A DNA stretch of 64,000 bases, taken from the NCBI RefSeq assembly GCF_015521605.1, contig NZ_WANV01000041.1:62001-126000 (forward strand), read 5' to 3'. Shown here piece by piece: positions 1-64,000 of this stretch (position 1 is its first letter; the number at the start of each line of letters is the position of its first letter). The notes beneath the pieces were generated by a model. It ran no database searches, was not told where the DNA came from, and worked only from the letters and a program-made list of their open reading frames with translations. A program made the translations under genes and the position numbers. The stretch is from Thermococcus sp. GTDB lineage: Archaea > Methanobacteriota_B > Thermococci > Thermococcales > Thermococcaceae.

Positions 1-1330
1 CGGGCTTCTCCTCCTTCAGCGTGTAGATTTCGGCGAGTGAAGCGCTGGGACAGAGGAAGCAGCCTATTCTATCCAGGCGGTCCTCGTAGAGCGGGTTGTA
101 TTTGAGTCCACGGGAGAATATGTAGAGCCAGACCTCAAGGGCGCGCCAGTGGAATATCGGCGAAGCACCGGTCTCGTTCGGCACCCAGGGGTTCTTCCAT
201 ACCCTGGGCTGTTTGAAGCGCTTTATGCTCTCGTACTTCCTCTGGCCGACGAACATGAGGACTCCTCTGGGGTAGTTCTCCTTTATCGCCATCGTTATGG
301 GGCCGAGCTTCGTGACCTTACAGCACCAGCGGTAGTCCCTTCCCGGCGGCGAGAAGACGTGGAGGGCGCGCCAGAACGCATCTCCTGCGTCGGCAACTAT
401 GAACTTAATCCCCTTTGGTTCGAGCTCCTTCCTCAGCTCCTCGACGTATTCGAGCGTCTCCGGGAACTCTATGCCGGTGTTGTTAAAGAAGACAGTGAAG
501 CCCTCGTCGCCGAACTCCTCCAGAGCCAGGCCAAGAACTGCTAAGCTGTCCTTTCCGCCTGAAAAGGCGACCGCTATTGGAAGGTCGGAGTACTTAGCAG
601 CGACCTTCCTCATGAAGCGCCTGGCTTCCACAACTTTGTGCTCAAGCTCGATGGAGTTCGCCCTGAGAACGTCCTCCATCGTGGCCTTCCTGCCCTCGCG
701 GTGGTTCACGCTCTTCTGCCGCCTGACCTTGACGCCGGTTCCGCGCTCTTTGTTGGCTAAGGCTTCGTAGTCCTTCTTCGCTATGCCGGTCGCGATGACC
801 TCTCCGTTCTCCGAGACAAGGATGACGTCATCCCCGCGTCTTATGCTCTTATCCGCCTCGATTATCCCGACCGGGAGGAGGTTTGAGCCGCCGAGTATGG
901 GTTCTACAGCGCCCTCATCGACGATTATCCACTTCCTCATGGACTTTCCGAATCGCTCCCAGAGGGCAATGGCCCCCTCGACCTTTAATCCAGGCTTCCA
1001 CTTCAGCTCCAGAGGATCGAAGCGTATCCACCCAAAGACGTAGCCGTCGAGGATTATCTCGTAGGCGTCGTCCTCTCCAGGGGTCTTGTTGAGGAGAACC
1101 ACCTTTCCGTCGAAGAGCTCGCCAAGGTCAACGCCGTAGTGCTCCCTGAAGACCGAGCGTATGAAGTCGATGTCCTTCTCAAAGGCAAAGCGCAGGTCGC
1201 CGGGGGGCGTGATGTTGAGGCGGAAAACACTCTCCTCCCCGTGAACGGCACAGCTATCGCCGATGAGCGGGACGTTGCACTTCTCGCACCAGTTTATGTA
1301 AGCCTTACCGAGGAAGACCGGCCTTCCCAT
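1..1330 (-). CDS. PAPS reductase-like protein with zinc-ribbon and PUA domains (partial)
   Basis: The gene runs off the left edge, so its C-terminus is missing. From the ATG at 1330 the protein begins with a zinc-ribbon-like segment (WCEKC near residue 13 and another Cys near 24). A PUA-like segment follows at about residues 130-185, then an ATP-pyrophosphatase/PAPS-reductase fold with the P-loop SGGKDS near residue 255. A Cys-rich GCFLCPS motif lies close to the window edge. Fusions of this kind are known in Thermococcales as PAPS reductase-like proteins. The PUA domain points to an RNA substrate, for example tRNA thiolation, rather than sulfate assimilation; that is inference. A TATA-like element at 1358-1366 (read on the minus strand) lies about 30 bp upstream. 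Confidence 0.8.
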   Translation of the reverse strand, partial: MGRPVFLGKAYINWCEKCNVPLIGDSCAVHGEESVFRLNITPPGDLRFAFEKDIDFIRSVFREHYGVDLGELFDGKVVLLNKTPGEDDAYEIILDGYVFGWIRFDPLELKWKPGLKVEGAIALWERFGKSMRKWIIVDEGAVEPILGGSNLLPVGIIEADKSIRRGDDVILVSENGEVIATGIAKKDYEALANKERGTGVKVRRQKSVNHREGRKATMEDVLRANSIELEHKVVEARRFMRKVAAKYSDLPIAVAFSGGKDSLAVLGLALEEFGDEGFTVFFNNTGIEFPETLEYVEELRKELEPKGIKFIVADAGDAFWRALHVFSPPGRDYRWCCKVTKLGPITMAIKENYPRGVLMFVGQRKYESIKRFKQPRVWKNPWVPNETGASPIFHWRALEVWLYIFSRGLKYNPLYEDRLDRIGCFLCPSASLAEIYTLKEEKP

Positions 1331-1454
1331 TTGTCTCACCCGAGGGTGAAATGGAGCGGGGGTTTATAAAGGCGATTGCCCGCACAGTATCTTCCCCAAG
1401 GTTTTTAAACAGTTTAACTCAATGTTCTACGAAGAATCACTGGAGGCGATAGTA

Positions 1455-2414
1455 ATGACAGTATTCGCTGGTGCCGCACTGGTGATACTGGGTGTTTTTC
1501 TTTTGATAATGCTCCTGCTGAGCGTAAAGGTGATACGGCCGTACCAGAAGGGCCTCGTCGAGCGTCTTGGAAAGTTCAACAGGATCTTAGAGCCGGGAAT
1601 ACACTTCATAATCCCCTTCATGGAGCGCGTCAAGGTCGTGGACATGCGCGAGCACGTCGTCGACGTTCCGCCCCAGGAGGTCATCTGTAAGGACAACGTG
1701 GTCGTTACGGTCGATGCGGTGGTTTACTACCAGATCCTCGACCCGGTAAAGGTCATCTACAACGTCAGCAACTTCCTCATGGCCATAATCAAGCTCGCAC
1801 AGACCAATCTCCGTGCCATCATAGGTGAGATGGAGCTCGACGAGACGCTCAGCGGGAGGGACATAATCAACGCCAAGCTCCGCGAGGAGCTCGACAAGAT
1901 AACCGACCGCTGGGGCGTCAAGATAACGCGCGTCGAGATACAGCGCATAGACCCGCCGAAGGACATTCAGGATGCAATGGCCAAGCAGATGACCGCCGAG
2001 AGGGAGAAGAGGGCCATGATACTCCTCGCGGAGGGTAAGAAGGAGGCCGCCATCAAGGAAGCCGAGGGACAGAAGCAGGCGGCGATACTCAAGGCCGAGG
2101 GTGAGAAGCAGAGACAGATACTCGTTGCGGAAGGTCAGGCCGAGGCAATAAGGAAGGTTCTTGAGGCGCTCAGGCTCGCCGACGAGAAGTACCTCACGCT
2201 CCAGTACATCGAGAAGATGCCCGAACTCGCAAAGTACGGCAACCTCATAGTCCCGTACGACACAGAAGCGCTCATTGGCCTGCTGAGGATACTTCAAAAG
2301 GTCAAGGAAACGCCTCTCCCGACCCCTCCCAAAGATGACAACCGGGGAAAGGAGAGCGCACCGGCCAACCTCCCCGCGGACGAGCTGAAAAAGCTTAAGA
2401 ACCTGATGGAGTGA
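1455..2414 (+). CDS. Stomatin/prohibitin (SPFH) family membrane protein
   Basis: A 319-residue protein with one N-terminal membrane helix (about residues 5-28). An SPFH domain follows (IRPYQKGLVERLGKF onward), then a long charged coiled coil rich in A, E, K and Q with the repeated unit AEGxKxAAI. SPFH proteins oligomerise at membranes. In Pyrococcus they are paired with NfeD proteins, as here. I chose ATG 1455 rather than 1422 because GGAGG lies 7-9 bp upstream of 1455. TATA-like AGGTTTTTAAA sits near 1398. The next gene starts 18 bp after the stop, so the two are probably co-transcribed. Confidence 0.9.
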   Translation: MTVFAGAALVILGVFLLIMLLLSVKVIRPYQKGLVERLGKFNRILEPGIHFIIPFMERVKVVDMREHVVDVPPQEVICKDNVVVTVDAVVYYQILDPVKVIYNVSNFLMAIIKLAQTNLRAIIGEMELDETLSGRDIINAKLREELDKITDRWGVKITRVEIQRIDPPKDIQDAMAKQMTAEREKRAMILLAEGKKEAAIKEAEGQKQAAILKAEGEKQRQILVAEGQAEAIRKVLEALRLADEKYLTLQYIEKMPELAKYGNLIVPYDTEALIGLLRILQKVKETPLPTPPKDDNRGKESAPANLPADELKKLKNLME

Positions 2415-2432
2415 CTTACACCGGTGGTGGAG

Positions 2433-2852
2433 ATGGACATACTCCCCCTTTCCCTTTTGATTCTTGGACTGCTCGTGATAGCCCTTGACATGATGGTGAC
2501 CGCATTCATAACCCCCATCGGAGTTGCCATGGCCGTTATGGGCATCCTTCTTGGATTCGGGGTCAGTTTCAACGAGAGCTTCGTCGCGGCGCTCATCTCC
2601 GCGGTGGTGACTTACATGCTCGTCGGCAGGTACATAAAGAGGGACGTCCAGGATGCGGGAAAGGGCAAGTACACCTTCGAACTGAAGGGCAAGCGCGGAA
2701 AGGTCGTAGAAATCGGGAGGGATCACTACATAGTCGAGCTTGAGGGCGACAGGTGGATAGCGCTCAGCGAGAAGGATGAAAAGCTGAAGATAGGCGAGAC
2801 CGTCGAAGTCGTCGACGTCGATGGTGTCAAGCTCATAGTAAGGAAAGCCTGA
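2433..2852 (+). CDS. Short NfeD family membrane protein
   Basis: A 139-residue protein with hydrophobic helices in the first ~65 residues and a soluble C-terminal domain of about 70 residues ([23 protein letters not shown] onward in outline), as expected for the NfeD OB-fold. There is no room for the ClpP-like protease domain of long NfeD proteins, so this is the short type. It follows the stomatin gene, the usual genomic partnership. GTG codons lie at 2424 and 2427, but ATG 2433 has GGTGG five bases upstream and is preferred. Its 3' end overlaps the convergent amidohydrolase gene by 20 bp. Confidence 0.85.
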
Positions 2853-4095
2853 CCTCCTCCCACAGCTCTTCCAGCGTTTTTCCCAGCTTAAGCAGTATCC
2901 CGTTTTTATAGACGGGCTCCCCGTTCACCATGACCAGCTCGACGTCGCTTCCCCTCGCGGAGTAGACGATGTGGGAGTACGGGTTCTCACCCGGCAGGAA
3001 TTGGGGCTTTCTGGCGTTGAGCAGAATGACGTCCGCCAGGTAGCCCGGCTTTATGAGGCCGGCCTTCAGTCCGAGGGCCTTCGCGCCGCCGAGGGTCGCC
3101 CAGCGGAAGACCTCCCGCGCCGAGGCGACGTCGGTTCTCTTTTTCCAGACCTTGTTAAGAACCCCAGCAAAGCGCATCTCCGTGAACATGTCCATCAGTC
3201 CAACGGGGTTGGGCGAATCGTTGCCAAGGGCTATGTTGGTCCCGTTTTCGAAGAGTTCCACTATTGGGGCCATCCTCCCCTCAAGCTTTGCCATGCTGAG
3301 GGAGCAGTGAACCAATGTAGCACCGCTCTTCGAGTAGAGGAGAACCTCGGAACCGTCAAGGTAGATCCCGTGCACTCCGATGAGACCGTCCCCGAGAACA
3401 CCCGCCTTCTGGAGATATTCGACGGGGGATAGGCCGTAGCGCCGTTTGACCTCCAGCACTTCCCCCTTGCTCTGAGAGAGGTGGACGTGAATGAGCGCGC
3501 CTCTCTCGCGGGCAAATTCCCCAATCTCACTCATCAGCTCAAGGGAAACAGTGTTTGTGGCATGGGGGGCAAGGGTGGGGGTCACGAGCTCACCCATCTT
3601 TTCCCAGCGCTTGTAAAAGCGGAAGCCCTCCTCTGGCTCGGCAATTGGAAACTCCACCGCGTCCATGATGGTCTGGCCGACGAAGGCTCTGATCCCAAGT
3701 TCCCCGGCGGCTTTGGCTATCTCTTCCGCGAAGAAGTAGTGGTCGTTTATGACCGTGGAGCCGTTTGAAAGTGCCTCGGCCATGCCCAGCAGCGCCCAGC
3801 GACGAATCTCCTCGCGCGTCCACTCAAGCTCCGCCGGCCAGATGACGTCGTTGAGCCACCGCTCGATAGGGACGTCCTCCCCGAGTCCCCTGAACTTCGC
3901 CATCGCGACGTGGGTGTGGGCGTTGACGAATCCCGGCAGGATCAGGTATCCCTTCCCCCCATAGACCTCATCAACACCGTACTCGCCCAGCCTCTCGACC
4001 GGGACAACGTCTCTGATTGCGGGCCCATCTATTACAACCGCAGAGTTCTTCCTGACCCCATCTCCATCCACGACGGTTCCGATAAGTGCCTTCAT
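2833..4095 (-). CDS. Amidohydrolase, MTA/SAH deaminase type
   Basis: A 420-residue metal-dependent hydrolase of the amidohydrolase superfamily. It shows the N-terminal HTH metal site ([20 protein letters not shown]), a later HVHLSQS segment, GVHG and LGNDSPNP, matching the order of metal and catalytic residues in the 5-methylthioadenosine/S-adenosylhomocysteine deaminase and chlorohydrolase group. The usual role would be deamination of adenosine-type nucleosides, but substrates vary in this family. It lies 47 bp downstream of the last archaellum-operon gene on the same strand. A TATA-like AAGCTTTAA near 4130 could give it its own promoter. The 3' end overlaps the convergent NfeD gene. Confidence 0.82.
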
Positions 4096-4142
4096 GCTCT
4101 CACCGGAGGGAGTTGGAAGCGGAGCAAGTTAAAGCTTTGGGT

Positions 4143-6080
4143 TCACCTCTCCTCCATTCTGGCCGCTATCCACGCGAGGAGCAGAATGAACACGATTCCT
4201 CCCACAAAGGAACCCCCGATGTAGATGAGCTTTTCTTTCAGCGGAACCCCCTCCGATGCGGTGGCGGTTGCGTTGCTCTCGTTGCTGGGTACGGGGACCT
4301 TTATTATCTCCGTGACCACCTTGGGCTCACAGTCCGAGCTGGTGTTTTTCGCCACGGAGGCGTTTTCGGGAGCCGGCGCTGGAGGGGTCGCCGTCACGCT
4401 TATCGTGGTGGAGTTGTAGAACACCTTCCCGTGACTCTCAACCCCGGCGCTGATTTCATACTGCCCGGGGGCCAGCGGGATTGCGGTGATGGAGTACATC
4501 CGGCTTTCGTTTGGAGCTAGGGTGTCAGTCTTTGTCAGCCATTTCCCGTAGGCTGTGAAGTTCTCCGCTATGGAGCCAAAACCGCTGGGAAGGGCTACGG
4601 TGAGTGTGAAAGAAAGCCCCGTGTTTCCTGTGTTCATCACGGTCACGTTCACAGGAATCCTTGAGCCGACGGTACCGTTCGATGCCGATACAACGATACG
4701 GTAGCCGATTTCGGCAGGGAAGACCACTATCTCCCGTTTCTCTGAGCTGAAGCTTACCCGCTCCACGCCGTAGCAGGATAGAGCGTAGGGGGCGTGACCG
4801 ACAACCACCACACCGCCGAGGGTCAGGTTCCCTGCCTTCTCGGGGAGTATTCTGAGGGGAATTTCAACCGTCTTGCCCTTTGGAATCTCCTCCAGATACC
4901 TCGGATAATCGTTTAAGATGCGGAACCCCTCCGGGAGGTCGAGGTTCAGCTCAACGTATCTGAGGTCGCTCGGCCCCTCGTTCTTTATGATGACCTCGGC
5001 GTCGAAGGGGGTAAACTGTACGGCGTTGTCAGGGGCGATGAACGAAACGTTTAGGAGCGCCACGTCGCTTACTTTTGGCACCCTGGCCTCGTCTATGAAC
5101 GCGACCACGTGGACTTCCGTAGCCCCCTCACGATTTCTGGAGGCGGTCGCCCCCAGGAGAAGGCCGCCGTAGTAGAGCCCCGACGAGAAGCTGCCCACGG
5201 AGATAAAGCCCGACCTGATGACCCTACCGCAGGGATTCATTATCGAGACGTAGGCACTGTCGTTGAACACTTTGTCTATCCTCAGGAGATAGGGTCCCAG
5301 TTTTTCCGTTTTTCCCTCCCTGAGCCAGCCATCAAAGGATGGCAGAACCTTAACACGGACGTAGGCTCCATTCAGCCTTATGGAAGCTTTGAGGTACTCA
5401 GAGCCCACCAGTTCACCAACGCTTATGACCAAACTCCCGGTGTCTATCGTATCACCCGGTTCGGCCAGGTACTGTCTGCCGTCGACGCGGACGTCAACTA
5501 TCTCCGTCAGCTGGCCGTCCTGGGGCGAAACCGTGTAGTTGTAGAACACGACGCTCCACTCGCCCACCGATACGTTCTGGCCCCTCCTCAGATAGCCGTC
5601 GAAGAGAAGGGGCATCGGGGTCAGCAGTACCCTGAGGTTGCCATAGGAGACCTCCTTTCCGGAGGGACAGTTAATTTCCTTTGAGGTGTTCCCGCTGGTT
5701 ATCTGCAAAACGCCTCCCTTCTCGCTCACGGACTTCAGGAGCAGCTCGTATTCACCCGCGATGAGCCTCTCACCCTCCAGGAGGTAGGGAAACTCGTAGG
5801 TTGTGTTCAGGTACGTGGCCTCGGATGTGTATATGACGTCGTAAAGGGAGAACGAGTAGTCGTCCCACAGAATGCTGCCGCCGATTGGAATAACCCTCAT
5901 TCCCACGCCGCTGGGATACGCCAGCACCGAACCGTCCTGGAGCGATATGTCCTTAACGAAAACCTCACCACCTTCCGGCCCCACCTTGAGCGGAAAAGCC
6001 AGCCAGCCGCTTATTGACGAAGTGGCTGCAGCCTCGGGCAGCAGGATGAGGGCCAGGAGGAGAACAGGCAATTTCTTCAT
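4143..6080 (-). CDS. Archaellum-operon surface protein with C-terminal membrane anchor
   Basis: A 645-residue protein with an N-terminal signal peptide (about residues 1-20), a long extracellular beta-rich region and one C-terminal membrane helix followed by a short basic tail (AARMEER). The middle holds NEW3/CARDB-like Ig folds, seen as FDAEVIIKNEGPSDLRYVELNLDLP and IPVNVTVMNTGNTGLSFTLTVALP in outline. The N-terminal half has degenerate units of the form (F/S)xGxLRxG at about residues 24, 165 and 255. Many NxS/T sequons are present. ATG 6080 overlaps the flaJ stop (ATGA) and has GGAGGTGAT upstream, so it is translationally coupled to flaJ. Function is unknown; position suggests a cell-envelope or stator-side partner of the archaellum. 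Confidence 0.75.
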   Translation of the reverse strand: MKKLPVLLLALILLPEAAATSSISGWLAFPLKVGPEGGEVFVKDISLQDGSVLAYPSGVGMRVIPIGGSILWDDYSFSLYDVIYTSEATYLNTTYEFPYLLEGERLIAGEYELLLKSVSEKGGVLQITSGNTSKEINCPSGKEVSYGNLRVLLTPMPLLFDGYLRRGQNVSVGEWSVVFYNYTVSPQDGQLTEIVDVRVDGRQYLAEPGDTIDTGSLVISVGELVGSEYLKASIRLNGAYVRVKVLPSFDGWLREGKTEKLGPYLLRIDKVFNDSAYVSIMNPCGRVIRSGFISVGSFSSGLYYGGLLLGATASRNREGATEVHVVAFIDEARVPKVSDVALLNVSFIAPDNAVQFTPFDAEVIIKNEGPSDLRYVELNLDLPEGFRILNDYPRYLEEIPKGKTVEIPLRILPEKAGNLTLGGVVVVGHAPYALSCYGVERVSFSSEKREIVVFPAEIGYRIVVSASNGTVGSRIPVNVTVMNTGNTGLSFTLTVALPSGFGSIAENFTAYGKWLTKTDTLAPNESRMYSITAIPLAPGQYEISAGVESHGKVFYNSTTISVTATPPAPAPENASVAKNTSSDCEPKVVTEIIKVPVPSNESNATATASEGVPLKEKLIYIGGSFVGGIVFILLLAWIAARMEER

Positions 6081-7795
6081 GGCATCACCTCCAGGGTGCC
6101 TATCAAAACCCCCGAGAGGGAGGAAAAGGTCATCATCTTGCCCATCACAGCAGTTCCTATGTACTCGCCAAGCGCCGCCAGCCATACAAGGACGACGAAG
6201 TAGTAAATCGTAATCCCGAGATGTCCCCCGTCCGCGAACTTTATCGAGAGCGCTGAGAGGATGCAGTGGACTATCAGTATCACCATCAGAATGTAGTTCG
6301 TTATCTCAAGACCGCTCTTGGAGGGGACGAAGATTATGTTCTGGAGGAAGTCCCCCTGGATGGTCAGGTTTGAAAAGAGCTGGTTCATGTAAACCGCGAC
6401 CTGAAAGGCCGCCGCAACGGAGAAAGCAAAGGCACCGGTTATTCCGTATATAACCCCCCTGAAGCTGGCAACTGTCTGTGCACGCTTTCTCCTGAGCCTT
6501 ATCAGGCGTTCAAAGTTCCTTGAGATTACCATTCCAACGTAATCCGGCTCGGCACCGAGCTTTATGCTCTTGTTGAATATCTCCGAGAAAATGCCTATCA
6601 GCCAGCTTCCGGTGTCTATGGTGAAGTAGCGCCAGGACTTGCTGTTGTCTATCCTCATGGATACCCTGCGGTAGAGGTTTCGTATGTCCCTTGTGAGGAC
6701 TCCGAAGTCGTGGGAGCTGAGGTATTTGAGCACGAGGGGGAGCGCAGCGCCGCTCGCGGCCAGCGATGAGCTGAGGCTCCTCATGAATGCCGGGAAGTTC
6801 TCGTCCTTTACCAGAATGGCCTTTTCCTCCTTTTCCAAGACCTTGCCGAGGTACATGAAGGGGGAGAGTATTATGGCCACCTGGATGAGGGGGGGAACGT
6901 TGAGCCTCGGCCGTATAACGAGAAGGACAACGACGGCCGCGACGATACTTCCTGCGAAGGATATCAAGGCCGCCTTGATGAACCTGGCCTTCCTCTCGGA
7001 GGTCATGGCGTAGTCGGCCCATATCTTGTCCTCCGGCATCCTGTACTTTATGACGAGCATTATTCCAATCTCTGTGGCAAGGACGAGCACAAACATGAAG
7101 GCGCTCAGACTGACGATGTCCTGTCCGGTCAGTATCGGACCTATAATTATGAACGTCACCATGAAGACGACCGAGATTATCAGGGAGGAGTACACCTCCT
7201 TAAAGACGTCCAGATCGTAAAGGGTTCCCTCGTAGAAGGTCTCGTAGTCGTCCATAACGGTCTTCTGCTCCTGGAGGAGGTAGTCCCTGAGCTCAACACC
7301 GCTGTCGAGGGAATATGCGAGCCTGTCCAGAAAGTCCGCGAAGACCTTGCTGGGCGTTCTCCTGGCCAGGAACCTCAGGGCTTCTGGCATTCCCCTGTGG
7401 AGCTTGGCTATGAGGTAGTACACCTTCTTCATGTCGCTGGCTATGGGTTCGAGTATCTTTTCCGTGGCGAGGTTCCAGACCAGCTCGCTCCTGCTGACGT
7501 CGCTCGTCGAGAGAACCGCGAAGTATGTGGCAAAGTAGGGGATCTTGGAGTTTATCTGCACCCTCTTGTTGCTGATCTTGGCATACGGGTATCCGACGGC
7601 GTAGATGAGGGGCAGGAGCGGAATCGCGTAGAGGGCAAAGGTTATTGCACTTGAGATGGTGACAAACCTCTTGAGAACTGAAACCGCGGCGAAGAGCGCC
7701 ATGGCACCAACTAGGCTGGGCAGGAGCACCTTCCTGAAGTATTCGTGCATCGTGATGCCGGACTGTGCCAGCACTCCGGCCTTCTCTCCAGCCAT
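6077..7795 (-). CDS. flaJ: Archaellum assembly membrane protein FlaJ/ArlJ
   Basis: A 572-residue polytopic protein. Hydrophobic helices lie near residues 28-72, 205-260 and 275-320, with further pairs towards the C-terminus, separated by basic cytoplasmic loops. This is the T2SF-type arrangement of FlaJ, the membrane platform that works with the FlaI ATPase to build and rotate the archaellum. It sits directly downstream of flaI (9-bp gap) and its stop overlaps the start of the next gene. Length and order match the Thermococcales archaellum operon. Confidence 0.93.
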   Translation of the reverse strand: MAGEKAGVLAQSGITMHEYFRKVLLPSLVGAMALFAAVSVLKRFVTISSAITFALYAIPLLPLIYAVGYPYAKISNKRVQINSKIPYFATYFAVLSTSDVSRSELVWNLATEKILEPIASDMKKVYYLIAKLHRGMPEALRFLARRTPSKVFADFLDRLAYSLDSGVELRDYLLQEQKTVMDDYETFYEGTLYDLDVFKEVYSSLIISVVFMVTFIIIGPILTGQDIVSLSAFMFVLVLATEIGIMLVIKYRMPEDKIWADYAMTSERKARFIKAALISFAGSIVAAVVVLLVIRPRLNVPPLIQVAIILSPFMYLGKVLEKEEKAILVKDENFPAFMRSLSSSLAASGAALPLVLKYLSSHDFGVLTRDIRNLYRRVSMRIDNSKSWRYFTIDTGSWLIGIFSEIFNKSIKLGAEPDYVGMVISRNFERLIRLRRKRAQTVASFRGVIYGITGAFAFSVAAAFQVAVYMNQLFSNLTIQGDFLQNIIFVPSKSGLEITNYILMVILIVHCILSALSIKFADGGHLGITIYYFVVLVWLAALGEYIGTAVMGKMMTFSSLSGVLIGTLEVMP

Positions 7796-7804
7796 TTCAC
7801 CACC

Positions 7805-9433
7805 TCACAGCCTGAAGCTCAATCCCTCGATTCCCTTTTCGTAGAACGCCTTGATTTCGCGGTGCACGGCGTGGTAGTCGGTTATCCCAAGCTCCGCCAT
7901 CCTCTTGATTATCCGCGCCCTAAGGAAGAGCTCGTTGTATATCTCCTTGGGGTCTTCGTAGCCGGCGACCTCGGCTATCTTCCTCTCCAGGATGTACGAG
8001 TTGTTCATCCCACGGAAGATGTGCCTGTCAGTCACCGAGTCCCACTCAAAAACGTTCCTCGTCGCGACGCCGCCGAGCTCCTCGTAGTAGCCCTCTATCT
8101 CGACAACGCTGAGAACCCTTCTCAGGAACCTGCCGCGGACGTAAACGGCCTGCTGGAAGAGTGCTATGTTGAGGTTGTCGATAAAAGTGACTGGGATGTT
8201 TATTGGAGAACCCGTGAAGCGCTGTATCATCTTCCTTATATCGCCGGCGTGAAACGTTGCCATGACCGGGTGTCCCGTCTGCATCGCCTGGAAGGCTATG
8301 GCACCCTCCGCTCCACGGATCTCACCGACGACGATGTAGTTCGGCCTTGAACGCAGGGCCGCTTTGAGCAGGTCAAACAGCGTGACCCTGCTCTCCTCCG
8401 GGCCCCTCTCACGGGTCGTGAGCCTCTGCCAGTTCTTGTGGGGCACCACAACCTCCGGTGTGTCCTCTGCGGTGTATATCTTGGCGTCCGGTTTGATGAA
8501 CGGAATAATCGAGTTAAGCGTCGTCGTTTTTCCACTCGCGGTCTCACCGCAGACGAAGATGCTCATGCCGTATTCGAGGGCCAGCCAGAGGTATGCAGCG
8601 ACCTCGGCCGAGAAGGTGTTCCACTTGACGAGCTGGACGACGCTGAGCGGTGTCGCCGAAAACTTACGGATCGTAGCGCTCGGGCCCTGGATGCTGACGT
8701 CCGGAGAGTAGATTATGTTGATACGCGAACCGTCAGGCAGGGTTCCGTCAACAATAGGGTTCTTATCGCTGACGGGCCTTCCCATCCTTTCGCTGAGGTT
8801 CTTGAAGTAGTCGGCCAGGCGGAGGTTGTCACCGAAGGTTATGTTGGTCTCCATCGCATCGAAGATCTTGTGGATGAGCGAGACGTAGTTGGCGCCTATT
8901 ATGTGGATATCCTCGATGTAAGGATCGCGCATGAGCGGTTCGAGGGGACCAATGCCAACGATGTCCCTCTTCAGGAGGTAGCGGAACTTTGCGACCTCCT
9001 CCGCTGTGAACGAGACCCTCCTACGGCTGAACAGTCCCCCGCCAATCTTACCGAGTGCCTCGTCCATGAGGTCATCCAGAAAGCGCTCGAACTCTTCGCT
9101 GTCCTCGGGGATTCTCTTCTCCGGCGCAAGCTCCAGTATCTTGTCCTTAAGGATGTCGTACTTCCTCTCCTCCTCCGGGCTGGTTATTCTTGGCTCAACG
9201 ACGATGTATCTCTTTTCGGTATTTATGTCGCCGTAGATGTGGATGAATATAGGGTCTCCAACGGGGTAGATTATGTTTGGGTACTTTATGTCCTTCATGT
9301 CCCTGCTGAGCTGGGGATAGAACTCGGGGAACTTGCCGGTCTTTTTGACGAACCTGTCTATGTAAGCCCTCAGGTGGGGATTCCGCGCCATTGCAGCCTC
9401 GATGCTGTCACTGATGTTCTTCCCGACGGGCAT
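7805..9433 (-). CDS. flaI: Archaellum motor ATPase FlaI/ArlI
   Basis: A 542-residue GspE/PilT-type secretion ATPase that powers archaellin export and archaellum rotation at the cytoplasmic membrane. Walker A is GETASGKTT near residue 292. An Asp box-like EDTPEVVVPHK, a Walker B region (NYIVVGEIRGAEG) and a His box (ATFHAGD) follow in order. ATG 9433 is preferred over the upstream in-frame codon at 9457 because it lies just after the flaH stop with GGTGGTG upstream. It is part of the flaB-to-flaJ operon. Confidence 0.95.
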   Translation of the reverse strand: MPVGKNISDSIEAAMARNPHLRAYIDRFVKKTGKFPEFYPQLSRDMKDIKYPNIIYPVGDPIFIHIYGDINTEKRYIVVEPRITSPEEERKYDILKDKILELAPEKRIPEDSEEFERFLDDLMDEALGKIGGGLFSRRRVSFTAEEVAKFRYLLKRDIVGIGPLEPLMRDPYIEDIHIIGANYVSLIHKIFDAMETNITFGDNLRLADYFKNLSERMGRPVSDKNPIVDGTLPDGSRINIIYSPDVSIQGPSATIRKFSATPLSVVQLVKWNTFSAEVAAYLWLALEYGMSIFVCGETASGKTTTLNSIIPFIKPDAKIYTAEDTPEVVVPHKNWQRLTTRERGPEESRVTLFDLLKAALRSRPNYIVVGEIRGAEGAIAFQAMQTGHPVMATFHAGDIRKMIQRFTGSPINIPVTFIDNLNIALFQQAVYVRGRFLRRVLSVVEIEGYYEELGGVATRNVFEWDSVTDRHIFRGMNNSYILERKIAEVAGYEDPKEIYNELFLRARIIKRMAELGITDYHAVHREIKAFYEKGIEGLSFRL

Positions 9434-9434
9434 G

Positions 9435-10130
9435 TCACACCACCGCGGCGATCTCAACTATGAACCCAACCCTAGGCTCAACCCTGAAGGGTATTATCTT
9501 CTGGAAGATCCCCATCGCGTTGTTGTACTTCACTATGGTGGCCGAGTTCTTCAGGTCTCCTCCAAAGACCTTCACGCTGAGCCTTATGAGAAGGCTCGAC
9601 GCCTCCTCCAGGATTTTCAGGAACTCCGGGTCTATGTCGGCGGGGTTTACGGTCATTATTATGACCTTCCCAAGGGAGCTCAGCCTCTTGAGGTGGAGCG
9701 AGAACGCCCGTATCTCATCCGTGTCCAGCTCCTGCGGGAGGAGTGCCGAGAGTGAGTCGATTATCATGACATCGCTCTTCCACAGCCTTGGCTCGCCCAC
9801 GAACCTTGAGAGAAACTTTCTCCTGTCGGAGACGCCAACAAGAAGGGGGTAGAGGGAGACGAAGGTGAGACGTCTTTTTATCAGGTCCTGGATTATGCTG
9901 TAACCGAGGGACTCCATCTGGTTTATGAATTCCGGGGTGGTGTACTGGCTGGAGACGTAGGTCGCAGTGTGGTCGTTCTTCAAAAGGCCGTAGAGGAGCC
10001 TCTGGGAGAATATGGACTTACCCGTCCCCCTGTCCCCCTCTATCAGTACTATACTCCCCGCGGGGATTCCCCCGCCAAGGCGCCTGTGGAGCTCATCGTT
10101 GGGTATCTGGATTTTAAGGAGGCTCCCCAT
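9435..10130 (-). CDS. flaH: Archaellum accessory ATP-binding protein FlaH/ArlH
   Basis: A KaiC/RecA-like protein of about 231 residues with Walker A GDRGTGKS near residue 34 and a Walker B-like segment (VMIIDSLSALLP). FlaH binds ATP and regulates the FlaI-FlaJ motor from the cytoplasmic side. Three starts are possible: GTG 10139, ATG 10136 and ATG 10130. I chose 10130 because GGTGAT lies four bases upstream; the flaG stop sits inside that site, so translation is coupled. The gene ends with GTGTGACATG, which hands over to flaI. Confidence 0.93.
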   Translation of the reverse strand: MGSLLKIQIPNDELHRRLGGGIPAGSIVLIEGDRGTGKSIFSQRLLYGLLKNDHTATYVSSQYTTPEFINQMESLGYSIIQDLIKRRLTFVSLYPLLVGVSDRRKFLSRFVGEPRLWKSDVMIIDSLSALLPQELDTDEIRAFSLHLKRLSSLGKVIIMTVNPADIDPEFLKILEEASSLLIRLSVKVFGGDLKNSATIVKYNNAMGIFQKIIPFRVEPRVGFIVEIAAVV

Positions 10131-10135
10131 GGTCA

Positions 10136-10588
10136 TCACCCCACCTCGAACACCAGGGATTTTCTTTTTCCGGTCTCTATGACGACGGTGATCTTGTGAT
10201 AACCGGGTGATGAGATGAACGCGGTCGGGACGTAGATTTTACCGACATCGTAGGGTGCGAGCACCCCGGTTGGATCAAAAGTCAGGTTAGCTGGAGGAAT
10301 TATCGCACCATCGATCATCACGATGACGGAGTTAGGGTCAAAAGGGAAGGAGTCCTTACCGACGTTGCGGACGTAGAAGATGTACGAGGAACCAGAAACG
10401 GGTATGTTCTCGGGGTCGTTAATTATTTCAAAATTAGTTCGCAGGCTGGTCGCCACGTCCTGACCCTTCACGAGAATCCCGCTCGAAATATCCTGAGTAA
10501 CCACGTACAGACCCCCGGCTACCATGCCCGCTACAAGCAGTGACACGATGAACAGCACAAGCTCCGAGACCACTGAACTCGCCATCAT
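10136..10588 (-). CDS. flaG: Archaellum stator protein FlaG/ArlG
   Basis: A 150-residue protein with one N-terminal membrane helix (about residues 8-30) and an extracellular beta-sandwich domain. It matches FlaG, which forms filaments that together with FlaF anchor the archaellum motor to the S-layer. The start codon overlaps the flaF stop (TAATG); a second ATG at 10585 is equally possible, with GGAGGGG upstream. Order flaF-flaG-flaH is the conserved one. Confidence 0.88.
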   Translation of the reverse strand: MMASSVVSELVLFIVSLLVAGMVAGGLYVVTQDISSGILVKGQDVATSLRTNFEIINDPENIPVSGSSYIFYVRNVGKDSFPFDPNSVIVMIDGAIIPPANLTFDPTGVLAPYDVGKIYVPTAFISSPGYHKITVVIETGKRKSLVFEVG

Positions 10589-11091
10589 TACCCCTCCACA
10601 GGGCAGTACCAGGCACTGCTAACCACCTGCGGGGATCCGTTGGTCGTATTTCCGACCCACTTCCATTTTATCTTCAGGCCGCATCCCACCTCCGTGCTCA
10701 CCACGAGGGAATACGTTATCGTGGGGTCGACCTGAAGGTTCTGAACCGTTACGGTCGTCCACTCCCCGGGAAGGAGATATTCCCTGCTGGGAGCCACAAC
10801 GGAGGTCGTTGTTACGACGCCATCGAAGATGTACGTCCACCTTGCCGGCGACAGGGTGCTCCCCTGGTTTGTGATGTTGAAGGTGATGTCGTAGAACCCC
10901 ACTCCAACCGTGTAGTTGTACCCCGTGAGTTCGAGCTCGGAGGTCTTTGTCCTGAGCACCATCTGGTTGTAGTCCTCGGTCGCCTCATGAACCATCGAGT
11001 ATGCGTTCTCGCTGGAGACGTAGAGCATTCCAAAGGAAACCAGCATCGCTATGAGCAGTACTGCAAAGGCCGCTGGTACACTGACCCCCAT
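10588..11091 (-). CDS. flaF: Archaellum stator protein FlaF/ArlF
   Basis: A 167-residue protein with an N-terminal membrane helix (about residues 6-28), then a soluble beta-rich domain with sequons (NYT, NIT, NTT) facing the pseudoperiplasm. FlaF binds the S-layer in characterised archaea and forms the stator with FlaG. It lies 9 bp downstream of flaD/E. Identification rests on size, topology and position between flaD/E and flaG. Confidence 0.87.
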   Translation of the reverse strand: MGVSVPAAFAVLLIAMLVSFGMLYVSSENAYSMVHEATEDYNQMVLRTKTSELELTGYNYTVGVGFYDITFNITNQGSTLSPARWTYIFDGVVTTTSVVAPSREYLLPGEWTTVTVQNLQVDPTITYSLVVSTEVGCGLKIKWKWVGNTTNGSPQVVSSAWYCPVEG

Positions 11092-11100
11092 GGAGATCCC

Positions 11101-12006
11101 CTAAACGCCGTACACGTCTTCCAGCACCCTTCCGATTACCCTCATCTCCCTCTCTATTGCATCCAGCACCTCCCGGGTTATCCTGACACCCCTGAGCCTC
11201 TCGATGAAGAGCAGCGAAACCAGGTGATCCTGTATCGTGAGCTTCTCGTCCGGCCTCCAGTCCGGCTCCCTGTGATGGGGCCTTATGCCCTCCGCGTATC
11301 TGAGCAGAGTGTTCAGCACGTCCTCCGAGATCCAGCCGATCTGGTAGTAGAACTCAAGCACCTCTTCGAGATTCTGCATCCCAACCCTGTCGATGAGGAA
11401 GCCCAGCCACTTCAGTGCCATCATTGTTGAGACCATGTCGTTGGGGATGTGTTCTAGCCTCGCCTTGGTGCGCGGTGGACCGACGAGGACGTCCTTAAGC
11501 TCGGACGGTATTTCAAATCCCTTGGTAAGCTCAAACTCCTTCTCCATAGGCTCTACCTCCGTCGGGTTTTGGGAAGGAGGCTCGGGGGATTGTGTCTCTT
11601 CAACCGAAGATGATTCACTGGCGAGGGACCCCTCACTGAAACCGCCGGCACTCCCGGCCCCCATGATTTCACCGAACTCCACAGCCTGGGCCCCTCCCAC
11701 TGGTCGGTTCTGTGCCTCACCCCACATGGACTGGTTAGCCTGAGCGGCCTGGGAAAGGTTCATCAGGTGATTGCGTATCTCCTCAAGGTACCTGCCTATC
11801 TCATCCACACGGCTGTCGAGCTTGGAGAGCTTCTCGATCTGGCCCGCATAGGTGCGGAGTACCCTGTCAACTATCCTGTCAACCTGCTCTGGGGTCAGTA
11901 TGTCCCTCTTCTTCATGAGCCGGTCTTTGAGGTCGTCGATCAGAAAGTTCGGAACCTTTCCCCTGAGGCGTTTAAGCCTCTCATCAATCTCGGTTTCGGT
12001 AATCAT
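11101..12006 (-). CDS. flaD: Archaellum cytoplasmic protein FlaD/E (ArlD/E)
   Basis: A 301-residue soluble protein. Residues 1-85 are helical and charged with coiled-coil character. A linker of about 85 residues rich in Q, S, E and P follows, and the C-terminal 120 residues form the conserved FlaD/E domain (ALKWLGFLIDRVGMQNLEEVL in outline). FlaD/E with FlaC forms the cytosolic ring that links the motor to chemotaxis through CheF in euryarchaea. The start overlaps the flaC stop (ATGA). There is only one FlaD/E gene in this operon. Confidence 0.9.
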   Translation of the reverse strand: MITETEIDERLKRLRGKVPNFLIDDLKDRLMKKRDILTPEQVDRIVDRVLRTYAGQIEKLSKLDSRVDEIGRYLEEIRNHLMNLSQAAQANQSMWGEAQNRPVGGAQAVEFGEIMGAGSAGGFSEGSLASESSSVEETQSPEPPSQNPTEVEPMEKEFELTKGFEIPSELKDVLVGPPRTKARLEHIPNDMVSTMMALKWLGFLIDRVGMQNLEEVLEFYYQIGWISEDVLNTLLRYAEGIRPHHREPDWRPDEKLTIQDHLVSLLFIERLRGVRITREVLDAIEREMRVIGRVLEDVYGV

Positions 12007-12506
12007 GCCCCTCCCTCCGACATGGCCTCGTATATCAGGTCATCGAGATCCATCCCATCGATTACAAGGAGTCTCAGGTCGGACTTTATTTGAGCAATCT
12101 CAGCCTTCAACCTCTCAATCTCCTCACTCAGCTCCTGAATCTCGCTGAGTAACGGATTAGAGGAATCAACATCCTTAAACGGGTTGATCTGCTGCGAGAC
12201 TATCTCGTAGAGGACCATAACATCCTTTATCACCTTATCCAGACGGTCTATCTCCTCGCGGAGCTCGTTAATCTGGGTCTTGAGGGTGTCAATGCTCACC
12301 TTTATCCGCGGGATGTCGTTCTCGATCTCGTTTACCCTGGTCATCACCTGGGTCAGAAGCTCCTCCTCTTCCTTCGTCCTCTGGGGGGTCTCCTCTGCGG
12401 CCTCCTGCTCCAGCTCATCGAGCTTGATTATCTCCCTGTTGTCCTCAGGCTTGGCCTCCCCCTCCTTTTTCTTCTTGAACTTGTTTTTCAGGTACGAAAA
12501 CGACAT
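12003..12506 (-). CDS. flaC: Archaellum cytoplasmic protein FlaC/ArlC
   Basis: A 167-residue protein. A basic N-terminus (YLKNKFKKKKEG) is followed by an almost continuous charged heptad-like coiled coil (about residues 45-150) and an acidic tail. This fits FlaC, a partner of FlaD/E in the cytoplasmic archaellum complex. ATG 12506 with GGTGGTTGGA upstream is preferred over the in-frame codon at 12560, which would overlap flaB. It lies 50 bp downstream of the flaB stop. Confidence 0.9.
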   Translation of the reverse strand: MSFSYLKNKFKKKKEGEAKPEDNREIIKLDELEQEAAEETPQRTKEEEELLTQVMTRVNEIENDIPRIKVSIDTLKTQINELREEIDRLDKVIKDVMVLYEIVSQQINPFKDVDSSNPLLSEIQELSEEIERLKAEIAQIKSDLRLLVIDGMDLDDLIYEAMSEGGA

Positions 12507-12556
12507 TCCAACCACCCGCGAGGAGATTAGTGGAAAAAGGAAAGGTGGCAGGGGCT

Positions 12557-13210
12557 TCACTTGAGGTCGACAATCTTGTCGGTGGTGCTGAGACCGTAGG
12601 CGGTCGGGGTGATGACTTTGGTGTAGCCCGGAGCACCGAACTCCGGAACGACCCTGATGGTTATCGGGGTCCTCGGCTCAACACCGCCAAAGACAGCGGT
12701 GAGATTGACGGTCAGAAGGGCAATGTCCCCGGTGGTGAGGGTCGGGATGTTTCCGCTGAGGGAGCTGTCGGCATCCTGGACGATGAGGATTCCGAAGTGG
12801 GTTCCATCAACCAGGGTGCTGTTCCAAGCGGCAGAGGTTGTGTCAAACATGTCCCCGCTTATGGTGGCCTTGGCGTTTCCGTAGGAGAGAACGACCTGCT
12901 TCTGGCCGTTGTCGAGGTAGATCTTGGTCTGGTTGAGGTCAATCGGAGTGCTTCCGGCGTTAAGGGAGACCTGTATTGTCATCAGGGTCATGTTGTTTGC
13001 GCTCGGAGCGTAGCCGGTTACCGCGTCAATCTTTATGCCCGTTGAAACCTCCTGGGTGGTCTGCCTGCCCGTGGCCTCCGCCCTCTGCTGGAGGTAGCCG
13101 CTGGTGTTGATGAGAACCGCGGCAGCCACTGCGGCCACTAGAACCATGGCTATGAACACTATCAGGGTACCGATGCCGACGGCACCCCTCTTCTTCTTCA
13201 GCAACCTCAT
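12557..13210 (-). CDS. flaB: Archaellin (flagellin) FlaB/ArlB
   Basis: A 217-residue major filament protein with a class III signal: basic leader MRLLKKKRG, predicted cleavage after Gly9 by FlaK/PibD, then the hydrophobic [18 protein letters not shown] core that forms the filament centre. Four NxS/T sequons (NMT, NQT, NST, NLT) in the outer domain suggest N-glycosylation. It is the only archaellin gene in this operon, whereas some relatives have several. The first gene of the operon has a TTTATAT box at 13261-13267 and TACATA motifs upstream. Confidence 0.95.
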
Positions 13211-13260
13211 CTCCTGGCACCTCCGTTAGGGATTTTGCAATATATCTTAGTGTCCTTTGG

Positions 13261-13319
13261 ATATAAATCGATTTTTTGTTGGTAATTATGTAGAAACTGG
13301 TGTACCTACATATGTAGGT
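13261..13319 (-). promoter_or_regulatory. flaB operon promoter with three TACATA motifs and a 16-bp palindrome
   Basis: Read on the minus strand, a TATA box TTTATAT occupies 13267-13261, about 50 bp before the flaB ATG. Just upstream are TACATA at 13287-13292 (minus strand), 13307-13312 (plus) and 13311-13316 (minus). The last two overlap within the perfect palindrome ACCTACATATGTAGGT at 13304-13319. As I recall, TACATA is the site reported for the EarA activator of the Methanococcus archaellum operon, and an EarA-like gene lies 1.1 kb upstream. A separate inverted repeat, CTCCAAG (13328-13334) and CTTGGAG (13370-13376), may belong to the end of the methyltransferase transcript. Confidence 0.65.
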
Positions 13320-13393
13320 TGATACTACTCCAAGAAATAACTGCAGATTGGGATATTCTACAACATACTCTTGGAGGGTGTGAAGACAGAACG

Positions 13394-14356
13394 TTACATC
13401 AGGCGCGTAACCAGCAGGACAGATTTTCCCAGGGGGTCAACCTTCACGTCGTAGGGGCTCTCCTCAACAGCGTGAATAACCTCGGTTGAGCTCGGGAAGC
13501 GAACAAATTCTCTCGTGAGGCTCTCAAAGAACTCCATGGCCGCTATCAATGGGTAGTTGTCCCGGAACGGTTCAACTATAGCGAGCTTCCCTCCAGGGCT
13601 TAAGGTACCAATGGCCCTTTTAACCGCCGCACCCGGGTTTTCCAGGTACTCAAGGACGAAGCTCATCACAACGGCGTCGTAGGTATTCTTGACCACGAAT
13701 TTTCTTATGTCCATCTCCCTCAGGAGCACCCAGTCCATACGGGCGTTTCTGACACGGGTCTGTGCAATGCTCAGAAGCCCGGGGGAAAAATCCACTCCAA
13801 CGTACTTCCCGTTGGGCCCCACTGCCTCTCCCAGCTCCACTGGGGAAACAGAGCCACAGCCGAGGTCAAGAACCCTCGCCCCGTCTTCAAGACCAAGAAC
13901 CTCCACTAGGAGCTGCCGGTACGTCCTGTTGAGATCCATCAGCAGGCGCATGTCCCAGAAGTCGGCACCCTTGTCAAAGTCCATGAGTATCTTCGGGTGC
14001 TCCGCAGATATGAAGGCGTAGTCCGCCATCTTGTATATCTCCTCGAGTATCTGGATCCAGTCAGAGAGCAGCCTTCCGGCGTCGTCGGCGCTTAGGTTGA
14101 ACTCGTACGAAAAGCCAGGGACTCTCAGAATGCCCTCGGACTCATCGACAATGCCAAGGGCGATGTACGTGTCGATTAGCTTGCCGAGGTACTCCTTGTT
14201 GGAAACCGAAATCGCGGCCAACAGCTCTTCGCGAGTCGCTCCGTTCGCGAGCCTGCGGAAGATATCGTGCTTCAGCCCGAGCTTGAAAAGGTGTGCAAGG
14301 GAGATGTCCATCATGGCTTCAAGGTTCTTGTCGATGACTTCGATCAGTGCGTTCAT
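13394..14356 (-). CDS. SAM-dependent methyltransferase linked to the archaellum operon
   Basis: A 320-residue class I methyltransferase. The N-terminal ~100 residues are helical and look like the winged-helix dimerisation domain of O-methyltransferases. Motif I is VLDLGCGSVSPVELGE near residue 163, an acidic motif II VGVDFS follows, and a motif near LSPGGKLAIVEPF closes the fold. ATG 14356 is preferred over GTG 14365 because AGGTGA lies about six bases upstream. It begins 10 bp after the earA-like stop, so the two form one operon directly ahead of flaB. The substrate is unknown; archaellin, its glycan or a chemotaxis component are options by position. Confidence 0.8.
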   Translation of the reverse strand: MNALIEVIDKNLEAMMDISLAHLFKLGLKHDIFRRLANGATREELLAAISVSNKEYLGKLIDTYIALGIVDESEGILRVPGFSYEFNLSADDAGRLLSDWIQILEEIYKMADYAFISAEHPKILMDFDKGADFWDMRLLMDLNRTYRQLLVEVLGLEDGARVLDLGCGSVSPVELGEAVGPNGKYVGVDFSPGLLSIAQTRVRNARMDWVLLREMDIRKFVVKNTYDAVVMSFVLEYLENPGAAVKRAIGTLSPGGKLAIVEPFRDNYPLIAAMEFFESLTREFVRFPSSTEVIHAVEESPYDVKVDPLGKSVLLVTRLM

Positions 14357-14366
14357 CCCAGTCACC

Positions 14367-14687
14367 TCATGTGTACCTTGAATAGTAGGAGTGGTAGGAC
14401 TTCAGGAGCTTGACGACCTGTTTCCCGTATTCTGTGAGCCGGTAGTACTTGAAGCCCTTTTCAGTAACGACCTCGACAAGGCCGAGACTCACGAGGGAGC
14501 TGTGGCCGTTGTACCGGTTACCAAGGCCTATAAGAGCACCCTTCACATTTGAGGGGTCTGATTTAACCACCCTCGCAATTTCAGAGAGGTAGGTGGGGGT
14601 GGGATATATTTCATCGAGATAGAAGAGTATCCTCTTCCTTAACTCGCTGCGATTGATGGAACGTATTACAAAGGGATCAATAAACAT
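14367..14687 (-). CDS. earA: EarA-like winged-helix activator of the archaellum operon
   Basis: A 106-residue DNA-binding protein made of one winged helix-turn-helix domain (ELRKRILFYLDEIYPTPTYL, then SEIARVVKSDPSNVKGALIGL, then a wing at VTEKGFKYYRLTEYG). Size, fold and position next to the archaellum operon match EarA, the euryarchaeal archaellum activator. ATG 14687 is chosen over an upstream in-frame codon at 14744; GGGGGAT lies upstream and TATA-like TCTTTAATTA near 14719. Putative target sites lie before flaB. The name is inferred from context and fold, not from a search. Confidence 0.7.
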   Translation of the reverse strand: MFIDPFVIRSINRSELRKRILFYLDEIYPTPTYLSEIARVVKSDPSNVKGALIGLGNRYNGHSSLVSLGLVEVVTEKGFKYYRLTEYGKQVVKLLKSYHSYYSRYT

Positions 14688-15149
14688 TTGAACATCCCCC
14701 CACCACAACCCCACAATAATTAAAGATTCTACAGTCCTCGCCAAAATAAATTGGGCGCAATACTATATAAGTGTTACTATTTGTGAACTAATAGCCCTTT
14801 TCAACTTATCAAAATGTAATTATTATGCCGATAAATATTCCATAATCGAAGATTTCTCCAGTTTGGATAAAATCCATGCCAAGAATTGGACCACCCCCAA
14901 CACCTTCGATGTTGCCCAACACGGTATGTTGTCATATTTTGACCAAAACCTCCCAACGTATGATGAGATGACAACCAATGTAACAAAGGATTTAAATTAG
15001 GGTTTTCAAACCTACACCCATGCCGTTGATGATAGTTGTCAAGCACAGAATTGGGGCGTTTCCGCTCTGGATAAATTGACGCTTTTCTGACTAGTCTCCA
15101 ATCGCTACCGTTATAAACTCCCCCTTCAAAGCCTCTGGAGGTGGTAATG
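14688..15149 (+). other. AT-rich intergenic region with a possible decayed reading frame
   Basis: This region carries the earA promoter at its left end and the asnS promoter (TTATAAAC near 15109) at its right end. Between them the DNA is AT-rich, unlike nearby genes. One plus-strand frame is open from about 14702 to a TAG at 14996-14998. Its last part reads like protein (KNWTTPNTFDVAQHGMLSYF, then DQNLPTYDEM), but no start codon with a ribosome site is visible. I could not assign it; it may be a gene remnant or chance. Confidence 0.35.
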
Positions 15150-16442
15150 ATGATTGATAAGGTTTATTGCGCCGACGTTCGGCCCGATATGGAAGGTAAG
15201 CGCGTTAAACTCGCCGGATGGGTTTACAGGAAGAGAGAAGTCGGAAAAAAGGTGTTCATAGTCCTCCGTGACTCAAGCGGAATAGTCCAGGTAATATTCA
15301 AGAAGGAGCTGAGCGAGGAAGCCTACGCCGAGGCAAAGAAAGCCGGAATAGAGTCCAGCGTGATAGTCGAGGGTACTGTTAAGGCGGACCCCCGCGCCCC
15401 CACGGGGGTTGAGATACAGGCGGACAGGATTCAGATCGTCCAGAACGTTGACTTCTTCCCGATAACCAAGGACGCCAGCGACGAGTTCCTGCTTGACGTC
15501 AGGCACCTCCACCTCCACTCGCCGAAGGTTGCGGGCATAATGAAGGTCAAGGCAACCATGATGCAGGCCGCCCGTGAGTGGCTCCTCCAGGACGGCTGGT
15601 ACGAGGTCTTCCCGCCGATACTCGTCACGGGAGCAGTTGAGGGCGGCGCGACGCTCTTCAAGCTCAAGTACTTCGACAAGACAGCATACCTCAGCCAGTC
15701 TGCACAGCTCTACCTTGAGGCGGCAATATTTGGCCTTGAAAAGGTCTGGTCGCTCACGCCGAGCTTCAGAGCCGAGAAGAGCCGGACGAGGAGGCACCTC
15801 ACCGAGTTCTGGCACCTTGAGCTTGAGGCCGCCTGGATGGATCTCTGGGACATCATGAAGGTCGAGGAGGAGCTGGTGAGCTACATGGTGCAGAGGACCC
15901 TCGAACTCAGGAAGAGCGACATCGAGACCTTCAGAAAGGACTTCACAACCCTCAAGAACACCGTTCCGCCCTTCCCGAGGATAAGCTACGACGAGGCCAT
16001 AGACATCCTCCAGAGCAAGGGCGTTCAGATAGAGTGGGGAGAGGACATGGGCGCCGACGAGGAGAGAATCCTCACCCAGGAGTTCGAGAGCCCGTTCTTC
16101 GTCTACGGCTATCCGAAGCACATCAAGGCATTCTACATGAAGGAGGACCCGGAGGATCCGAGGAAGGTTCTAGCGGCAGACATGCTGGCGCCAGAGGGAT
16201 ACGGAGAGGTGATAGGTGGCTCACAGCGTGAGGACGACTACGACAAGCTCGTGCAGAGGATTCTCGATGAGGGTATGGATCCCAAGGACTACGAGTGGTA
16301 CCTTGACCTCAGGAAGTACGGTTCAGTCCCCCACAGCGGCTTCGGCCTCGGCTTAGAGAGGCTCGTCGCATGGGTGCTGAAGCTCGACCACGTCCGCTGG
16401 GCCACGCTCTTCCCGAGGACGCCGAGCAGGCTGTATCCGTGA
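15150..16442 (+). CDS. asnS: Asparaginyl-tRNA synthetase
   Basis: A 430-residue class IIb synthetase that charges tRNA-Asn. An N-terminal OB-fold anticodon-binding domain (about 15-105) precedes the catalytic domain with motif 2 (PSFRAEKSRTRRHLTEFWHLE) and motif 3 (GFGLGLERLVAWVL). I recognise it as AsnRS rather than AspRS from its close resemblance to the Pyrococcus AsnRS sequence as I recall it, including the ending near FPRTPSRLYP. Two adjacent ATGs exist; 15150 has GGAGGTG six bases upstream and gives the expected MIDKVYC start. The TATA box lies near 15109. Confidence 0.92.
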   Translation: MIDKVYCADVRPDMEGKRVKLAGWVYRKREVGKKVFIVLRDSSGIVQVIFKKELSEEAYAEAKKAGIESSVIVEGTVKADPRAPTGVEIQADRIQIVQNVDFFPITKDASDEFLLDVRHLHLHSPKVAGIMKVKATMMQAAREWLLQDGWYEVFPPILVTGAVEGGATLFKLKYFDKTAYLSQSAQLYLEAAIFGLEKVWSLTPSFRAEKSRTRRHLTEFWHLELEAAWMDLWDIMKVEEELVSYMVQRTLELRKSDIETFRKDFTTLKNTVPPFPRISYDEAIDILQSKGVQIEWGEDMGADEERILTQEFESPFFVYGYPKHIKAFYMKEDPEDPRKVLAADMLAPEGYGEVIGGSQREDDYDKLVQRILDEGMDPKDYEWYLDLRKYGSVPHSGFGLGLERLVAWVLKLDHVRWATLFPRTPSRLYP

Positions 16443-16924
<482 letters not shown>

Positions 16925-16985
16925 TCGCTCCTATGCTTTTGGGGCGCTCTTATAAAAGTTGCGGTGGGGAGAAGAGGAAGAAGCC

Positions 16986-18122
16986 TCACCGCCTCCTCCC
17001 GAGGAGGAGCGGTACCAGGGCAAGACCTACCAACAGGGCCGGCCCGCAGATTCCGTTGTTCTCCCCGGATGCCGTCGTGGTCGTCTTCCCGAGTATCTCG
17101 TCCGGGCTCTTGCCCTCTATCATGAGTGCCGTCCACTGCTTGAGCCAGAGGTCGTAGTTGTTCTCGATCTCCTTGGGGTCAACGGTCACGGGCTTGTCTA
17201 TCTTCACCGCGTATTTGAAAACCTCAGGGGTCTGAACGTTTTTGTTGACGGGGTACATCCACTGGTTGAGCGGGAGCTTTTCCTGGGCCTCCTCGCTTAT
17301 GAGGAACTCGATGAACTTCTTTGCCAGCTCCGGGTGCTTAGCGCCCTTGACTATCCCGGCGCCCTCTATCTGGAGGTAGTTGCCCTCCTTGAACGCCACC
17401 GCACCGACGTTGGTGTTGTTGTCGTAGTAAACGGTCGCGGCTGGTGAGGTGGCGTAGCTGAGGACGAGCGGGTATTCACCCTTGGTGAAGGCGTTCCAGG
17501 CAGCGCTCCAGCCCTCGACTATCTGGACGTCGTTCTCCTTGAGCTTCTCCCAGTAGTTCAGCCAGTCGTCACCGTAGACCGCTATCGTCCAGAGGAGGAA
17601 GGCCATTCCCGGCGAGCTGGTGCGCGGGTCTTCGATTATCAGCTTGCCTTTCCACTCCGGCTTGGTGAGGTCTTCGAGACTTGCCGGTGGGTTCTGAACC
17701 ATGTCCTTGCGGTAGTTTATCGCTATGAAGCCGTAGTCGTAGGGGGTTAGGTGGAAGGTCGGGTCAAACTTCTCAATTATCCAGTCGGGAATAACGTCCG
17801 CATTGGCCGGCTTGTACGGCTCCAGTATTCCCGCGTCAATGGCCTTGGCCAGGTAGCTGTTGTCTATGCCCACCACAACGTCCGCCTGGGGGTTGTCCTT
17901 CTCAAGGATGAGCCTGTTGAGAACCTCCCCCGCGTCGCCGATGAGGACAAGGTTCACCTTGACGCCGTACTTCTGCTCAAAAATCGGGACGATCTCCTTC
18001 ATCCACCACTCTATGCTGTCGTAGGAGTAGACCGTCAGCTGCTCCTGGGCTTTAACGGGCTTTGCCGCCCAGAGGGCACCGAGGAGCAGGAAGGTGAGCA
18101 GCAGGGTGGCAAGCTTTCTCAT
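16986..18122 (-). CDS. ABC solute-binding protein, ThiB-like, with CGP-CTERM tail
   Basis: A 378-residue secreted binding protein. After a signal peptide (about residues 1-25) it begins LTVYSYDSIEWW, resembling thiamine-binding ThiB/TbpA and iron-type family 1 binding proteins. The periplasmic-binding fold runs to about residue 340. A Thr/Ser-rich linker leads to a C-terminal tail with the invariant CGP, a hydrophobic helix and GRRR, the CGP-CTERM sorting signal of Thermococcaceae. No permease or ATPase is adjacent, so its transporter partner must lie elsewhere or it is an orphan. SD GGAGGTGG precedes ATG 18122; TATA-like AGCTTTTTAA lies near 18175. Confidence 0.85.
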   Translation of the reverse strand: MRKLATLLLTFLLLGALWAAKPVKAQEQLTVYSYDSIEWWMKEIVPIFEQKYGVKVNLVLIGDAGEVLNRLILEKDNPQADVVVGIDNSYLAKAIDAGILEPYKPANADVIPDWIIEKFDPTFHLTPYDYGFIAINYRKDMVQNPPASLEDLTKPEWKGKLIIEDPRTSSPGMAFLLWTIAVYGDDWLNYWEKLKENDVQIVEGWSAAWNAFTKGEYPLVLSYATSPAATVYYDNNTNVGAVAFKEGNYLQIEGAGIVKGAKHPELAKKFIEFLISEEAQEKLPLNQWMYPVNKNVQTPEVFKYAVKIDKPVTVDPKEIENNYDLWLKQWTALMIEGKSPDEILGKTTTTASGENNGICGPALLVGLALVPLLLGRRR

Positions 18123-18234
18123 TTTTCCACCTCCATGAACGGGTTTTGGGTTTCCATAAGGGGGTAATAGACGGGATTAAAAAGCTTTGCGCCCCAGAAC
18201 TGTGTCCTAAAAAGTAAGGAGAGACAGAGAATGG

Positions 18235-19176
18235 TCATCCCTGCGGCAGGTGGACGCCGCCGGTGAGGTAGGCGTAGAGGAAGTAGGAGTAGATCGCCAG
18301 CAGTATTCCACCGGTGAGCCTGTCTATCCTGCCGGTGAAACGAAGGACTGCCGTCAGTATGGCCATGACCAAAAGGGTCAGCGGCAGCGTGAAGGTGTAG
18401 ATTGTGGAGTCGACGTATATCGGATTTATGAGAGCCGCTATTCCTATGACCATGAGGATGTCGAGGATGTTCGCACCTATTATGTTGCCGACGCTTATGT
18501 TTGGGAGCCGCTTAAGGGTGGCCGTGAGGGAGTTGGCCATCTCCGGCAGGGAGGTTCCAATCGAGACCATCGTGAGGCCTATGACGACCTCGGGGACTCC
18601 GAAGGCCCTCGCCATCGTGACGGCGCTGTCCACCACGAGCTTCGCACCGGTCACGACGAGGATTCCGCTTCCGAACATTATGAGGGCATCCCTCTTCGGG
18701 TTTCCACGCCCGCCCTCCGGAAGCTCCTCAAGCGTCATATGCTTCCGGTAGAGGTAGTACAGGAAGCCGAAGTATATCAGTATCAGGCTCGCCCCGTCAA
18801 GGCGGCTTATCTTGCCGTCGTACATCAGGAGACCCGCGTATGCCGTGACTGCTATCATGAAGAGGGAGTTCTTCCAGGCGGTCTTCTCCACCTTCAGGGG
18901 GCGGAGCAGGGAGGACACACCGAGGATCAGGGCTATATTCGCGAGTGCGCTTCCAATCGCGTTTCCCAGAGCTATGTCGGGCTTCCCCTGGTAGGACGAT
19001 ATCGCCGAGACGGTAACTTCCGGCAGGGTGGTGGCTATGCTGGCCAGGACGAGCGCTATGATGAACTCACTCACCCCGAAGCCCTTCGCTACGCGCGAGG
19101 CGGCTTCAACAAAATAGTCGCTCCCCTTGATGAGCAGGACGAGGCCGAGTGCGAAGAGTACGATTTCAACTATCAC
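18235..19176 (-). CDS. Calcium/sodium:cation antiporter (CaCA family, YrbG-like)
   Basis: A 313-residue integral membrane protein with two homologous halves of about five helices each. The alpha-repeat signatures are TTLPEVTVS with ALGNAIGSALANI in the first half and GTSLPEMANS with VGNIIGANILDI in the second. These form the ion-binding site of Na+/Ca2+ exchangers. The start is GTG at 19176, with GGTGGGAG just upstream and TATA-like ACTTTTAAG near 19212. The transported ion cannot be told from sequence alone. Confidence 0.9.
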   Translation of the reverse strand: MIVEIVLFALGLVLLIKGSDYFVEAASRVAKGFGVSEFIIALVLASIATTLPEVTVSAISSYQGKPDIALGNAIGSALANIALILGVSSLLRPLKVEKTAWKNSLFMIAVTAYAGLLMYDGKISRLDGASLILIYFGFLYYLYRKHMTLEELPEGGRGNPKRDALIMFGSGILVVTGAKLVVDSAVTMARAFGVPEVVIGLTMVSIGTSLPEMANSLTATLKRLPNISVGNIIGANILDILMVIGIAALINPIYVDSTIYTFTLPLTLLVMAILTAVLRFTGRIDRLTGGILLAIYSYFLYAYLTGGVHLPQG

Positions 19177-19217
19177 TTTCTCCCACCAGAATAGGGCTGG
19201 AAAGAGGGCTTAAAAGT

Positions 19218-19733
19218 TTATTTGAACTCATGGGCTTCACCCTTGCCCTCCATCTTGATGACGTAGTCGGCCGCGTTCTGGAGTGCAACCGAGAAGCCGG
19301 GCTCCACGCCGATGACTATGGTCTCCTTTCCCCTGCGCTTTGCCTCGTTGACTATCGGGAGGAAGTCGGCGTCCCTGGTGGCCAGGGCTATTACGTCCAC
19401 GTCGGAGTTGTAGATGAGCTCCATGGCCTCGATGGCAATCCTCACGTCGGTGTCTCCGGCCACTATGATTGGCTCCAGCCCCTGGTTAACGACCGCCTCT
19501 ATGAGTCCCTGGGGAGCGTACTGGTTGAGGACGACCTTAGCAACGCGGAGCTTCCCGATCCTCTCAAGGGCGTCGATTATGTCCTCCAGCTTTATTCCGA
19601 ACTCCTTTCTGAGGATGTTCGGGCCATCTATTATGAGGCCTATGCTCCTCTTCTTCCTTGGCTTTTCCGGGGTGCTAACTTCTCTGACCTCTTTTTCCCC
19701 GCGCCTGAGAACCCTAAAAAAGCGCTCCTTCAT
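19218..19733 (-). CDS. NYN/PIN-like nuclease domain protein (intact acidic residues)
   Basis: A 171-residue protein with a basic N-terminal extension of about 30 residues and one NYN domain, the PIN-like RNase fold of the LabA/DUF88 group. Candidate metal-binding acids are Asp36 (LIIDGPN), Asp94 and Asp96 (GDTDVRI), and Asp121 and Asp123 (TRDADF). The typical DxDF signature is therefore present. The start overlaps the stop of the upstream paralogue (ATGA), so both are made together. An RNA substrate is likely by family; the specific target is unknown. Confidence 0.8.
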
Positions 19734-20239
19734 CTCTCCTCACCGCCCTCAAGGATTATGGTGTAGTCCGCCGCATGCTTCAGCGCCGCCGAAAAACCCG
19801 GCTCAATGCCAATTACGATGGTTTCCTTGCCCTTTTCTTTGGCCTTGAGAATCACCGGCAGGAACTCGGCGTTCCGGGTTGCCAGGGCAATCACGTCGAT
19901 GTTGGGATTGTATATCTCCCTCATCGCCTCGACTGCGAGCTTGACACCCGTCTCGCCCGAGACAACGATGGCCTCAAAGCCCTGGTTCGATACCGCCTCT
20001 ATGAGCCCCTGGGGAGCGTACTGGTTCAGTATCACCTTGGAGACCCTGAGGTCACCCAGTCCCTCCAGAGCCTCAACTATATCCTCCAGCTTGACCCCGA
20101 ACTCCTTTCTAAGGATGTTTGGACCGTCGATGAGCAGTGCTATCCTCTTACCCCTGCCTATCTTTCGCCTCATCGTTCCTATGCTCCTCATGCCATCCTT
20201 CGTTATCGAAATTATCTTCTCCCAGTTGCCGCCCGGCAT
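19730..20239 (-). CDS. NYN-domain paralogue with substituted catalytic positions
   Basis: A 169-residue protein closely similar to the gene just downstream (shared blocks [40 protein letters not shown]). Four of the five candidate metal ligands differ: the GDTD segment reads GETG (Glu96, Gly98) and RDADF reads RNAEF (Asn123, Glu125). Only Asp38 is kept. It may be a non-catalytic partner of its neighbour. ATG 20239 is chosen over GTG 20248 because GGTGACT lies five bases upstream. TATA-like CTTTTTATAG lies near 20300. Confidence 0.78.
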
Positions 20240-20318
20240 AGGAGTCACCGTTGGAATGGATACACCAGCGATACATCGAGGAGACTACGTATCAATCCTA
20301 TAAAAAGTTAGTTTAAGG

Positions 20319-22754
20319 TTAGGAAATGATCCTCTTGTAATAGTACCAGAGGCCCCTTATGATATCGCGCACCTCTATCATCGTAAAGGTTTCGGTTCTG
20401 TCGATTAGCCTTGCCGTTTCCTCCCAGCTGTGCCCCTGGAGAACCCTGTAGATCAGCAGCTTTATCTGCCTCTCGTCGAGGTAGGGCTTCATCCAGCCGT
20501 CGAGGAAGTAGAGCTTAACAATGGGCTTAACGGCGTCAACCACGGTATCGTAGGTGAGAACCTTGCCGGTGAAGGCATCAAGGCGCTTTTTCTGAACCTC
20601 CGTGAGGTGAATCGGATAATCAACGGCCTCCCCGAAGGGCGTCTCGAAGAGCCACCTGACGATCTCAGGCTCAACATCACGGTGGGTATCGGCAAGCCAT
20701 TCCGTGAGCCGTATCCTGAACTCGTCGTTGGCCCTGCGGATGAGCTTCTTTGCCCTCTCGCTTATCGGCTTGAGGACTATGGCGGTAAACTCACCGCTTA
20801 CCGGGTTCCTGGCGGGGCTCAGGTGGACGACGGCAAAGCCGTTCCTGACCCAGAAGCGGACGAGCTCCTCGCTCGCTCCAAAGCCAGAACCGATCCAGTC
20901 AAGGCCCCTCTCCCTGGCCTCCTTTTCGAGGAGTTCCAGTGCCTTGCTTCCAAGCCCCATGTCCATCGCGTCCGGGTGGGTGGCGATTCTGACTATCCGG
21001 TACCCCCTCAGCCTTGCGAACTCCTTCGCCATGTGGTGCTTGACCATCATGTCGGGAATGATGTTGCCGCGCGGCTTGTAACCCTTCGCCATCTTTTCGA
21101 TAACTTTCTTTGGAATGTTGCCCTCCTCCGCTATCTGAAGGGCGGTCACTATCTTGCCGTTCTTCAGCCGTAGAACCCTCGCCCTGTGGTGCGGCGCGTC
21201 CGCGAGCAAAGCCACGTCGCTCGGCCTGTTGCGGTAGTGTGCAAGTATGTAGATGCCGACGAAGTTCCTCAGGTCTTCCCTGTCGTTCTTGAACCAGTCA
21301 TCGAGGTCGGGCTCCTCAAAGTAGACCTCCCTGTTCTTTATCAGCTCGTAGTCCTCATCGGTGAGCTCAACCGGCTCGGCATCGAGCAGGAGGACGTCGA
21401 AGAGCCACTTCTCGATGGGGTCGTTTTCCGCGTAGCGGATCGGCTCCTCCATGTGGAGCTCCCTGAAGGAGCGCCTCTCCCTGGCCTTCTTAAGGAACTT
21501 GACGGAGAATCCCCTCCCAGCCCCCTCGTAGCCGTGGATCGTGGAGGAATAAACGACGCGCGGCTTGTTGAGGTACCTGTGGAGTATCGGCACGTGGATT
21601 CCTGCCGCCTCATCGAGGATGTAGAGGTCTGCGGTCTTTTTGTAACCCTCCGCCGGGGGGTAGTACCTCAGGCCAATCTTCCGGGCGTACAGTTCCCTGA
21701 TCAGACCCCTCTCCTCGACGACGTGCGGCTTGAAGCCGAGCTTCTGGAGGGCACGCTTGGCGAAGCGGAAAAGGGCCTGAACGTTCTCCGGCTCTGGGGC
21801 CGTCACGACTATCCTGGTTCTCTTCTTGAGCGCCAGTGCGAGGCCTATCGCCGCTATTCCAACGGAAACGCTCTTCCCGCGCCCCCTGTCCGCGGTGAGG
21901 ACGAGCATGCCCTCTTCCCCAACCAGCTCCTCAAAGGCCCTTAGGACTTCAACCTGCCCCTCGGTGAGGGCCATCTCGTAGAGCTCGCGCGGGAAGAGGG
22001 TCTCCTCCGGAATCGGCACGCCTCTTCTGGCCTTAATCTTTGCCTGGCTCTTGTTCCTCTTCGGCTTCTTCTTGACCTTTCCGTTCTCGGTTATTATGTA
22101 GATGCCGTCGTGCTCGGTGAACTTCCTTATGAGCCGCCTGTTGAAGCGCTTCTTGACGTCGTCTATCGTGTAAGGCGGTGTGACGAGGCTCTTGTGGAAG
22201 CCCGTCCACATGTCCTTCCACTTCTTAAAGGGGTGGGCGAGTATGAAGATAAGACCGCCGCCGCGGACGGTCTCGATAATCCTCCCGAGGTCGTTCGGCG
22301 AGTAGTCATAGCTCATGTCCAGAACGAGCAGGTCGTACGTCCTCCCGAGGATGTCGCGGGTGTGCTTGAAGGTTACAGCCTTCACCTCGGCGCTTCCACC
22401 TGCCAGAACGTCGAAGTGCTTTCTGAAGGCCTCGTAGCGCTTCCTCCCAAAGGTGTCCTCGCCGAGAGCATCTGTGGCGTAGAGAACCTCTATTTTGTCC
22501 TCGCTCTCATCTCTCAACCTTTTCTTCATCAGCTCGTCGAGAACCTCGCTCAGAACCCTCGCGGAAGCCCCGGCCAGGATTCCAGCCAATTCAGCCTTTT
22601 TCAGCGTGTCACCCTCGATGACTATCATTCTGCGGTGAAACTTCTCAAGCGCCTGAGCCAGGGCCGTCTCGGTGAGCCTGAGAACAGAGTCCTTAACCTT
22701 CTCGCCTTTGGCGTAGTCTCTCACTTCCTTATCAAAGCGAACCTTGACGGTCAT
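20319..22754 (-). CDS. tmcA: RNA cytidine acetyltransferase TmcA/NAT10 family
   Basis: An 811-residue enzyme that makes N4-acetylcytidine in RNA using acetyl-CoA and ATP. An N-terminal domain (about 1-230) is followed by a RecA-like helicase module with P-loop ADRGRGKS near residue 288 and DEAA as the Walker B equivalent. A GNAT acetyltransferase domain (about 500-680, with VRIATHPDAMDMGLGSKAL as acetyl-CoA-binding region) and a C-terminal tRNA-binding region complete it. In Thermococcus kodakarensis the homologue modifies many rRNA and tRNA sites and supports growth at high temperature. The start has GGGAGGGG upstream. Confidence 0.92.
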   Translation of the reverse strand: MTVKVRFDKEVRDYAKGEKVKDSVLRLTETALAQALEKFHRRMIVIEGDTLKKAELAGILAGASARVLSEVLDELMKKRLRDESEDKIEVLYATDALGEDTFGRKRYEAFRKHFDVLAGGSAEVKAVTFKHTRDILGRTYDLLVLDMSYDYSPNDLGRIIETVRGGGLIFILAHPFKKWKDMWTGFHKSLVTPPYTIDDVKKRFNRRLIRKFTEHDGIYIITENGKVKKKPKRNKSQAKIKARRGVPIPEETLFPRELYEMALTEGQVEVLRAFEELVGEEGMLVLTADRGRGKSVSVGIAAIGLALALKKRTRIVVTAPEPENVQALFRFAKRALQKLGFKPHVVEERGLIRELYARKIGLRYYPPAEGYKKTADLYILDEAAGIHVPILHRYLNKPRVVYSSTIHGYEGAGRGFSVKFLKKARERRSFRELHMEEPIRYAENDPIEKWLFDVLLLDAEPVELTDEDYELIKNREVYFEEPDLDDWFKNDREDLRNFVGIYILAHYRNRPSDVALLADAPHHRARVLRLKNGKIVTALQIAEEGNIPKKVIEKMAKGYKPRGNIIPDMMVKHHMAKEFARLRGYRIVRIATHPDAMDMGLGSKALELLEKEARERGLDWIGSGFGASEELVRFWVRNGFAVVHLSPARNPVSGEFTAIVLKPISERAKKLIRRANDEFRIRLTEWLADTHRDVEPEIVRWLFETPFGEAVDYPIHLTEVQKKRLDAFTGKVLTYDTVVDAVKPIVKLYFLDGWMKPYLDERQIKLLIYRVLQGHSWEETARLIDRTETFTMIEVRDIIRGLWYYYKRIIS

Positions 22755-22882
22755 AGCGACCCCTCCCGGATAAAAGGGAGACGGGGGATTTAAAAAGGTT
22801 AGGCGGTTTTGAAATCTTCTCGATAATCATCGAAACGCTAAGCTTTTATACGAAAAAGGCCGAGTTTATTCGGTGATTCTAA

Positions 22883-24790
22883 ATGGCAAAGGGTCTGACC
22901 GAGAAAGACCTCGGAAAGTTTAAGCTCGTGGGAAACATCGACGCGCACAGGAGAAAGCTCGTTTTCCAGGTGACGGAGGTAAGCCTCGAAAAGGACGACT
23001 ACTTCTCAAGGCTCTACCTCTACGACGGCAGGAAGGTCAAGCCCTTCACCGCCGGCAAGAAGGACGGGAACCCGAGGTTCTCCCCGGACGGGAAGCTCGT
23101 GGCCTTCACCTCCAAGCGCGATAAGGAGAGCAAGGAGGCAGAGCTCTACGTCATCCCGACCGACGGCGGCGAGGCGAGGCTCTTAACGAAGTTCAAGTAT
23201 GGAATCAAAAACCTCCGCTTCACGGAGGACGGGAAGGGCATAGCGGTCGTTACGCCGATAGACATCGAGAAGAAGCCCAAAGATGATGTCCACGTCATCA
23301 GGGAGATCCCATTCTGGTTCAACGGCGCCGGCTGGGTCTACGGAAAGAGGAGCGTTGTCTATCTGGTGGACGTTGAAACGGGGAAGAAGAGGCGCATGAC
23401 GCCGAAGAACCTCGACGTCTCGCAGATTAGGTTCTATGAAGGAAAGCTCTACTTCGTCGCCCAGGAAGACCGCGAGAGAAAGCCGATGGTGAGCGACCTC
23501 TACGTCCTTGAGGGCAGGAAGGCAAAGAGGCTAACCCACGGAGAGTGGAGCGTGAGTGACTTCATTCCGCTCGACGACGGAACCTTTATCCTCAAGGCCA
23601 ACACCCGCGAGCGTGGGATTCCCACGAACACCCACATCTACCACTACGACCCGGAGAGTGGCGAGCTTAGAAAGCTCACGGCCGGCCTCGACCGCTCGGC
23701 ATACAACTCACTCAACTGCGACGTGCGCGGAAGCCAGAGGGCGGAGCTGGTCTTTAAGGACGGCTGGGTCTACTACGTCGCAACCGACGGCCCGAGGGCG
23801 AACCTCTTCCGCGTGAACCTCAACGGCGAGATTGAGCGCGTTGTAGGCGGCGATAGGAGCGTCGAGAGCTTTGCAATCGGGGACTACATAGCCTTTACTG
23901 CCCAGGATGCGGTCACTCCAACGGAGCTTTACACGCTAAGGGACGGGAAGGAGAGAAAGCTTACCGACTTCAACGGCTGGATTGAGGAGTACACACTCTC
24001 CAAGCCAGAGCACTTCAAGGTTAGGGCCAGCGACGGTGTTGAGATAGACGCATGGGTCATGAAGCCCGTTGACTTCGAGCCCGGGAAGAAGTATCCGGCG
24101 GTTCTTGAGATACACGGCGGGCCTAAAACCGCCTACGGCTACTCCTTCATGCACGAGTTCCACGTTTTGACGGCCAAGGGCTTCGTCGTGATATTCTCCA
24201 ACCCGCGCGGAAGCGACGGCTACGGGGAAAGCTTTGCTGACATAAGGGAGCACTACGGGGAGAGGGACTACCAAGACCTGATGGAGGTCATCGATGAAGC
24301 GGTGAAGCGCTTCGACTTTATCGATGGAGAAAGGATAGGCGTCACCGGCGGCTCCTACGGCGGCTTCATGACGAACTGGATAGTCGGGCACACGAAGAGG
24401 TTCAAAGCAGCGGTAACCCAGCGCTCCATCTCCAACTGGACGAGCTTCTTTGGAACGACCGACATAGGCTACTTCTTTGCCCCCGACCAGATAGGCGGCG
24501 ACCCCTGGAGCAACGCCGAGGGCTACTGGGAGAAGAGCCCGCTGAAGTACGCGCCGAACGTTGAAACGCCGCTCCTCATAATCCACTCAATGGAGGACTA
24601 CCGGTGCTGGCTTCCCGAGGCGCTCCAGTTCTACACTGCCCTCAAATACCTCGGCAAGACGGTCGAGCTGGCGCTCTTCCCGGGCGAGAACCACGACTTG
24701 AGCAGGGGCGGGAAGCCGAAGCACAGGGTTAAGCGCCTGGAGCTGATAGCGAGGTGGATGGAGAGGTGGCTGGAGGAACAGGAATTTTAA
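22883..24790 (+). CDS. Acylaminoacyl-peptidase (S9 family serine peptidase)
   Basis: A 635-residue cytosolic peptidase that removes N-acyl amino acids from peptides. A beta-propeller of WD40-like blades (PRFSPDGKLVAFTSKR is typical) covers about residues 20-370. An alpha/beta hydrolase domain follows with the triad Ser491 (GGSYGG), Asp572 (SMEDYRC) and His604 (GENHDLS). Length and motifs match the Pyrococcus acylaminoacyl-peptidase. There is no signal peptide. GGTGATT precedes ATG 22883, and TATA-like CTTTTATAC lies near 22845. Confidence 0.93.
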   Translation: MAKGLTEKDLGKFKLVGNIDAHRRKLVFQVTEVSLEKDDYFSRLYLYDGRKVKPFTAGKKDGNPRFSPDGKLVAFTSKRDKESKEAELYVIPTDGGEARLLTKFKYGIKNLRFTEDGKGIAVVTPIDIEKKPKDDVHVIREIPFWFNGAGWVYGKRSVVYLVDVETGKKRRMTPKNLDVSQIRFYEGKLYFVAQEDRERKPMVSDLYVLEGRKAKRLTHGEWSVSDFIPLDDGTFILKANTRERGIPTNTHIYHYDPESGELRKLTAGLDRSAYNSLNCDVRGSQRAELVFKDGWVYYVATDGPRANLFRVNLNGEIERVVGGDRSVESFAIGDYIAFTAQDAVTPTELYTLRDGKERKLTDFNGWIEEYTLSKPEHFKVRASDGVEIDAWVMKPVDFEPGKKYPAVLEIHGGPKTAYGYSFMHEFHVLTAKGFVVIFSNPRGSDGYGESFADIREHYGERDYQDLMEVIDEAVKRFDFIDGERIGVTGGSYGGFMTNWIVGHTKRFKAAVTQRSISNWTSFFGTTDIGYFFAPDQIGGDPWSNAEGYWEKSPLKYAPNVETPLLIIHSMEDYRCWLPEALQFYTALKYLGKTVELALFPGENHDLSRGGKPKHRVKRLELIARWMERWLEEQEF

Positions 24791-24863
24791 AATATCCGTT
24801 ATTCTTTTTAACTCTTCGTCATAATATGTTATTCAGGGAGAAATATCAACTGGGGGAATTATT

Positions 24864-26297
24864 TTGAGGCCTCTCGAGATCGAAAAGTGGATTGAAAGCA
24901 GGGGACGACAATATGAAAACTCTCAAGGACTATTGATAGAGTCTATCATTGCATACAAAGCTGGTGCTTACCGAGCAGCATATATTATGGGATGGCTATT
25001 TTTTGTTTCAGCTATAAAGGAAAGATTCTTGAAAATCCCACATTGCCCACAAGGCATCTCTGAGGAAAGCTGGAAATTGGTAAAAGAGTGGTTTACTGAT
25101 GAAGATTCATGGGACTCCAATGTAGTAAACGTTATCTTAAATGAAAATATCAAAAAAGAACATAAAAAGCATAAAAAAGAGATTGAGAAAATATTTCACG
25201 TCCCCAAGGATCTTCCTACACTAATTAAAGCCTATCGCAAATATAGAAATATCTGTGCTCATGGGAAGGATTATAATATTTCATATTCTCATGTGGAGGC
25301 TTTGTGGGGATTTATAATAGATGCTCTATCTAAGATAGCTATAGCCGGGGAAATTGAGGTGTTTGTAAATAGACTAGCGGACATATTTGAGAAATTTGGA
25401 AGTGATAATGACAAATTAATTGCTACCTCACTTTATCAAGCATTACAATTAATCTCAGTGGAATCCTTTTCAAAATTTTTAGACATGTTAAACAATGAAC
25501 TTAAAAACAAAAATATGCCTGAAATGACGCGGTATGAGGTTACTGCTAAGCTGTACGAGATCTTGCAAAACTTTTCTAAGAGAAGTCCCGAATACAGAAA
25601 ATATAGCGAAGAACTCATCAAATATATTCTCCAAAAGGACGACATTGATATACAAGTTTTTGCAGGACTGTATCCTGAGAGCTTGAGAGATATTCTAACA
25701 CAGAGACCAATATATGCCGAAGAGATTATTGGGTTAATAGAGAACACACTTAGAGAAGAAGAAAAGGACATACCACCTTATCTCCTCCCACAATTTTTAG
25801 AGCTGTTGTTGATGGGTCCCTCATATTTGTCAAGTGATAGTCTTGATAAGTGCAGGAAGCTGGTAAAAAGAATACCTTATAAACTCACAGATTGGAGTAT
25901 CCTAGAGGCCTATGAGTTGTTATCAAGAAAACCAGAACTTGTAAAGATCCTGGAGGAATACGGATTTTTCGAAACTTTCAAAAGAGTTCTACTTGATAAA
26001 GTAATAGTTCCCAAGGGACACAGCTTTACCATAGCAAATGAAAGGTCGCTACTCCCCGCAATTTATATTGAATATAAAGGTTTAGATGAGGATCTTGTAG
26101 AGAGAATAAGTATTGTCTTTTCAGATAAAGACGAACACTATCCGTATGATGTTAGAGATGCTCTTGAGGCATATTTTAATAAAAATCCGGAAAAATGGAA
26201 TGAATTCAAAAATATTTTCCAGAAACTTAAAGAATCTGGTAAACTTAGGGTATCTCTGAATGAAATATATATTAACCCCGAGAAAGAGACTGAGTGA
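24864..26297 (+). CDS. AT-rich HEPN-domain protein, candidate defence RNase
   Basis: A 477-residue protein that is clearly AT-rich compared with both neighbours, a sign of recent transfer. The N-terminal ~175 residues look like a HEPN domain: a helix SIIAYKAGAYRAAYIMGWLF, then the catalytic-type Rx4H motif RNICAH (Arg128-His133) followed by Gly. The remaining 300 residues are helical, solenoid-like and unassigned. HEPN proteins with Rx4-6H are usually RNA-cleaving toxins or abortive-infection effectors. The start is probably TTG 24864, with GGGGG upstream; no in-frame ATG occurs until residue 42. It ends 3 bp before an antitoxin-like gene. The HEPN call is by eye. Confidence 0.65.
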   Translation: MRPLEIEKWIESRGRQYENSQGLLIESIIAYKAGAYRAAYIMGWLFFVSAIKERFLKIPHCPQGISEESWKLVKEWFTDEDSWDSNVVNVILNENIKKEHKKHKKEIEKIFHVPKDLPTLIKAYRKYRNICAHGKDYNISYSHVEALWGFIIDALSKIAIAGEIEVFVNRLADIFEKFGSDNDKLIATSLYQALQLISVESFSKFLDMLNNELKNKNMPEMTRYEVTAKLYEILQNFSKRSPEYRKYSEELIKYILQKDDIDIQVFAGLYPESLRDILTQRPIYAEEIIGLIENTLREEEKDIPPYLLPQFLELLLMGPSYLSSDSLDKCRKLVKRIPYKLTDWSILEAYELLSRKPELVKILEEYGFFETFKRVLLDKVIVPKGHSFTIANERSLLPAIYIEYKGLDEDLVERISIVFSDKDEHYPYDVRDALEAYFNKNPEKWNEFKNIFQKLKESGKLRVSLNEIYINPEKETE

Positions 26298-26300
26298 CAG

Positions 26301-26528
26301 ATGAAGAAGTGTCCCAAGATAACGAGGAGCGAAGTAGCGATGAAGGCTATAGCAAAGTGCCCAACAAAGATAGAGACCGAGGAGCTGGGCTCTTATGAAC
26401 TCCTCTCCCTCCTCGGTGAAGAATTCAAGAAGGAGCTTGAGGAAACTCCCGTTGAGAAGTACGAGGAAGCGCTCAAAGAAACGAGGGATGCGGAATGGAA
26501 AAGGCTCTCTATGACACCAACGTCCTGA
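26301..26528 (+). CDS. Antitoxin-like small protein (VapB-like partner)
   Basis: A 75-residue charged, helical protein. It has GC content like the chromosome, unlike the AT-rich gene that ends three bases before it. Its end overlaps the PIN-domain reading frame by 34 bp, the usual toxin-antitoxin arrangement, which is the main reason for the call. No classical ribbon-helix-helix or AbrB motif was recognised. The ribosome site at ATG 26301 is weak; an internal ATG at 26340 is possible. The AT-rich gene may have displaced its original promoter or N-terminus. Confidence 0.5.
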   Translation: MKKCPKITRSEVAMKAIAKCPTKIETEELGSYELLSLLGEEFKKELEETPVEKYEEALKETRDAEWKRLSMTPTS

Positions 26529-26821
26529 TTGAGGCCGTCAAATCCGGGAAGAAGCTCAGGGGATACACGGCGGTCCTCAACATCGTTGAGTTCCCAAGGG
26601 GCCTTGAGCTGGGCTGACCGTGATAACCCCCGACTCTGGAGGACTATCTGCTGGCAATCAAGATTTCGCAGGCGATGGTGAAAAAGGGAACGCCGATTCC
26701 GGCGGTTGATGCCATCATTGCGGCCGTTGCAATAAACCGTGAGCTGACACTCTTCACGGAGGACAGGCACTTCGAGTGGGTAAGGGAGGAGTTCAAAGAG
26801 TTGAAAATCCACACCGTGTAG
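26495..26821 (+). pseudogene. VapC-like PIN toxin with two compensating frameshifts
   Basis: The first 40 residues (MEKALYDTNVLIEAVKSGKK in outline) carry the PIN Asp and the NIVEF Glu, then stop at TGA 26615-26617. In a shifted frame the rest of a PIN domain continues: LEDYLLAI, then PAVDAIIAAVAINRELTLFT, then EDRHFEWVREEF, ending at TAG 26819-26821. A missing base in the G run near 26611 plus an extra base in the C run near 26627-26631 explains both breaks and restores the frame, giving 108 residues. Either the toxin is inactivated or two sequence errors are present. Four acidic PIN positions are otherwise kept. Confidence 0.75.
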
Positions 26822-26878
26822 TCCAGCACCTTTATGAACCGGCGATTGACTTTTAAACCGACCGGCTAAGTTGTGGCC

Positions 26879-27466
26879 ATGAAAGCCCTCATCCTCGCGT
26901 TCCCGGAGAAGCGGTGGGAGAACTACACGATACCCGTAAACGATGAACCTGTGGTGAAGCTCACCGAGAGGAGACTCCTGATGAGTAAGAGGATAGACGA
27001 GACCCTCACCGTCGTAAGAAAGGACAAACTCAAAACCTACTCCCTCCACGTCCTGAATCCCGTTCCGGTAAGCGCGAAGAATAAAATGGAGGCCCTCCTG
27101 AAAGCGATGCCGGACGGGCCCTTCTTCCTCGCCGAGGGCAACATGCCCCTGATAATGCCCTTTCTCGTGAACTACCTTATAGGTCTTTTCTACGAGAACG
27201 AGCCGGAGGCGCTGATACCGGTCTGGAAGGACGGGACGGCGGAGGTTACGCACGCAATATACGAGCCTGACGCCCTGGAGGGCGCTATAAACGCTTCCCT
27301 TGCAGAGGGATACCGGAGCTTAAGCCGGATCACCGAGTTCCTCGACTACGAACTGCTGCCAGTCGAGGAGCTGGCAAAGAGAAACCCCAAGGTGACGCTG
27401 AGCTTCTTCAGGGTGAGGAACTCCTTTGACGTTAGATTCGCGGCCGAGACACTCAGGAAGCTGTGA
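26879..27466 (+). CDS. MobA-like nucleotidyltransferase family protein
   Basis: A 195-residue protein resembling the MobA-related NTP-transferase group (molybdenum cofactor guanylyltransferase-like). It has a Rossmann-like N-terminus (MKALILAFPEKR) and the segment AEGNMPLIMPFLVNYLI, which corresponds to the DMP substrate motif of MobA. The N-terminal Gly-rich nucleotide loop is not typical, so activity is uncertain. A TATA-like CTTTTAAAC lies about 27 bp before the ATG, suggesting a leaderless mRNA. GTG 26873 is an alternative start. Confidence 0.55.
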   Translation: MKALILAFPEKRWENYTIPVNDEPVVKLTERRLLMSKRIDETLTVVRKDKLKTYSLHVLNPVPVSAKNKMEALLKAMPDGPFFLAEGNMPLIMPFLVNYLIGLFYENEPEALIPVWKDGTAEVTHAIYEPDALEGAINASLAEGYRSLSRITEFLDYELLPVEELAKRNPKVTLSFFRVRNSFDVRFAAETLRKL

Positions 27467-27592
27467 GGCAAATCTGATTGGAAATTCTTCAAATTTGTGT
27501 AAGAAGGCTTAAATAGTGTAAGGTTTACAATAGATTAAGGGTAGGAGTTCCAAGGTTCTTCTGCTCGGTTCGGACCAAAAGGAGAGATTTGT

Positions 27593-28624
27593 ATGAAGAA
27601 AATTTTGAGTGCAGCGTTATCGCTGCTCGTACTGTTCAGTCTGATGGCGGTGTTAGGGCCCACCATCGTTTCTGCAAAGCCGCTAAGCGAATACAACGTG
27701 CTGATCCTTAAGAACGTGAACGCGTGGAACTCGCCGGCAGTCGAGGGCACCCTCACTGACATGGGGGTTCCTTACGATGTTATGAGTGGCATGGAACTTC
27801 AGAACAAAACGGCTCAGGATCTTATAGACACGTACGACATGATCATCATTGTAAGCGACCAGCCCCAGAGCTTTTACGACCAAATAGGCCCCCAGATGGG
27901 AAAACTGGAAGACTACGTGAAGGCGGGGAAGGTTCTTGAGATTCACGCCGCCAACTGGGGATGGAATGGGGGCCTCTGGACAACGCCCCTCCCAAGGAAC
28001 GTAACCATAGTGCAGAGCTATTCGAGCTACGATTACGTGATAGCCAACAACACGACGCTCTACAGCAACTACGCCAGCCACGGCTACTTCGTCGGCCTGC
28101 CGGCCGATGCGGAGATAATAACCGTCCAGGCACCCACCGGAAGCCCAGACTACGGAAAGCCAAGTACCGCGATATACACCCTCGGAAACGGTAAGGTTTT
28201 CGTTACCGGCCTGACCATTGAGTACAGCGTTGCCAGGAAAGGGCCCGAATGGAAGGCGTTCTACACCGAAATGATCATGAACAACCTCGGCTATTCCCGG
28301 ATGGCCCCGACCCCGGAGGCACCGGTTCAGCGCGGAATAAACGTGATGCTGTTCAACTTCTACTACTACATCCAATACCACAGAAACCTTGAGAGGTACA
28401 ACACCCTGTACGAAGGGGCCGTTGCAGGGGGCATGGACAACGAGACTCTCAGACTGGCGACCATCCAGAACGACACAGCCGCGGAGTACTACGCCAACGC
28501 GAGCCAGTACGGCCCGGTTGTGGCGAACTTTCCGAGGATCTACATCTTCATAGACCTGAGAAAGGCAGCGCTTCACCAGAAGCAGGCAGTGGGGATACTT
28601 GAAGAGGCGATGGCGGACTGGTGA
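27593..28624 (+). CDS. Secreted protein, glutamine-amidotransferase-like fold
   Basis: A 343-residue protein with a signal peptide (about residues 1-28, ending SAKP). The mature part starts YNVLILKN and has alternating hydrophobic strands and helices with IIIVSDQPQSFYDQ and YVKAGKVLEIHAANWGWNGG, which recall ThuA/GATase1-like or DUF4350-like domains. Several NxS/T sequons fit an extracellular location. Function is unknown. It has its own promoter (GGCTTAAATAG near 27508) and SD GGAGAG. It lacks a CGP-CTERM tail. Confidence 0.6.
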   Translation: MKKILSAALSLLVLFSLMAVLGPTIVSAKPLSEYNVLILKNVNAWNSPAVEGTLTDMGVPYDVMSGMELQNKTAQDLIDTYDMIIIVSDQPQSFYDQIGPQMGKLEDYVKAGKVLEIHAANWGWNGGLWTTPLPRNVTIVQSYSSYDYVIANNTTLYSNYASHGYFVGLPADAEIITVQAPTGSPDYGKPSTAIYTLGNGKVFVTGLTIEYSVARKGPEWKAFYTEMIMNNLGYSRMAPTPEAPVQRGINVMLFNFYYYIQYHRNLERYNTLYEGAVAGGMDNETLRLATIQNDTAAEYYANASQYGPVVANFPRIYIFIDLRKAALHQKQAVGILEEAMADW

Positions 28625-28629
28625 CGCCA

Positions 28630-29148
28630 TCACCCCAAATTTACCGCTTTTCTTACCCTGCCGGCTATCAAAACCGCCAGGGCAGCTTTTATAACATCCA
28701 CGGGGATGAAGGGCAGCACTCCAAGGAGAAACGCCCTGTAAAAGTCTCCACCAAGGAACAGGCCGAGCCTCAGCCAGCCGAGGAGGTATATGACACCTAT
28801 CCCAGCGAGAGAGCCAGCGACCATTCCGGTTTTTCCTCCGGATTTCTCGGTTAGATACCCAGCAAAAAACGCCGCGATGGGAAAGGCCGCTATGTATCCG
28901 CCTGTTGGCCCGTAGAGAACCGCAAACCCTCCCTGGAGGTTGGCGAACACCGGCATGCCCACGGCACCCATGATAACGTAAACCAGCTGGCTCAAAAAGC
29001 CGAGTCTTGCCCCAAGAACGAGCCCGCTCAGGAGGACGAGGAAGACCTGAAGTGTTATGGGGACAGGCCCTATTGGAATGCTGATCTGCGCTCCCACCGC
29101 AGTTAGGGCCGCGAAGAGACCGGCAAATGCCACATCACGTGCTCTCAT
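28630..29148 (-). CDS. bioY: Biotin ECF transporter substrate-binding subunit BioY
   Basis: A 172-residue protein with about six membrane helices. It shows BioY signatures: ISIPIGPVPITLQVFLVLLSG, GPTGGYIAAFPIAAFFAGYL and the C-terminal LPFIPVDVIKAALA. BioY is the S-component that captures biotin. The energising subunits EcfA and EcfT are encoded 0.8-2.4 kb away on the other strand, past birA. ATG 29148 with GGTGATC upstream is chosen over the codon at 29169. The promoter is divergent from birA. Confidence 0.93.
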   Translation of the reverse strand: MRARDVAFAGLFAALTAVGAQISIPIGPVPITLQVFLVLLSGLVLGARLGFLSQLVYVIMGAVGMPVFANLQGGFAVLYGPTGGYIAAFPIAAFFAGYLTEKSGGKTGMVAGSLAGIGVIYLLGWLRLGLFLGGDFYRAFLLGVLPFIPVDVIKAALAVLIAGRVRKAVNLG

Positions 29149-29172
29149 TTGATCACCACTCGGAGGCACTTC

Positions 29173-29201
29173 CGTTAATCTTTAAAACGTTTTAGTTAAC
29201 G
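29173..29201. promoter_or_regulatory. bioY-birA divergent promoter with overlapping palindromes
   Basis: The 66-bp gap between bioY and birA holds two overlapping inverted repeats. CGTTAA (29173-29178) pairs with TTAACG (29196-29201). TAAAACGTTTTA (29183-29194) is a perfect 12-bp palindrome that also overlaps the likely TATA element. BirA with an N-terminal HTH is typically a biotin-sensing repressor, so this is a good candidate operator controlling both directions. No experimental site is known to me for this sequence. Confidence 0.55.
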
Positions 29202-29214
29202 AAACTTGATCGTC

Positions 29215-29988
29215 ATGAGAGGGTTGATAAAGGACAGTCCCGTAAAGAGGGGAATACTGTCCATGCTGAGGGAAGGAGACACCGTGTCAGGGGACAGGAT
29301 GGCCAGGGAACTGGGCGTTTCAAGGGTCTCCGTGTGGAAGCACATTAAAGAGCTCCAGACCCTTGGATACGGCATAGAAGCCACCGGAAGAGGGTACCGG
29401 CTCGTTTCCACCCCAGGAAAGCCCTACCCCTGGGAGCTCGACGTCAGGAGCTACTACCTTCTGAAGACGCCGTCAACTATGGAGGTCGCGGGGAAGCTTG
29501 CGGAGAGGGGGGAACCCGAGTGGACGTTTGTCATAGCGGAAGAGCAGACCGCTGGGAGGGCCCGGCGGGGAGGGCGGTGGCTTTCAAAGAGGGGTGGCCT
29601 GTACTTCTCGGTGATTCTGAGACCAAGGATGAGGCTTACAGAGGTAGGGAATCTCATGAAGCCCTCCCTCAAAGCGGTGGCGAGAACCCTCGGGGACTAC
29701 AAGATACCCGTGGAGGTTCTTGATGAGGGGATTTATGTGGGGGAGAAAAAGATAGCGGGCGTCCTTCTGGAGGCGGCGGGAGAGCTGGACATGGTCAGGT
29801 ACGCGGTTATTGGGGTGGGACTGAACGTTTCCAACCCAGTGCCGGGTGATGCAACGTCCATGGCACGTGTGCTCGGAAGGGCGCCCCCGCTCCTTGAGGT
29901 CTCAAGGAGGCTGTTCGGGGAGCTCAGGTTCTCACTGGGAACTTTTTTAAATCAGCCGGCGGAAGTGGAAAGCGATGCTGAGGGCTGA
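29215..29988 (+). CDS. birA: Bifunctional biotin-protein ligase and biotin repressor BirA
   Basis: A 257-residue protein. An N-terminal winged HTH (about residues 1-60, RMARELGVSRVSVWKHIKEL) is joined to a biotin ligase domain with the biotinyl-AMP loop GRARRGGRWLS and the lysine-bearing segment EKKIAGVLLEA. It attaches biotin to carrier proteins and probably represses the biotin transporter genes. ATG 29215 is chosen over TTG 29206. The stop overlaps the EcfA start by 14 bp, so it heads a birA-ecfA-ecfT operon. Confidence 0.92.
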   Translation: MRGLIKDSPVKRGILSMLREGDTVSGDRMARELGVSRVSVWKHIKELQTLGYGIEATGRGYRLVSTPGKPYPWELDVRSYYLLKTPSTMEVAGKLAERGEPEWTFVIAEEQTAGRARRGGRWLSKRGGLYFSVILRPRMRLTEVGNLMKPSLKAVARTLGDYKIPVEVLDEGIYVGEKKIAGVLLEAAGELDMVRYAVIGVGLNVSNPVPGDATSMARVLGRAPPLLEVSRRLFGELRFSLGTFLNQPAEVESDAEG

Positions 29989-30766
29989 GAACGTCTGGCA
30001 TATCTACGAGAACGGGAGAGAAGCGCTGAAGGGCGTAGACTTCGAGATGGGCGAGGAGATAGTGGCCCTCGTAGGCCAGAACGGGAGCGGAAAGACTACG
30101 CTGGTGAAGCACTTCAACGGGCTCCTGAAGCCCACAAAGGGCAGGGTTACCGTCGACGGAATGGACACCAGGGAGCACACCGTCGCCGAGCTGAGCAAAA
30201 TAGTCGGTTACGTCTTCCAGAACCCCGAGCACATGTTCTTTGAGGAGAACGTCTTCAGGGAGGTTGCATTCGGGCCAAGGAACCTCGGCCTAAGCGAGGA
30301 CGAGGTCGAGAGGAGGGTGAGGTGGGCACTGAAGACAGTCAACCTTGAGGGCTACGAAGACAGGGCACCATACTCCCTCAGCGGCGGTGAGAAGCAGAGA
30401 CTGGCGATAGCCTGCGTCCTGGCGATGAAGCCAAGGTACCTCATTCTGGACGAACCCACGACCGGCCTGGACGCCAGAAACGCCGCAGGGGTCATCAAGA
30501 CCATACGCGAACTGAGAGAAGGCGGCCATGGAATACTCCTCATCACCCACGATATGGACCTGGTTCTGGAGCTGGCAGAGAGGGTAGTCCTGCTGCATGA
30601 GGGGAGGAAGGTCTTTGACGGCCCGGTGGATAAGTTCTTCTCCCTTGAACTCCACGACTACGGGCTTGAAAAACCAGAACTCCTCAGAATAAGTGAAAAA
30701 CTCGGGATAGGATTCGTCAGGAGTGCCTCAGAGGTTATAAACGCCCTGGCGGGTGGTTCACGATGA
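29975..30766 (+). CDS. ECF transporter ATPase EcfA (BioM-like)
   Basis: A 263-residue ABC ATPase that drives an energy-coupling-factor importer. Walker A GQNGSGKTT lies near residue 35. The EcfA-type Q-loop VFQNPEHMFFEENVFREVAFGP-like region, signature LSGGEKQRLAIA, Walker B LILDEPTTGLD and switch His (LITHDMD) follow. It overlaps birA and EcfT (ATGA) and presumably serves BioY. As the only EcfA here it would act as a homodimer; it could also serve other S-components. Confidence 0.92.
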   Translation: MLRAENVWHIYENGREALKGVDFEMGEEIVALVGQNGSGKTTLVKHFNGLLKPTKGRVTVDGMDTREHTVAELSKIVGYVFQNPEHMFFEENVFREVAFGPRNLGLSEDEVERRVRWALKTVNLEGYEDRAPYSLSGGEKQRLAIACVLAMKPRYLILDEPTTGLDARNAAGVIKTIRELREGGHGILLITHDMDLVLELAERVVLLHEGRKVFDGPVDKFFSLELHDYGLEKPELLRISEKLGIGFVRSASEVINALAGGSR

Positions 30767-31524
30767 TATACCCCTTCTACTTCGAGAGTGACTCCCTGCT
30801 CCACAGCCTCGATCCAAGGGTCAAGATAATCGGGACCCTCGCCGGAATCGCCGCGATAATGCTCTACAATGACCCCATTTTCCTGATTCCGCTGTTCTTT
30901 CTCACGCTCATAGCGGCGAGGGCACTTGGAAAGATTGAGATCCGGGAGGTGCTCCACCTTTTGAAGCCTCTCCTTCCGATAGTCATAATAACCATCGTGA
31001 TATGGCCCTTGATATACAGGCCGAGGCTTGAGGGGCTTCTCTTCGGCATCTCCTTCTCGATGCGCCTCCTGACGTTTGCCCTGCTGACGTTCATACTCCT
31101 GATGACGACGAGCCAGCGCGACCTGATCCTCGGCTTTGTGAAACTGGGCATGCCCTACGAGTTTGGCCTGACGATCTCGATAGCCCTCCGCTACATCCCC
31201 ACCCTCTACATCCTGACGGGCAACATCATGGACGCCCAGAAGAGCAGGGGATGGGAAATAGAGAAGGGCAACTTCCTCGTGCGGATCAGGAGGATGAGCG
31301 CCGTCCTGATACCCCTGCTTGTGGCGTCCCTCAAGACTGCCCACGAGCTGAGCATAGCCCTTGAGAGCCGCGCCCTCGGCGCCACCAAGAAGAGGACGTT
31401 TCTCCACGACATCGAGATGACGGGCAGGGACTACGCCGCCACGGCCGTTGTCCTGCTGCTCTTTGCCCTGGCTCTCTACGTTCGCTACGGCCTCGGGCTC
31501 GGACATATAAGCATGTACGGCTAG
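30763..31524 (+). CDS. ECF transporter transmembrane subunit EcfT (BioN-like)
   Basis: A 253-residue membrane protein with about five helices and a cytoplasmic coupling region. Two Arg-bearing signatures that contact the ATPase are visible: QKSRGWE and ALESRALGA. It links EcfA to BioY. Its start overlaps the EcfA stop. Its TAG stop shares the same four bases (CTAG, 31521-31524) with the stop of the convergent gene. Confidence 0.9.
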   Translation: MIYPFYFESDSLLHSLDPRVKIIGTLAGIAAIMLYNDPIFLIPLFFLTLIAARALGKIEIREVLHLLKPLLPIVIITIVIWPLIYRPRLEGLLFGISFSMRLLTFALLTFILLMTTSQRDLILGFVKLGMPYEFGLTISIALRYIPTLYILTGNIMDAQKSRGWEIEKGNFLVRIRRMSAVLIPLLVASLKTAHELSIALESRALGATKKRTFLHDIEMTGRDYAATAVVLLLFALALYVRYGLGLGHISMYG

Positions 31525-32156
31525 AGGAGAGGCTTTATCAGGGAGTCCACCGGTATCGAGTGGTCACCCACAGCGGAAACGTAGTCGGGAGGTGCCTTGA
31601 GAACGGTCATGTTGAGGCGGTAATGGCCGCGGTAGGAGCTGGTTCTCAGAACGGCCAGCGCCTCGAATATCTCCGGAAGATCATAAAAGCGCCTAAACTC
31701 GCCGGGAAGGTCAAGCTCGTTGAGCTCCATGGTCGTGTGTCCCAGAACCAGGATGAGCCCCTTTCGGTCAACCAGCTTCCGAACCTCCACTATTCCCTCC
31801 GCGGAACGGTTGAGGAGTGTCGGAAAGAGCGAAACCACAACGAGGGAGCCATCCTCAACGACGTTGAGCGCCTGTAGGAGTTCCTCAACTGAGTAGACGT
31901 TGCCTGCGTACAGGTTGGATACGTCTTCTGTGATGCGCTTTAGAACCCTAACGGAAAACGATGCCCCAGGGCCGATATGATAGACGGGGCCGTTCTCAAG
32001 GGCGTTTGCAACGAGGTGGTACAGAAAAGCCGTTTTGGCCAGCTCGTCAGTCGAGATTATTCCAGCTAGGCTCCCCTCACTGAGGCCGAAGGGAAACCCT
32101 TCAAAGGGCTTCACCTCTCTGGATTGGAGCTCAGCCGGTTTGAAAAACATAGGCAT
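31521..32156 (-). CDS. RecA/KaiC-like protein without a P-loop
   Basis: A soluble protein of about 211 residues. The order of elements resembles a degenerate RecA-fold ATPase: a segment LAGIISTDELAKTAFLYHLV where Walker A would be, a strand SLVVVSLFPTLL at the Walker B position and a later LILVLGHTTMELNEL. The Gly-Lys-Ser/Thr of a real P-loop is missing. I could not name a family. Possible starts are GTG 32159, ATG 32156 and ATG 32150. It may be a regulatory or structural derivative; this is inference. Confidence 0.5.
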   Translation of the reverse strand: MPMFFKPAELQSREVKPFEGFPFGLSEGSLAGIISTDELAKTAFLYHLVANALENGPVYHIGPGASFSVRVLKRITEDVSNLYAGNVYSVEELLQALNVVEDGSLVVVSLFPTLLNRSAEGIVEVRKLVDRKGLILVLGHTTMELNELDLPGEFRRFYDLPEIFEALAVLRTSSYRGHYRLNMTVLKAPPDYVSAVGDHSIPVDSLIKPLL

Positions 32157-32208
32157 CACACAGGTTAGCGCGTTGGAGATATTTATACCTTACCCAAAAA
32201 GGAAAAGC

Positions 32209-32592
32209 TCAGAGCGCCGCGAGTGCACCGAGTGTAAATATTCCCAGGAGCGCGAGAATTCCCATCACAAGGCCCGCTATCACCGCAGCCAGTACCCACG
32301 CGAGAAACGCCCTGAGCCAGCCGGTGTCAAAAACAGCCTTGATGACCCATATGTTTGTAATGAACGCCGCTATCGGGCCAAGGGGCCCCAGAACCGCCCC
32401 AACCACTGCACCAACGATGGCGGCAAGTATTCCTCCACCGAGTATTGCAATCATTGCCCTCCCTATCGAAGCGTTCTGTATTCCAATCAGCTTTGCTGCC
32501 ATCCACAGGAACAGCGCCGCTATGAAGAGCGCCAGCAGAAAGCCCAGTATCATCGCAGTGCCCATTGCGGCAACGACACCCGGACCGTACAT
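32209..32592 (-). CDS. Small Ala/Gly-rich membrane protein
   Basis: A 127-residue protein made almost entirely of four hydrophobic helices (about residues 5-34, 45-70, 72-90 and 95-122) with Gly/Ala packing faces (GGGILAAIVGAVVGAVLGPLG). The single charged patches are short. Its function is not recognised. GGGGGTGAT just before ATG 32592 is a strong ribosome site, which supports it as a real gene. A TATA-like element lies near 32620. Confidence 0.7.
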   Translation of the reverse strand: MYGPGVVAAMGTAMILGFLLALFIAALFLWMAAKLIGIQNASIGRAMIAILGGGILAAIVGAVVGAVLGPLGPIAAFITNIWVIKAVFDTGWLRAFLAWVLAAVIAGLVMGILALLGIFTLGALAAL

Positions 32593-32697
32593 GGTATCAC
32601 CCCCTTACAATTACGAAATTATCCCCTTAATAAGTTTCTCCATGTGAATCCAAAAGAACTTTAAACGGTCGTTCAAACCTTGGCCTGGTGGGAAAAG

Positions 32698-33504
32698 ATG
32701 CTGGAATCGGTGTGGAACTACCTCTGGGAATTCTTCTACACGTACTTCTGGGAACCCATGTTCACGAGGAGCGGATACAACCCGATCAACACCTTTGTCT
32801 ACGCCTTCCTGCTGGGGCTGGGAGTGATATATTCATATAAGTATATAATCAAGCCCCTCGGGATAAAGGTGGACGAGAGGCTCTTTCTGGCGGTTACACC
32901 AATGGTCGTGTTCGGGTCAACGGTGAGGGCCCTCGTCGACGGGGGAGTCCTTCCAAAGAACCCCCTCATACTTACTCCAGGCATATTCTTTACGGCGTTC
33001 GTTCTGATACTCCCCGCACTCGCGGTGGACGCGAAGATTGGCACCTACCCGAAGGTAACCATATCATGGGGAACACTGCTGGCCATCTGGGCAAACTACC
33101 TCCTCGTAACAAACGCCAAGAGCTGGGAGCCCTACGGACTGACGCTACTTCACACAGCTGTCAGCTTTGCCGCAGTCCTCGCGTTCTACAGGTGGCGCCC
33201 CTTTGAAAGGCTCTACCTCTACCCGGTTCTCGCCCACTACTTTGACATAGCCTCGACGGTGGTGGCCATCCACTTCTACGGCTACCGCGAGGTGCACTGG
33301 CTGGAGAACATACTCGTGAACTACCTGGGGGCGTACTCATACTACCCGTGGATAACGCTGATACTCGTGGCGGTCTACTACGGGCTCAGATACCTGGTGC
33401 CCGACGAAGAGGAGCGCTATTTCTGGTACCTCGCAATATACATCCTCGGCCTGGGGCCGGCCATAAGAGACCCCGCCCAGCTGGTGCTTCAGATAGTGGG
33501 ATGA
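32698..33504 (+). CDS. DUF63 family membrane protein
   Basis: A 268-residue protein with about seven membrane helices and many aromatic residues. It fits the archaeal DUF63 family (YNPINTFVYAFLLGLGVIY and HYFDIASTVVAIHFYG segments). The family role is unknown; Thermococcales members are conserved chromosomal genes. ATG 32698 has GGTGGGA upstream; the longer frame begins at TTG 32680. The gene ends 3 bp before the stop of the convergent helicase gene. Confidence 0.75.
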   Translation: MLESVWNYLWEFFYTYFWEPMFTRSGYNPINTFVYAFLLGLGVIYSYKYIIKPLGIKVDERLFLAVTPMVVFGSTVRALVDGGVLPKNPLILTPGIFFTAFVLILPALAVDAKIGTYPKVTISWGTLLAIWANYLLVTNAKSWEPYGLTLLHTAVSFAAVLAFYRWRPFERLYLYPVLAHYFDIASTVVAIHFYGYREVHWLENILVNYLGAYSYYPWITLILVAVYYGLRYLVPDEEERYFWYLAIYILGLGPAIRDPAQLVLQIVG

Positions 33505-33507
33505 GCC

Positions 33508-36102
33508 CTAACGGCCCCTTCTTCCTCTTCCATCCAACCTTTTCCAGGCACGGTGTCCTTTCCCCGGTTTCCCGTGGTCTCTGTTTCTCTCCTCCCCCAG
33601 ACCCCTGCGTAGTGTCCTGCCCTCCTCGATTTCCCTCTTCAGGATCCTCGCCTCCTCCTCGGCGTCCCTCACGCGGAAGACCCTCGCGATCCGCTCTATC
33701 GCCTCAAGCTTCCTCACGATGCCGTCGAGCCAGGTAAAGACGTCACCAGGATAGACTATGAGGCCGTAGACCTTTCTGAAGTGCTCCGCTATTTGAGTGG
33801 GGTGCTTTCCGTTCCGCCTCAGCTCGATTATCAGGTTGCTAACGCGCTCCATCGCGTGCTCGGTGCACTCCTCCTCAGGGCACATGAAGAACTCCTGGTA
33901 GAGCGTGAAGAGCCTCTCGGCGGCGTTGGGGCTGAGCTCCGGAATAACCTTATCGAGCTCCTCAAGGATGGAGGCGAAGCTCGGCGAGAAGACGTTGGCG
34001 CTCAGCCTTCCCCTAACCGTCCCCTCAAGCTCCCTCTGGAGCGTTCCGCTCAGGTAGAGGTTCTCGAAGGGGAGGAGTTTTACGGCTATCCACTGGGCCG
34101 GCTTCCTTCCGAGGTTATCCCTTATAAACGCTGCCTCCTTGGGGAGCAGGAAGCTCATGCTCACGGCCCTTCCGTAGGGCGTGACCTCAACGAGTGGCTT
34201 TTTGAGCCGGACGAAGCCGAACTCCCCAAGCTTTTCGAGAACCTTTTCCGCGCTCTGGTTGGCACCGAGGCACTTTTCCTGGACCTCCTCGATGACGTCG
34301 AGCCGGTTGAAGACGCAGGAGTGTGCCAGAACGTTGTCCGCCTCAAGCTCGTCGCTCCATTCCACCATCACGGGCTCAATTGGAGCGGTCAAAAGCTTGA
34401 AGGCAACCTCGTCCTCGCTGCCTTCCATCTGGGCGGAATACTTCCTACCGGGCTCGACGATGAGATAGACCCTGCCCTTCTCGTGGTAGAGCGGCCTTCC
34501 AGCTCTTCCGAGCATCTGGTGGAACTCCCTGACGGTGAGCCACTTGTTGCCCATCGCCAGGCTCTCGAAGATGACCTGAGAGGCCGGAAAGTCAACGCCC
34601 GCTCCCAAAGCCGCCGTGGTGACCACGACGTCGAGTCTCTGGGCCAAGAACTCCATCTCGGTGAGCTTCCTCTGCTTGTAGGGCAAACCGGAGTGGTAGG
34701 GCTTGGCTTTCAGGCCTTTGCTTGTGAGGTAAGCGGCCAGCTCGTGCGTCCTCTTGCGCGAGAAGGTGAAGACTATCGTCTGTCCCCTGTAGCCCTGGCG
34801 GGATTTCCTCATCGCCTCCGCCCGGCAGAGGTTAGCGATGTGCCTCCACTTCTCACCCTCGTTTCTCGCTATGATTATGTGCCTCTCCAGATCGACCGGC
34901 CTCTCGTCGTAGAGCACCAGCTTTAGCCCAAGCTCCCTCGCCAGTTCGTCGGGATTTCCGACGGTGGCGCTCAGGCCTATGAACTGGGCCTTTGGATAGA
35001 GCTTTCTCAACCTGGCGATCAGCCCGTCCAGCCTCGGCCCGCGCTCCTCGTCGTCGAGGGTGTGTATCTCGTCTATCACGATGGTTCCGACGTTTCCTAT
35101 CTTCCTTCCCGCCCGGAGGAGGTAGTCTATTCCTTCGTAGGTTCCCACTATGATGTCGGCATCTATGCCCGTATCAACCACAACAAGCTCGTCCCGGGTC
35201 TTTATGCGGCTCATTCCAACGCGGATGGCCACCCGGAGACCGAGTTTAGAATAGCGCCGCTTAAAGTCCTCGTACTTCTGGTTTGCCAGGGCAACGAGGG
35301 GGACAAGGAAGAGCATTTTCCGACCCTTCATGGCCTTGGGGACGCCGGCCAGCTCGCCGATGAGGGTTTTTCCGCTCGCCGTGGCGGAAACGACGAGAAG
35401 GTTCTCGCCCTCAAGGAGACCGTGCTTCACCGCCAGGCTCTGAACCGGGAGGAGCTCGTTAACGCCCTCCGCCTTGAGAACGGATTTAAACCTTTCAGGG
35501 AGCGGGAGCTCGTCGAGGTGAACTTTCTCAACGCGCACGTGCTTCGCCTTCAGCTCGTCCCACTTGGTTACCTCCGGGTGCCTCGTCGGGTCGAAGCGGG
35601 GGTCGAAGGCGTAGAGAACCTTGTCGAGGTCCCTGAACCTGTCGAGGAGCTTCCTTGCCTGGTCGAACATGGCGACGCTCCTGAACCTGAAGCGGAGCTC
35701 CCTCTTCAGCTCGTCCTCGGCACAGCGCTCGCATATGTACTCGCCGTGGTATTTAATGCGGTTGCCCTCGGTGAGGACGGTTACCCTGCCGTCGAGGAGG
35801 CAGAGACGGCAGAGTTCGGCCCTTTCAACCATCTTGTTCTGGAGCCTCCCCCGGAAGTAGTCCTCCCACTCGCCGGCGTTTACGAGGACTATCCTCGCCT
35901 GTCTCAAGAGCTTCTCCATCTCCTTCGGGTTCCTGTACTGGCTCCCCTCAAGGACCTTGAAGAGCCTCCCCTCCCGCATTATGAAGCGGTATATCCTGTC
36001 AGCCTTCAGGTTCTTCATTGAGGTGAGCTTTTCAGGCTCGTTCTCGATGAAGAATGCCTCAAGCTCGTTTTTCTTTCTCCCGGGTCTCACGACGAAGAGC
36101 AT
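33508..36102 (-). CDS. Ski2-like DEAD/H-box RNA helicase (ASH-Ski2 type)
   Basis: An 864-residue superfamily 2 helicase. An N-terminal region of about 195 residues carries a Cys4 zinc finger (CRLC and CERC pairs around residues 98-130). The RecA cores show ATASGKT (motif I), DEIH (motif II), SAT (III) and GRAGRP (VI), followed by winged-helix and helical domains. The tail (last 40 residues) is strongly basic. This layout matches ASH-Ski2 of Thermococcales, an RNA-decay helicase reported to associate with aRNase J. ATG 36102 is chosen over TTG 36123 because GGGAGTGGGA precedes it. It follows the Lrp gene by 21 bp. Confidence 0.82.
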   Translation of the reverse strand: MLFVVRPGRKKNELEAFFIENEPEKLTSMKNLKADRIYRFIMREGRLFKVLEGSQYRNPKEMEKLLRQARIVLVNAGEWEDYFRGRLQNKMVERAELCRLCLLDGRVTVLTEGNRIKYHGEYICERCAEDELKRELRFRFRSVAMFDQARKLLDRFRDLDKVLYAFDPRFDPTRHPEVTKWDELKAKHVRVEKVHLDELPLPERFKSVLKAEGVNELLPVQSLAVKHGLLEGENLLVVSATASGKTLIGELAGVPKAMKGRKMLFLVPLVALANQKYEDFKRRYSKLGLRVAIRVGMSRIKTRDELVVVDTGIDADIIVGTYEGIDYLLRAGRKIGNVGTIVIDEIHTLDDEERGPRLDGLIARLRKLYPKAQFIGLSATVGNPDELARELGLKLVLYDERPVDLERHIIIARNEGEKWRHIANLCRAEAMRKSRQGYRGQTIVFTFSRKRTHELAAYLTSKGLKAKPYHSGLPYKQRKLTEMEFLAQRLDVVVTTAALGAGVDFPASQVIFESLAMGNKWLTVREFHQMLGRAGRPLYHEKGRVYLIVEPGRKYSAQMEGSEDEVAFKLLTAPIEPVMVEWSDELEADNVLAHSCVFNRLDVIEEVQEKCLGANQSAEKVLEKLGEFGFVRLKKPLVEVTPYGRAVSMSFLLPKEAAFIRDNLGRKPAQWIAVKLLPFENLYLSGTLQRELEGTVRGRLSANVFSPSFASILEELDKVIPELSPNAAERLFTLYQEFFMCPEEECTEHAMERVSNLIIELRRNGKHPTQIAEHFRKVYGLIVYPGDVFTWLDGIVRKLEAIERIARVFRVRDAEEEARILKREIEEGRTLRRGLGEERNRDHGKPGKGHRAWKRLDGRGRRGR

Positions 36103-36123
36103 TCCCACTCCCTCGCCAAGCAA

Positions 36124-36597
36124 TCAGCGCCTCCCGCCCTCCCCCGACACCCAGTTCTCCTTGAAGGTGTCTATTATGATTGTGACCTCAACCCGCTCCA
36201 GGTTTTTACCGAAGAACCGTTTGAGCCTTCCGGCAAAGGCCTTGACCTCATCCGTGTTGTGGAAGCTCGCCCTAATGAGTATCTGCCTCTCGCCGCTGCG
36301 CCGGTAGAGGCTCTGAACCTCCTCCAGCCTGGCAACCCGTCTCAGAATCGGGTCGATGGTGTGGTCGTCTATGGCAAGCTTGAGCTCAAAGAACGCCTGG
36401 ACGTATTCGTCGAGAAAGGCCGGGTCAACGATGGCGGAGTAGCCCTTGATCGCCCCGAGCTTCTCCAGCTTTTCGACCCTGTTCTTCACGCTGGCCGGGG
36501 ACAGGCCAACCCTCTTCCCAAGCTCGGTCAGGGTTATTCTACCCTCTTTTCTAAGGATTCTGAGTATCTCCCTGTCCTTTTCGTCTATTCCCGGCAT
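36124..36597 (-). CDS. Lrp/AsnC family transcriptional regulator
   Basis: A 157-residue protein. An N-terminal HTH (IDEKDREILRILRKEGRITL, then TELGKRVGLSPASVKNRVEKLE) is followed by an alpha/beta RAM ligand-binding domain. Such proteins are local or global feast/famine regulators. ATG 36597 is chosen over GTG 36606 because GGTGGAG lies just upstream. It is placed between tyrS (30 bp upstream) and the Ski2-like helicase (21 bp downstream) on the same strand, so all three may be one transcript. The ligand is unknown. Confidence 0.88.
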   Translation of the reverse strand: MPGIDEKDREILRILRKEGRITLTELGKRVGLSPASVKNRVEKLEKLGAIKGYSAIVDPAFLDEYVQAFFELKLAIDDHTIDPILRRVARLEEVQSLYRRSGERQILIRASFHNTDEVKAFAGRLKRFFGKNLERVEVTIIIDTFKENWVSGEGGRR

Positions 36598-36626
36598 CGG
36601 CTCCACCAGCTAAAAGAGGAGAAAAA

Positions 36627-37754
36627 TCAGCGGGTGATCTTTATCTCCCGCATAAGCTCAAGGGGCTCTGGATTCCTCTCGAAGTAGTCCCTGACGGGCT
36701 TGAGGAGTTCAATGAGGTATTCCGCCACCGCGTTCTTGAGGTCGAGCGGGTGGAGCTTGCCTTCAGCGAAGTCCCTCTTGAGCTCCTCGATGGTCGTGTA
36801 GGTCACGTCTCCGCCGAACTTGGCGGGCCGGTGGATGGTGAACTCGGTCGGCTCCTCGCGGAAGATTATGTACTCGGCCCAGTCGAGGACCGGGTTGTAA
36901 TTAACCTCCCTCGCCGGGCAGAATGCCTTTCTGAGCTTCCCCTTTATCTCCTCAGGGGTGTCGTGGATGAAGACCGCCGAGTAGGGCTTGCTCTTGCTCA
37001 TCTTCATCTGGGTCTTGAGTTCCTTGAACTGCTCCTCGCTCTCTATCGGCCAGACCGGCGGCTCCTGAAGGCCGAGGAGGAGGTGATGGTGTAAAGCAAC
37101 GGGCTTGAGCTTCTTGCCCTTCCATTCGAGGGCGTGGTACTTGAGCTTCTGTGCGACCTCAATCGCTATAACGTGGGCCTTCCTCTGATCCATTCCGGCG
37201 TGGGCTATGGTAACGCCCTGGTAGAAGATGTCAGCCACCTGCATGGCCGGGTAGATGAGCTTGGCGAAGTCTATCCCCTCACCCATCTGCCTTCCCATGA
37301 TCGTTATGGAGCGCATCATCCTCGCGAGGGTGACGTTCTTGGAGATGTCTATGACGGTCTGCCAGTAGTCGCCCTTCTCAAGTATCTCGCTCGCGAGCAC
37401 GAACTCGACCTTATCAGGGTCGCCGCCCATGACCTTTATGCTCTGCTTCATGCCCTCCTTGAAGTAGCTCAGCGCGACCTTCTGGATGACCTCGAGGTCA
37501 CCGCCGAGCTTGTCGTTTATCCAGCTGTGCCAGTCGGCGAGGAAAATTCTCGTCTTGATTCCGGCCTTCTGGAGGTCTGCTATCTTTGCCCCGGCCATAA
37601 GCCCGGTTCCGAGGTGAATGTAACCGCTTATCTCGAACCCTATGTAGTGCTGCATTGGAACACCGACTTCGAGCAGGTGCCTTAGGTTCTCCTCTGTCAG
37701 GAGTTCCTCTGTGGGCTTCTTCTTGATGAGCTCTATCCTTCTTTCAATGTCCAT
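36627..37754 (-). CDS. tyrS: Tyrosyl-tRNA synthetase
   Basis: A 375-residue archaeal class I synthetase that charges tRNA-Tyr. The HIGH-type motif reads HLGTG near residue 51 and the KMSKS motif is near residue 245. The sequence between (FLADWHSWINDKLGGD, GRQMGEGIDFAKLIYPAMQVAD in outline) is typical of archaeal TyrRS, which is shorter than the bacterial enzyme and lacks its S4 domain. ATG 37754 has GGTGGTGAG upstream. It is the first gene of a tyrS-lrp-helicase cluster. Confidence 0.93.
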   Translation of the reverse strand: MDIERRIELIKKKPTEELLTEENLRHLLEVGVPMQHYIGFEISGYIHLGTGLMAGAKIADLQKAGIKTRIFLADWHSWINDKLGGDLEVIQKVALSYFKEGMKQSIKVMGGDPDKVEFVLASEILEKGDYWQTVIDISKNVTLARMMRSITIMGRQMGEGIDFAKLIYPAMQVADIFYQGVTIAHAGMDQRKAHVIAIEVAQKLKYHALEWKGKKLKPVALHHHLLLGLQEPPVWPIESEEQFKELKTQMKMSKSKPYSAVFIHDTPEEIKGKLRKAFCPAREVNYNPVLDWAEYIIFREEPTEFTIHRPAKFGGDVTYTTIEELKRDFAEGKLHPLDLKNAVAEYLIELLKPVRDYFERNPEPLELMREIKITR

Positions 37755-37877
37755 ACTCACCACCTGAAGCCTGAACGGTACAAGCCTTTAAGGACTTTAC
37801 GGAAGTTTTTCCGGGCTGTTAAAGTTCGGATTCATAAGATTTATAACTCCCTAAGCCTTAGATAACCCGGTGATACC

Positions 37878-38966
37878 ATGAGGAAGGCTGCAATAATACT
37901 TGCCGTGTTTGTCTTCTTTGGTGTTTTTGGATTTGCCATGGCCAGCGCTACGACCATCGGTGTTGACCTTGCCCACGGAGAGAGCGACAAGGGCCTGGCA
38001 GTTCTGACCGACAGGGACGGCAACGTCCTCGCAGAGGGAATGATAAAGACCCTCAGCGACTTCAACTGGGTCTACATCGGCGATCCGGCCGTCGCAGACA
38101 CCCTTGGAATACAGAACGTTGGGGACAAGATAACCTACGACGCGATTAAGGACGTTGACTTCCTTATCCTCGGCCAGCCGAGCCAGGCATTCAGCCCGGA
38201 TGAAATACAGGCCCTCGTCCAGTGGTGGAACGACGGTAACAGGATCCTCTGGGTTGCCGCCGATTCGGACTACGGCGACGGTCCGAACAGGATTGACTTT
38301 GCCGACACTATTCTCGATGCCATCGGTGCCAACCTCCGCGTTGACCAGGCTTCAGTTGAGGACGCCACCAGCAACGCTGGAGCTGGCTACCGTGTCATAG
38401 GCCTTGTCAACCCCGACTCAGACACCCCTGAGAAGGACATGATAACCAAGGACCTCACCAACGGCGGAAAGGTCCTTTTCCACGGCCCGGGTGTCGTAGC
38501 CTACTATGATGAGAACGGTAACTGGAAGCCCCTGAAACCGAACGCAGGTATTGAGAACATCTACGTCATAGTTACAAGCAGCAATGACGGTCAAATCGTC
38601 GAGAACACTGACCCGGCGGCCAACGCTTACACCGCTGGTGACACCGGCCAGTTCCCGCTTATGGCAGTTCAGCTCTTCCCTGACAAGAAGAACGTCCTCA
38701 TCGTCAGCGGTGAGACCCCCTACGGAGGCTACGAGCCAATGTGGGCGCCAGAGTACCACGGCGTCAAGCTCGACGGTCCGCAGTTCGTCACCAACTTCAT
38801 CAAGTGGGCCGTCTACGTCCAGGGCGAGCTTGGCAAGGAGACCACAACCGAGAGCACCGAGACCGGCAGCGAAACCGGTGGAGAGACCGGCGGAAGCACC
38901 TGCGGTCCAGCAGCCCTCGTCGGCCTTGCCCTGATACCGCTTGTCCTCTATAGGAGGAAGAAGTGA
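37878..38966 (+). CDS. Secreted GATase-like protein with CGP-CTERM tail
   Basis: A 362-residue protein with a signal peptide (about residues 1-24). An extracellular domain with VDFLILGQPSQAFSPDEIQA and WWNDGNRILWVAADSDYGDG recalls DUF4350/GATase-like folds. A Thr/Glu/Gly-rich linker follows, then a CGP-CTERM tail (CGPAALVGLALIPLVLYRRKK in outline). It is not obviously homologous at sequence level to the secreted protein at 27593, but the domain layout is similar. SD GGTGAT precedes ATG 37878; TATA-like ATTTATAAC lies near 37838. A T-rich stretch at 38969-38983 likely ends the transcript. Confidence 0.65.
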   Translation: MRKAAIILAVFVFFGVFGFAMASATTIGVDLAHGESDKGLAVLTDRDGNVLAEGMIKTLSDFNWVYIGDPAVADTLGIQNVGDKITYDAIKDVDFLILGQPSQAFSPDEIQALVQWWNDGNRILWVAADSDYGDGPNRIDFADTILDAIGANLRVDQASVEDATSNAGAGYRVIGLVNPDSDTPEKDMITKDLTNGGKVLFHGPGVVAYYDENGNWKPLKPNAGIENIYVIVTSSNDGQIVENTDPAANAYTAGDTGQFPLMAVQLFPDKKNVLIVSGETPYGGYEPMWAPEYHGVKLDGPQFVTNFIKWAVYVQGELGKETTTESTETGSETGGETGGSTCGPAALVGLALIPLVLYRRKK

Positions 38967-38968
38967 AT

Positions 38969-38983
38969 CTTTCTTCTTTTTTT
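38969..38983 (+). terminator. T-rich transcription end after the CGP-CTERM protein gene
   Basis: Just after the stop codon, TTTCTTCTTTTTTTG forms a poly-T stretch of the kind that ends archaeal transcripts. A separate promoter serves the binding-protein gene at 39056. Confidence 0.6.
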
Positions 38984-39055
38984 GTCTATTGAACCATTAA
39001 TTTTTTATTGAGTTTGAGGAACTTCCACTGATTAAACATAACTGGGTGATAAACC

Positions 39056-40495
39056 ATGAAGAAATGGGCCTCTATCGGACTTATCCTGCTTCTTGCCCTC
39101 AGTGTCGTGGCCAGTGGATGTATCGGCGGTAGCAGTGGAGAAAGCAGCGGTATAACCCTTGTTGTCGTCACCAGACACGATGCAACAATACAGTACATGG
39201 CCAAGCAGGCCTTCCTCAAGAGCGACATAGCGAAGCAGTACAACATCCAGGACATCAAGTTCATCAAGGTTCCGGAAAGCCTCTGGCCGAGCTACATCGA
39301 GAAAGGTGCCGATGTCGGCTGGGGTGGGGGACCGACGCTCTTCGATGACTTGTACAAAGCTGGCTACCTTGCCCCCATAACCGACAAGAAGGTTCTTGAC
39401 CTCCTCGGCAACCCTATACCGACAGAACTCGCAGGAATGCCCATGGTCAGAAAGGAGGGGGATAAGGTCTACTGGATTGCTGCCGCCCTCTCGTCGTTCG
39501 GATTTACAGTCAACAAAGCCCAGCTCAAAAAGTGGAACCTTCCGGTTCCCGAGAAGTGGGAGGACGTTGCCAGCGAGGAGTGGGCCCTCAACCCGCCGCA
39601 GTACGGTATAGCCGACCCGACCAGGAGCACATCCAACACCAGGATATACCAGATCATCCTTCAGGCCTTTGGATGGGACCAGGGCTGGCGCATAATGACG
39701 CTCATTGCGGCCAACTCGAAGATATACATGCAGAGTGATGCCGTCAGAGACGCCGTCATAAACGGTGAGATCGCGGCAGGAAACACTATAGACTTCTACG
39801 GATACACCGCCATGCAGCAGAACCCGGACTGCCAGTACATAGTCCCGAAGGGGGAGAGCATCATCAACGGTGACCCGATAGCCCTCCTCAAGAACGCCCA
39901 GCACCCCGAGGCCGCCCAGGCCTTCATCTACTGGGTCCTCACCGAAGGCCAAGCCATATGGATGAGCCCGGACGTCAACAGGCTCCCGATCAACCCGGAC
40001 ATCTTCGACATGAAGATCACCAAGACCTACGCCGATGTCATATTCAAGGGCCAGCACGAGGGACAGACCTACGGCGAAGTCAGGCCCGCTCTCAAGAAGG
40101 CCTACCAGGACGCCATCAACGCCAAGGGAATACCGTTCGACGATAAGCGCGCCCTTGAAACCGTCAGCGCACTTCAGTACTACTTCAAGGCTACCCTCGT
40201 TGACCCGAACCAGAAGCTCCACGACGCCTGGGTTGCCATAGTCCAGGCCTACAAGGAGGGCAAGATCACCAAGGAGCAGTTTGAACAGCTCAAGGACGAG
40301 CTCACTGCACCGATACAGTTCAAGGACCCAGAGACCGGCCAGATGGTAACATTCACCGAGGAGTACGCCAAGAAGATAAACGACAAGATCGTCAGCGACA
40401 GGAACTTCCAGGACCAGCTCGTCCAGGAGTGGCGCCAGGCAGCCAGCGACAAGTACGACAAGGTTCTCCAGGACCTCCAGAGCATGACCGGCTGA
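39056..40495 (+). CDS. ABC importer substrate-binding lipoprotein
   Basis: A 479-residue lipoprotein. The lipobox-like segment VASGCIGG places the lipidated Cys near residue 22, followed by a Ser/Gly linker. The mature protein is a family 1 binding protein of the iron(III)/thiamine/polyamine type (TLVVVTRHDATIQYM start, GWGGGPTLFDDLYKAGYL, then SIINGDPIALLKNAQHPEAA in outline). It carries an extra C-terminal helical part of about 120 residues, so it is longer than typical family members. It pairs with the permease and ATPase downstream. GGGTGATAA precedes the ATG. The substrate is not identifiable. Confidence 0.85.
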   Translation: MKKWASIGLILLLALSVVASGCIGGSSGESSGITLVVVTRHDATIQYMAKQAFLKSDIAKQYNIQDIKFIKVPESLWPSYIEKGADVGWGGGPTLFDDLYKAGYLAPITDKKVLDLLGNPIPTELAGMPMVRKEGDKVYWIAAALSSFGFTVNKAQLKKWNLPVPEKWEDVASEEWALNPPQYGIADPTRSTSNTRIYQIILQAFGWDQGWRIMTLIAANSKIYMQSDAVRDAVINGEIAAGNTIDFYGYTAMQQNPDCQYIVPKGESIINGDPIALLKNAQHPEAAQAFIYWVLTEGQAIWMSPDVNRLPINPDIFDMKITKTYADVIFKGQHEGQTYGEVRPALKKAYQDAINAKGIPFDDKRALETVSALQYYFKATLVDPNQKLHDAWVAIVQAYKEGKITKEQFEQLKDELTAPIQFKDPETGQMVTFTEEYAKKINDKIVSDRNFQDQLVQEWRQAASDKYDKVLQDLQSMTG

Positions 40496-40586
40496 ATTTG
40501 ACATCTTACATATTTTTTGATATTTTTCTGAAGATTTTTCTCCCTTTTGCCCCCGTTTTAGATGCTAATAAATCAACAAATTTTTG

Positions 40587-40632
40587 GAAATATTTAAATA
40601 GACCCCACTTCGACCCAATCAGAGTGATTGGG
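40587..40632 (+). promoter_or_regulatory. Importer permease promoter with a 7-bp inverted repeat
   Basis: TATA-like ATATTTAAAT lies near 40590-40600. About 25 bp downstream, at the expected transcription start, CCCAATC (40614-40620) and GATTGGG (40626-40632) form a perfect inverted repeat with a 5-bp spacer. It could be an operator or a short hairpin in the 5' leader. The same spacer region upstream (40500-40560) has T runs that could end the binding-protein transcript. Confidence 0.5.
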
Positions 40633-40660
40633 AGTTCAAAACAACGGAGGTTGATGCTCG

Positions 40661-42502
40661 ATGAAGGTTAGCAAGTGGAGCGAGAATCTCTTTGGAACCC
40701 CCATCTTCGACCCGGTCGTGACGACGTCGTTCCTGTTCCCACTCCTCTACTTGGTGGCGTTCCTGATAATCCCCGTGGTGACGATGCTGGCAGTGGCCTT
40801 CGAGTACAACGGCCACTTCTCCTTCCACTGGTTCACCAGCATCCTAACGTCCGATTACTATATCAGCTTCAGACCAACCGGAGAGTTCTACAGACTCATC
40901 ACGATGCCCAACGGAGAGCAGATATACTACGTCCAGGGCGTTGACTTCGGAGTTATCCTGAACTCCATCCTCGTTTCAATCAGTGTCATGATACTGACAA
41001 CGATTCTCGGAACGATATTCGCCTTCGTTATGGCCCGCTATGACTTTCCGGGCAAGAACATTATCAGGATACTGCTCTTTGTCCCGCTCTTGGTCACGCC
41101 CTTCGTCAACGTTTTCATAGTTAAGAAGATGTTCCTGCCCAATGGCCTCATCAACTGGCTGTTCTATGACATCCTCCATGTATTCCCCCACAGAATCGTT
41201 ATCGACGGCCTCGTCGGTGTGATCATCGCCCAGACCATGACGTACTATCCAATTGTTTACCTCAATGCCTACGCGAGCTTCATCAACATCGACCCGACCC
41301 TTGAGGAGCAGGCCGAGAACCTCGGAAGCAAGGGCTTCCACCTCTTCAGAACCGTCACCTTCCCGCTCGCCCTTCCGGGAATAGCGGCCGGTGCAACACT
41401 CGTTGGAATATTCAGCCTTGAAGACCTGGCTGCACCGATAGTCTTCCAGGGCAACCCACTCGCCAGGAAGCTCATGTCCTTCCAGATTTACAGCGCATTC
41501 ACCAGCGGTTTCAACGTTGGAAGCCCGCAACTCGCGGCTTTAGCCCTCATAATGCTCGCCATTGCCGTCCTGATGTTCCTTGGAATCAGGAAGTACGTCA
41601 GCCTGCGCCAGTACGCAATGCTCAGCAAGGGCGGAAGGTGGAAGCCCCGTGTGGCCAAACCCAAGGGATGGCAGGCCGCCCTTATATACCTCGTGGTCAT
41701 TCCAATGCTCCTCATCTCGATATTCCCCCAGGTGGGTGTCGTCCTCCTCGCCTTCAGCGAAAGCTGGGCCGGAACCTGGCCCCAGGGCTTCACCACCGCA
41801 CACATACAGAGCATAATCACGCAGCCGGACATTGAGAGGGTCATCATAAACAGTGTCATGTATTCAACGGCAGCTATAGTCGTCATACTCCTGCTCTCGC
41901 TCACGGCATCCTACGCCTCCAGCAGGTTCAAGAAGAGCAAGCTTGGCCCAGTACTCGACAGCCTCGCCACGATACCTATAGCGGTTCCGGGAATAGTCAT
42001 TGCCATGAGCTATTTCTTCTTCTTCGCCAAGGTGTTCCCGAATACTCCACTTGATCCCACCAACCTGCTGGGCTTCAACCCGGCAATGGTTCTGGTGCTG
42101 GCGTACTCCATCAGGCGTCTGCCCTTCGCGGCGCGCTCGATCTCGGCGGGAATTCAGCAGGTTCACGTTTCCCTTGAAGAGGCCGCCCTCAACCTCGGCG
42201 CAGGAAGGTGGAAGGCACTCACTGGAATCCTCATGCCACTGATACTCCTGAACCTCCTGGGCGGGGCAATGCTGAGCTTCGTCTACTGTATGAGCGAGAC
42301 CAGTGTGGGCATCACCCTCGGTTCCATCAACCCGGACTACTACCCGATAACCGCCAGGATGGTCGAGCTTATGACGAGCGCCGTTGGAAGCGCCAACCTC
42401 GCCGCTGCTCTGGGTGTGTTCCTCATGACGGTGCAGATTATAGCCATAGTCCTCGCCAACGTGATAACCAAGCAGAGGTACTCGTTCATAGGTCTCACAT
42501 GA
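40661..42502 (+). CDS. ABC importer permease with two fused membrane domains
   Basis: A 613-residue protein of about 12 helices, made of two BPD-type permease domains fused in one chain as in FbpB/ThiP. Each half has an EAA loop that contacts the ATPase: EEQAENLGSKGFHLFRTVTF in the first and EEAALNLGAGRWKALTGILM in the second. It forms the channel for the adjacent binding protein. GGAGGTTGAT lies upstream of ATG 40661. The ATPase gene follows 10 bp after the stop. Confidence 0.92.
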   Translation: MKVSKWSENLFGTPIFDPVVTTSFLFPLLYLVAFLIIPVVTMLAVAFEYNGHFSFHWFTSILTSDYYISFRPTGEFYRLITMPNGEQIYYVQGVDFGVILNSILVSISVMILTTILGTIFAFVMARYDFPGKNIIRILLFVPLLVTPFVNVFIVKKMFLPNGLINWLFYDILHVFPHRIVIDGLVGVIIAQTMTYYPIVYLNAYASFINIDPTLEEQAENLGSKGFHLFRTVTFPLALPGIAAGATLVGIFSLEDLAAPIVFQGNPLARKLMSFQIYSAFTSGFNVGSPQLAALALIMLAIAVLMFLGIRKYVSLRQYAMLSKGGRWKPRVAKPKGWQAALIYLVVIPMLLISIFPQVGVVLLAFSESWAGTWPQGFTTAHIQSIITQPDIERVIINSVMYSTAAIVVILLLSLTASYASSRFKKSKLGPVLDSLATIPIAVPGIVIAMSYFFFFAKVFPNTPLDPTNLLGFNPAMVLVLAYSIRRLPFAARSISAGIQQVHVSLEEAALNLGAGRWKALTGILMPLILLNLLGGAMLSFVYCMSETSVGITLGSINPDYYPITARMVELMTSAVGSANLAAALGVFLMTVQIIAIVLANVITKQRYSFIGLT

Positions 42503-42512
42503 GGTGGTTGGG

Positions 42513-43577
42513 ATGGTTGACGTCAAACTTGAAAACATCGTTAAAACTTTCGGAGAAACCGTCGCCCTTAAGGGAATAGACCTTCACATCAAGGCAGGGG
42601 AACTCTTTACCCTGCTCGGACCGAGTGGCTGTGGAAAGTCAACGACGCTGAGAATAATCGCCGGCCTCGACTTCCCCGACAGCGGAACCCTGTACTTCGG
42701 AGACGAGGAGGTCACCTACCTCCCATCCAGCAAGCGCGGGGCGGTGCTCGTCTTCCAGAACTACGCCCTCTGGCCGCACATGACCGTCTTTGACAACGTC
42801 GCCTACGGCCTCAAGCTCAAGAAGCTCCCCAAGGAGGAAATAAGGAAGAAGGTCGAATGGGCGCTTGACCTCGTCAAGCTCCGCGGTTTCGAGGACCGCT
42901 ATCCAACACAGCTTTCCGGTGGCCAGCAGCAGCGTGTGGCAATAGCCAGGGCCCTCGTGGTCGAGCCAAAGGTCCTCCTCCTTGACGAGCCGCTGAGCAA
43001 CCTCGACGCCAAACTCAGGCTTGAGATGCGTTCGGAAATCAGGAGAATCCAGCGCGAGCTTGGAATCACCGTCATCTACGTCACACACGACCAGGAGGAA
43101 GCAATGGCGATAAGCGACAGGATAGCAGTCATGAACGTGGGGACTGTCGAACAGGTCGGGACGCCCAAGGAGATATACGAGAGCCCCAGGACTGAATTCG
43201 TCGCCAGCTTCATGGGCAAGACCAACGTCATCCCGGCCAAGGTCGTGGAGAGGAACGGTGACCGCGTTACCGTCGAGTTCGAGGGCATCAGGCTGGATAA
43301 CCTGTACTACACAGAAAAGAGCGACGACGTCGTCATAGTCATCAGGCCCGAGAGGATAAAGCTCAAGCCTGCCGAAAACGCGGTGTCCTTTACGGGGACG
43401 GTTGACCTTATCGAGTACTACGGCTTCTTCATCGAAGTCGTCGGCCTCTTTGGGGACACAAGGATAATCGCAAGAACCATCAGCGACAAGGAAGTGTCGG
43501 ACCTCAGACCCCTGCAGGAGGTAACGTTCTACGTCGAGAGGGACGACATCATCGTCCTTCCAAAGCAGCAGCTTTAA
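42513..43577 (+). CDS. ABC importer ATPase (CUT1/PotA/FbpC-like)
   Basis: A 354-residue ATPase. Walker A GPSGCGKST lies near residue 37, the Q-loop at VFQNYALWPHMTV, signature LSGGQQQRVAIARAL, Walker B LLLDEPLSNLD and switch His VTHDQEEA. The C-terminal ~115 residues form a TOBE-type regulatory domain (VIRPERIKL). This group serves importers of sugars, polyamines, iron or thiamine. ATG 42513 with GAGGTGGT upstream is chosen over GTG 42504. It completes the importer with the genes at 39056 and 40661. Confidence 0.92.
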   Translation: MVDVKLENIVKTFGETVALKGIDLHIKAGELFTLLGPSGCGKSTTLRIIAGLDFPDSGTLYFGDEEVTYLPSSKRGAVLVFQNYALWPHMTVFDNVAYGLKLKKLPKEEIRKKVEWALDLVKLRGFEDRYPTQLSGGQQQRVAIARALVVEPKVLLLDEPLSNLDAKLRLEMRSEIRRIQRELGITVIYVTHDQEEAMAISDRIAVMNVGTVEQVGTPKEIYESPRTEFVASFMGKTNVIPAKVVERNGDRVTVEFEGIRLDNLYYTEKSDDVVIVIRPERIKLKPAENAVSFTGTVDLIEYYGFFIEVVGLFGDTRIIARTISDKEVSDLRPLQEVTFYVERDDIIVLPKQQL

Positions 43578-43609
43578 ATCCTCCTTTTCCATTCTCCTTT
43601 GGTGGTTAC

Positions 43610-44221
43610 ATGGAGCCTTTGAAGTTTTTTAATGAAGGCCAGGTCTATGAGGTTCTCCTTGTTACCCGTTCAAACGTCGCTCCCGTCGGCGTTGTGAGAA
43701 AGGGCCGGAGGTTCTCTTTCAAGCTCTTCGGAGGAAAGAGTGCCGGGGAACTGAGGGAGCACCCATACGCCGCGATACAGATAACCAACGATGTCGAGCT
43801 GATGTCCAGGCTTGCCCTGAACTTCGAGGTTACCCTGGAGTTTGAAGAACGTGAAAAGCACCGCTGGATCAAGGGGCTCCCGGGACTGTACGGCGAGGTT
43901 GAGATCCGCGAGGAGGAGCACGAGGACGAACTCGGAAAAACCCAGATACTTAGATGTTCCCTAGAGCCCGAGGGCTTTATTGAGGGGAGCCTGCCTCCGA
44001 GGCCCCTCAGCAGGGCTGACTTTCACCTCATCGAGATGGCGGTTCACCTCACAAGACTCCTTGAGGCAGTCAAAAACAGAAAACCTGAGATTGCAAAGAA
44101 TCTCTACAACCTCGTGATGTTAAACTACAGTATGTACAAAAGGTTCGGGGGAAGCTCTGAGATTGCCGAGATAATGGCGGAACTGGCAGGGAACAGTTAT
44201 GTTCAGGATTCCACAGACTAG
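43610..44221 (+). CDS. DUF447-like flavin-barrel protein
   Basis: A 203-residue soluble protein that I place in the DUF447 family, whose members adopt a flavin-reductase-like split barrel. Features are an N-terminal YEVLLVTRSNVAPVGVV segment, KLFGGKSAGELREHPYAAIQITND in outline and a helical C-terminal part. It lies 32 bp after the importer ATPase gene with GGTGGTTAC before the ATG, so it may be co-transcribed with it. Whether FMN is bound is not shown by the sequence. Confidence 0.6.
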   Translation: MEPLKFFNEGQVYEVLLVTRSNVAPVGVVRKGRRFSFKLFGGKSAGELREHPYAAIQITNDVELMSRLALNFEVTLEFEEREKHRWIKGLPGLYGEVEIREEEHEDELGKTQILRCSLEPEGFIEGSLPPRPLSRADFHLIEMAVHLTRLLEAVKNRKPEIAKNLYNLVMLNYSMYKRFGGSSEIAEIMAELAGNSYVQDSTD

Positions 44222-44274
44222 GCTTTAAAGGAAAACTTATAACTCATTTTTCCCAGGGTATCTTTGGTGATGCT

Positions 44275-46302
44275 ATGCTCGGCAGAAAAGTAATCTCCCT
44301 GTTGATAGCCCTTTTTGCCCTGGCAGCGATTCCAGCAGGCACAGTCTGGGCAGCGGCTCCAACTACCCCCGGAGACATCCTGATTCAGCCCCTGCCTGGA
44401 ACACCTGCGATAGGAATGCCCGGTGATGTTATAGAGATATATCCTGCAGAGGGTGTCACAATCCAGGGGCTGCAGATAGTTTCAATACTCCACGGGCCAT
44501 ATAATCTGGAAATCGTTGGCACAGATAACGGAATAGTCAAAGCTAAAATCCCTGAGGACGCGGCACCCGATGTCTACTTCCTTGTCGTGAAGAGCGACAA
44601 AGGAGAGGTAACCATCCCGAACGGCGTGTGGGTCATGAAGAAAGCGCCGACGGTTCTCAAGATTGCCCAGGGTAGCGACCTTCACGTGACGAGCGGCTCA
44701 AAGATGGGCTTCGTCTGCGGGGACTACTTCCAGAAGAGCATCACAGGTATCCTCGAGTACTGCAAGAGCCCGGTAGCACTTCACAGCTACACCGCCACCG
44801 ACAGCTTCATGACCTACTATGGCATGGTGGGTGCCGATGGGGAGAACGTGATAAATATAATACTTGTAACGGGTGACGACGTTGACACCAACGGCGACAG
44901 GGAGGGCTATGTACTTCTTGACCGTGCCATCCTCCATGCGACTGCCGCAGGAACCCCACTCATAACGGTCAAGGGCAACCACGACCATCCCCCAACATAT
45001 TACAGCAAGTACGTCGGCCCGAGGTACTTCTACAGGGTCATCGGTGATTTCCTCATAATAGGCCTCGACAGCAGGGGCGAGGAGAGGCACCCAGAGATGG
45101 AACAGCTCCAGTGGATGGAGAAGGTTCTTCAGGATCACCCAGACAAGATTCCGATAGTCCTCGTCCACCACCCGTTCTGGTACATCAGCAGGCAAAATGG
45201 AGGAGTCGTGGAGAACCTCACCGCCTTTGACGACAACGACTGGCAGCAGATAAAGAAGCTCGCCAGCTGGGACTGGGTCGGGAGGAACGGCGAGTACGAG
45301 GACATAGCCAGGTACTTCCTCCAGCTCGTCGAGAAGTACAACGTCAGGCTCGTCCTCAGCGGCCACATCCATAGGGATAAACCCGTCCTCTACATTGACA
45401 AGAATGGCAACGAGCACTGGTTCTATGCCCTCACGACCACCGGAGCACCAGACAAGACCAGCAATCCGCCGAGCGAGACCGACAAGCAGAGGGGTTATAC
45501 CAAACCCAGCTGGTACGGCTCCCAGATAATCTACGTTTACGACAACGGCACAGTCAAGTTCCCGTTTGTCAGCAACCTCTTTGATAAGGAGAAGCCCGTC
45601 TCGCTTCCGGTTCCGCAGAAGTTCATCGTCTTCCGCCAGGACGGGGATGACGGAACGGCGGTCAAGTTCATCAACGAGCTCGGCAAGAGCATAAGCGGTC
45701 CTATAGTCCTCCAGATACCCTCAGGGGCCAAAGTTGACCCGCAGGCAACCAACATAACCTACACCGTCCTCGGCGAGAGGGAAATCGGCGGAACCTACTA
45801 CATGCTCCTCAACGTTACCGTTCCGGAGGGAATCAGTCAGATAACCGTGGTCAAGGGCGCAGACAACCAGGCACCCTCCGTCAAGGTTGGATACCTATCA
45901 CCAAGCAAGCCCAAGCCGGGCAAGGCCTTCAAGGTCTACATCAGCGCCAGCGACAACGTTGGAATCAGGGACATGAAGGTGCAGATAATAAGCGACGGGA
46001 AGGTCATAGCCGAGTACCCGGCGTTCTCAATGAAGCCCGCGGAGGTTTCTGCTACATACTTCACCGAGGTTCCCGGCGTTGATGCGAGCGAATTTACCAT
46101 AAAAGTCATAGCTACCGACTTCTACGGCAACACTGCGGAAACCACTTACACCGTCGGTGGAAGTGCAACCACCCCAACCACCACAAGCCCCGCTGAGAGC
46201 ACCACCGAAAGCGCCACACAGGGCACCACCGGAAGCACCTGCGGTCCAGCAGCCCTCGTCGGCCTTGCACTCGTCCCGCTCCTCCTCAGGAGGAGGAAGT
46301 GA
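44275..46302 (+). CDS. Secreted metallophosphoesterase with CGP-CTERM tail
   Basis: A 675-residue extracellular protein. After a signal peptide (about 1-24) and a beta-rich N-terminal domain of about 100 residues comes a calcineurin-like phosphoesterase domain with the metal ligands in order: GSDLHVT (DxH), TGDDVD (GD), KGNHDH (GNHD), VHHPF and SGHIHRD (GHxH). An Ig-like region (LSPSKPKPGKAFKVYISASD) and a Thr/Ser/Ala-rich linker lead to a CGP-CTERM tail ending LLRRRK. It probably hydrolyses phosphomonoesters, nucleotides or phospholipids at the cell surface. GGTGAT precedes the ATG; TATA-like ACTTATAAC lies near 44236. Confidence 0.9.
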   Translation: MLGRKVISLLIALFALAAIPAGTVWAAAPTTPGDILIQPLPGTPAIGMPGDVIEIYPAEGVTIQGLQIVSILHGPYNLEIVGTDNGIVKAKIPEDAAPDVYFLVVKSDKGEVTIPNGVWVMKKAPTVLKIAQGSDLHVTSGSKMGFVCGDYFQKSITGILEYCKSPVALHSYTATDSFMTYYGMVGADGENVINIILVTGDDVDTNGDREGYVLLDRAILHATAAGTPLITVKGNHDHPPTYYSKYVGPRYFYRVIGDFLIIGLDSRGEERHPEMEQLQWMEKVLQDHPDKIPIVLVHHPFWYISRQNGGVVENLTAFDDNDWQQIKKLASWDWVGRNGEYEDIARYFLQLVEKYNVRLVLSGHIHRDKPVLYIDKNGNEHWFYALTTTGAPDKTSNPPSETDKQRGYTKPSWYGSQIIYVYDNGTVKFPFVSNLFDKEKPVSLPVPQKFIVFRQDGDDGTAVKFINELGKSISGPIVLQIPSGAKVDPQATNITYTVLGEREIGGTYYMLLNVTVPEGISQITVVKGADNQAPSVKVGYLSPSKPKPGKAFKVYISASDNVGIRDMKVQIISDGKVIAEYPAFSMKPAEVSATYFTEVPGVDASEFTIKVIATDFYGNTAETTYTVGGSATTPTTTSPAESTTESATQGTTGSTCGPAALVGLALVPLLLRRRK

Positions 46303-46389
46303 CCTTTTCCCTCTTTTTATGTTACTTTGCGTCGTTTCTGACCATCCGCGAAAGGGGAAGAGTTTTTAAACCATCCCCATAAGCCCTCC

Positions 46390-47013
46390 ATGGTGATGAA
46401 GGTGAAGTTCAAAGGCAAGGCCTTCGGCAACATCGTGAGGATGGAATTTGATATCCTCACCCTCGGCGAGCTTAAAATAGACGACCTGCGAGACTTCGAT
46501 ATCGACTCCATCAAGATAGAGCTCAAACCAACCTCTTCTGGCATAAAGGTCATTGGCATATGGGAGGGCACGATTGAGGACGCCGGCGAGGGGATAAAGA
46601 AAGCCCTCCAGGAGAGCTACAAGCTCCGTGAGAGGATCCTCAACAGGATAAAAAGCAAGACCGAGGCCATCAGGAGCACCATGCACCAGCTTGGCTTCAA
46701 GGAGGAAGTCGAGGGATACGGAAGCGTTCTCCGGTTCACCAAGAAGGTCGGTTCGTACGAGATAATAGTGATAGCCTCGACCACAGAGGACGTGGTGCGC
46801 GTTGAGGTCTACGGCAACGACAAAAAGATAATCAGCCCCGAGATAGAGAGCATCTTCGAGGACGTTGAGGTCGAGGAACTTGAGGTCTACGACTTCGAGG
46901 ACAGCAAGGAAGAGAGGCTCGTCATCAACCTTGAAATTCCAAAGAACGAGGAGAAACCGGAGAGGAAGATAGTGGAAGCCATAAAGATGATAGAGAACAT
47001 GCTGATGGCCTGA
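46390..47013 (+). CDS. Conserved-looking protein of unknown function
   Basis: A 207-residue soluble, charged alpha/beta protein with two apparent halves: residues 1-75 (KVKFKGKAFGNIVRMEFDIL start) and a second domain from about 100 that begins MHQLGFKEEVEGYGSVLRF. No family was recognised. TATA-like GTTTTTAAAC near 46363 is about 27 bp before ATG 46390, suggesting a leaderless mRNA; ATG 46396 is an alternative. Its stop touches the stop of the convergent gene with no gap. Confidence 0.6.
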   Translation: MVMKVKFKGKAFGNIVRMEFDILTLGELKIDDLRDFDIDSIKIELKPTSSGIKVIGIWEGTIEDAGEGIKKALQESYKLRERILNRIKSKTEAIRSTMHQLGFKEEVEGYGSVLRFTKKVGSYEIIVIASTTEDVVRVEVYGNDKKIISPEIESIFEDVEVEELEVYDFEDSKEERLVINLEIPKNEEKPERKIVEAIKMIENMLMA

Positions 47014-49152
47014 TCATTTGTATCTGCTCTCAAGCTGCAGCTGCTTTAGCTTTGCCGTTATTCCTTTTATCGGTGCGGTGTCTTCGCTCAGTATCCTGCC
47101 GGTTTTTGTGTCTATCCTTGCGTAGTAGAACCTCTCCCCGCCGGAGACCTTGATGTTTATGTACCCCCTGTCCTTGTAGTGGGTGAGCCTCTCGGTTGTT
47201 AGGGTTTCCTCGCCAAAGGCCTTCCTTAGGTGTTCATGATACATTGTCTCAATGGCCATCTCCGTGAAGCGCACGTTTTCCTTGAGAACCTCCCCCGTGG
47301 CCCTGTGGAGAATAAGTGTCCCCACCTTGGTCTTCCCCGCGAACTCCACACTCCAGTTTTCATCAAGGGAAACCGAGTCTATTCTGGCCTCCTCATCAAT
47401 CCCTCTGGCACGTTCCAGGGCTATTTTTTCCGCCAGCTCCCGCCTAAGAACGCGGTCGACCTCCTCGACAAGCTTCCCATCCTTGCTCAGCCTTATGGTG
47501 ACCACGTGCCTGTCGTTCTCAGCCTTCAGCATGTACTCCGCCTCGTTCCCCTTCACCGAGACTATCTCAAAATTGGGGTATCTCTCTGCGACAAGTTCCT
47601 TTGCCCTCTCTGGGGTTATCTCCACGAGGTAGTCGAGAACGTCCCCCGTGGCGCCGTCCACCTTCACGGTCGCCCTTCCGTCGGGGCTCTCAAGAACCAG
47701 TTCGAGGTACTTGTGCTCAAGCACCCTGTGGGACTTCATCTCAAGGTTCCTGAGCGGGAAGTTTGCCTCTATGACCCCTCGGGCATTTTTGAAGGCCTCC
47801 TCCGGAGAAGGAAGCTTCCTGACCTCCCTGTACTTTCCGTTCGTCAGGTCAACCTCAAGAACCGCTATGCCGTCACCAAGGAGAACGTCCGCAACGGCCA
47901 CCTTCTTGCCCTTCTCAAGGTTGATGACATCGCCATCAGGGTACGCCTTTCTCAACAGCCCGTCCAAGGCCTCGTCACTCAAAAGGGCTTCGAGGCTTAG
48001 GGGCTTCCCGGTGTATGCATTGAAAGAAATCTCAAACGAGAAGCTCCTGGTTCTGCCCGAGATTTTGACCCTGTCCCTGTCCCTCTTGAGCTCCCTCTCA
48101 AGGACTTCCTCACCGGTCTGCTTGAGAACCATCTCCCCCGTTTTTCCCACGAAGTACTCATCCGGCAGGGGTTGTATCTCGAACTGCACCTCTCCGGTTT
48201 CCAAATTGACGGTCGCTTTTGCCGTGTTTTCTCCCACTTTTAGGTCGAGCCTTGCAAGTTTCGGAACATAGACCTTCTTGCGCTCATGGATTGTTATTTT
48301 TCCCTCCGCAACCCCTAGTTCTTTGGCGGCCTTCTCCTTCAGTATGAGAACGGCCTCGCTCGGGCTTATCGGAACATCTATGAACCTCTCTGTGGCCCGG
48401 ATTATTGAGCCGTCGTTGAGCAGCGCCTTGGTCACGGGGACGCTGAGATTCTTATCTTCCGTCGCACGGAGGACTATCCTATCACCTGAGAACACGACCG
48501 CCTTGTCCTTCTGGTTACTCTCCTCAAGGAACCAGGAGAATATGTACGCACTGGACAGGGTCACGGAAAGGGCGCGGAGGCTCATCTCAGAGGGCTTAAT
48601 CGGATATTTGGAAGAGGCAAAGGATGCCACCTTCTTAAACACGTTCTCGGCGGAGAAGTCATATAGAAGCGGGGCATCGAGCTCAAACTCGCTGAGAGGA
48701 CTTTTTTTGGCGGGCTCTTTCCTGGCGTTCTCGGCCATCTTTACAAGTTCCTCGGGAGGCTCAACTGAGTAGTTATGGAACAGAGAAGCCAGCTTCTCCC
48801 CGTCCCAGGGGATTATCCTGCCCCTGTACTCCCGGGATATGAGAACCTTGGCGTCCTTGGTAAACCCGACAGTCGATATCAATATGCCCTTGTCGGCCTT
48901 GTACTTGTCCACAAGCCCGGCAAAAACGTTGATATCCCTTGAAGATGCCAGCCCCTTCCTGTGAACGGCTATCACCAGCTTCTCCATGCCGGCTATGGGG
49001 TCGTCCCTTATGGCCACGATGTCTATTCCCCAGTCCTTCTTGCTGGAAACCCTCTCGTAGTCCCTGAACCCCATTCTTTTCAGCAGTTCGATCACGTTTT
49101 CAATGAGAACGTCCTCTGGCGCGAGCATTATTATATCCTGCGTCCACGACAT
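47014..49152 (-). CDS. Mrr-like nuclease-fold protein fused to PepSY-like repeats
   Basis: A 712-residue protein. Residues 12-150 resemble an Mrr/restriction-endonuclease-like domain: ENVIELLKRMGFRDYERVSS, GIDIVAI with Asp44, then DKYKADKGILISTVGFT and IIPWDGEKLASLF. The expected Q/ExK pair is replaced by Ala62-Val-His64, so cleavage activity is doubtful. The C-terminal ~450 residues contain several PepSY-like units of the form SPEEAxxxA with TGxV/L strands (for example VDGATGDVLDYLV and IDTKTGRILSED). No signal peptide or clear membrane helix is seen. ATG 49152 has GGGTGAGAGTG upstream; the longer frame from 49242 lacks one. TATA-like TTTATAAAA lies near 49205. Confidence 0.65.
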   Translation of the reverse strand: MSWTQDIIMLAPEDVLIENVIELLKRMGFRDYERVSSKKDWGIDIVAIRDDPIAGMEKLVIAVHRKGLASSRDINVFAGLVDKYKADKGILISTVGFTKDAKVLISREYRGRIIPWDGEKLASLFHNYSVEPPEELVKMAENARKEPAKKSPLSEFELDAPLLYDFSAENVFKKVASFASSKYPIKPSEMSLRALSVTLSSAYIFSWFLEESNQKDKAVVFSGDRIVLRATEDKNLSVPVTKALLNDGSIIRATERFIDVPISPSEAVLILKEKAAKELGVAEGKITIHERKKVYVPKLARLDLKVGENTAKATVNLETGEVQFEIQPLPDEYFVGKTGEMVLKQTGEEVLERELKRDRDRVKISGRTRSFSFEISFNAYTGKPLSLEALLSDEALDGLLRKAYPDGDVINLEKGKKVAVADVLLGDGIAVLEVDLTNGKYREVRKLPSPEEAFKNARGVIEANFPLRNLEMKSHRVLEHKYLELVLESPDGRATVKVDGATGDVLDYLVEITPERAKELVAERYPNFEIVSVKGNEAEYMLKAENDRHVVTIRLSKDGKLVEEVDRVLRRELAEKIALERARGIDEEARIDSVSLDENWSVEFAGKTKVGTLILHRATGEVLKENVRFTEMAIETMYHEHLRKAFGEETLTTERLTHYKDRGYINIKVSGGERFYYARIDTKTGRILSEDTAPIKGITAKLKQLQLESRYK

Positions 49153-49233
49153 CACTCTCACCCATGAAAGCGAAATCCTGCACTGGAATATTCTCTGTCT
49201 TATTTTATAAATCTCTTTCCCCCGGAAATTCAT

Positions 49234-49250
49234 TATCACCAAAAGTGTTC
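49234..49250. promoter_or_regulatory. Near-match to the Thermococcales glycolytic motif upstream of pgk
   Basis: TATCAC-N5-GTGTTC matches the published Tgr/TrmBL1 operator TATCAC-N5-GTGATA at 10 of 12 defined positions. It lies just upstream of the TATA-like AGTTTTTAA (about 49258-49266) of pgk, the position where the regulator activates gluconeogenic genes. The other side holds the promoter of the minus-strand nuclease-fold gene. Confidence 0.5.
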
Positions 49251-49297
49251 AAAATAAGTTTTTAACGGGTGAAATTTAACACCGCGATGGTGATGGA

Positions 49298-50527
49298 ATG
49301 TTCAGGCTCACGGACTTCAGCTACCACGGCAAGACGGTGTTTCTGAGGGCAGACTTAAACTCCCCCGTCAGGGACGGGAGGATAATAAGCGACGCGCGCT
49401 TCAGGGCAGTTCTCCCGACGATAATATACCTTCTGGAGCACGGGGCGAGGGTCGTCATAGGAACGCACCAGAGCAAGCCGTACAAGGGGGACTACATCAC
49501 CACGGAGGAACATGCCGAAATCTTGAGCGGTCTTCTCGGCCAGGAAGTTGAATACGTTGAGGACATATTTGGAAAGTACGCCCGCGAGAGGATAAAGGCA
49601 CTGAAACCCGGCGAGGCCCTCATGTTAGAAAACCTCCGCTTCGCCGCGGAGGAGGTTAAATATAAGCCCATAGAGGAGTGTGAGAAGACCTTTTTCGTGA
49701 GAAAGCTGGCGCCGCTCATCGACTACGTCGTGAACGACGCCTTTGCGGCCGCCCACCGAAGCCAGCCGTCCCTGGTGGGTTTTGCGAGGCTGAAGCCCAT
49801 GGTAATGGGCTTTCTTATGGAGAGGGAGGTTAAGGCCCTCACCAGGGCCTACGATACCCAGGAAAAGCCCCGCGTCTACGTCCTCGGTGGGGCAAAGGTG
49901 GACGATTCACTCCGCGTTGCTGAAAACGTACTGAGGAACGGCAGGGCGGAGCTTATACTGACCGGCGGTCTCGTCGGCCACGTCTTCACCCTCGCCAAGG
50001 GATTCCACCTGGGCGATGCGAACCTTGAGTTCATGGAGAGGAGAGGCCTGCTGGAGCTGGTTGACTGGGCGGAGGAGATCCTCAACGAGTTCTATCCCCA
50101 TGTGAGAACCCCCGTGGATTTTGCCGTGGACTACAGGGGCGAGCGCGTCGAAGTTGATCTGCTGAGCGAGGAGAAGTGGCTCTTCGACGAGCACCCGATA
50201 CTCGACATAGGCTCAAGAACCGTTGAAAAGTACCGCGAAGTGCTGATGGGGGCGAAGATAATAGTCGCCAACGGACCTATGGGCGTCTTCGAGAGGGAGG
50301 AATTCGCCGTTGGAACAGTGGGGGTTTTCAAGGCGATAGGTGAGAGCCCTGCCTTCAGCATAGTCGGGGGAGGACATTCCATAGCAAGCATATACCAGCA
50401 CAACATAACGGGCATAAGCCACGTTTCAACGGGCGGGGGCGCGATGCTGAGCTTCTTTGCGGGGGAAAAGCTCCCTGTCCTGGAGGCGTTCAGAATAAGT
50501 TACGAGAAGTTCAGAGGAGGGGCATAG
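49298..50527 (+). CDS. pgk: Phosphoglycerate kinase
   Basis: A 409-residue cytosolic enzyme interconverting 1,3-bisphosphoglycerate and 3-phosphoglycerate. Archaeal PGK features are visible: FLRADLNSPV near the N-terminus, the LEN(L)RF segment after residue 105, NDAFAAAHRSQPS, a Gly-rich loop VLGGAKVDDS and the C-terminal GGGHS and STGGGAML motifs. In Thermococcales it serves mainly gluconeogenesis because glycolysis bypasses it. GGTGAT precedes ATG 49298. A candidate Tgr site lies upstream. Confidence 0.95.
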   Translation: MFRLTDFSYHGKTVFLRADLNSPVRDGRIISDARFRAVLPTIIYLLEHGARVVIGTHQSKPYKGDYITTEEHAEILSGLLGQEVEYVEDIFGKYARERIKALKPGEALMLENLRFAAEEVKYKPIEECEKTFFVRKLAPLIDYVVNDAFAAAHRSQPSLVGFARLKPMVMGFLMEREVKALTRAYDTQEKPRVYVLGGAKVDDSLRVAENVLRNGRAELILTGGLVGHVFTLAKGFHLGDANLEFMERRGLLELVDWAEEILNEFYPHVRTPVDFAVDYRGERVEVDLLSEEKWLFDEHPILDIGSRTVEKYREVLMGAKIIVANGPMGVFEREEFAVGTVGVFKAIGESPAFSIVGGGHSIASIYQHNITGISHVSTGGGAMLSFFAGEKLPVLEAFRISYEKFRGGA

Positions 50528-50529
50528 GT

Positions 50530-51072
50530 TCAATCTTTTTTCGTTTTCTCGTAGAGCCTCCTGTAGGACCCTCTGAACTGGAAAACCATTATGACCGCAT
50601 AGACGACTGCGAAGGACTTCAGGGGAAAGTGGCCGCCGAGATAATAATTCAACAGAGCTATAGTCCCGAGAACGGCAAGATATGTTGTGAGGACGTTCAG
50701 AAAAGCGGCCCTCGTTGAACCTATCCTGTAGGCGAGCCACACCCAGAGGTAGGAGTCAAGCCGGAAGAACCACGCCAGTTTCAGCTGTTCCTCCGGACTG
50801 ACTTCAACCGAATATGCATCCTCCTCAAGCTTTTTCCGGGAGAGGTAGGACAAAACCCCGGTTAGTATCAAGGCCAGCAGGGACAGGAGGACAAGGGCAA
50901 AGGAATCGAAGACCGCCCCAAGGGCCATAGAAATGATGGCCAGGGTGAAGGTCAGGTAAACGGTGAGAGAGCTCCCCGAGAGTCGGCCCTTTTTGAAGAG
51001 GTAGGCGGGGTAAAGGCTAAAGTACGGAACCACAGCCAGGAGGATGAGGGCAAACAGTGCCGCACGCTCCAT
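50530..51072 (-). CDS. Membrane protein of unknown function
   Basis: A 180-residue protein with about five membrane helices (residues 5-25, 37-72 as a pair, then two after residue 120) and a short charged cytoplasmic stretch (SRKKLEEDAYSVEVSPEEQ). The middle part DSYLWVWLAYRIGSTRAAFLN is distinctive but matched no family I know. Convergent with pgk (2-bp gap). TATA-like TCTTTTTATTT near 51107 gives a short leader. Confidence 0.65.
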   Translation of the reverse strand: MERAALFALILLAVVPYFSLYPAYLFKKGRLSGSSLTVYLTFTLAIISMALGAVFDSFALVLLSLLALILTGVLSYLSRKKLEEDAYSVEVSPEEQLKLAWFFRLDSYLWVWLAYRIGSTRAAFLNVLTTYLAVLGTIALLNYYLGGHFPLKSFAVVYAVIMVFQFRGSYRRLYEKTKKD

Positions 51073-51147
51073 TCCGCATCGGGGTCCTTAGGACTCGAAA
51101 AAATAAAAAGATTTCGACCCAAAATAGGAATATTGGAGATACTGTTC

Positions 51148-51912
51148 TCAGTCTATCGTCGCCCTCCTGAAGCCCAGCGCCGCGATCCCGGCGAACAGAG
51201 CCGCCAGACCGATGAGCACGACCCAGTCCGTGACGATTCCAAAGGTCGGCTCGACTCCAGCCAGATAATACCTGGAACCGTCGACCGCGTAGGTCAGGGG
51301 GTTTACCTTGGCCAGCCACTGCATCCACTCGGGCATCGTGCTTATCGGGTAGAAGGCACCGCTGAGGAAGGTCATGGGGAGCATTATCATGGTCACTATC
51401 ATCTGGAAGCCTTCCATGCTGGTCATCTTGAGCGCTATCGCGACACCCATGCCGGCTATCGCTATTCCGACGAGGAAGCTCATGCCGAGCGCAGGGAGGA
51501 CTCCAGAGACGTTGAGGTCAGCCAGGAAAAAGCTGAGCGCGAGGATTATGACCCCCTGTATCATGGCCATGAGTGCTCCCCCTGTGATTCTCCCGAGTAT
51601 TGCCTCTGTTCTGCTGGCGGGGGCGACGAGAATCTCCTTCAGAAAGCCGAACTGCTTGTCCCAGATGAGCGTTATGCCCTGCATGAAGCTCATGTTGAAG
51701 ACCGTCATGGCGATTATTCCGGGCACAAGGTATGTCATGTAGTCAACGCCGCCGAATATCTGCGACGCAAATGGGTTGTCAAAGACACCTGCCCAGCCCT
51801 TTCCGAAGAAGATGAGCCAGATGAGCGGGTTGATTATGCTCCCGATGACCCTCGCACGGGAGCGGGAAAAGCGCTTCAGCTCGCGGTATATCATGGTGAA
51901 AAAGACCTGCAT
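51148..51912 (-). CDS. ABC-2 type exporter permease
   Basis: A 254-residue membrane protein with six helices. It fits the ABC-2 (DrrB-like) exporter permease family: an N-terminal amphipathic segment before LKRFSRSRARVIGSIINPLIW, YLVPGIIAM, EILVAPASRTEAILG and the C-terminal LTYAVDGSRYYL block. It is the partner of the ATPase gene 4 bp upstream. GGAGGTGAT precedes ATG 51912. The exported compound is unknown; drugs and lipids are common in the family. Confidence 0.92.
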   Translation of the reverse strand: MQVFFTMIYRELKRFSRSRARVIGSIINPLIWLIFFGKGWAGVFDNPFASQIFGGVDYMTYLVPGIIAMTVFNMSFMQGITLIWDKQFGFLKEILVAPASRTEAILGRITGGALMAMIQGVIILALSFFLADLNVSGVLPALGMSFLVGIAIAGMGVAIALKMTSMEGFQMIVTMIMLPMTFLSGAFYPISTMPEWMQWLAKVNPLTYAVDGSRYYLAGVEPTFGIVTDWVVLIGLAALFAGIAALGFRRATID

Positions 51913-51916
51913 GCCA

Positions 51917-52900
51917 TCACCTCCTCATCCTGGCCCTCATTATCATTTTCGCCATGTCTCCCTCGCCGCCTTCCTCCCTGATTTCCCTGCCCGTCAGGTG
52001 CAGGAAGACGTCGTTGAGCGTCGGTCTGTGGTAGGTGACCTCGAGAATCCGGACGCCGGTTTCCTTCGCCAGTTCAAAGAGCTTTGGCAGAGCCTCAGCG
52101 GCGTTGTCCACATCGAGCCGTATCCGTCCATCCGGGAGCATCTTGCAGCCCTTGATGAAATCCGCCTTGAGGCACCTGAGTTCATCCCTTGCCCGGAGCT
52201 TCAGGTAGATTATGTCGCTGCCCACGAGTTTCTTGAGCTCCTCGGCGGTGCCCTCCGCGATTATCTTTCCGTGGTCCATTATGGCTATCCTGTCGGCCAG
52301 CTGCTCGGCCTCGTCCATGTAGTGGGTGGTGAGGAAAATCGTCATGTTGTGCTCCTCCTTCATTGCTCTGATGTAGTCCCAGATGTGGGCCCTCGTCTGG
52401 GGGTCGAGGCCTATCGTCGGCTCGTCGAGAAACAGTATTTCAGGCTCGTGGAGAAGAGAGCGCGCTATCTCAAGCCTTCTCTGCATGCCGCCGGAGAAGA
52501 ACTTGACGGGTCTGTTCCGGAACTCCCACAGCTCAACGAACTTGAGGAGGCGTTCTATCTTCTCCTTCAGCTCGTCCCCGCTCAGACCGTATATCCTGCC
52601 GTGGATGAGCATGTTCTCGTAGGCGGTAAGTTCCCTGTCAACGCTCGGATCCTGAAAGACTATCCCTATCTTCCTCCTCACGGCTATCGGTTCCTTAAGG
52701 ACGTCATGGCCGGCAACGGTGGCCCTTCCGGCGGTGGGCTTGAGGAGGGTCGTTAGAACGTGAACGGTGGTGGTCTTCCCGGCACCGTTCGGCCCCAGAA
52801 AGGCGAATATCTCACCCTGCTTCACGCTGAAGGATATCCCCCTAACGGCCTCAAAGTCACCGTACTTCTTCACAAGGTTCTCAACTTCTATTGCGTTCAT
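51917..52900 (-). CDS. ABC-2 type exporter ATPase
   Basis: A 327-residue DrrA-like ATPase. Walker A GPNGAGKTT lies near residue 38, a Q-loop at VFQDPSVD, signature FSGGMQRRLEIA, Walker B LFLDEPTIGLD, and switch His LTTHYMDEA. A C-terminal domain of about 100 residues is typical of DrrA proteins. ATG 52900 is chosen over TTG 52915 because GGGGGCGAG precedes it just after the PadR stop. The order padR-ATPase-permease forms one operon. Confidence 0.93.
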   Translation of the reverse strand: MNAIEVENLVKKYGDFEAVRGISFSVKQGEIFAFLGPNGAGKTTTVHVLTTLLKPTAGRATVAGHDVLKEPIAVRRKIGIVFQDPSVDRELTAYENMLIHGRIYGLSGDELKEKIERLLKFVELWEFRNRPVKFFSGGMQRRLEIARSLLHEPEILFLDEPTIGLDPQTRAHIWDYIRAMKEEHNMTIFLTTHYMDEAEQLADRIAIMDHGKIIAEGTAEELKKLVGSDIIYLKLRARDELRCLKADFIKGCKMLPDGRIRLDVDNAAEALPKLFELAKETGVRILEVTYHRPTLNDVFLHLTGREIREEGGEGDMAKMIMRARMRR

Positions 52901-52901
52901 C

Positions 52902-53351
52902 TCACTCGCCCCCAAGAAGAATCAGGCGCAGCTCTCTGGCGCAGCCGGTGAGGAGTTCCCTGATCTTCGCCCTCTGCTCATCGGTCAGCTCATCCACCGA
53001 CCCGAACAGCTCCCTGAAGGCAGCCCTCAGCTCATCTCCCCCAAGTTCAAGGAAGACCTTGTAGGCGCGCATCCTGCGCTTGGCCTCTTCAAGCTCCCCC
53101 GCGTGCTCTTTCAGGTACTTCCTGCCCTTCTCCGTGATGACGTAGGTCTTTCTCTCTCTCGCCCCTGTTCCTGCCACTTCGATGAGGCCACTCCTCCTCA
53201 GGGAGGAGAGTATTGGATACACTGTTCCGGCGCTCAGTCTTATCCCGTACAGCCTCTCCAGCTCTGACATTATACCGTATCCGTGTTTTGGCTCGTGGAG
53301 TAGGTCGAGCACGAGTATTTTCATGTACCCTTTAAAACTCGGACGTTCCAT
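52902..53351 (-). CDS. PadR family repressor of the exporter operon
   Basis: A 149-residue regulator. The N-terminal winged HTH shows the PadR pattern (LVLDLLHEPKHGYGIMSELE, SAGTVYPILSSLRRSGLIE, RKTYVITEKGRKYL), followed by a helical dimerisation tail. PadR proteins usually repress a neighbouring exporter and themselves until a toxic compound binds. A perfect inverted repeat sits 12-31 bp before its start. GGTGAG precedes ATG 53351. Confidence 0.93.
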   Translation of the reverse strand: MERPSFKGYMKILVLDLLHEPKHGYGIMSELERLYGIRLSAGTVYPILSSLRRSGLIEVAGTGARERKTYVITEKGRKYLKEHAGELEEAKRRMRAYKVFLELGGDELRAAFRELFGSVDELTDEQRAKIRELLTGCARELRLILLGGE

Positions 53352-53362
53352 TTATCTCACCA

Positions 53363-53382
53363 AATATATCGGACGATATATT
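53363..53382. promoter_or_regulatory. PadR operator candidate at the exporter operon promoter
   Basis: AATATATC (53363-53370) and GATATATT (53375-53382) form a perfect 8-bp inverted repeat with spacer GGAC. Read on the minus strand, TATA-like CTTTTTAAG (about 53393-53385) lies just upstream, so the repeat overlaps the expected transcription start. That position and the AT-rich dyad fit autorepression by the PadR protein encoded 12 bp further on. Confidence 0.72.
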
Positions 53383-53445
53383 GCTTAAAAAGGTTGTGGT
53401 GGGAACTCTTATTACCCCCCATCACTATGATTCAGTGGTGATGGT

Positions 53446-53877
53446 ATGAGGCTCGTTCTAAGGCCCCTCTTCGAGGCCGAACTGCCGGCGGACTTCAGCG
53501 AGGTCATACGGAGCAAGCTCATGGGCACAGAGGTCAGAACGGGGGAGGAGATTGAGGTGGACCTTCTCGGAAAGCCGCTGCGCTTTAAGGTTCTCCTGGC
53601 CGAGCCTTCACCGCTGAAAGTCGAGAGAAATACAAGGATAGATTTCTCGACGGGGAGCGCCGAGGTCGTGGACTTTGAGTTTGACGAGCCGGTGAGTGAG
53701 GTGATCCCCTTCGATAAGGGGTTCGTCGTTGTGCTCGGAAGAAAGGTTCTGATTCTGAACCACACCGGGCAAAAGATTTATAGCGACGAGTTCGATGACC
53801 TTAACGGAGTTAGGGTCTCCAAAGGAACTGTGGTGATAATCCATGGGGGAAGCAAAATCAGGCTCGTTAAGCCTTGA
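53446..53877 (+). CDS. Small protein of unknown function upstream of nth
   Basis: A 143-residue soluble beta-rich protein. The first half (LRPLFEAELPADFSEVIRSK, EEIEVDLLGKPLRFKVLLAE) recalls double-psi or CDC48-N-like barrels; the second half has repeated short strands (EVIPFDKGFVVVLGRKVLIL). No family was assigned. GGTGATGG precedes ATG 53446. Its end overlaps nth by 35 bp, so the pair is translationally linked. Confidence 0.6.
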   Translation: MRLVLRPLFEAELPADFSEVIRSKLMGTEVRTGEEIEVDLLGKPLRFKVLLAEPSPLKVERNTRIDFSTGSAEVVDFEFDEPVSEVIPFDKGFVVVLGRKVLILNHTGQKIYSDEFDDLNGVRVSKGTVVIIHGGSKIRLVKP

Positions 53878-54574
53878 GAAGTTCACCTTTGACGAGGGCT
53901 GGGAGGAGAAGAAAAAAAGGGCTGAAAAAATCGTCGAGATTCTGATGGAAACCCATCCAAGGGAGAAGCTCCTAATCGGCGACCCTTACCGGACACTGAT
54001 ACACTGCATAATCTCACAGCGCATGAGGGACGAGGTGACATATAAGGTCTGGAAGGAGCTCTTCAGGAGATACGACGACATTGAGAGCATAGCGAAAACT
54101 CCCGTCGAGGAGATGCAGGAGTTTCTGAGAAGGAGCGGGGTTGGCCTCTGGAAGACCAAGGGAGAGTGGATAGTGAAGGCCTCCCGGATAATACTCGAAA
54201 AATACGGCGGAAAGGTGCCGGACGACATCGGCGAGCTCATGAAGCTGCCCGGCATCGGGAGGAAGTGCGCCAACATAGTCCTGGCTTACGGCTTCGGCAG
54301 GCAGGCGATTCCGGTCGACACCCACGTCAACAGGATAAGCAAGCGCCTCGGCCTCGCCCCGCCGAGGGTCGCCCCTGAGAAGGTGGAGGAGTACCTGGCG
54401 GAGCTCATCCCCTACGAGAAGTGGATCTACGTCAACCACGCGATGGTCGACCACGGGAAGAGGATATGCCACCCCCTAAGGCCTAAGTGCGACTCCTGCC
54501 CGCTGAGGGAGCTGTGCCCCTACGCTAAGGGACTGGTAACGGACGCGGATATAAAGGGGAAGGCTCGGGGTTAG
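53843..54574 (+). CDS. nth: Endonuclease III (DNA glycosylase/AP lyase)
   Basis: A 243-residue base-excision repair enzyme. The helix-hairpin-helix LPGIGRKCANIVL contains the catalytic Lys (GRK), and the catalytic Asp follows in PVDTHVNRIS. The C-terminal CHPLRPKCDSCPLRELC gives the C-x6-C-x2-C-x5-C pattern for a 4Fe-4S cluster. It removes oxidised pyrimidines and nicks abasic sites. An N-terminal extension of about 15 residues overlaps the upstream gene. Its stop overlaps the convergent gene at 54571. Confidence 0.94.
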   Translation: MGEAKSGSLSLEKFTFDEGWEEKKKRAEKIVEILMETHPREKLLIGDPYRTLIHCIISQRMRDEVTYKVWKELFRRYDDIESIAKTPVEEMQEFLRRSGVGLWKTKGEWIVKASRIILEKYGGKVPDDIGELMKLPGIGRKCANIVLAYGFGRQAIPVDTHVNRISKRLGLAPPRVAPEKVEEYLAELIPYEKWIYVNHAMVDHGKRICHPLRPKCDSCPLRELCPYAKGLVTDADIKGKARG

Positions 54575-55299
54575 CACTCGTAGGGGCAGTTTTCAAACCC
54601 ATACAGGCGATAAACCGCCGGGATCTCTATCTCAATCTTCCTCTTCTCCGATTTAAAGAATCCAGTCCTTACGAGATATTCGATTTCCAGCCTGAACCTC
54701 ACCCTGGCCTCAATGGTCATTCCGCCACCACGCCTCCTGACGTCGAGGGGAATCTTGGGGGTAAGGTCAAGGGAGTTGCCCCAGCTCGGCTTCAGCGCCT
54801 CGGCCCTGATGGCCTGCCAGATTTCGAGACCGGGCACGGGAGTTTCGGTCACCTCAAAACTGCCGTCTGGGGTTTTGAAGTACATGACCCCCACTTGGGT
54901 CGGGAATATCGGATCCACCGAGACGTTGCTCACGTTCTCCACCACGAAAAGTACACGCCTTATAGCTACCGACTCGTTCCTCGGCCTGAGATGGAGGACG
55001 AACTCACCCGATATCGGAAAATCGTCACAGCCCACGTTCCTCATGGCCACCGGAGAGTAAGAGAACGCAATAAAGATATCGCTCCAGTTCCTGAAAGAGT
55101 AAAAGCCCAGCAACTTTTCCCTGCCCAGAATACACGAGAGATTGCTCGCGTTTATGTTAAATGTCCAGGTTGCCAGCGTGATCTCCTCCGTGTCCCCGGG
55201 GGAATAGAGGGTTCTTTCGTGTAGCCACACCATCGAGTATGTCATCAGTACGGCAACCAAAAGTCCTGCGAGGAAGGCCTTGTCCATCCGCGTCGGCAT
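54571..55299 (-). CDS. Membrane-anchored extracellular protein of unknown function
   Basis: A protein of about 242 residues with one N-terminal membrane helix (about residues 8-27) followed by a beta-rich extracellular domain with sequons (NAS, NWS, NES, NVS). Three Cys residues lie in the outer region and two at the very end (NCPYEC), suggesting disulfides. No family was recognised. Starts at 55314 (GTG), 55299 and 55287 are possible; TATA-like CTTTTTATTA near 55325 supports a leaderless start at 55299. Confidence 0.55.
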   Translation of the reverse strand: MPTRMDKAFLAGLLVAVLMTYSMVWLHERTLYSPGDTEEITLATWTFNINASNLSCILGREKLLGFYSFRNWSDIFIAFSYSPVAMRNVGCDDFPISGEFVLHLRPRNESVAIRRVLFVVENVSNVSVDPIFPTQVGVMYFKTPDGSFEVTETPVPGLEIWQAIRAEALKPSWGNSLDLTPKIPLDVRRRGGGMTIEARVRFRLEIEYLVRTGFFKSEKRKIEIEIPAVYRLYGFENCPYEC

Positions 55300-55347
55300 C
55301 GAGATAAGAACCACAGAGAATAATAAAAAGCTTTCGAATTAAGAAGG

Positions 55348-55926
55348 TTATTCCTCTTCCTCAACTTCCTCTCCCGCAAGCTTCCTCAGCCTGTCGAGGT
55401 CGGAGCCGACGGCTATGAGGACGTCCCCCTCCTGTATCGTGTCGTTCCTTCCGGGGTTGTAGATGTACCTGCTCCCCCTCTTTATCGCCAGTATCCTGGT
55501 TCCAATTTTGCTGGGGAGTTTGAGCTGTTCGAGGGTCTTGCCGTGGAGGATGGAGCCCTTCCTGACAGTTACCCTGCCGAGCTCCTCCTCGGTGTCCTCC
55601 ATTATCCTCCTGATTATCGGGTGGGGCTCGACGTCCCTCAGCACGAGGTCGGATATCTTGTAGGCGGCATCGCTTATCTGCTCGTTTATCTCCGCCATGT
55701 CGATGACGCTGAGGAGCTTCAGCGGGTCGTCCTCCTTCTTGGCGAGGAGCAGGGCGAGCCTTTTGACCCTGAGTGTGAGCTCATCCATGCGCTCTTCGAG
55801 GAGGTAGACCTCTTCCGCGATGTCCTCGCTGTTGTACATGACCGACGAGAAGGCAAGGTCGACCATAAGTGAGGAGAGGTCCTTCATCTCGATGAGGCAG
55901 TTCCTAATCTGCTCAAGCTCATTCAT
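55348..55926 (-). CDS. PhoU-RCK_C (TrkA-C) regulatory protein 2
   Basis: A 192-residue cytosolic protein. Residues 1-105 form a PhoU-like three-helix bundle and residues 110-185 a TrkA-C/RCK_C ligand-binding domain (GSILHGKTLEQL, RILAIKRGSRYIYNP, GDVLIAVGS). Such proteins gate or regulate ion transporters in response to ions or nucleotides. It overlaps its paralogue upstream by 8 bp and has GGTGAT before its ATG. Both are encoded divergently from the MgtE-like transporter. Confidence 0.82.
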   Translation of the reverse strand: MNELEQIRNCLIEMKDLSSLMVDLAFSSVMYNSEDIAEEVYLLEERMDELTLRVKRLALLLAKKEDDPLKLLSVIDMAEINEQISDAAYKISDLVLRDVEPHPIIRRIMEDTEEELGRVTVRKGSILHGKTLEQLKLPSKIGTRILAIKRGSRYIYNPGRNDTIQEGDVLIAVGSDLDRLRKLAGEEVEEEE

Positions 55927-56527
55927 TGCCCATCACCTTGATGTTGCCCCTCGCTATCTCCTTGAGGTAGTCTATTGACGTGGCCGTTCCCCTCCCGATG
56001 AGAATGTCCCCGGGAAATATCTTGAAGTCCCCGTCGGGGTCGAAGATCCAGCGCTTTCCACGTCTCACAGCCACGATCCACACACCTGTGTTGGTTGCAA
56101 GGTCGAGCTCCTCCAGGGTTCTGCCCACCAGCACCGAATCGGCGGAGACGTAGATTTTACCTATTATCTCCTCGCTTCCCAGTATAGCCTCGGTTATGAC
56201 CGGGTGAAGCTCCACACCTTCCAGAACCATCTTCGCCAGGTCTGCGGCAGCGTTTGACATGTCATCTATCGCGTGCGCCATGTGGAGTATGGAGGTTATC
56301 TGCTCAGCCTCCTTGGGGTTTCTCGCGGCCAGAACCGCGTGAACCATGAGGTGGTAGTTGAGCAGATCGAGGTACTCCTCAAGCTCAAGCACTTCCTCGG
56401 CCATCTCCTCCTCGTTGAAGAGTATCGAGGAGTAGGCCAGGTCAACCATCAGCTCAGCCGTGTTCTTCATCTCCACGAAGATGTCCTTAACGTTCCTGGG
56501 AACCTCGATTTCGTCCCACTCTTCCAC
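55919..56527 (-). CDS. PhoU-RCK_C (TrkA-C) regulatory protein 1
   Basis: A 202-residue paralogue of the following gene with the same two-domain layout: PhoU-like helices to about residue 110, then TrkA-C (DSVLVGRTLEELDLATNTGV, GDILIGRGTA). The start is GTG 56527 with GGTGAG eight to ten bases upstream. The shared EEVxxLEE helix motif supports a heterodimer with the downstream protein. The intergenic region to the transporter gene at 56638 is only 110 bp, so shared control is plausible. Confidence 0.82.
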   Translation of the reverse strand: MEEWDEIEVPRNVKDIFVEMKNTAELMVDLAYSSILFNEEEMAEEVLELEEYLDLLNYHLMVHAVLAARNPKEAEQITSILHMAHAIDDMSNAAADLAKMVLEGVELHPVITEAILGSEEIIGKIYVSADSVLVGRTLEELDLATNTGVWIVAVRRGKRWIFDPDGDFKIFPGDILIGRGTATSIDYLKEIARGNIKVMGNE

Positions 56528-56637
56528 CCGGCTCTCACCGATGGGGGAAAAGATGGGAAATCTTATTTAGTTTTCGCCTTCGAAAAGTTTAATACCCGCA
56601 AAGGTCAATGCTTACGGGGTGAAGGCAATGGAGAGTG

Positions 56638-57831
56638 ATGGCAGTGATCGGCGGAGAGGTCAGGGCAGAGCTGAGGGAGAAGGTCAGGGAAGCCTACAGG
56701 GTTACGCTACCGTCCCTGTTCACCTCACAGATATTCGGCCTCTTCGGGGGCACTTTTCTGGGCAAGTACTTTGAAGTGATAAGGACCCAGTTTCCCGGCC
56801 TTCTCGTGGTTCTTCCTGGTATGATGGGCCTCCGCGGGAACGTTTTTGGTTCAATGGCCTCGCGCTTCTCCACGATGCTCTACCTCGGTGACCTTGAACC
56901 TTCCCTGCGTGACAAAAAGGTTCTCAAGGAGATAGTCCTTAGGATGCTCATCTCGCTCATCCCCATCTTCCTTCTCTGGGCCATCGGCGTCGCCACTGGA
57001 ATAAAGAAGAACGCCCTTGACGTCCTCCTCATAGTCATAACCTCTACGATACTGGTTTCCTTCATCCTGGGCTACTTCACATCCTTCGTGACGATATTCT
57101 CCTTCAGGCGCGGTACCGACCCTGACAGTGTTGCCGCTCCGCTCGTCGCCTCGATGGGTGACTTCCTGACCGTTCCATCACTCGTCCTCTTCATCCTCCT
57201 CATAGAAGAGTCCCCCAAAGCTTTCAGGCTCTTCAACTACACTATGATACTCCTCTTCCTCATCGTGGCCGCTATAAGCAGGGTAAGGAAGGCGGAGTTC
57301 CTTGAGCTGAAGCAGGTCTTCATCACGATAACCGGCCTTGCACTTCTATCCACCATATCAGGTTCGCTGCTGGCCAGGTTCAGCGGGATCATCCAGGCCT
57401 CGGTGGTACTGAGCTTTATCTATCCCTCGCTTCTCAGCTCCTTCGGGAACTACGGGTCGATTATAGCAGCCAAGACCTCGACGAAGCTCCACCTCGGTGA
57501 GATAGAGAGCTTCCTCTGTCCGAAGGCCTTCACCGACATACTCGCCCTCTTTGCGACGGCGCCAGTCATAGGAACCACAATGCTCATCATAGGAATAGCC
57601 CTCGTAAAGCTGACGACGGGAATGACCGTTCCACGCTCGGCCTGGCTCGTTGCCCTAACGTACCCCTTCATGGCCCTCTTTATAATGCTCTACTCCTACA
57701 CGATATCCTATTTCATCTTCCAGAAGAACATCGACCCAGACCACGTGGCGATACCCCTCATATCCAACAACAGCGACATATTCGGCACGCTTTATGTCGT
57801 GCTTATGGCTAAAATGATAGCGGGTGGTTGA
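56638..57831 (+). CDS. MgtE/SLC41-like divalent cation transporter
   Basis: A 397-residue membrane protein with about ten helices in two homologous halves. Each half has the MgtE-type pattern: LPGMMGLRGNVFGSMASRF with DPDSVAAPLVASMGDF, and YPSLLSSFGNYGSIIAAKTS with DPDHVAIPLISNNSDI. It lacks the cytoplasmic N and CBS domains of bacterial MgtE, so regulation probably comes from outside, perhaps the divergent PhoU-RCK_C pair. ATG 56638 is chosen (GTG 56635 and 56644 are alternatives). An out-of-frame ATG at 56628 has the better ribosome site. Confidence 0.85.
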   Translation: MAVIGGEVRAELREKVREAYRVTLPSLFTSQIFGLFGGTFLGKYFEVIRTQFPGLLVVLPGMMGLRGNVFGSMASRFSTMLYLGDLEPSLRDKKVLKEIVLRMLISLIPIFLLWAIGVATGIKKNALDVLLIVITSTILVSFILGYFTSFVTIFSFRRGTDPDSVAAPLVASMGDFLTVPSLVLFILLIEESPKAFRLFNYTMILLFLIVAAISRVRKAEFLELKQVFITITGLALLSTISGSLLARFSGIIQASVVLSFIYPSLLSSFGNYGSIIAAKTSTKLHLGEIESFLCPKAFTDILALFATAPVIGTTMLIIGIALVKLTTGMTVPRSAWLVALTYPFMALFIMLYSYTISYFIFQKNIDPDHVAIPLISNNSDIFGTLYVVLMAKMIAGG

Positions 57832-58599
57832 ATGATCGGGCTGTCCATGACGGCTTATCACTGGAAAGACCTCTCCCGGTTTGAGGAATGGGCCAGGACT
57901 GCGAAGAGAGCTGGCTTCGATTACATCGAAATCCTGAGTGAATGGCCGCACTACCTGAGCAGGGACAACCGCCGCCTTTTTGGGGAAGTCCTAGAGTCCC
58001 TCGGCATGAAAGGAACCGTCCATGCCCCCTTCAGCGACGTCAACATAGGCTCGTTCAACGAGAGGCTGAGGCAGGCCTCGCTGGAAGTGGTCAGGGAAAC
58101 CATAGAGCTGGCCGCAGAGCTGGGGGCCATTTCGGTCACTATTCATCCCGGACACTGTTCGCCCGTGAGCATGAAAAACAGAAGGAGATACCTCGAAATA
58201 CACAGGGAGTCCCTCAGGACAGTTGCTAAATGGGGCGCTGAGTACGGGGTCAGGGTTGGGGTCGAGAACATGCCCCGCTTCCCCATCCTGGACGCCCAGA
58301 CGTGTGAGAGGCTCCGGGAGCTGGTGGAGGATATTGAGATAGGGGTGACCTTTGACGTCGGTCACCTCAACACCACGACCGGGAAATTCGAGCGTTTCCT
58401 CGACGTCTTTAGGGACAGGATAATCCACGTCCACCTCCATGACAACTCCGGAGAAAGGGACGAGCACCTCGCCCTGGGGGACGGAACAGTCCCCTGGGTC
58501 AAGGTGATTCCAAGGCTCCCGAAGACGACGTGGACCCTCGAAGTCAACGACATTGAATCTGCCCGGAGAAGCCTCGAATTTTTGAAAAGTCTGCATTGA
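57832..58599 (+). CDS. Sugar-phosphate isomerase/epimerase-like TIM barrel protein
   Basis: A 255-residue AP-endonuclease-2/xylose-isomerase-like TIM barrel. Metal-ligand candidates occur at the expected strand ends: HAPF, TIHPGH, GVENMP (Glu), TFDVGHLN (Asp, His), HVHLHDN and the final TLEVND (Glu). The substrate is unknown; the family includes sugar epimerases and endonuclease IV relatives. It starts on the base after the transporter stop, so it is translated from the same mRNA. No ribosome site separate from the end of the previous gene is needed (GGTGGTTGA). Confidence 0.82.
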   Translation: MIGLSMTAYHWKDLSRFEEWARTAKRAGFDYIEILSEWPHYLSRDNRRLFGEVLESLGMKGTVHAPFSDVNIGSFNERLRQASLEVVRETIELAAELGAISVTIHPGHCSPVSMKNRRRYLEIHRESLRTVAKWGAEYGVRVGVENMPRFPILDAQTCERLRELVEDIEIGVTFDVGHLNTTTGKFERFLDVFRDRIIHVHLHDNSGERDEHLALGDGTVPWVKVIPRLPKTTWTLEVNDIESARRSLEFLKSLH

Positions 58600-58702
58600 T
58601 GGACGTTTCAGTTCATTGGCGTCCAATTTTTACAAAACGCAACTCTTTTATACATTTAAACAGAAATTCTTGCGAGAAGCAGTTTCTGGCGGAGGGATAG
58701 GA

Positions 58703-60121
58703 ATGGTGGAAAAGATAGTGGAGGACATGAGGCCCTTCTTCGACCCGAAGGCCGTCGCTATCATCGGTGCAACCAACAAGAAGGGTAAGGTTGGAAACGT
58801 CATTTTTGAGAACTTCAAGATGAACAAAGAGAGGGGCATCTTTAAGGGCAACATATATCCGGTGAACCCCAAGCTCGACGAGATCGATGGATACAGGGTG
58901 TACAAGAGCGTCGAGGAGCTCCCTGAGGACACTGACCTGGCTGTTATCTCAATTCCGGCACCGTTCGTTCCGGACACGATGAGGCAGATAGCAAAGAAGG
59001 GGATAAAGTCCGTCATAATAATCACCGGCGGTTTCGGTGAGCTCGGCGAAGAGGGCAAGAAGCTGGAGCGCGAGATACTTGAGATAGCCCGCGAAAACGG
59101 GATAAGGATCATCGGTCCCAACTGTGTCGGTGTCTACGTCCCGGACACCGGCGTTGACACGGTATTCCTGCCTGAGAGCAAGATGGACAGACCGAAGAGC
59201 GGGCCCATCGCTTTCGTCAGCCAGAGCGGTGCCTTTGCCGCCGCTATGCTCGATTGGGCGGCGATGGCAGGCATAGGCATAGGAAAGATGGTTAGCTACG
59301 GCAACAAGCTCGACGTTGACGACGCAGACCTGATGGAATACTTCATCCACGACGAGAGCATAAAGGTCGTCACCTTCTACATCGAGGGCGTTAAGGACGG
59401 AAGGAAGTTCATCGAGAGCGCGAGGAGGATAACCAGGGTCAAGCCGGTCATAGCCCTCAAGAGCGGGAGAACCGAGTACGGCGCCAAAGCCGCATCGTCC
59501 CACACCGGCTCTCTGGCCGGAGCGGACACGATTTACGACGCCGTCTTCAAGCAGACCGGGATTATCCGCGCCGAGGACTTCGAGCACATGTTCGACCTCG
59601 CGAAGGCCTTTGCGGCTTTGAAGGACAAGCTCCCGAAGGGTGACAGGATAGGCATCATCACCGACGGCGGTGGAGCGGGCGTCATGGCCAGCGATGCGGT
59701 GGCAAAGTTCGGCCTCAGGATGGCCGACCTCAGCGAAGAGACGCTCAAGTTCCTCAAGGAGAACTTCCCGCCGCACGCTGTGGCGGGGAACCCAACCGAC
59801 GTCGTAGGCGACACCGACGCCGAGAGGTACAGAATCGCCATCGAGGGCTTTGTGAACGACCCGAACGTCGATGCGATAGTCGTTATAGTCCTCTTCCAGG
59901 TTCCGCTCCTTGAGGAGGAGAAGATAATCGACATCCTCGCGGAGTACCAGAAGAAGAGCGACAAGCCCATAGTCGCGGTTGCAATGGGTGGTAAGAAGAC
60001 CGACTATTACGCAAAGATGCTTGAGGACAAGGGAGTTCCGGTTTATCCGACCCCCGAGAGGGGTGTCCGCGCCCTGGCCGGTCTTGTCAAATATGCTGAA
60101 TACCTCAGGAGGGGTGCTTAG
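58703..60121 (+). CDS. NDP-forming acyl-CoA synthetase alpha subunit
   Basis: A 472-residue subunit of the archaeal enzyme that converts acyl-CoA, ADP and phosphate into acid, ATP and CoA, the main ATP-yielding step of peptide and sugar fermentation in these organisms. It has a CoA-binding domain (AVAIIGATNKKGKVGN), ligase domains and the phosphohistidine site ASSHTGSLAGAD (His near 267). ATG 58703 has GGAGGGATAG upstream; the longer frame from 58616 does not. TATA-like CTTTTATAC lies near 58645. The preferred acid (acetate, aryl acids, succinate) cannot be told. Confidence 0.92.
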   Translation: MVEKIVEDMRPFFDPKAVAIIGATNKKGKVGNVIFENFKMNKERGIFKGNIYPVNPKLDEIDGYRVYKSVEELPEDTDLAVISIPAPFVPDTMRQIAKKGIKSVIIITGGFGELGEEGKKLEREILEIARENGIRIIGPNCVGVYVPDTGVDTVFLPESKMDRPKSGPIAFVSQSGAFAAAMLDWAAMAGIGIGKMVSYGNKLDVDDADLMEYFIHDESIKVVTFYIEGVKDGRKFIESARRITRVKPVIALKSGRTEYGAKAASSHTGSLAGADTIYDAVFKQTGIIRAEDFEHMFDLAKAFAALKDKLPKGDRIGIITDGGGAGVMASDAVAKFGLRMADLSEETLKFLKENFPPHAVAGNPTDVVGDTDAERYRIAIEGFVNDPNVDAIVVIVLFQVPLLEEEKIIDILAEYQKKSDKPIVAVAMGGKKTDYYAKMLEDKGVPVYPTPERGVRALAGLVKYAEYLRRGA

Positions 60122-60147
60122 CCCCTTAATCTTTCGGTGGTGGTATC

Positions 60148-60870
60148 ATGAAGGAGGAAGCCCTTAAAGTTATTAAGGAAGTTTTGGCCTCCGGCAGGAC
60201 TTCGCTCGTTGAGTACGAGGCGAAGCAGGTGCTCAAGGCCTACGGCCTTCCCGTTCCGGAGGAAAAGCTCGCGAAGACCCTTGAGGAGGCACTTAAGTAC
60301 GCCGAAGAAATCGGCTATCCCGTCGCCATGAAGCTTATGTCACCGCAGATTCTCCACAAAAGCGACGCCAAGGTAGTTCTCCTCAACATAAAGACCCCCG
60401 AGGAGCTCAAGGAGAAGTGGGAGGTTATCCACGAGAACGCCAGGAAGTACCGCCCGGATGCCGAAATCCTGGGTGTTCTCATTGCACCGATGCTCAAGGT
60501 CGGGAGGGAAATCATCATAGGCGTCACCGAGGACCCGCAGTTCGGCCACGCCATAATGTTCGGCCTCGGTGGGATATTCGTGGAGGTTCTCAAGGACGTC
60601 ACCTTCCGCATAGTACCGATAACCGAGCGCGATGCTAGGAAGATGATCCAGGAGATAAAGAGCTACCCGATTCTCGCGGGAGCGCGCGGTGAGGAGCCGG
60701 CGGACATAGACGCCATAGTTAACCTTCTCCTCAAGGTCAGCGAGCTCGTCGACGACCTCAGAGAATACATCAAGGAGATGGACCTCAACCCGGTCTTCGT
60801 CTACGAGAAGGGCAAGGGCGCAGTCGTCGTCGATGCAAGGATAATCGTCAAAGAACCGAAGGGATGCTGA
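60148..60870 (+). CDS. NDP-forming acyl-CoA synthetase beta subunit
   Basis: A 240-residue ATP-grasp subunit that transfers phosphate between the alpha-subunit histidine and ADP. Typical segments are YEAKQVLKAYGLPVP, PVAMKLMSPQILHKSDAKVV, FGLGGIFVEVLKDVTFR and the C-terminal EMDLNPVFVYEKG. It is 26 bp downstream of the alpha gene with GGTGGTGG before the ATG, so the two subunits are co-expressed; in some relatives they are unlinked. Confidence 0.93.
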   Translation: MKEEALKVIKEVLASGRTSLVEYEAKQVLKAYGLPVPEEKLAKTLEEALKYAEEIGYPVAMKLMSPQILHKSDAKVVLLNIKTPEELKEKWEVIHENARKYRPDAEILGVLIAPMLKVGREIIIGVTEDPQFGHAIMFGLGGIFVEVLKDVTFRIVPITERDARKMIQEIKSYPILAGARGEEPADIDAIVNLLLKVSELVDDLREYIKEMDLNPVFVYEKGKGAVVVDARIIVKEPKGC

Positions 60871-60892
60871 ACCACGCGGCATCTGAAATCCT

Positions 60893-62026
60893 TCAGTCAC
60901 CTTCCCTTTTTTGAACCTTGTTCCTGCCCACTGCAAACAGGAAGAGCGCCAGGGATGCCATTCCAAAGAGCCCTATGAAAGCAAAGCCAATTCTGAAGCC
61001 AAGGAACCCCACCAAAACCGGCCCCAGCGCCTGACCGATGTCCTTTATGCTCTCCAGAAAGCCTAGGGCCGTCCCCCGGAGCCGTGACACCTCTGCGGCG
61101 AGGGGCTTTGTCGAGGCCTCGCTTATTGAAGCCCCCACCGAAAACGCAACCGCCGCGAACACGACCAACCACAGTGAGTCGGAGAGCGAAAAGACCAGCA
61201 TCGCAAGTCCGACGATGCTCATGCCGATAACTATGGGCTTTGTCCTGCCGATCCTGTCGCTCAGGTAACCCGCGTAGGGCTTAACCACCGCCATGATTGC
61301 GACTTCAACAGCCAGTATCATTCCCGAGAGCCAGGGCCTGTCCTGGAGGTAGTAAAAAAGGGGAAGGAATGTCTCTATTCCCTGGTAGGCCATATAAATC
61401 GCTGCGTCAAGGAGACCGATTAGGAGGAGTTCCCAGCTGAACGAGAGTTCAAACCGCTGGAGCTCCCCTCCTGTGTCCGGAAACCTGAAGGTGAGGACAA
61501 AAACAAGCAATCCTGTCATGGAGCACAGGAGGAAGACCACGGAAAAGCCAAGGAGGTATATGATACCTCCCGCCAGAAGAGGTGCCAGCGCCCTGCCGAT
61601 GAGGGTGGAGGAGCTGAGGAGTCCCATGAAAGTGCCCTTTTTGTGGGGGTATATGTCGCTTATCAGGGCAAAAGAAACGGGGACAAAGATGGCGGTCGCG
61701 ACCCCATAGTAAATCCGAACCAGAGCGAGGGTCAGGGCATCGCCAGCCAAAAAGTACAGGAGGGGCGCGCTGAGGAACACAAAACCGCTCATTTTGAGGA
61801 GCTTTTTCCGGCCGTAGACATCGCTTAGAAGCCCGGAAGTGAAGTTTACGAAGATTCCGGTCACGGTTGAAGCAGCGGCCACGAGACCGATAGCCTCATT
61901 GCCGAGGCCAATGCTCCGGGCATAGAGGGGAAGGGTGGGGGACTTGCTCATTGTCGAGCCAAGAATCGCAAAGAACCCTGCGATAAGAATAAGGTGGAGG
62001 GCCCTGGATCGCGCCACAGGCAGCAT
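60893..62026 (-). CDS. MFS transporter
   Basis: A 377-residue major facilitator with 12 predicted helices. Family signature loops are visible: GLLSDVYGRKKLL between helices 2 and 3 and GYLSDRIGRTKPIV in the second half. It resembles drug or sugar efflux MFS proteins, but the substrate is unknown. Convergent with the acyl-CoA synthetase beta gene (22-bp gap); 18 bp downstream of the DUF257 pair on the same strand. Confidence 0.88.
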   Translation of the reverse strand: MLPVARSRALHLILIAGFFAILGSTMSKSPTLPLYARSIGLGNEAIGLVAAASTVTGIFVNFTSGLLSDVYGRKKLLKMSGFVFLSAPLLYFLAGDALTLALVRIYYGVATAIFVPVSFALISDIYPHKKGTFMGLLSSSTLIGRALAPLLAGGIIYLLGFSVVFLLCSMTGLLVFVLTFRFPDTGGELQRFELSFSWELLLIGLLDAAIYMAYQGIETFLPLFYYLQDRPWLSGMILAVEVAIMAVVKPYAGYLSDRIGRTKPIVIGMSIVGLAMLVFSLSDSLWLVVFAAVAFSVGASISEASTKPLAAEVSRLRGTALGFLESIKDIGQALGPVLVGFLGFRIGFAFIGLFGMASLALFLFAVGRNKVQKREGD

Positions 62027-62044
62027 CTCCGGCAGCCACGGACT

Positions 62045-62728
62045 TTAGCCCTTCCCCATGTTGTTGAGGTGTCTCACCAGCTCGCTCGCATCGACCGAGA
62101 ACTCGGCCCCGGTATTCCTGAGGTCAAGGGACTTCACAACCCGTAACGAGAGCTTCCCCTTCTCGAATTCAAGCTCAAGCACTCGACTCGCCAGCTCCCG
62201 TATGTCTTCCAAGACGCTCTCAGGGAGCATGTCTCTGTTAACGAACGCTATGGTGATGGTATCTTCCTCACCCATGGCGGATGCGATGCACATGCGGCAC
62301 ACGGACGACGCCGGAAGTTCCTTCTTTATGTTTATCAACTTCTCAAGACCTAGCGTTACGACCAGTTTTTGCCCCCTGAATTCCCTTAGGGCTTCTTTGT
62401 ACTCCTCGTGCCAAACCGATGCGGCCTTGAGCACGCTTATCCTTTTGATAACCTTTCCGGTCTGGAGGACGCCTCCGAACTTGACTACGGGCATCTCGTC
62501 CATCCACTCGGTATCGATCCCCATTATGGAGAGGTGGGAACGAACCACGTGGAGCTGGTCGAAGATGTCGTTGACTATGACGTGGACGTCCCTGCCGAGG
62601 CTTAGAAGGGGCACGGAAACCGCCAGATGCACCGGAGCCAGCGAGGTGTACTCAACCACCACAACCTCACCGGGCATTATCTTTTTGACACTCGCTATAG
62701 CATCCTCCACGGTTTTAGTTACCGCCAT
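62045..62728 (-). CDS. DUF257 family protein, second copy
   Basis: A 227-residue soluble protein of the Thermococcales-specific DUF257 family. The core resembles a RecA-fold without a P-loop: PGEVVVVEYTSLAPVHLAV, VIVNDIFDQLHVVRSHLSIMG and KLVVTLGLEKLI in outline. Two Cys residues occur in SSVCRMCIASAMG. ATG 62728 with GGAGGTGAG upstream is chosen over the codon at 62752. It overlaps the first copy by 14 bp. No function is known for the family. Confidence 0.75.
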   Translation of the reverse strand: MAVTKTVEDAIASVKKIMPGEVVVVEYTSLAPVHLAVSVPLLSLGRDVHVIVNDIFDQLHVVRSHLSIMGIDTEWMDEMPVVKFGGVLQTGKVIKRISVLKAASVWHEEYKEALREFRGQKLVVTLGLEKLINIKKELPASSVCRMCIASAMGEEDTITIAFVNRDMLPESVLEDIRELASRVLELEFEKGKLSLRVVKSLDLRNTGAEFSVDASELVRHLNNMGKG

Positions 62729-63434
62729 CGTTCTCACCTCCCTTGGAGGCAAGGTGTTCCCTCAGGGCATGGGGGTCAACCTCGACCTCGACACTGTACT
62801 CGTCGAAGTATATCGACTTGGCGACCCGTATAATCAGTTTCCCGTCCTCTATCCGGGTTCTGAGGACACGGGTTGAGAGCTCCTCCGCCTCTTTGAGCCC
62901 CGTCTTCATGACCCGCTTCCTGTTGATGAACACCAGCCCCCTTGAGATTGGGTTACCCACTATCGGCCGTATGATGCTGGCAAAGAACTCCTCACATTTC
63001 ATAGGGTCTGTTTCCAGCTGCTGGAGGAGCTCCGTCGCCCCAACCACAATGCGTATGAATGGCCTGCCCCCGGTTTCCCTGTGGATTCTCTCCAGAACCT
63101 TCACAAAGTGCCGCTTCATTATGGGGAGCTCGGTCGTTTCCTGTATCCTTGCAATGACCCTGCCGGTGGTTATTCTCCCTCCGATTTTGACCACGGTGGC
63201 ATCTTCTATCATGGAAGTGTCCATCCCGGCGAGCTTGAGCTGGGTTCTGATGACGTGGAGCCCATCGAGGACATCAACTATGACGAGAGGAATGCCTGCA
63301 AATTTGGCGTACCTGAGAACCTCACAGAAAAGCAGATACACGGGCTCCCTGGAAGTATATTCCACCAGAACCAGCTCTCCCGGCCGGATTGTTTCAGCAT
63401 ACTCAAAGAGAGTTCTCTCAAAGGTCTCGCCCAC
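62715..63434 (-). CDS. DUF257 family protein, first copy
   Basis: A 239-residue paralogue of the downstream gene. Shared landmarks are PGELVLVEYTSREPVYLL, VIVDVLDGLHVIRTQLKLAGMD and the late (R)VAKSIYFDE segment aligned to RVVKSLDLRN. Divergence is high outside these blocks, so the duplication is old. The pair is translationally coupled. Promoter elements upstream are weak: TTTAAGAATTTAG near 63467, read on the minus strand. Confidence 0.75.
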   Translation of the reverse strand: MGETFERTLFEYAETIRPGELVLVEYTSREPVYLLFCEVLRYAKFAGIPLVIVDVLDGLHVIRTQLKLAGMDTSMIEDATVVKIGGRITTGRVIARIQETTELPIMKRHFVKVLERIHRETGGRPFIRIVVGATELLQQLETDPMKCEEFFASIIRPIVGNPISRGLVFINRKRVMKTGLKEAEELSTRVLRTRIEDGKLIIRVAKSIYFDEYSVEVEVDPHALREHLASKGGENDGGN

Positions 63435-63506
63435 TGCATCACCCCCAACCCAATATTACTCCTAAATTCTTAAAACAGTTCCGTAAGCTGGCACCAAAAA
63501 CGCCGA

Positions 63507-63866
63507 CTATTCGGAAGTCGGCTCGGATACGCCCCCGGCAGTTCCCTTCTCCCTCTCCTCTTCCTCCCTCACAACGGCCTTGATGTAGCCCAGGATATCG
63601 TGGATTATGAAGAAGCTTATGGCCACCTCGACGAAGGCCATCAGGTTGCCCGATATGAGGAAGAGCAGGGAGAAGAAAAATGTCACCGCCGCGTAGATCA
63701 GGGCAACCTTAATGGCGGTCTTGTTTTCAATCCCAACGCCGTAGGCAAGCCCCATGTTGAATATCGCGAAGGTCAGGTAAATGGGGGAGCTCAGAAGGTA
63801 GGCGTAATAGAGGAGCAGAAAGCCGCTGAGAAAAAGGAGAGAGGAAGCAACTCTAAGCCGTCTCAT
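63507..63866 (-). CDS. Small membrane protein of unknown function
   Basis: A 119-residue protein with about four membrane helices (residues 5-25, 28-45, 53-72 and 75-93) and a charged cytoplasmic tail (VVREEEEREKGTAGG). No family was recognised. Its ATG overlaps the stop of the cysteine-synthase-family gene (ATGA), so the two are co-translated. Confidence 0.65.
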   Translation of the reverse strand: MRRLRVASSLLFLSGFLLLYYAYLLSSPIYLTFAIFNMGLAYGVGIENKTAIKVALIYAAVTFFFSLLFLISGNLMAFVEVAISFFIIHDILGYIKAVVREEEEREKGTAGGVSEPTSE

Positions 63867-64000
63867 ACCATCCCCAAGTAGCTTTCAAAGACCTCCACGT
63901 ATTTAAACCCATCGTCCGGGAAGACCAGGACGTAGGTTCTCTCGCCGAGTTCCTCGGCAACTTTCTCATAACCCTTAACAACGGCACCGGAGCTGAGGCC
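63863..64000 (-). CDS. Cysteine synthase-family PLP enzyme (C-terminal part)
   Basis: Only the last 45 codons lie in the window. They read GLSSGAVVKGYEKVAEEL, then VLVFPDDGFKYVEVFE, which matches the C-terminal part of fold-type II PLP enzymes such as cysteine synthase: the SSGA strand-helix and the VFPDxGxKY segment. The N-terminus with the PLP lysine is outside the window, so the exact reaction cannot be named. Confidence 0.65.
   Translation of the reverse strand, partial: GLSSGAVVKGYEKVAEELGERTYVLVFPDDGFKYVEVFESYLGMV

Follow-up and report, generated by a model that had tools for sequence, protein, structure and literature searches.

According to the covered parts of Stockl 2023 (PMC10665913), EarA is essential for archaellation in P. 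furiosus, recognizes the motif A(C/G)(C/G)TACA(T/C), and is proposed to recruit TFB. Those parts also describe motif sites in Thermococcales, one, two or three in number, that lie 5' of the arl BRE; the motif search covered only DNA upstream of arl genes, and the paper urges that additional EarA targets be sought. In M. maripaludis, binding of EarA to its sites has been demonstrated by others, the fla promoter carries four 6-bp sites (Ding 2016, 2017; PMC5512572), and TFB recruitment was inferred from a suppressor of a BRE deletion (PMC5512572). The methyltransferase gene that follows earA has been named fam in P. furiosus. TFB-RF1 of P. furiosus and Ptr2 of M. jannaschii, which are different regulators from EarA, likewise act 5' of the BRE, where they bring TFB or TBP to a promoter element that is weak; unlike the locus described here, neither is credited with a 12-bp direct array in the portion of the literature covered.

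A separate line of work concerns a 23-bp motif, TTTGTGTABSTGBTTATGTAGGT, found in T. kodakarensis promoters (Villain 2021; PMC8643681). The genes carrying it (fla, che, TK0156, TK2147, TK1139 and TK1605) are anti-correlated between two data sets (PMC8643681); they go down together in histone mutants and up with gyrase, and transcripts of arl and che genes change in parallel in two published data sets (PMC8155482, PMC8643681). Coregulation of archaellum, chemotaxis and ODP genes has been published by others already. Villain et al. called the function of the motif unclear and proposed a topology-sensitive element (PMC8643681). Stockl et al. (PMC10665913) use the RNA-seq data of that study and, in the parts of their paper covered, do not mention the 23-bp motif; among the papers searched, the Villain paper alone contains the 23-bp consensus, and we found no published link between it and the EarA motif.

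The window analyzed here, a stretch of 64,000 nucleotides from a Thermococcus sp. genome (contig NZ_WANV01000041.1), holds a new instance of the published EarA/arl system (Table 1). It shares with the P. furiosus and Thermococcales loci of Stockl 2023, as far as that paper was covered, the protein family, the earA-fam-arlB neighbourhood and a motif class lying 5' of a weak BRE. It differs in features not given in those parts, namely a 12-bp phase rule, an in-register fourth unit and a palindrome. Several activator sites just 5' of an A-rich weak BRE are also the arrangement in M. maripaludis (PMC5512572), although the Thermococcales core is ACCTACAY; our own comparison was made within Thermococci relatives.

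Table 1. Features of the archaellum locus and its promoter in the window (distances are counted 5' from TTTATA)
Feature	Sequence	Coordinates	Strand	Basis or remark
earA, 106-aa winged-helix activator of archaellum operon		14367..14687	-	PF07381, 113 bits, E 5.9e-33
fam, SAM-dependent methyltransferase, directly 3' of earA		13394..14365	-	Methyltransf_11, E 4.3e-14; neighbourhood
EarA-type site 1 (distal), candidate	ACCTACAT	13312..13319	-	TACA begins 49 nt 5' of TTTATA
EarA-type site 2, candidate	AGGTACAC	13300..13307	-	TACA at -37
EarA-type site 3, candidate	TTCTACAT	13288..13295	-	TACA at -25
Perfect 16-bp palindrome	ACCTACATATGTAGGT	13304..13319	.	Site 1 plus GG variant of site 2; clade-limited
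Putative degenerate fourth unit, in register	ACCAACAAAAAA	13272..13283	-	Merges into A-rich weak BRE
TATA box of arl operon	ATTTATAT	13261..13268	-	TTTATA at 13267-13262; sequence and alignment with relatives
arlB (flaB), sole archaellin gene, first in operon		12557..13210	-	Arch_flagellin, E 1.4e-41
arlC, D/E, F, G, H, I, downstream archaellum genes		7805..12506	-	Profile matches; arlF by position

A sequence-only reading of this DNA had proposed that the 106-residue winged-helix gene upstream of flaB, on the same strand, encodes an EarA-like regulator. The profile search agrees, with a score far above the curated PF07381 cut-off of 22 bits. The AlphaFold2 model of the protein (pLDDT 89) is a winged helix-turn-helix (wHTH) domain with a long C-terminal helix, and its Foldseek matches are generic, comprising ArsR/SmtB, MarR and other wHTH proteins, among them the centromere-binding protein AspA, which spreads along DNA; a PDB sequence search gave no match. 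Among the downstream genes, the one at 10588-11091 scores under the archaellin family cut-off and was assigned as arlF by position. The region 12003-13210 holds one archaellin gene before arlC, as do many close relatives, while the Thermococcales examined in the covered part of a published survey have two to five arlB genes (PMC10665913).

Among 94 genomes of the order Thermococcales, 72 gave a match to EarA, 73 to fam and 71 to arlD/E. In genomes at least 90% complete the presence of the three is concordant, save in G089, which has an EarA-fam fusion, and G092, which has fam only. Most loci keep the order earA-fam-arlB; a few have earA-fam diverging from arl or at a greater distance. The fusions are single open frames of 435-470 aa that join a divergent EarA-like domain to a fam-like methyltransferase (L157:6894-8303(-), L158:6726-8030(-) and L159:1096-2400(+)), the domains having been confirmed by profile for L157. 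One genome has the fusion alone, without arlD/E (G089), and two have it in addition to a normal earA/fam pair (G093 and G101). Such frames support the view that EarA and Fam are functionally linked.

Read along the arl (minus) strand, the promoter runs ACCTACATATGT AGGTACACCAGT TTCTACATAATT ACCAACAAAAAA TCG ATTTATAT, with three direct TACA sites spaced 12 bp apart. The sequence-only reading had listed TACATA at 13287-13292 (minus), 13307-13312 (plus) and 13311-13316 (minus), the last two within a perfect palindrome, and had placed them 20-50 bp upstream of the flaB TATA box, where an activator would be expected. All three are present, the palindrome is perfect, and the distance to the TATA box favours an activator position. 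The inventory was nevertheless incomplete: it caught sites 1 and 3 and missed the middle member of the array, site 2, while its plus-strand TACATA merely mirrors site 1, being a product of the palindrome that lies outside the conserved direct array. TACATA by itself occurs 23 times in the window, against 8.2 expected from shuffling, and the window genome shows no excess of the two-site pattern (9 matches against 11 for the control). The triple pattern TACA-N8-TACA-N8-TACA, however, occurs once in the 2.03-Mb window genome, at the arl promoter, with none in the reversed control; this array, and not TACATA alone, is the informative feature.

The same arrangement recurs in relatives, a comparison that the earlier reading had proposed as a check; of the two results it named as refuting, no EarA similarity by profile and loss of the motifs in close relatives, neither came about. 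Promoters were taken 5' of the first archaellin gene found (n = 59), and 58 could be anchored on the A run and TATA box; since the A run served to choose the TATA box, its conservation is partly a selection effect. TACA lies at -49 in 56 of the 58, at -37 in 52 and at -25 in 39, with an additional copy at -61 in 8, and all 58 retain at least two in register; these promoters are related by descent, so that the counts are not independent events. One 12-bp phase holds 155 of the 170 TACA across the 75-nt regions. In the same register, AACA occurs at -13 in 49 of 58, and by its sequence it is a degenerate fourth unit entering the A-rich BRE. To judge from the alignment, then, the conserved arl design is a 12-bp direct-repeat lattice that keeps phase with the TATA box and whose distal unit is semi-symmetric. 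No TACAY pairs at 12-bp spacing were found near the earA genes of Thermoplasmata.

Our preferred reading, to which we give a probability of about 0.7, is that EarA activates the archaellum operon from 12-bp direct arrays, that it probably serves the whole motility regulon, and that the 23-bp motif is an EarA double site. By analogy with M. maripaludis and P. furiosus, several EarA protomers on successive 12-bp units most likely bring TFB to the weak BRE. The protomers would load head-to-tail, in one orientation, on ACCTACAY units repeated directly at 12-bp intervals. The array would reach or overlap the A-rich weak BRE, and EarA would presumably contact TFB in this organism and recruit it to the TATA box. 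In chemotaxis-bearing Thermococcales, the same 12-bp operator stands before the che operon, and also before MCP genes and an ODP gene.

The wider regulon is suggested by searches beyond arl. The strict pattern CCTACAY-N5-CCTACAY has 154 matches in the 94 genomes, against 5 in the reversed control. Of 80 non-arl arrays fetched, 56 have the start of a chemotaxis gene no more than 320 bp away (31 MCP, 21 ODP (PF19583), 3 CheR and 1 CheY), and for 51 of these 56 the genome has both EarA and CheR. When 30 cheR loci were picked by protein family, independent of the motif, an EarA-type double site was present upstream of cheR in 28, with scores of 19.8-29.3 against a maximum of 11.4 in 600 shuffles, and the spacing of TACAY pairs peaked at 12. 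The arl and che promoters share a 10-bp site profile as well as the 12-bp spacing. At forward MCP promoters, read by eye, the array sits one unit nearer the TATA-like element, with TACA at about -13 and -25, so that the geometry differs somewhat from that at arl. Such arrays ahead of cheR, MCP, cheY and ODP genes appear to be new, and, given the shared operator, EarA may bind these promoters as well. The window genome itself gave no CheR match and no MCPsignal match in profile searches, and has no EarA-type array upstream of a chemotaxis gene; since its triple array stands solely at arl, the wider regulon would belong to those relatives that have chemotaxis.

Two published findings meet in this comparison: the EarA motif and the 23-bp motif of archaellum and chemotaxis promoters. 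The reverse complement of the 23-mer, ACCTACATAAVCASVTACACAAA, reads as two EarA-type TACA sites 12 bp apart. Its best match in the window is the arl site, with 4 mismatches in 23, and in G011, which we take to be T. kodakarensis KOD1, the che, MCP and ATPase-like promoters show 1-2 mismatches to it. Arrays in G011 stand at an MCP gene (~126 kb), cheR (~537 kb), an ATPase-like gene (~997 kb) and an ODP-MCP pair (~1.41 Mb). The 23-bp motif resembles the arl array in its paired TACA sites at 12 bp, its EarA-type flanks and its classes of target gene; it differs in having been reported in one species and without a link to EarA (PMC8643681). From these likenesses we infer that EarA is probably the factor behind it. 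The predicted EarA regulon would then comprise both swimming and steering, a question left open by the P. furiosus study, and the operator rule gained, direct repeats at 12-bp steps that keep the phase of TATA, is testable in a tractable Thermococcus or Pyrococcus.

Perhaps EarA acts at arl only, as published, and what occupies the chemotaxis arrays is a second wHTH protein with a similar site, or chromatin, the array being a topology- or histone-sensitive element; a topology-sensitive motif is what Villain et al. proposed. Similar arrays do occur in genomes in which EarA is lacking or undetected: the draft genomes G002 and G063 keep MCP/ODP arrays, G092 keeps its cheR array (L291) with no detectable match to EarA or arl, and G056 has arrays of related sequence. 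Moreover, the array is reversed relative to the gene at ODP genes and at one MCP class (MCPc), which counts against one rigid EarA-TFB geometry. We nevertheless consider a separate factor unlikely, given that arl and che promoters share both site profile and spacing, that arrays at chemotaxis genes are almost confined to EarA-bearing genomes, and that arl and che transcripts shift together in both data sets. In G092, a transposase-like ORF adjoins fam (L160:6167-8682) on the usual earA side, and no earA remnant was seen; this context is consistent with, though short of proof of, a recent loss of earA.

Alternatively, the palindrome could be the functional unit, with an EarA dimer on ACCTACATATGTAGGT and cooperative loading from there, much as the sequence-only reading supposed. 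The 16-mer is perfect in the window, where it is the single occurrence in the genome, the looser TACATATGYA is found in 48 of the 58 promoters, and conservation at positions -45 to -40, after site 1, exceeds that at the matching positions after sites 2 and 3. The exact palindrome, however, is present in just 13 of 58, which rules it out as the conserved unit; in many relatives ACCTACATATGCACCTACA direct repeats take its place, and the phase of TACA is that of the 12-bp direct lattice. The three bases before TACA in site 2 are AGG in 12 promoters and ACC in 28, and the exact palindrome depends on the lineage-limited GG and is clade-limited. It is difficult to credit it with the main role, and the palindrome is, on this alignment, incidental, or no more than a component of the distal site. 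What survives of the proposal is that an EarA dimer at the distal near-palindrome is possible. Finally, that the EarA-type sites are chance matches in A+T-rich intergenic DNA, for which one might cite the general excess of TACATA and the unenriched site pairs in the window genome, is vanishingly improbable, being contradicted by a register kept without indels through 58 promoters and by the uniqueness of the triple array.

The preferred reading of EarA on a direct array can be extended, tentatively and at rather less than even odds, into a fuller scheme. EarA would nucleate at the distal near-palindrome and polymerize toward the BRE on the TATA-phased 12-bp lattice, in either orientation; the operator would be the 23-bp supercoiling- and histone-sensitive motif, and EarA loading the step gated by chromatin topology.

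Several further arrays deserve mention. Some strict two-site matches fell in coding DNA that looks sugar-nucleotidyltransferase-like (NAYIGPYTSIG; G000:C33 among them) and were judged a coding coincidence. TACATA/TATGTA arrays lie in the gap that separates a DUF5658 gene from a small divergent one (L222, L275, L251, L271 and L315); because they also occur in G056, which lacks EarA, they were not counted as EarA targets, and they may belong to another regulator with a similar sequence. An ODP-family metallo-beta-lactamase gene beside the ATP synthase operon (L178 and L218) has a conserved reversed EarA-type array, and in G011 a short MCP gene comes after it; the ODP-family product may serve chemotaxis by sensing redox state or oxygen. 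A chemotaxis cluster containing cheY, a CheA-like gene and others comes directly after fam in some Thermococcus genomes and has its own forward array (L126:11364-15555 and L268).
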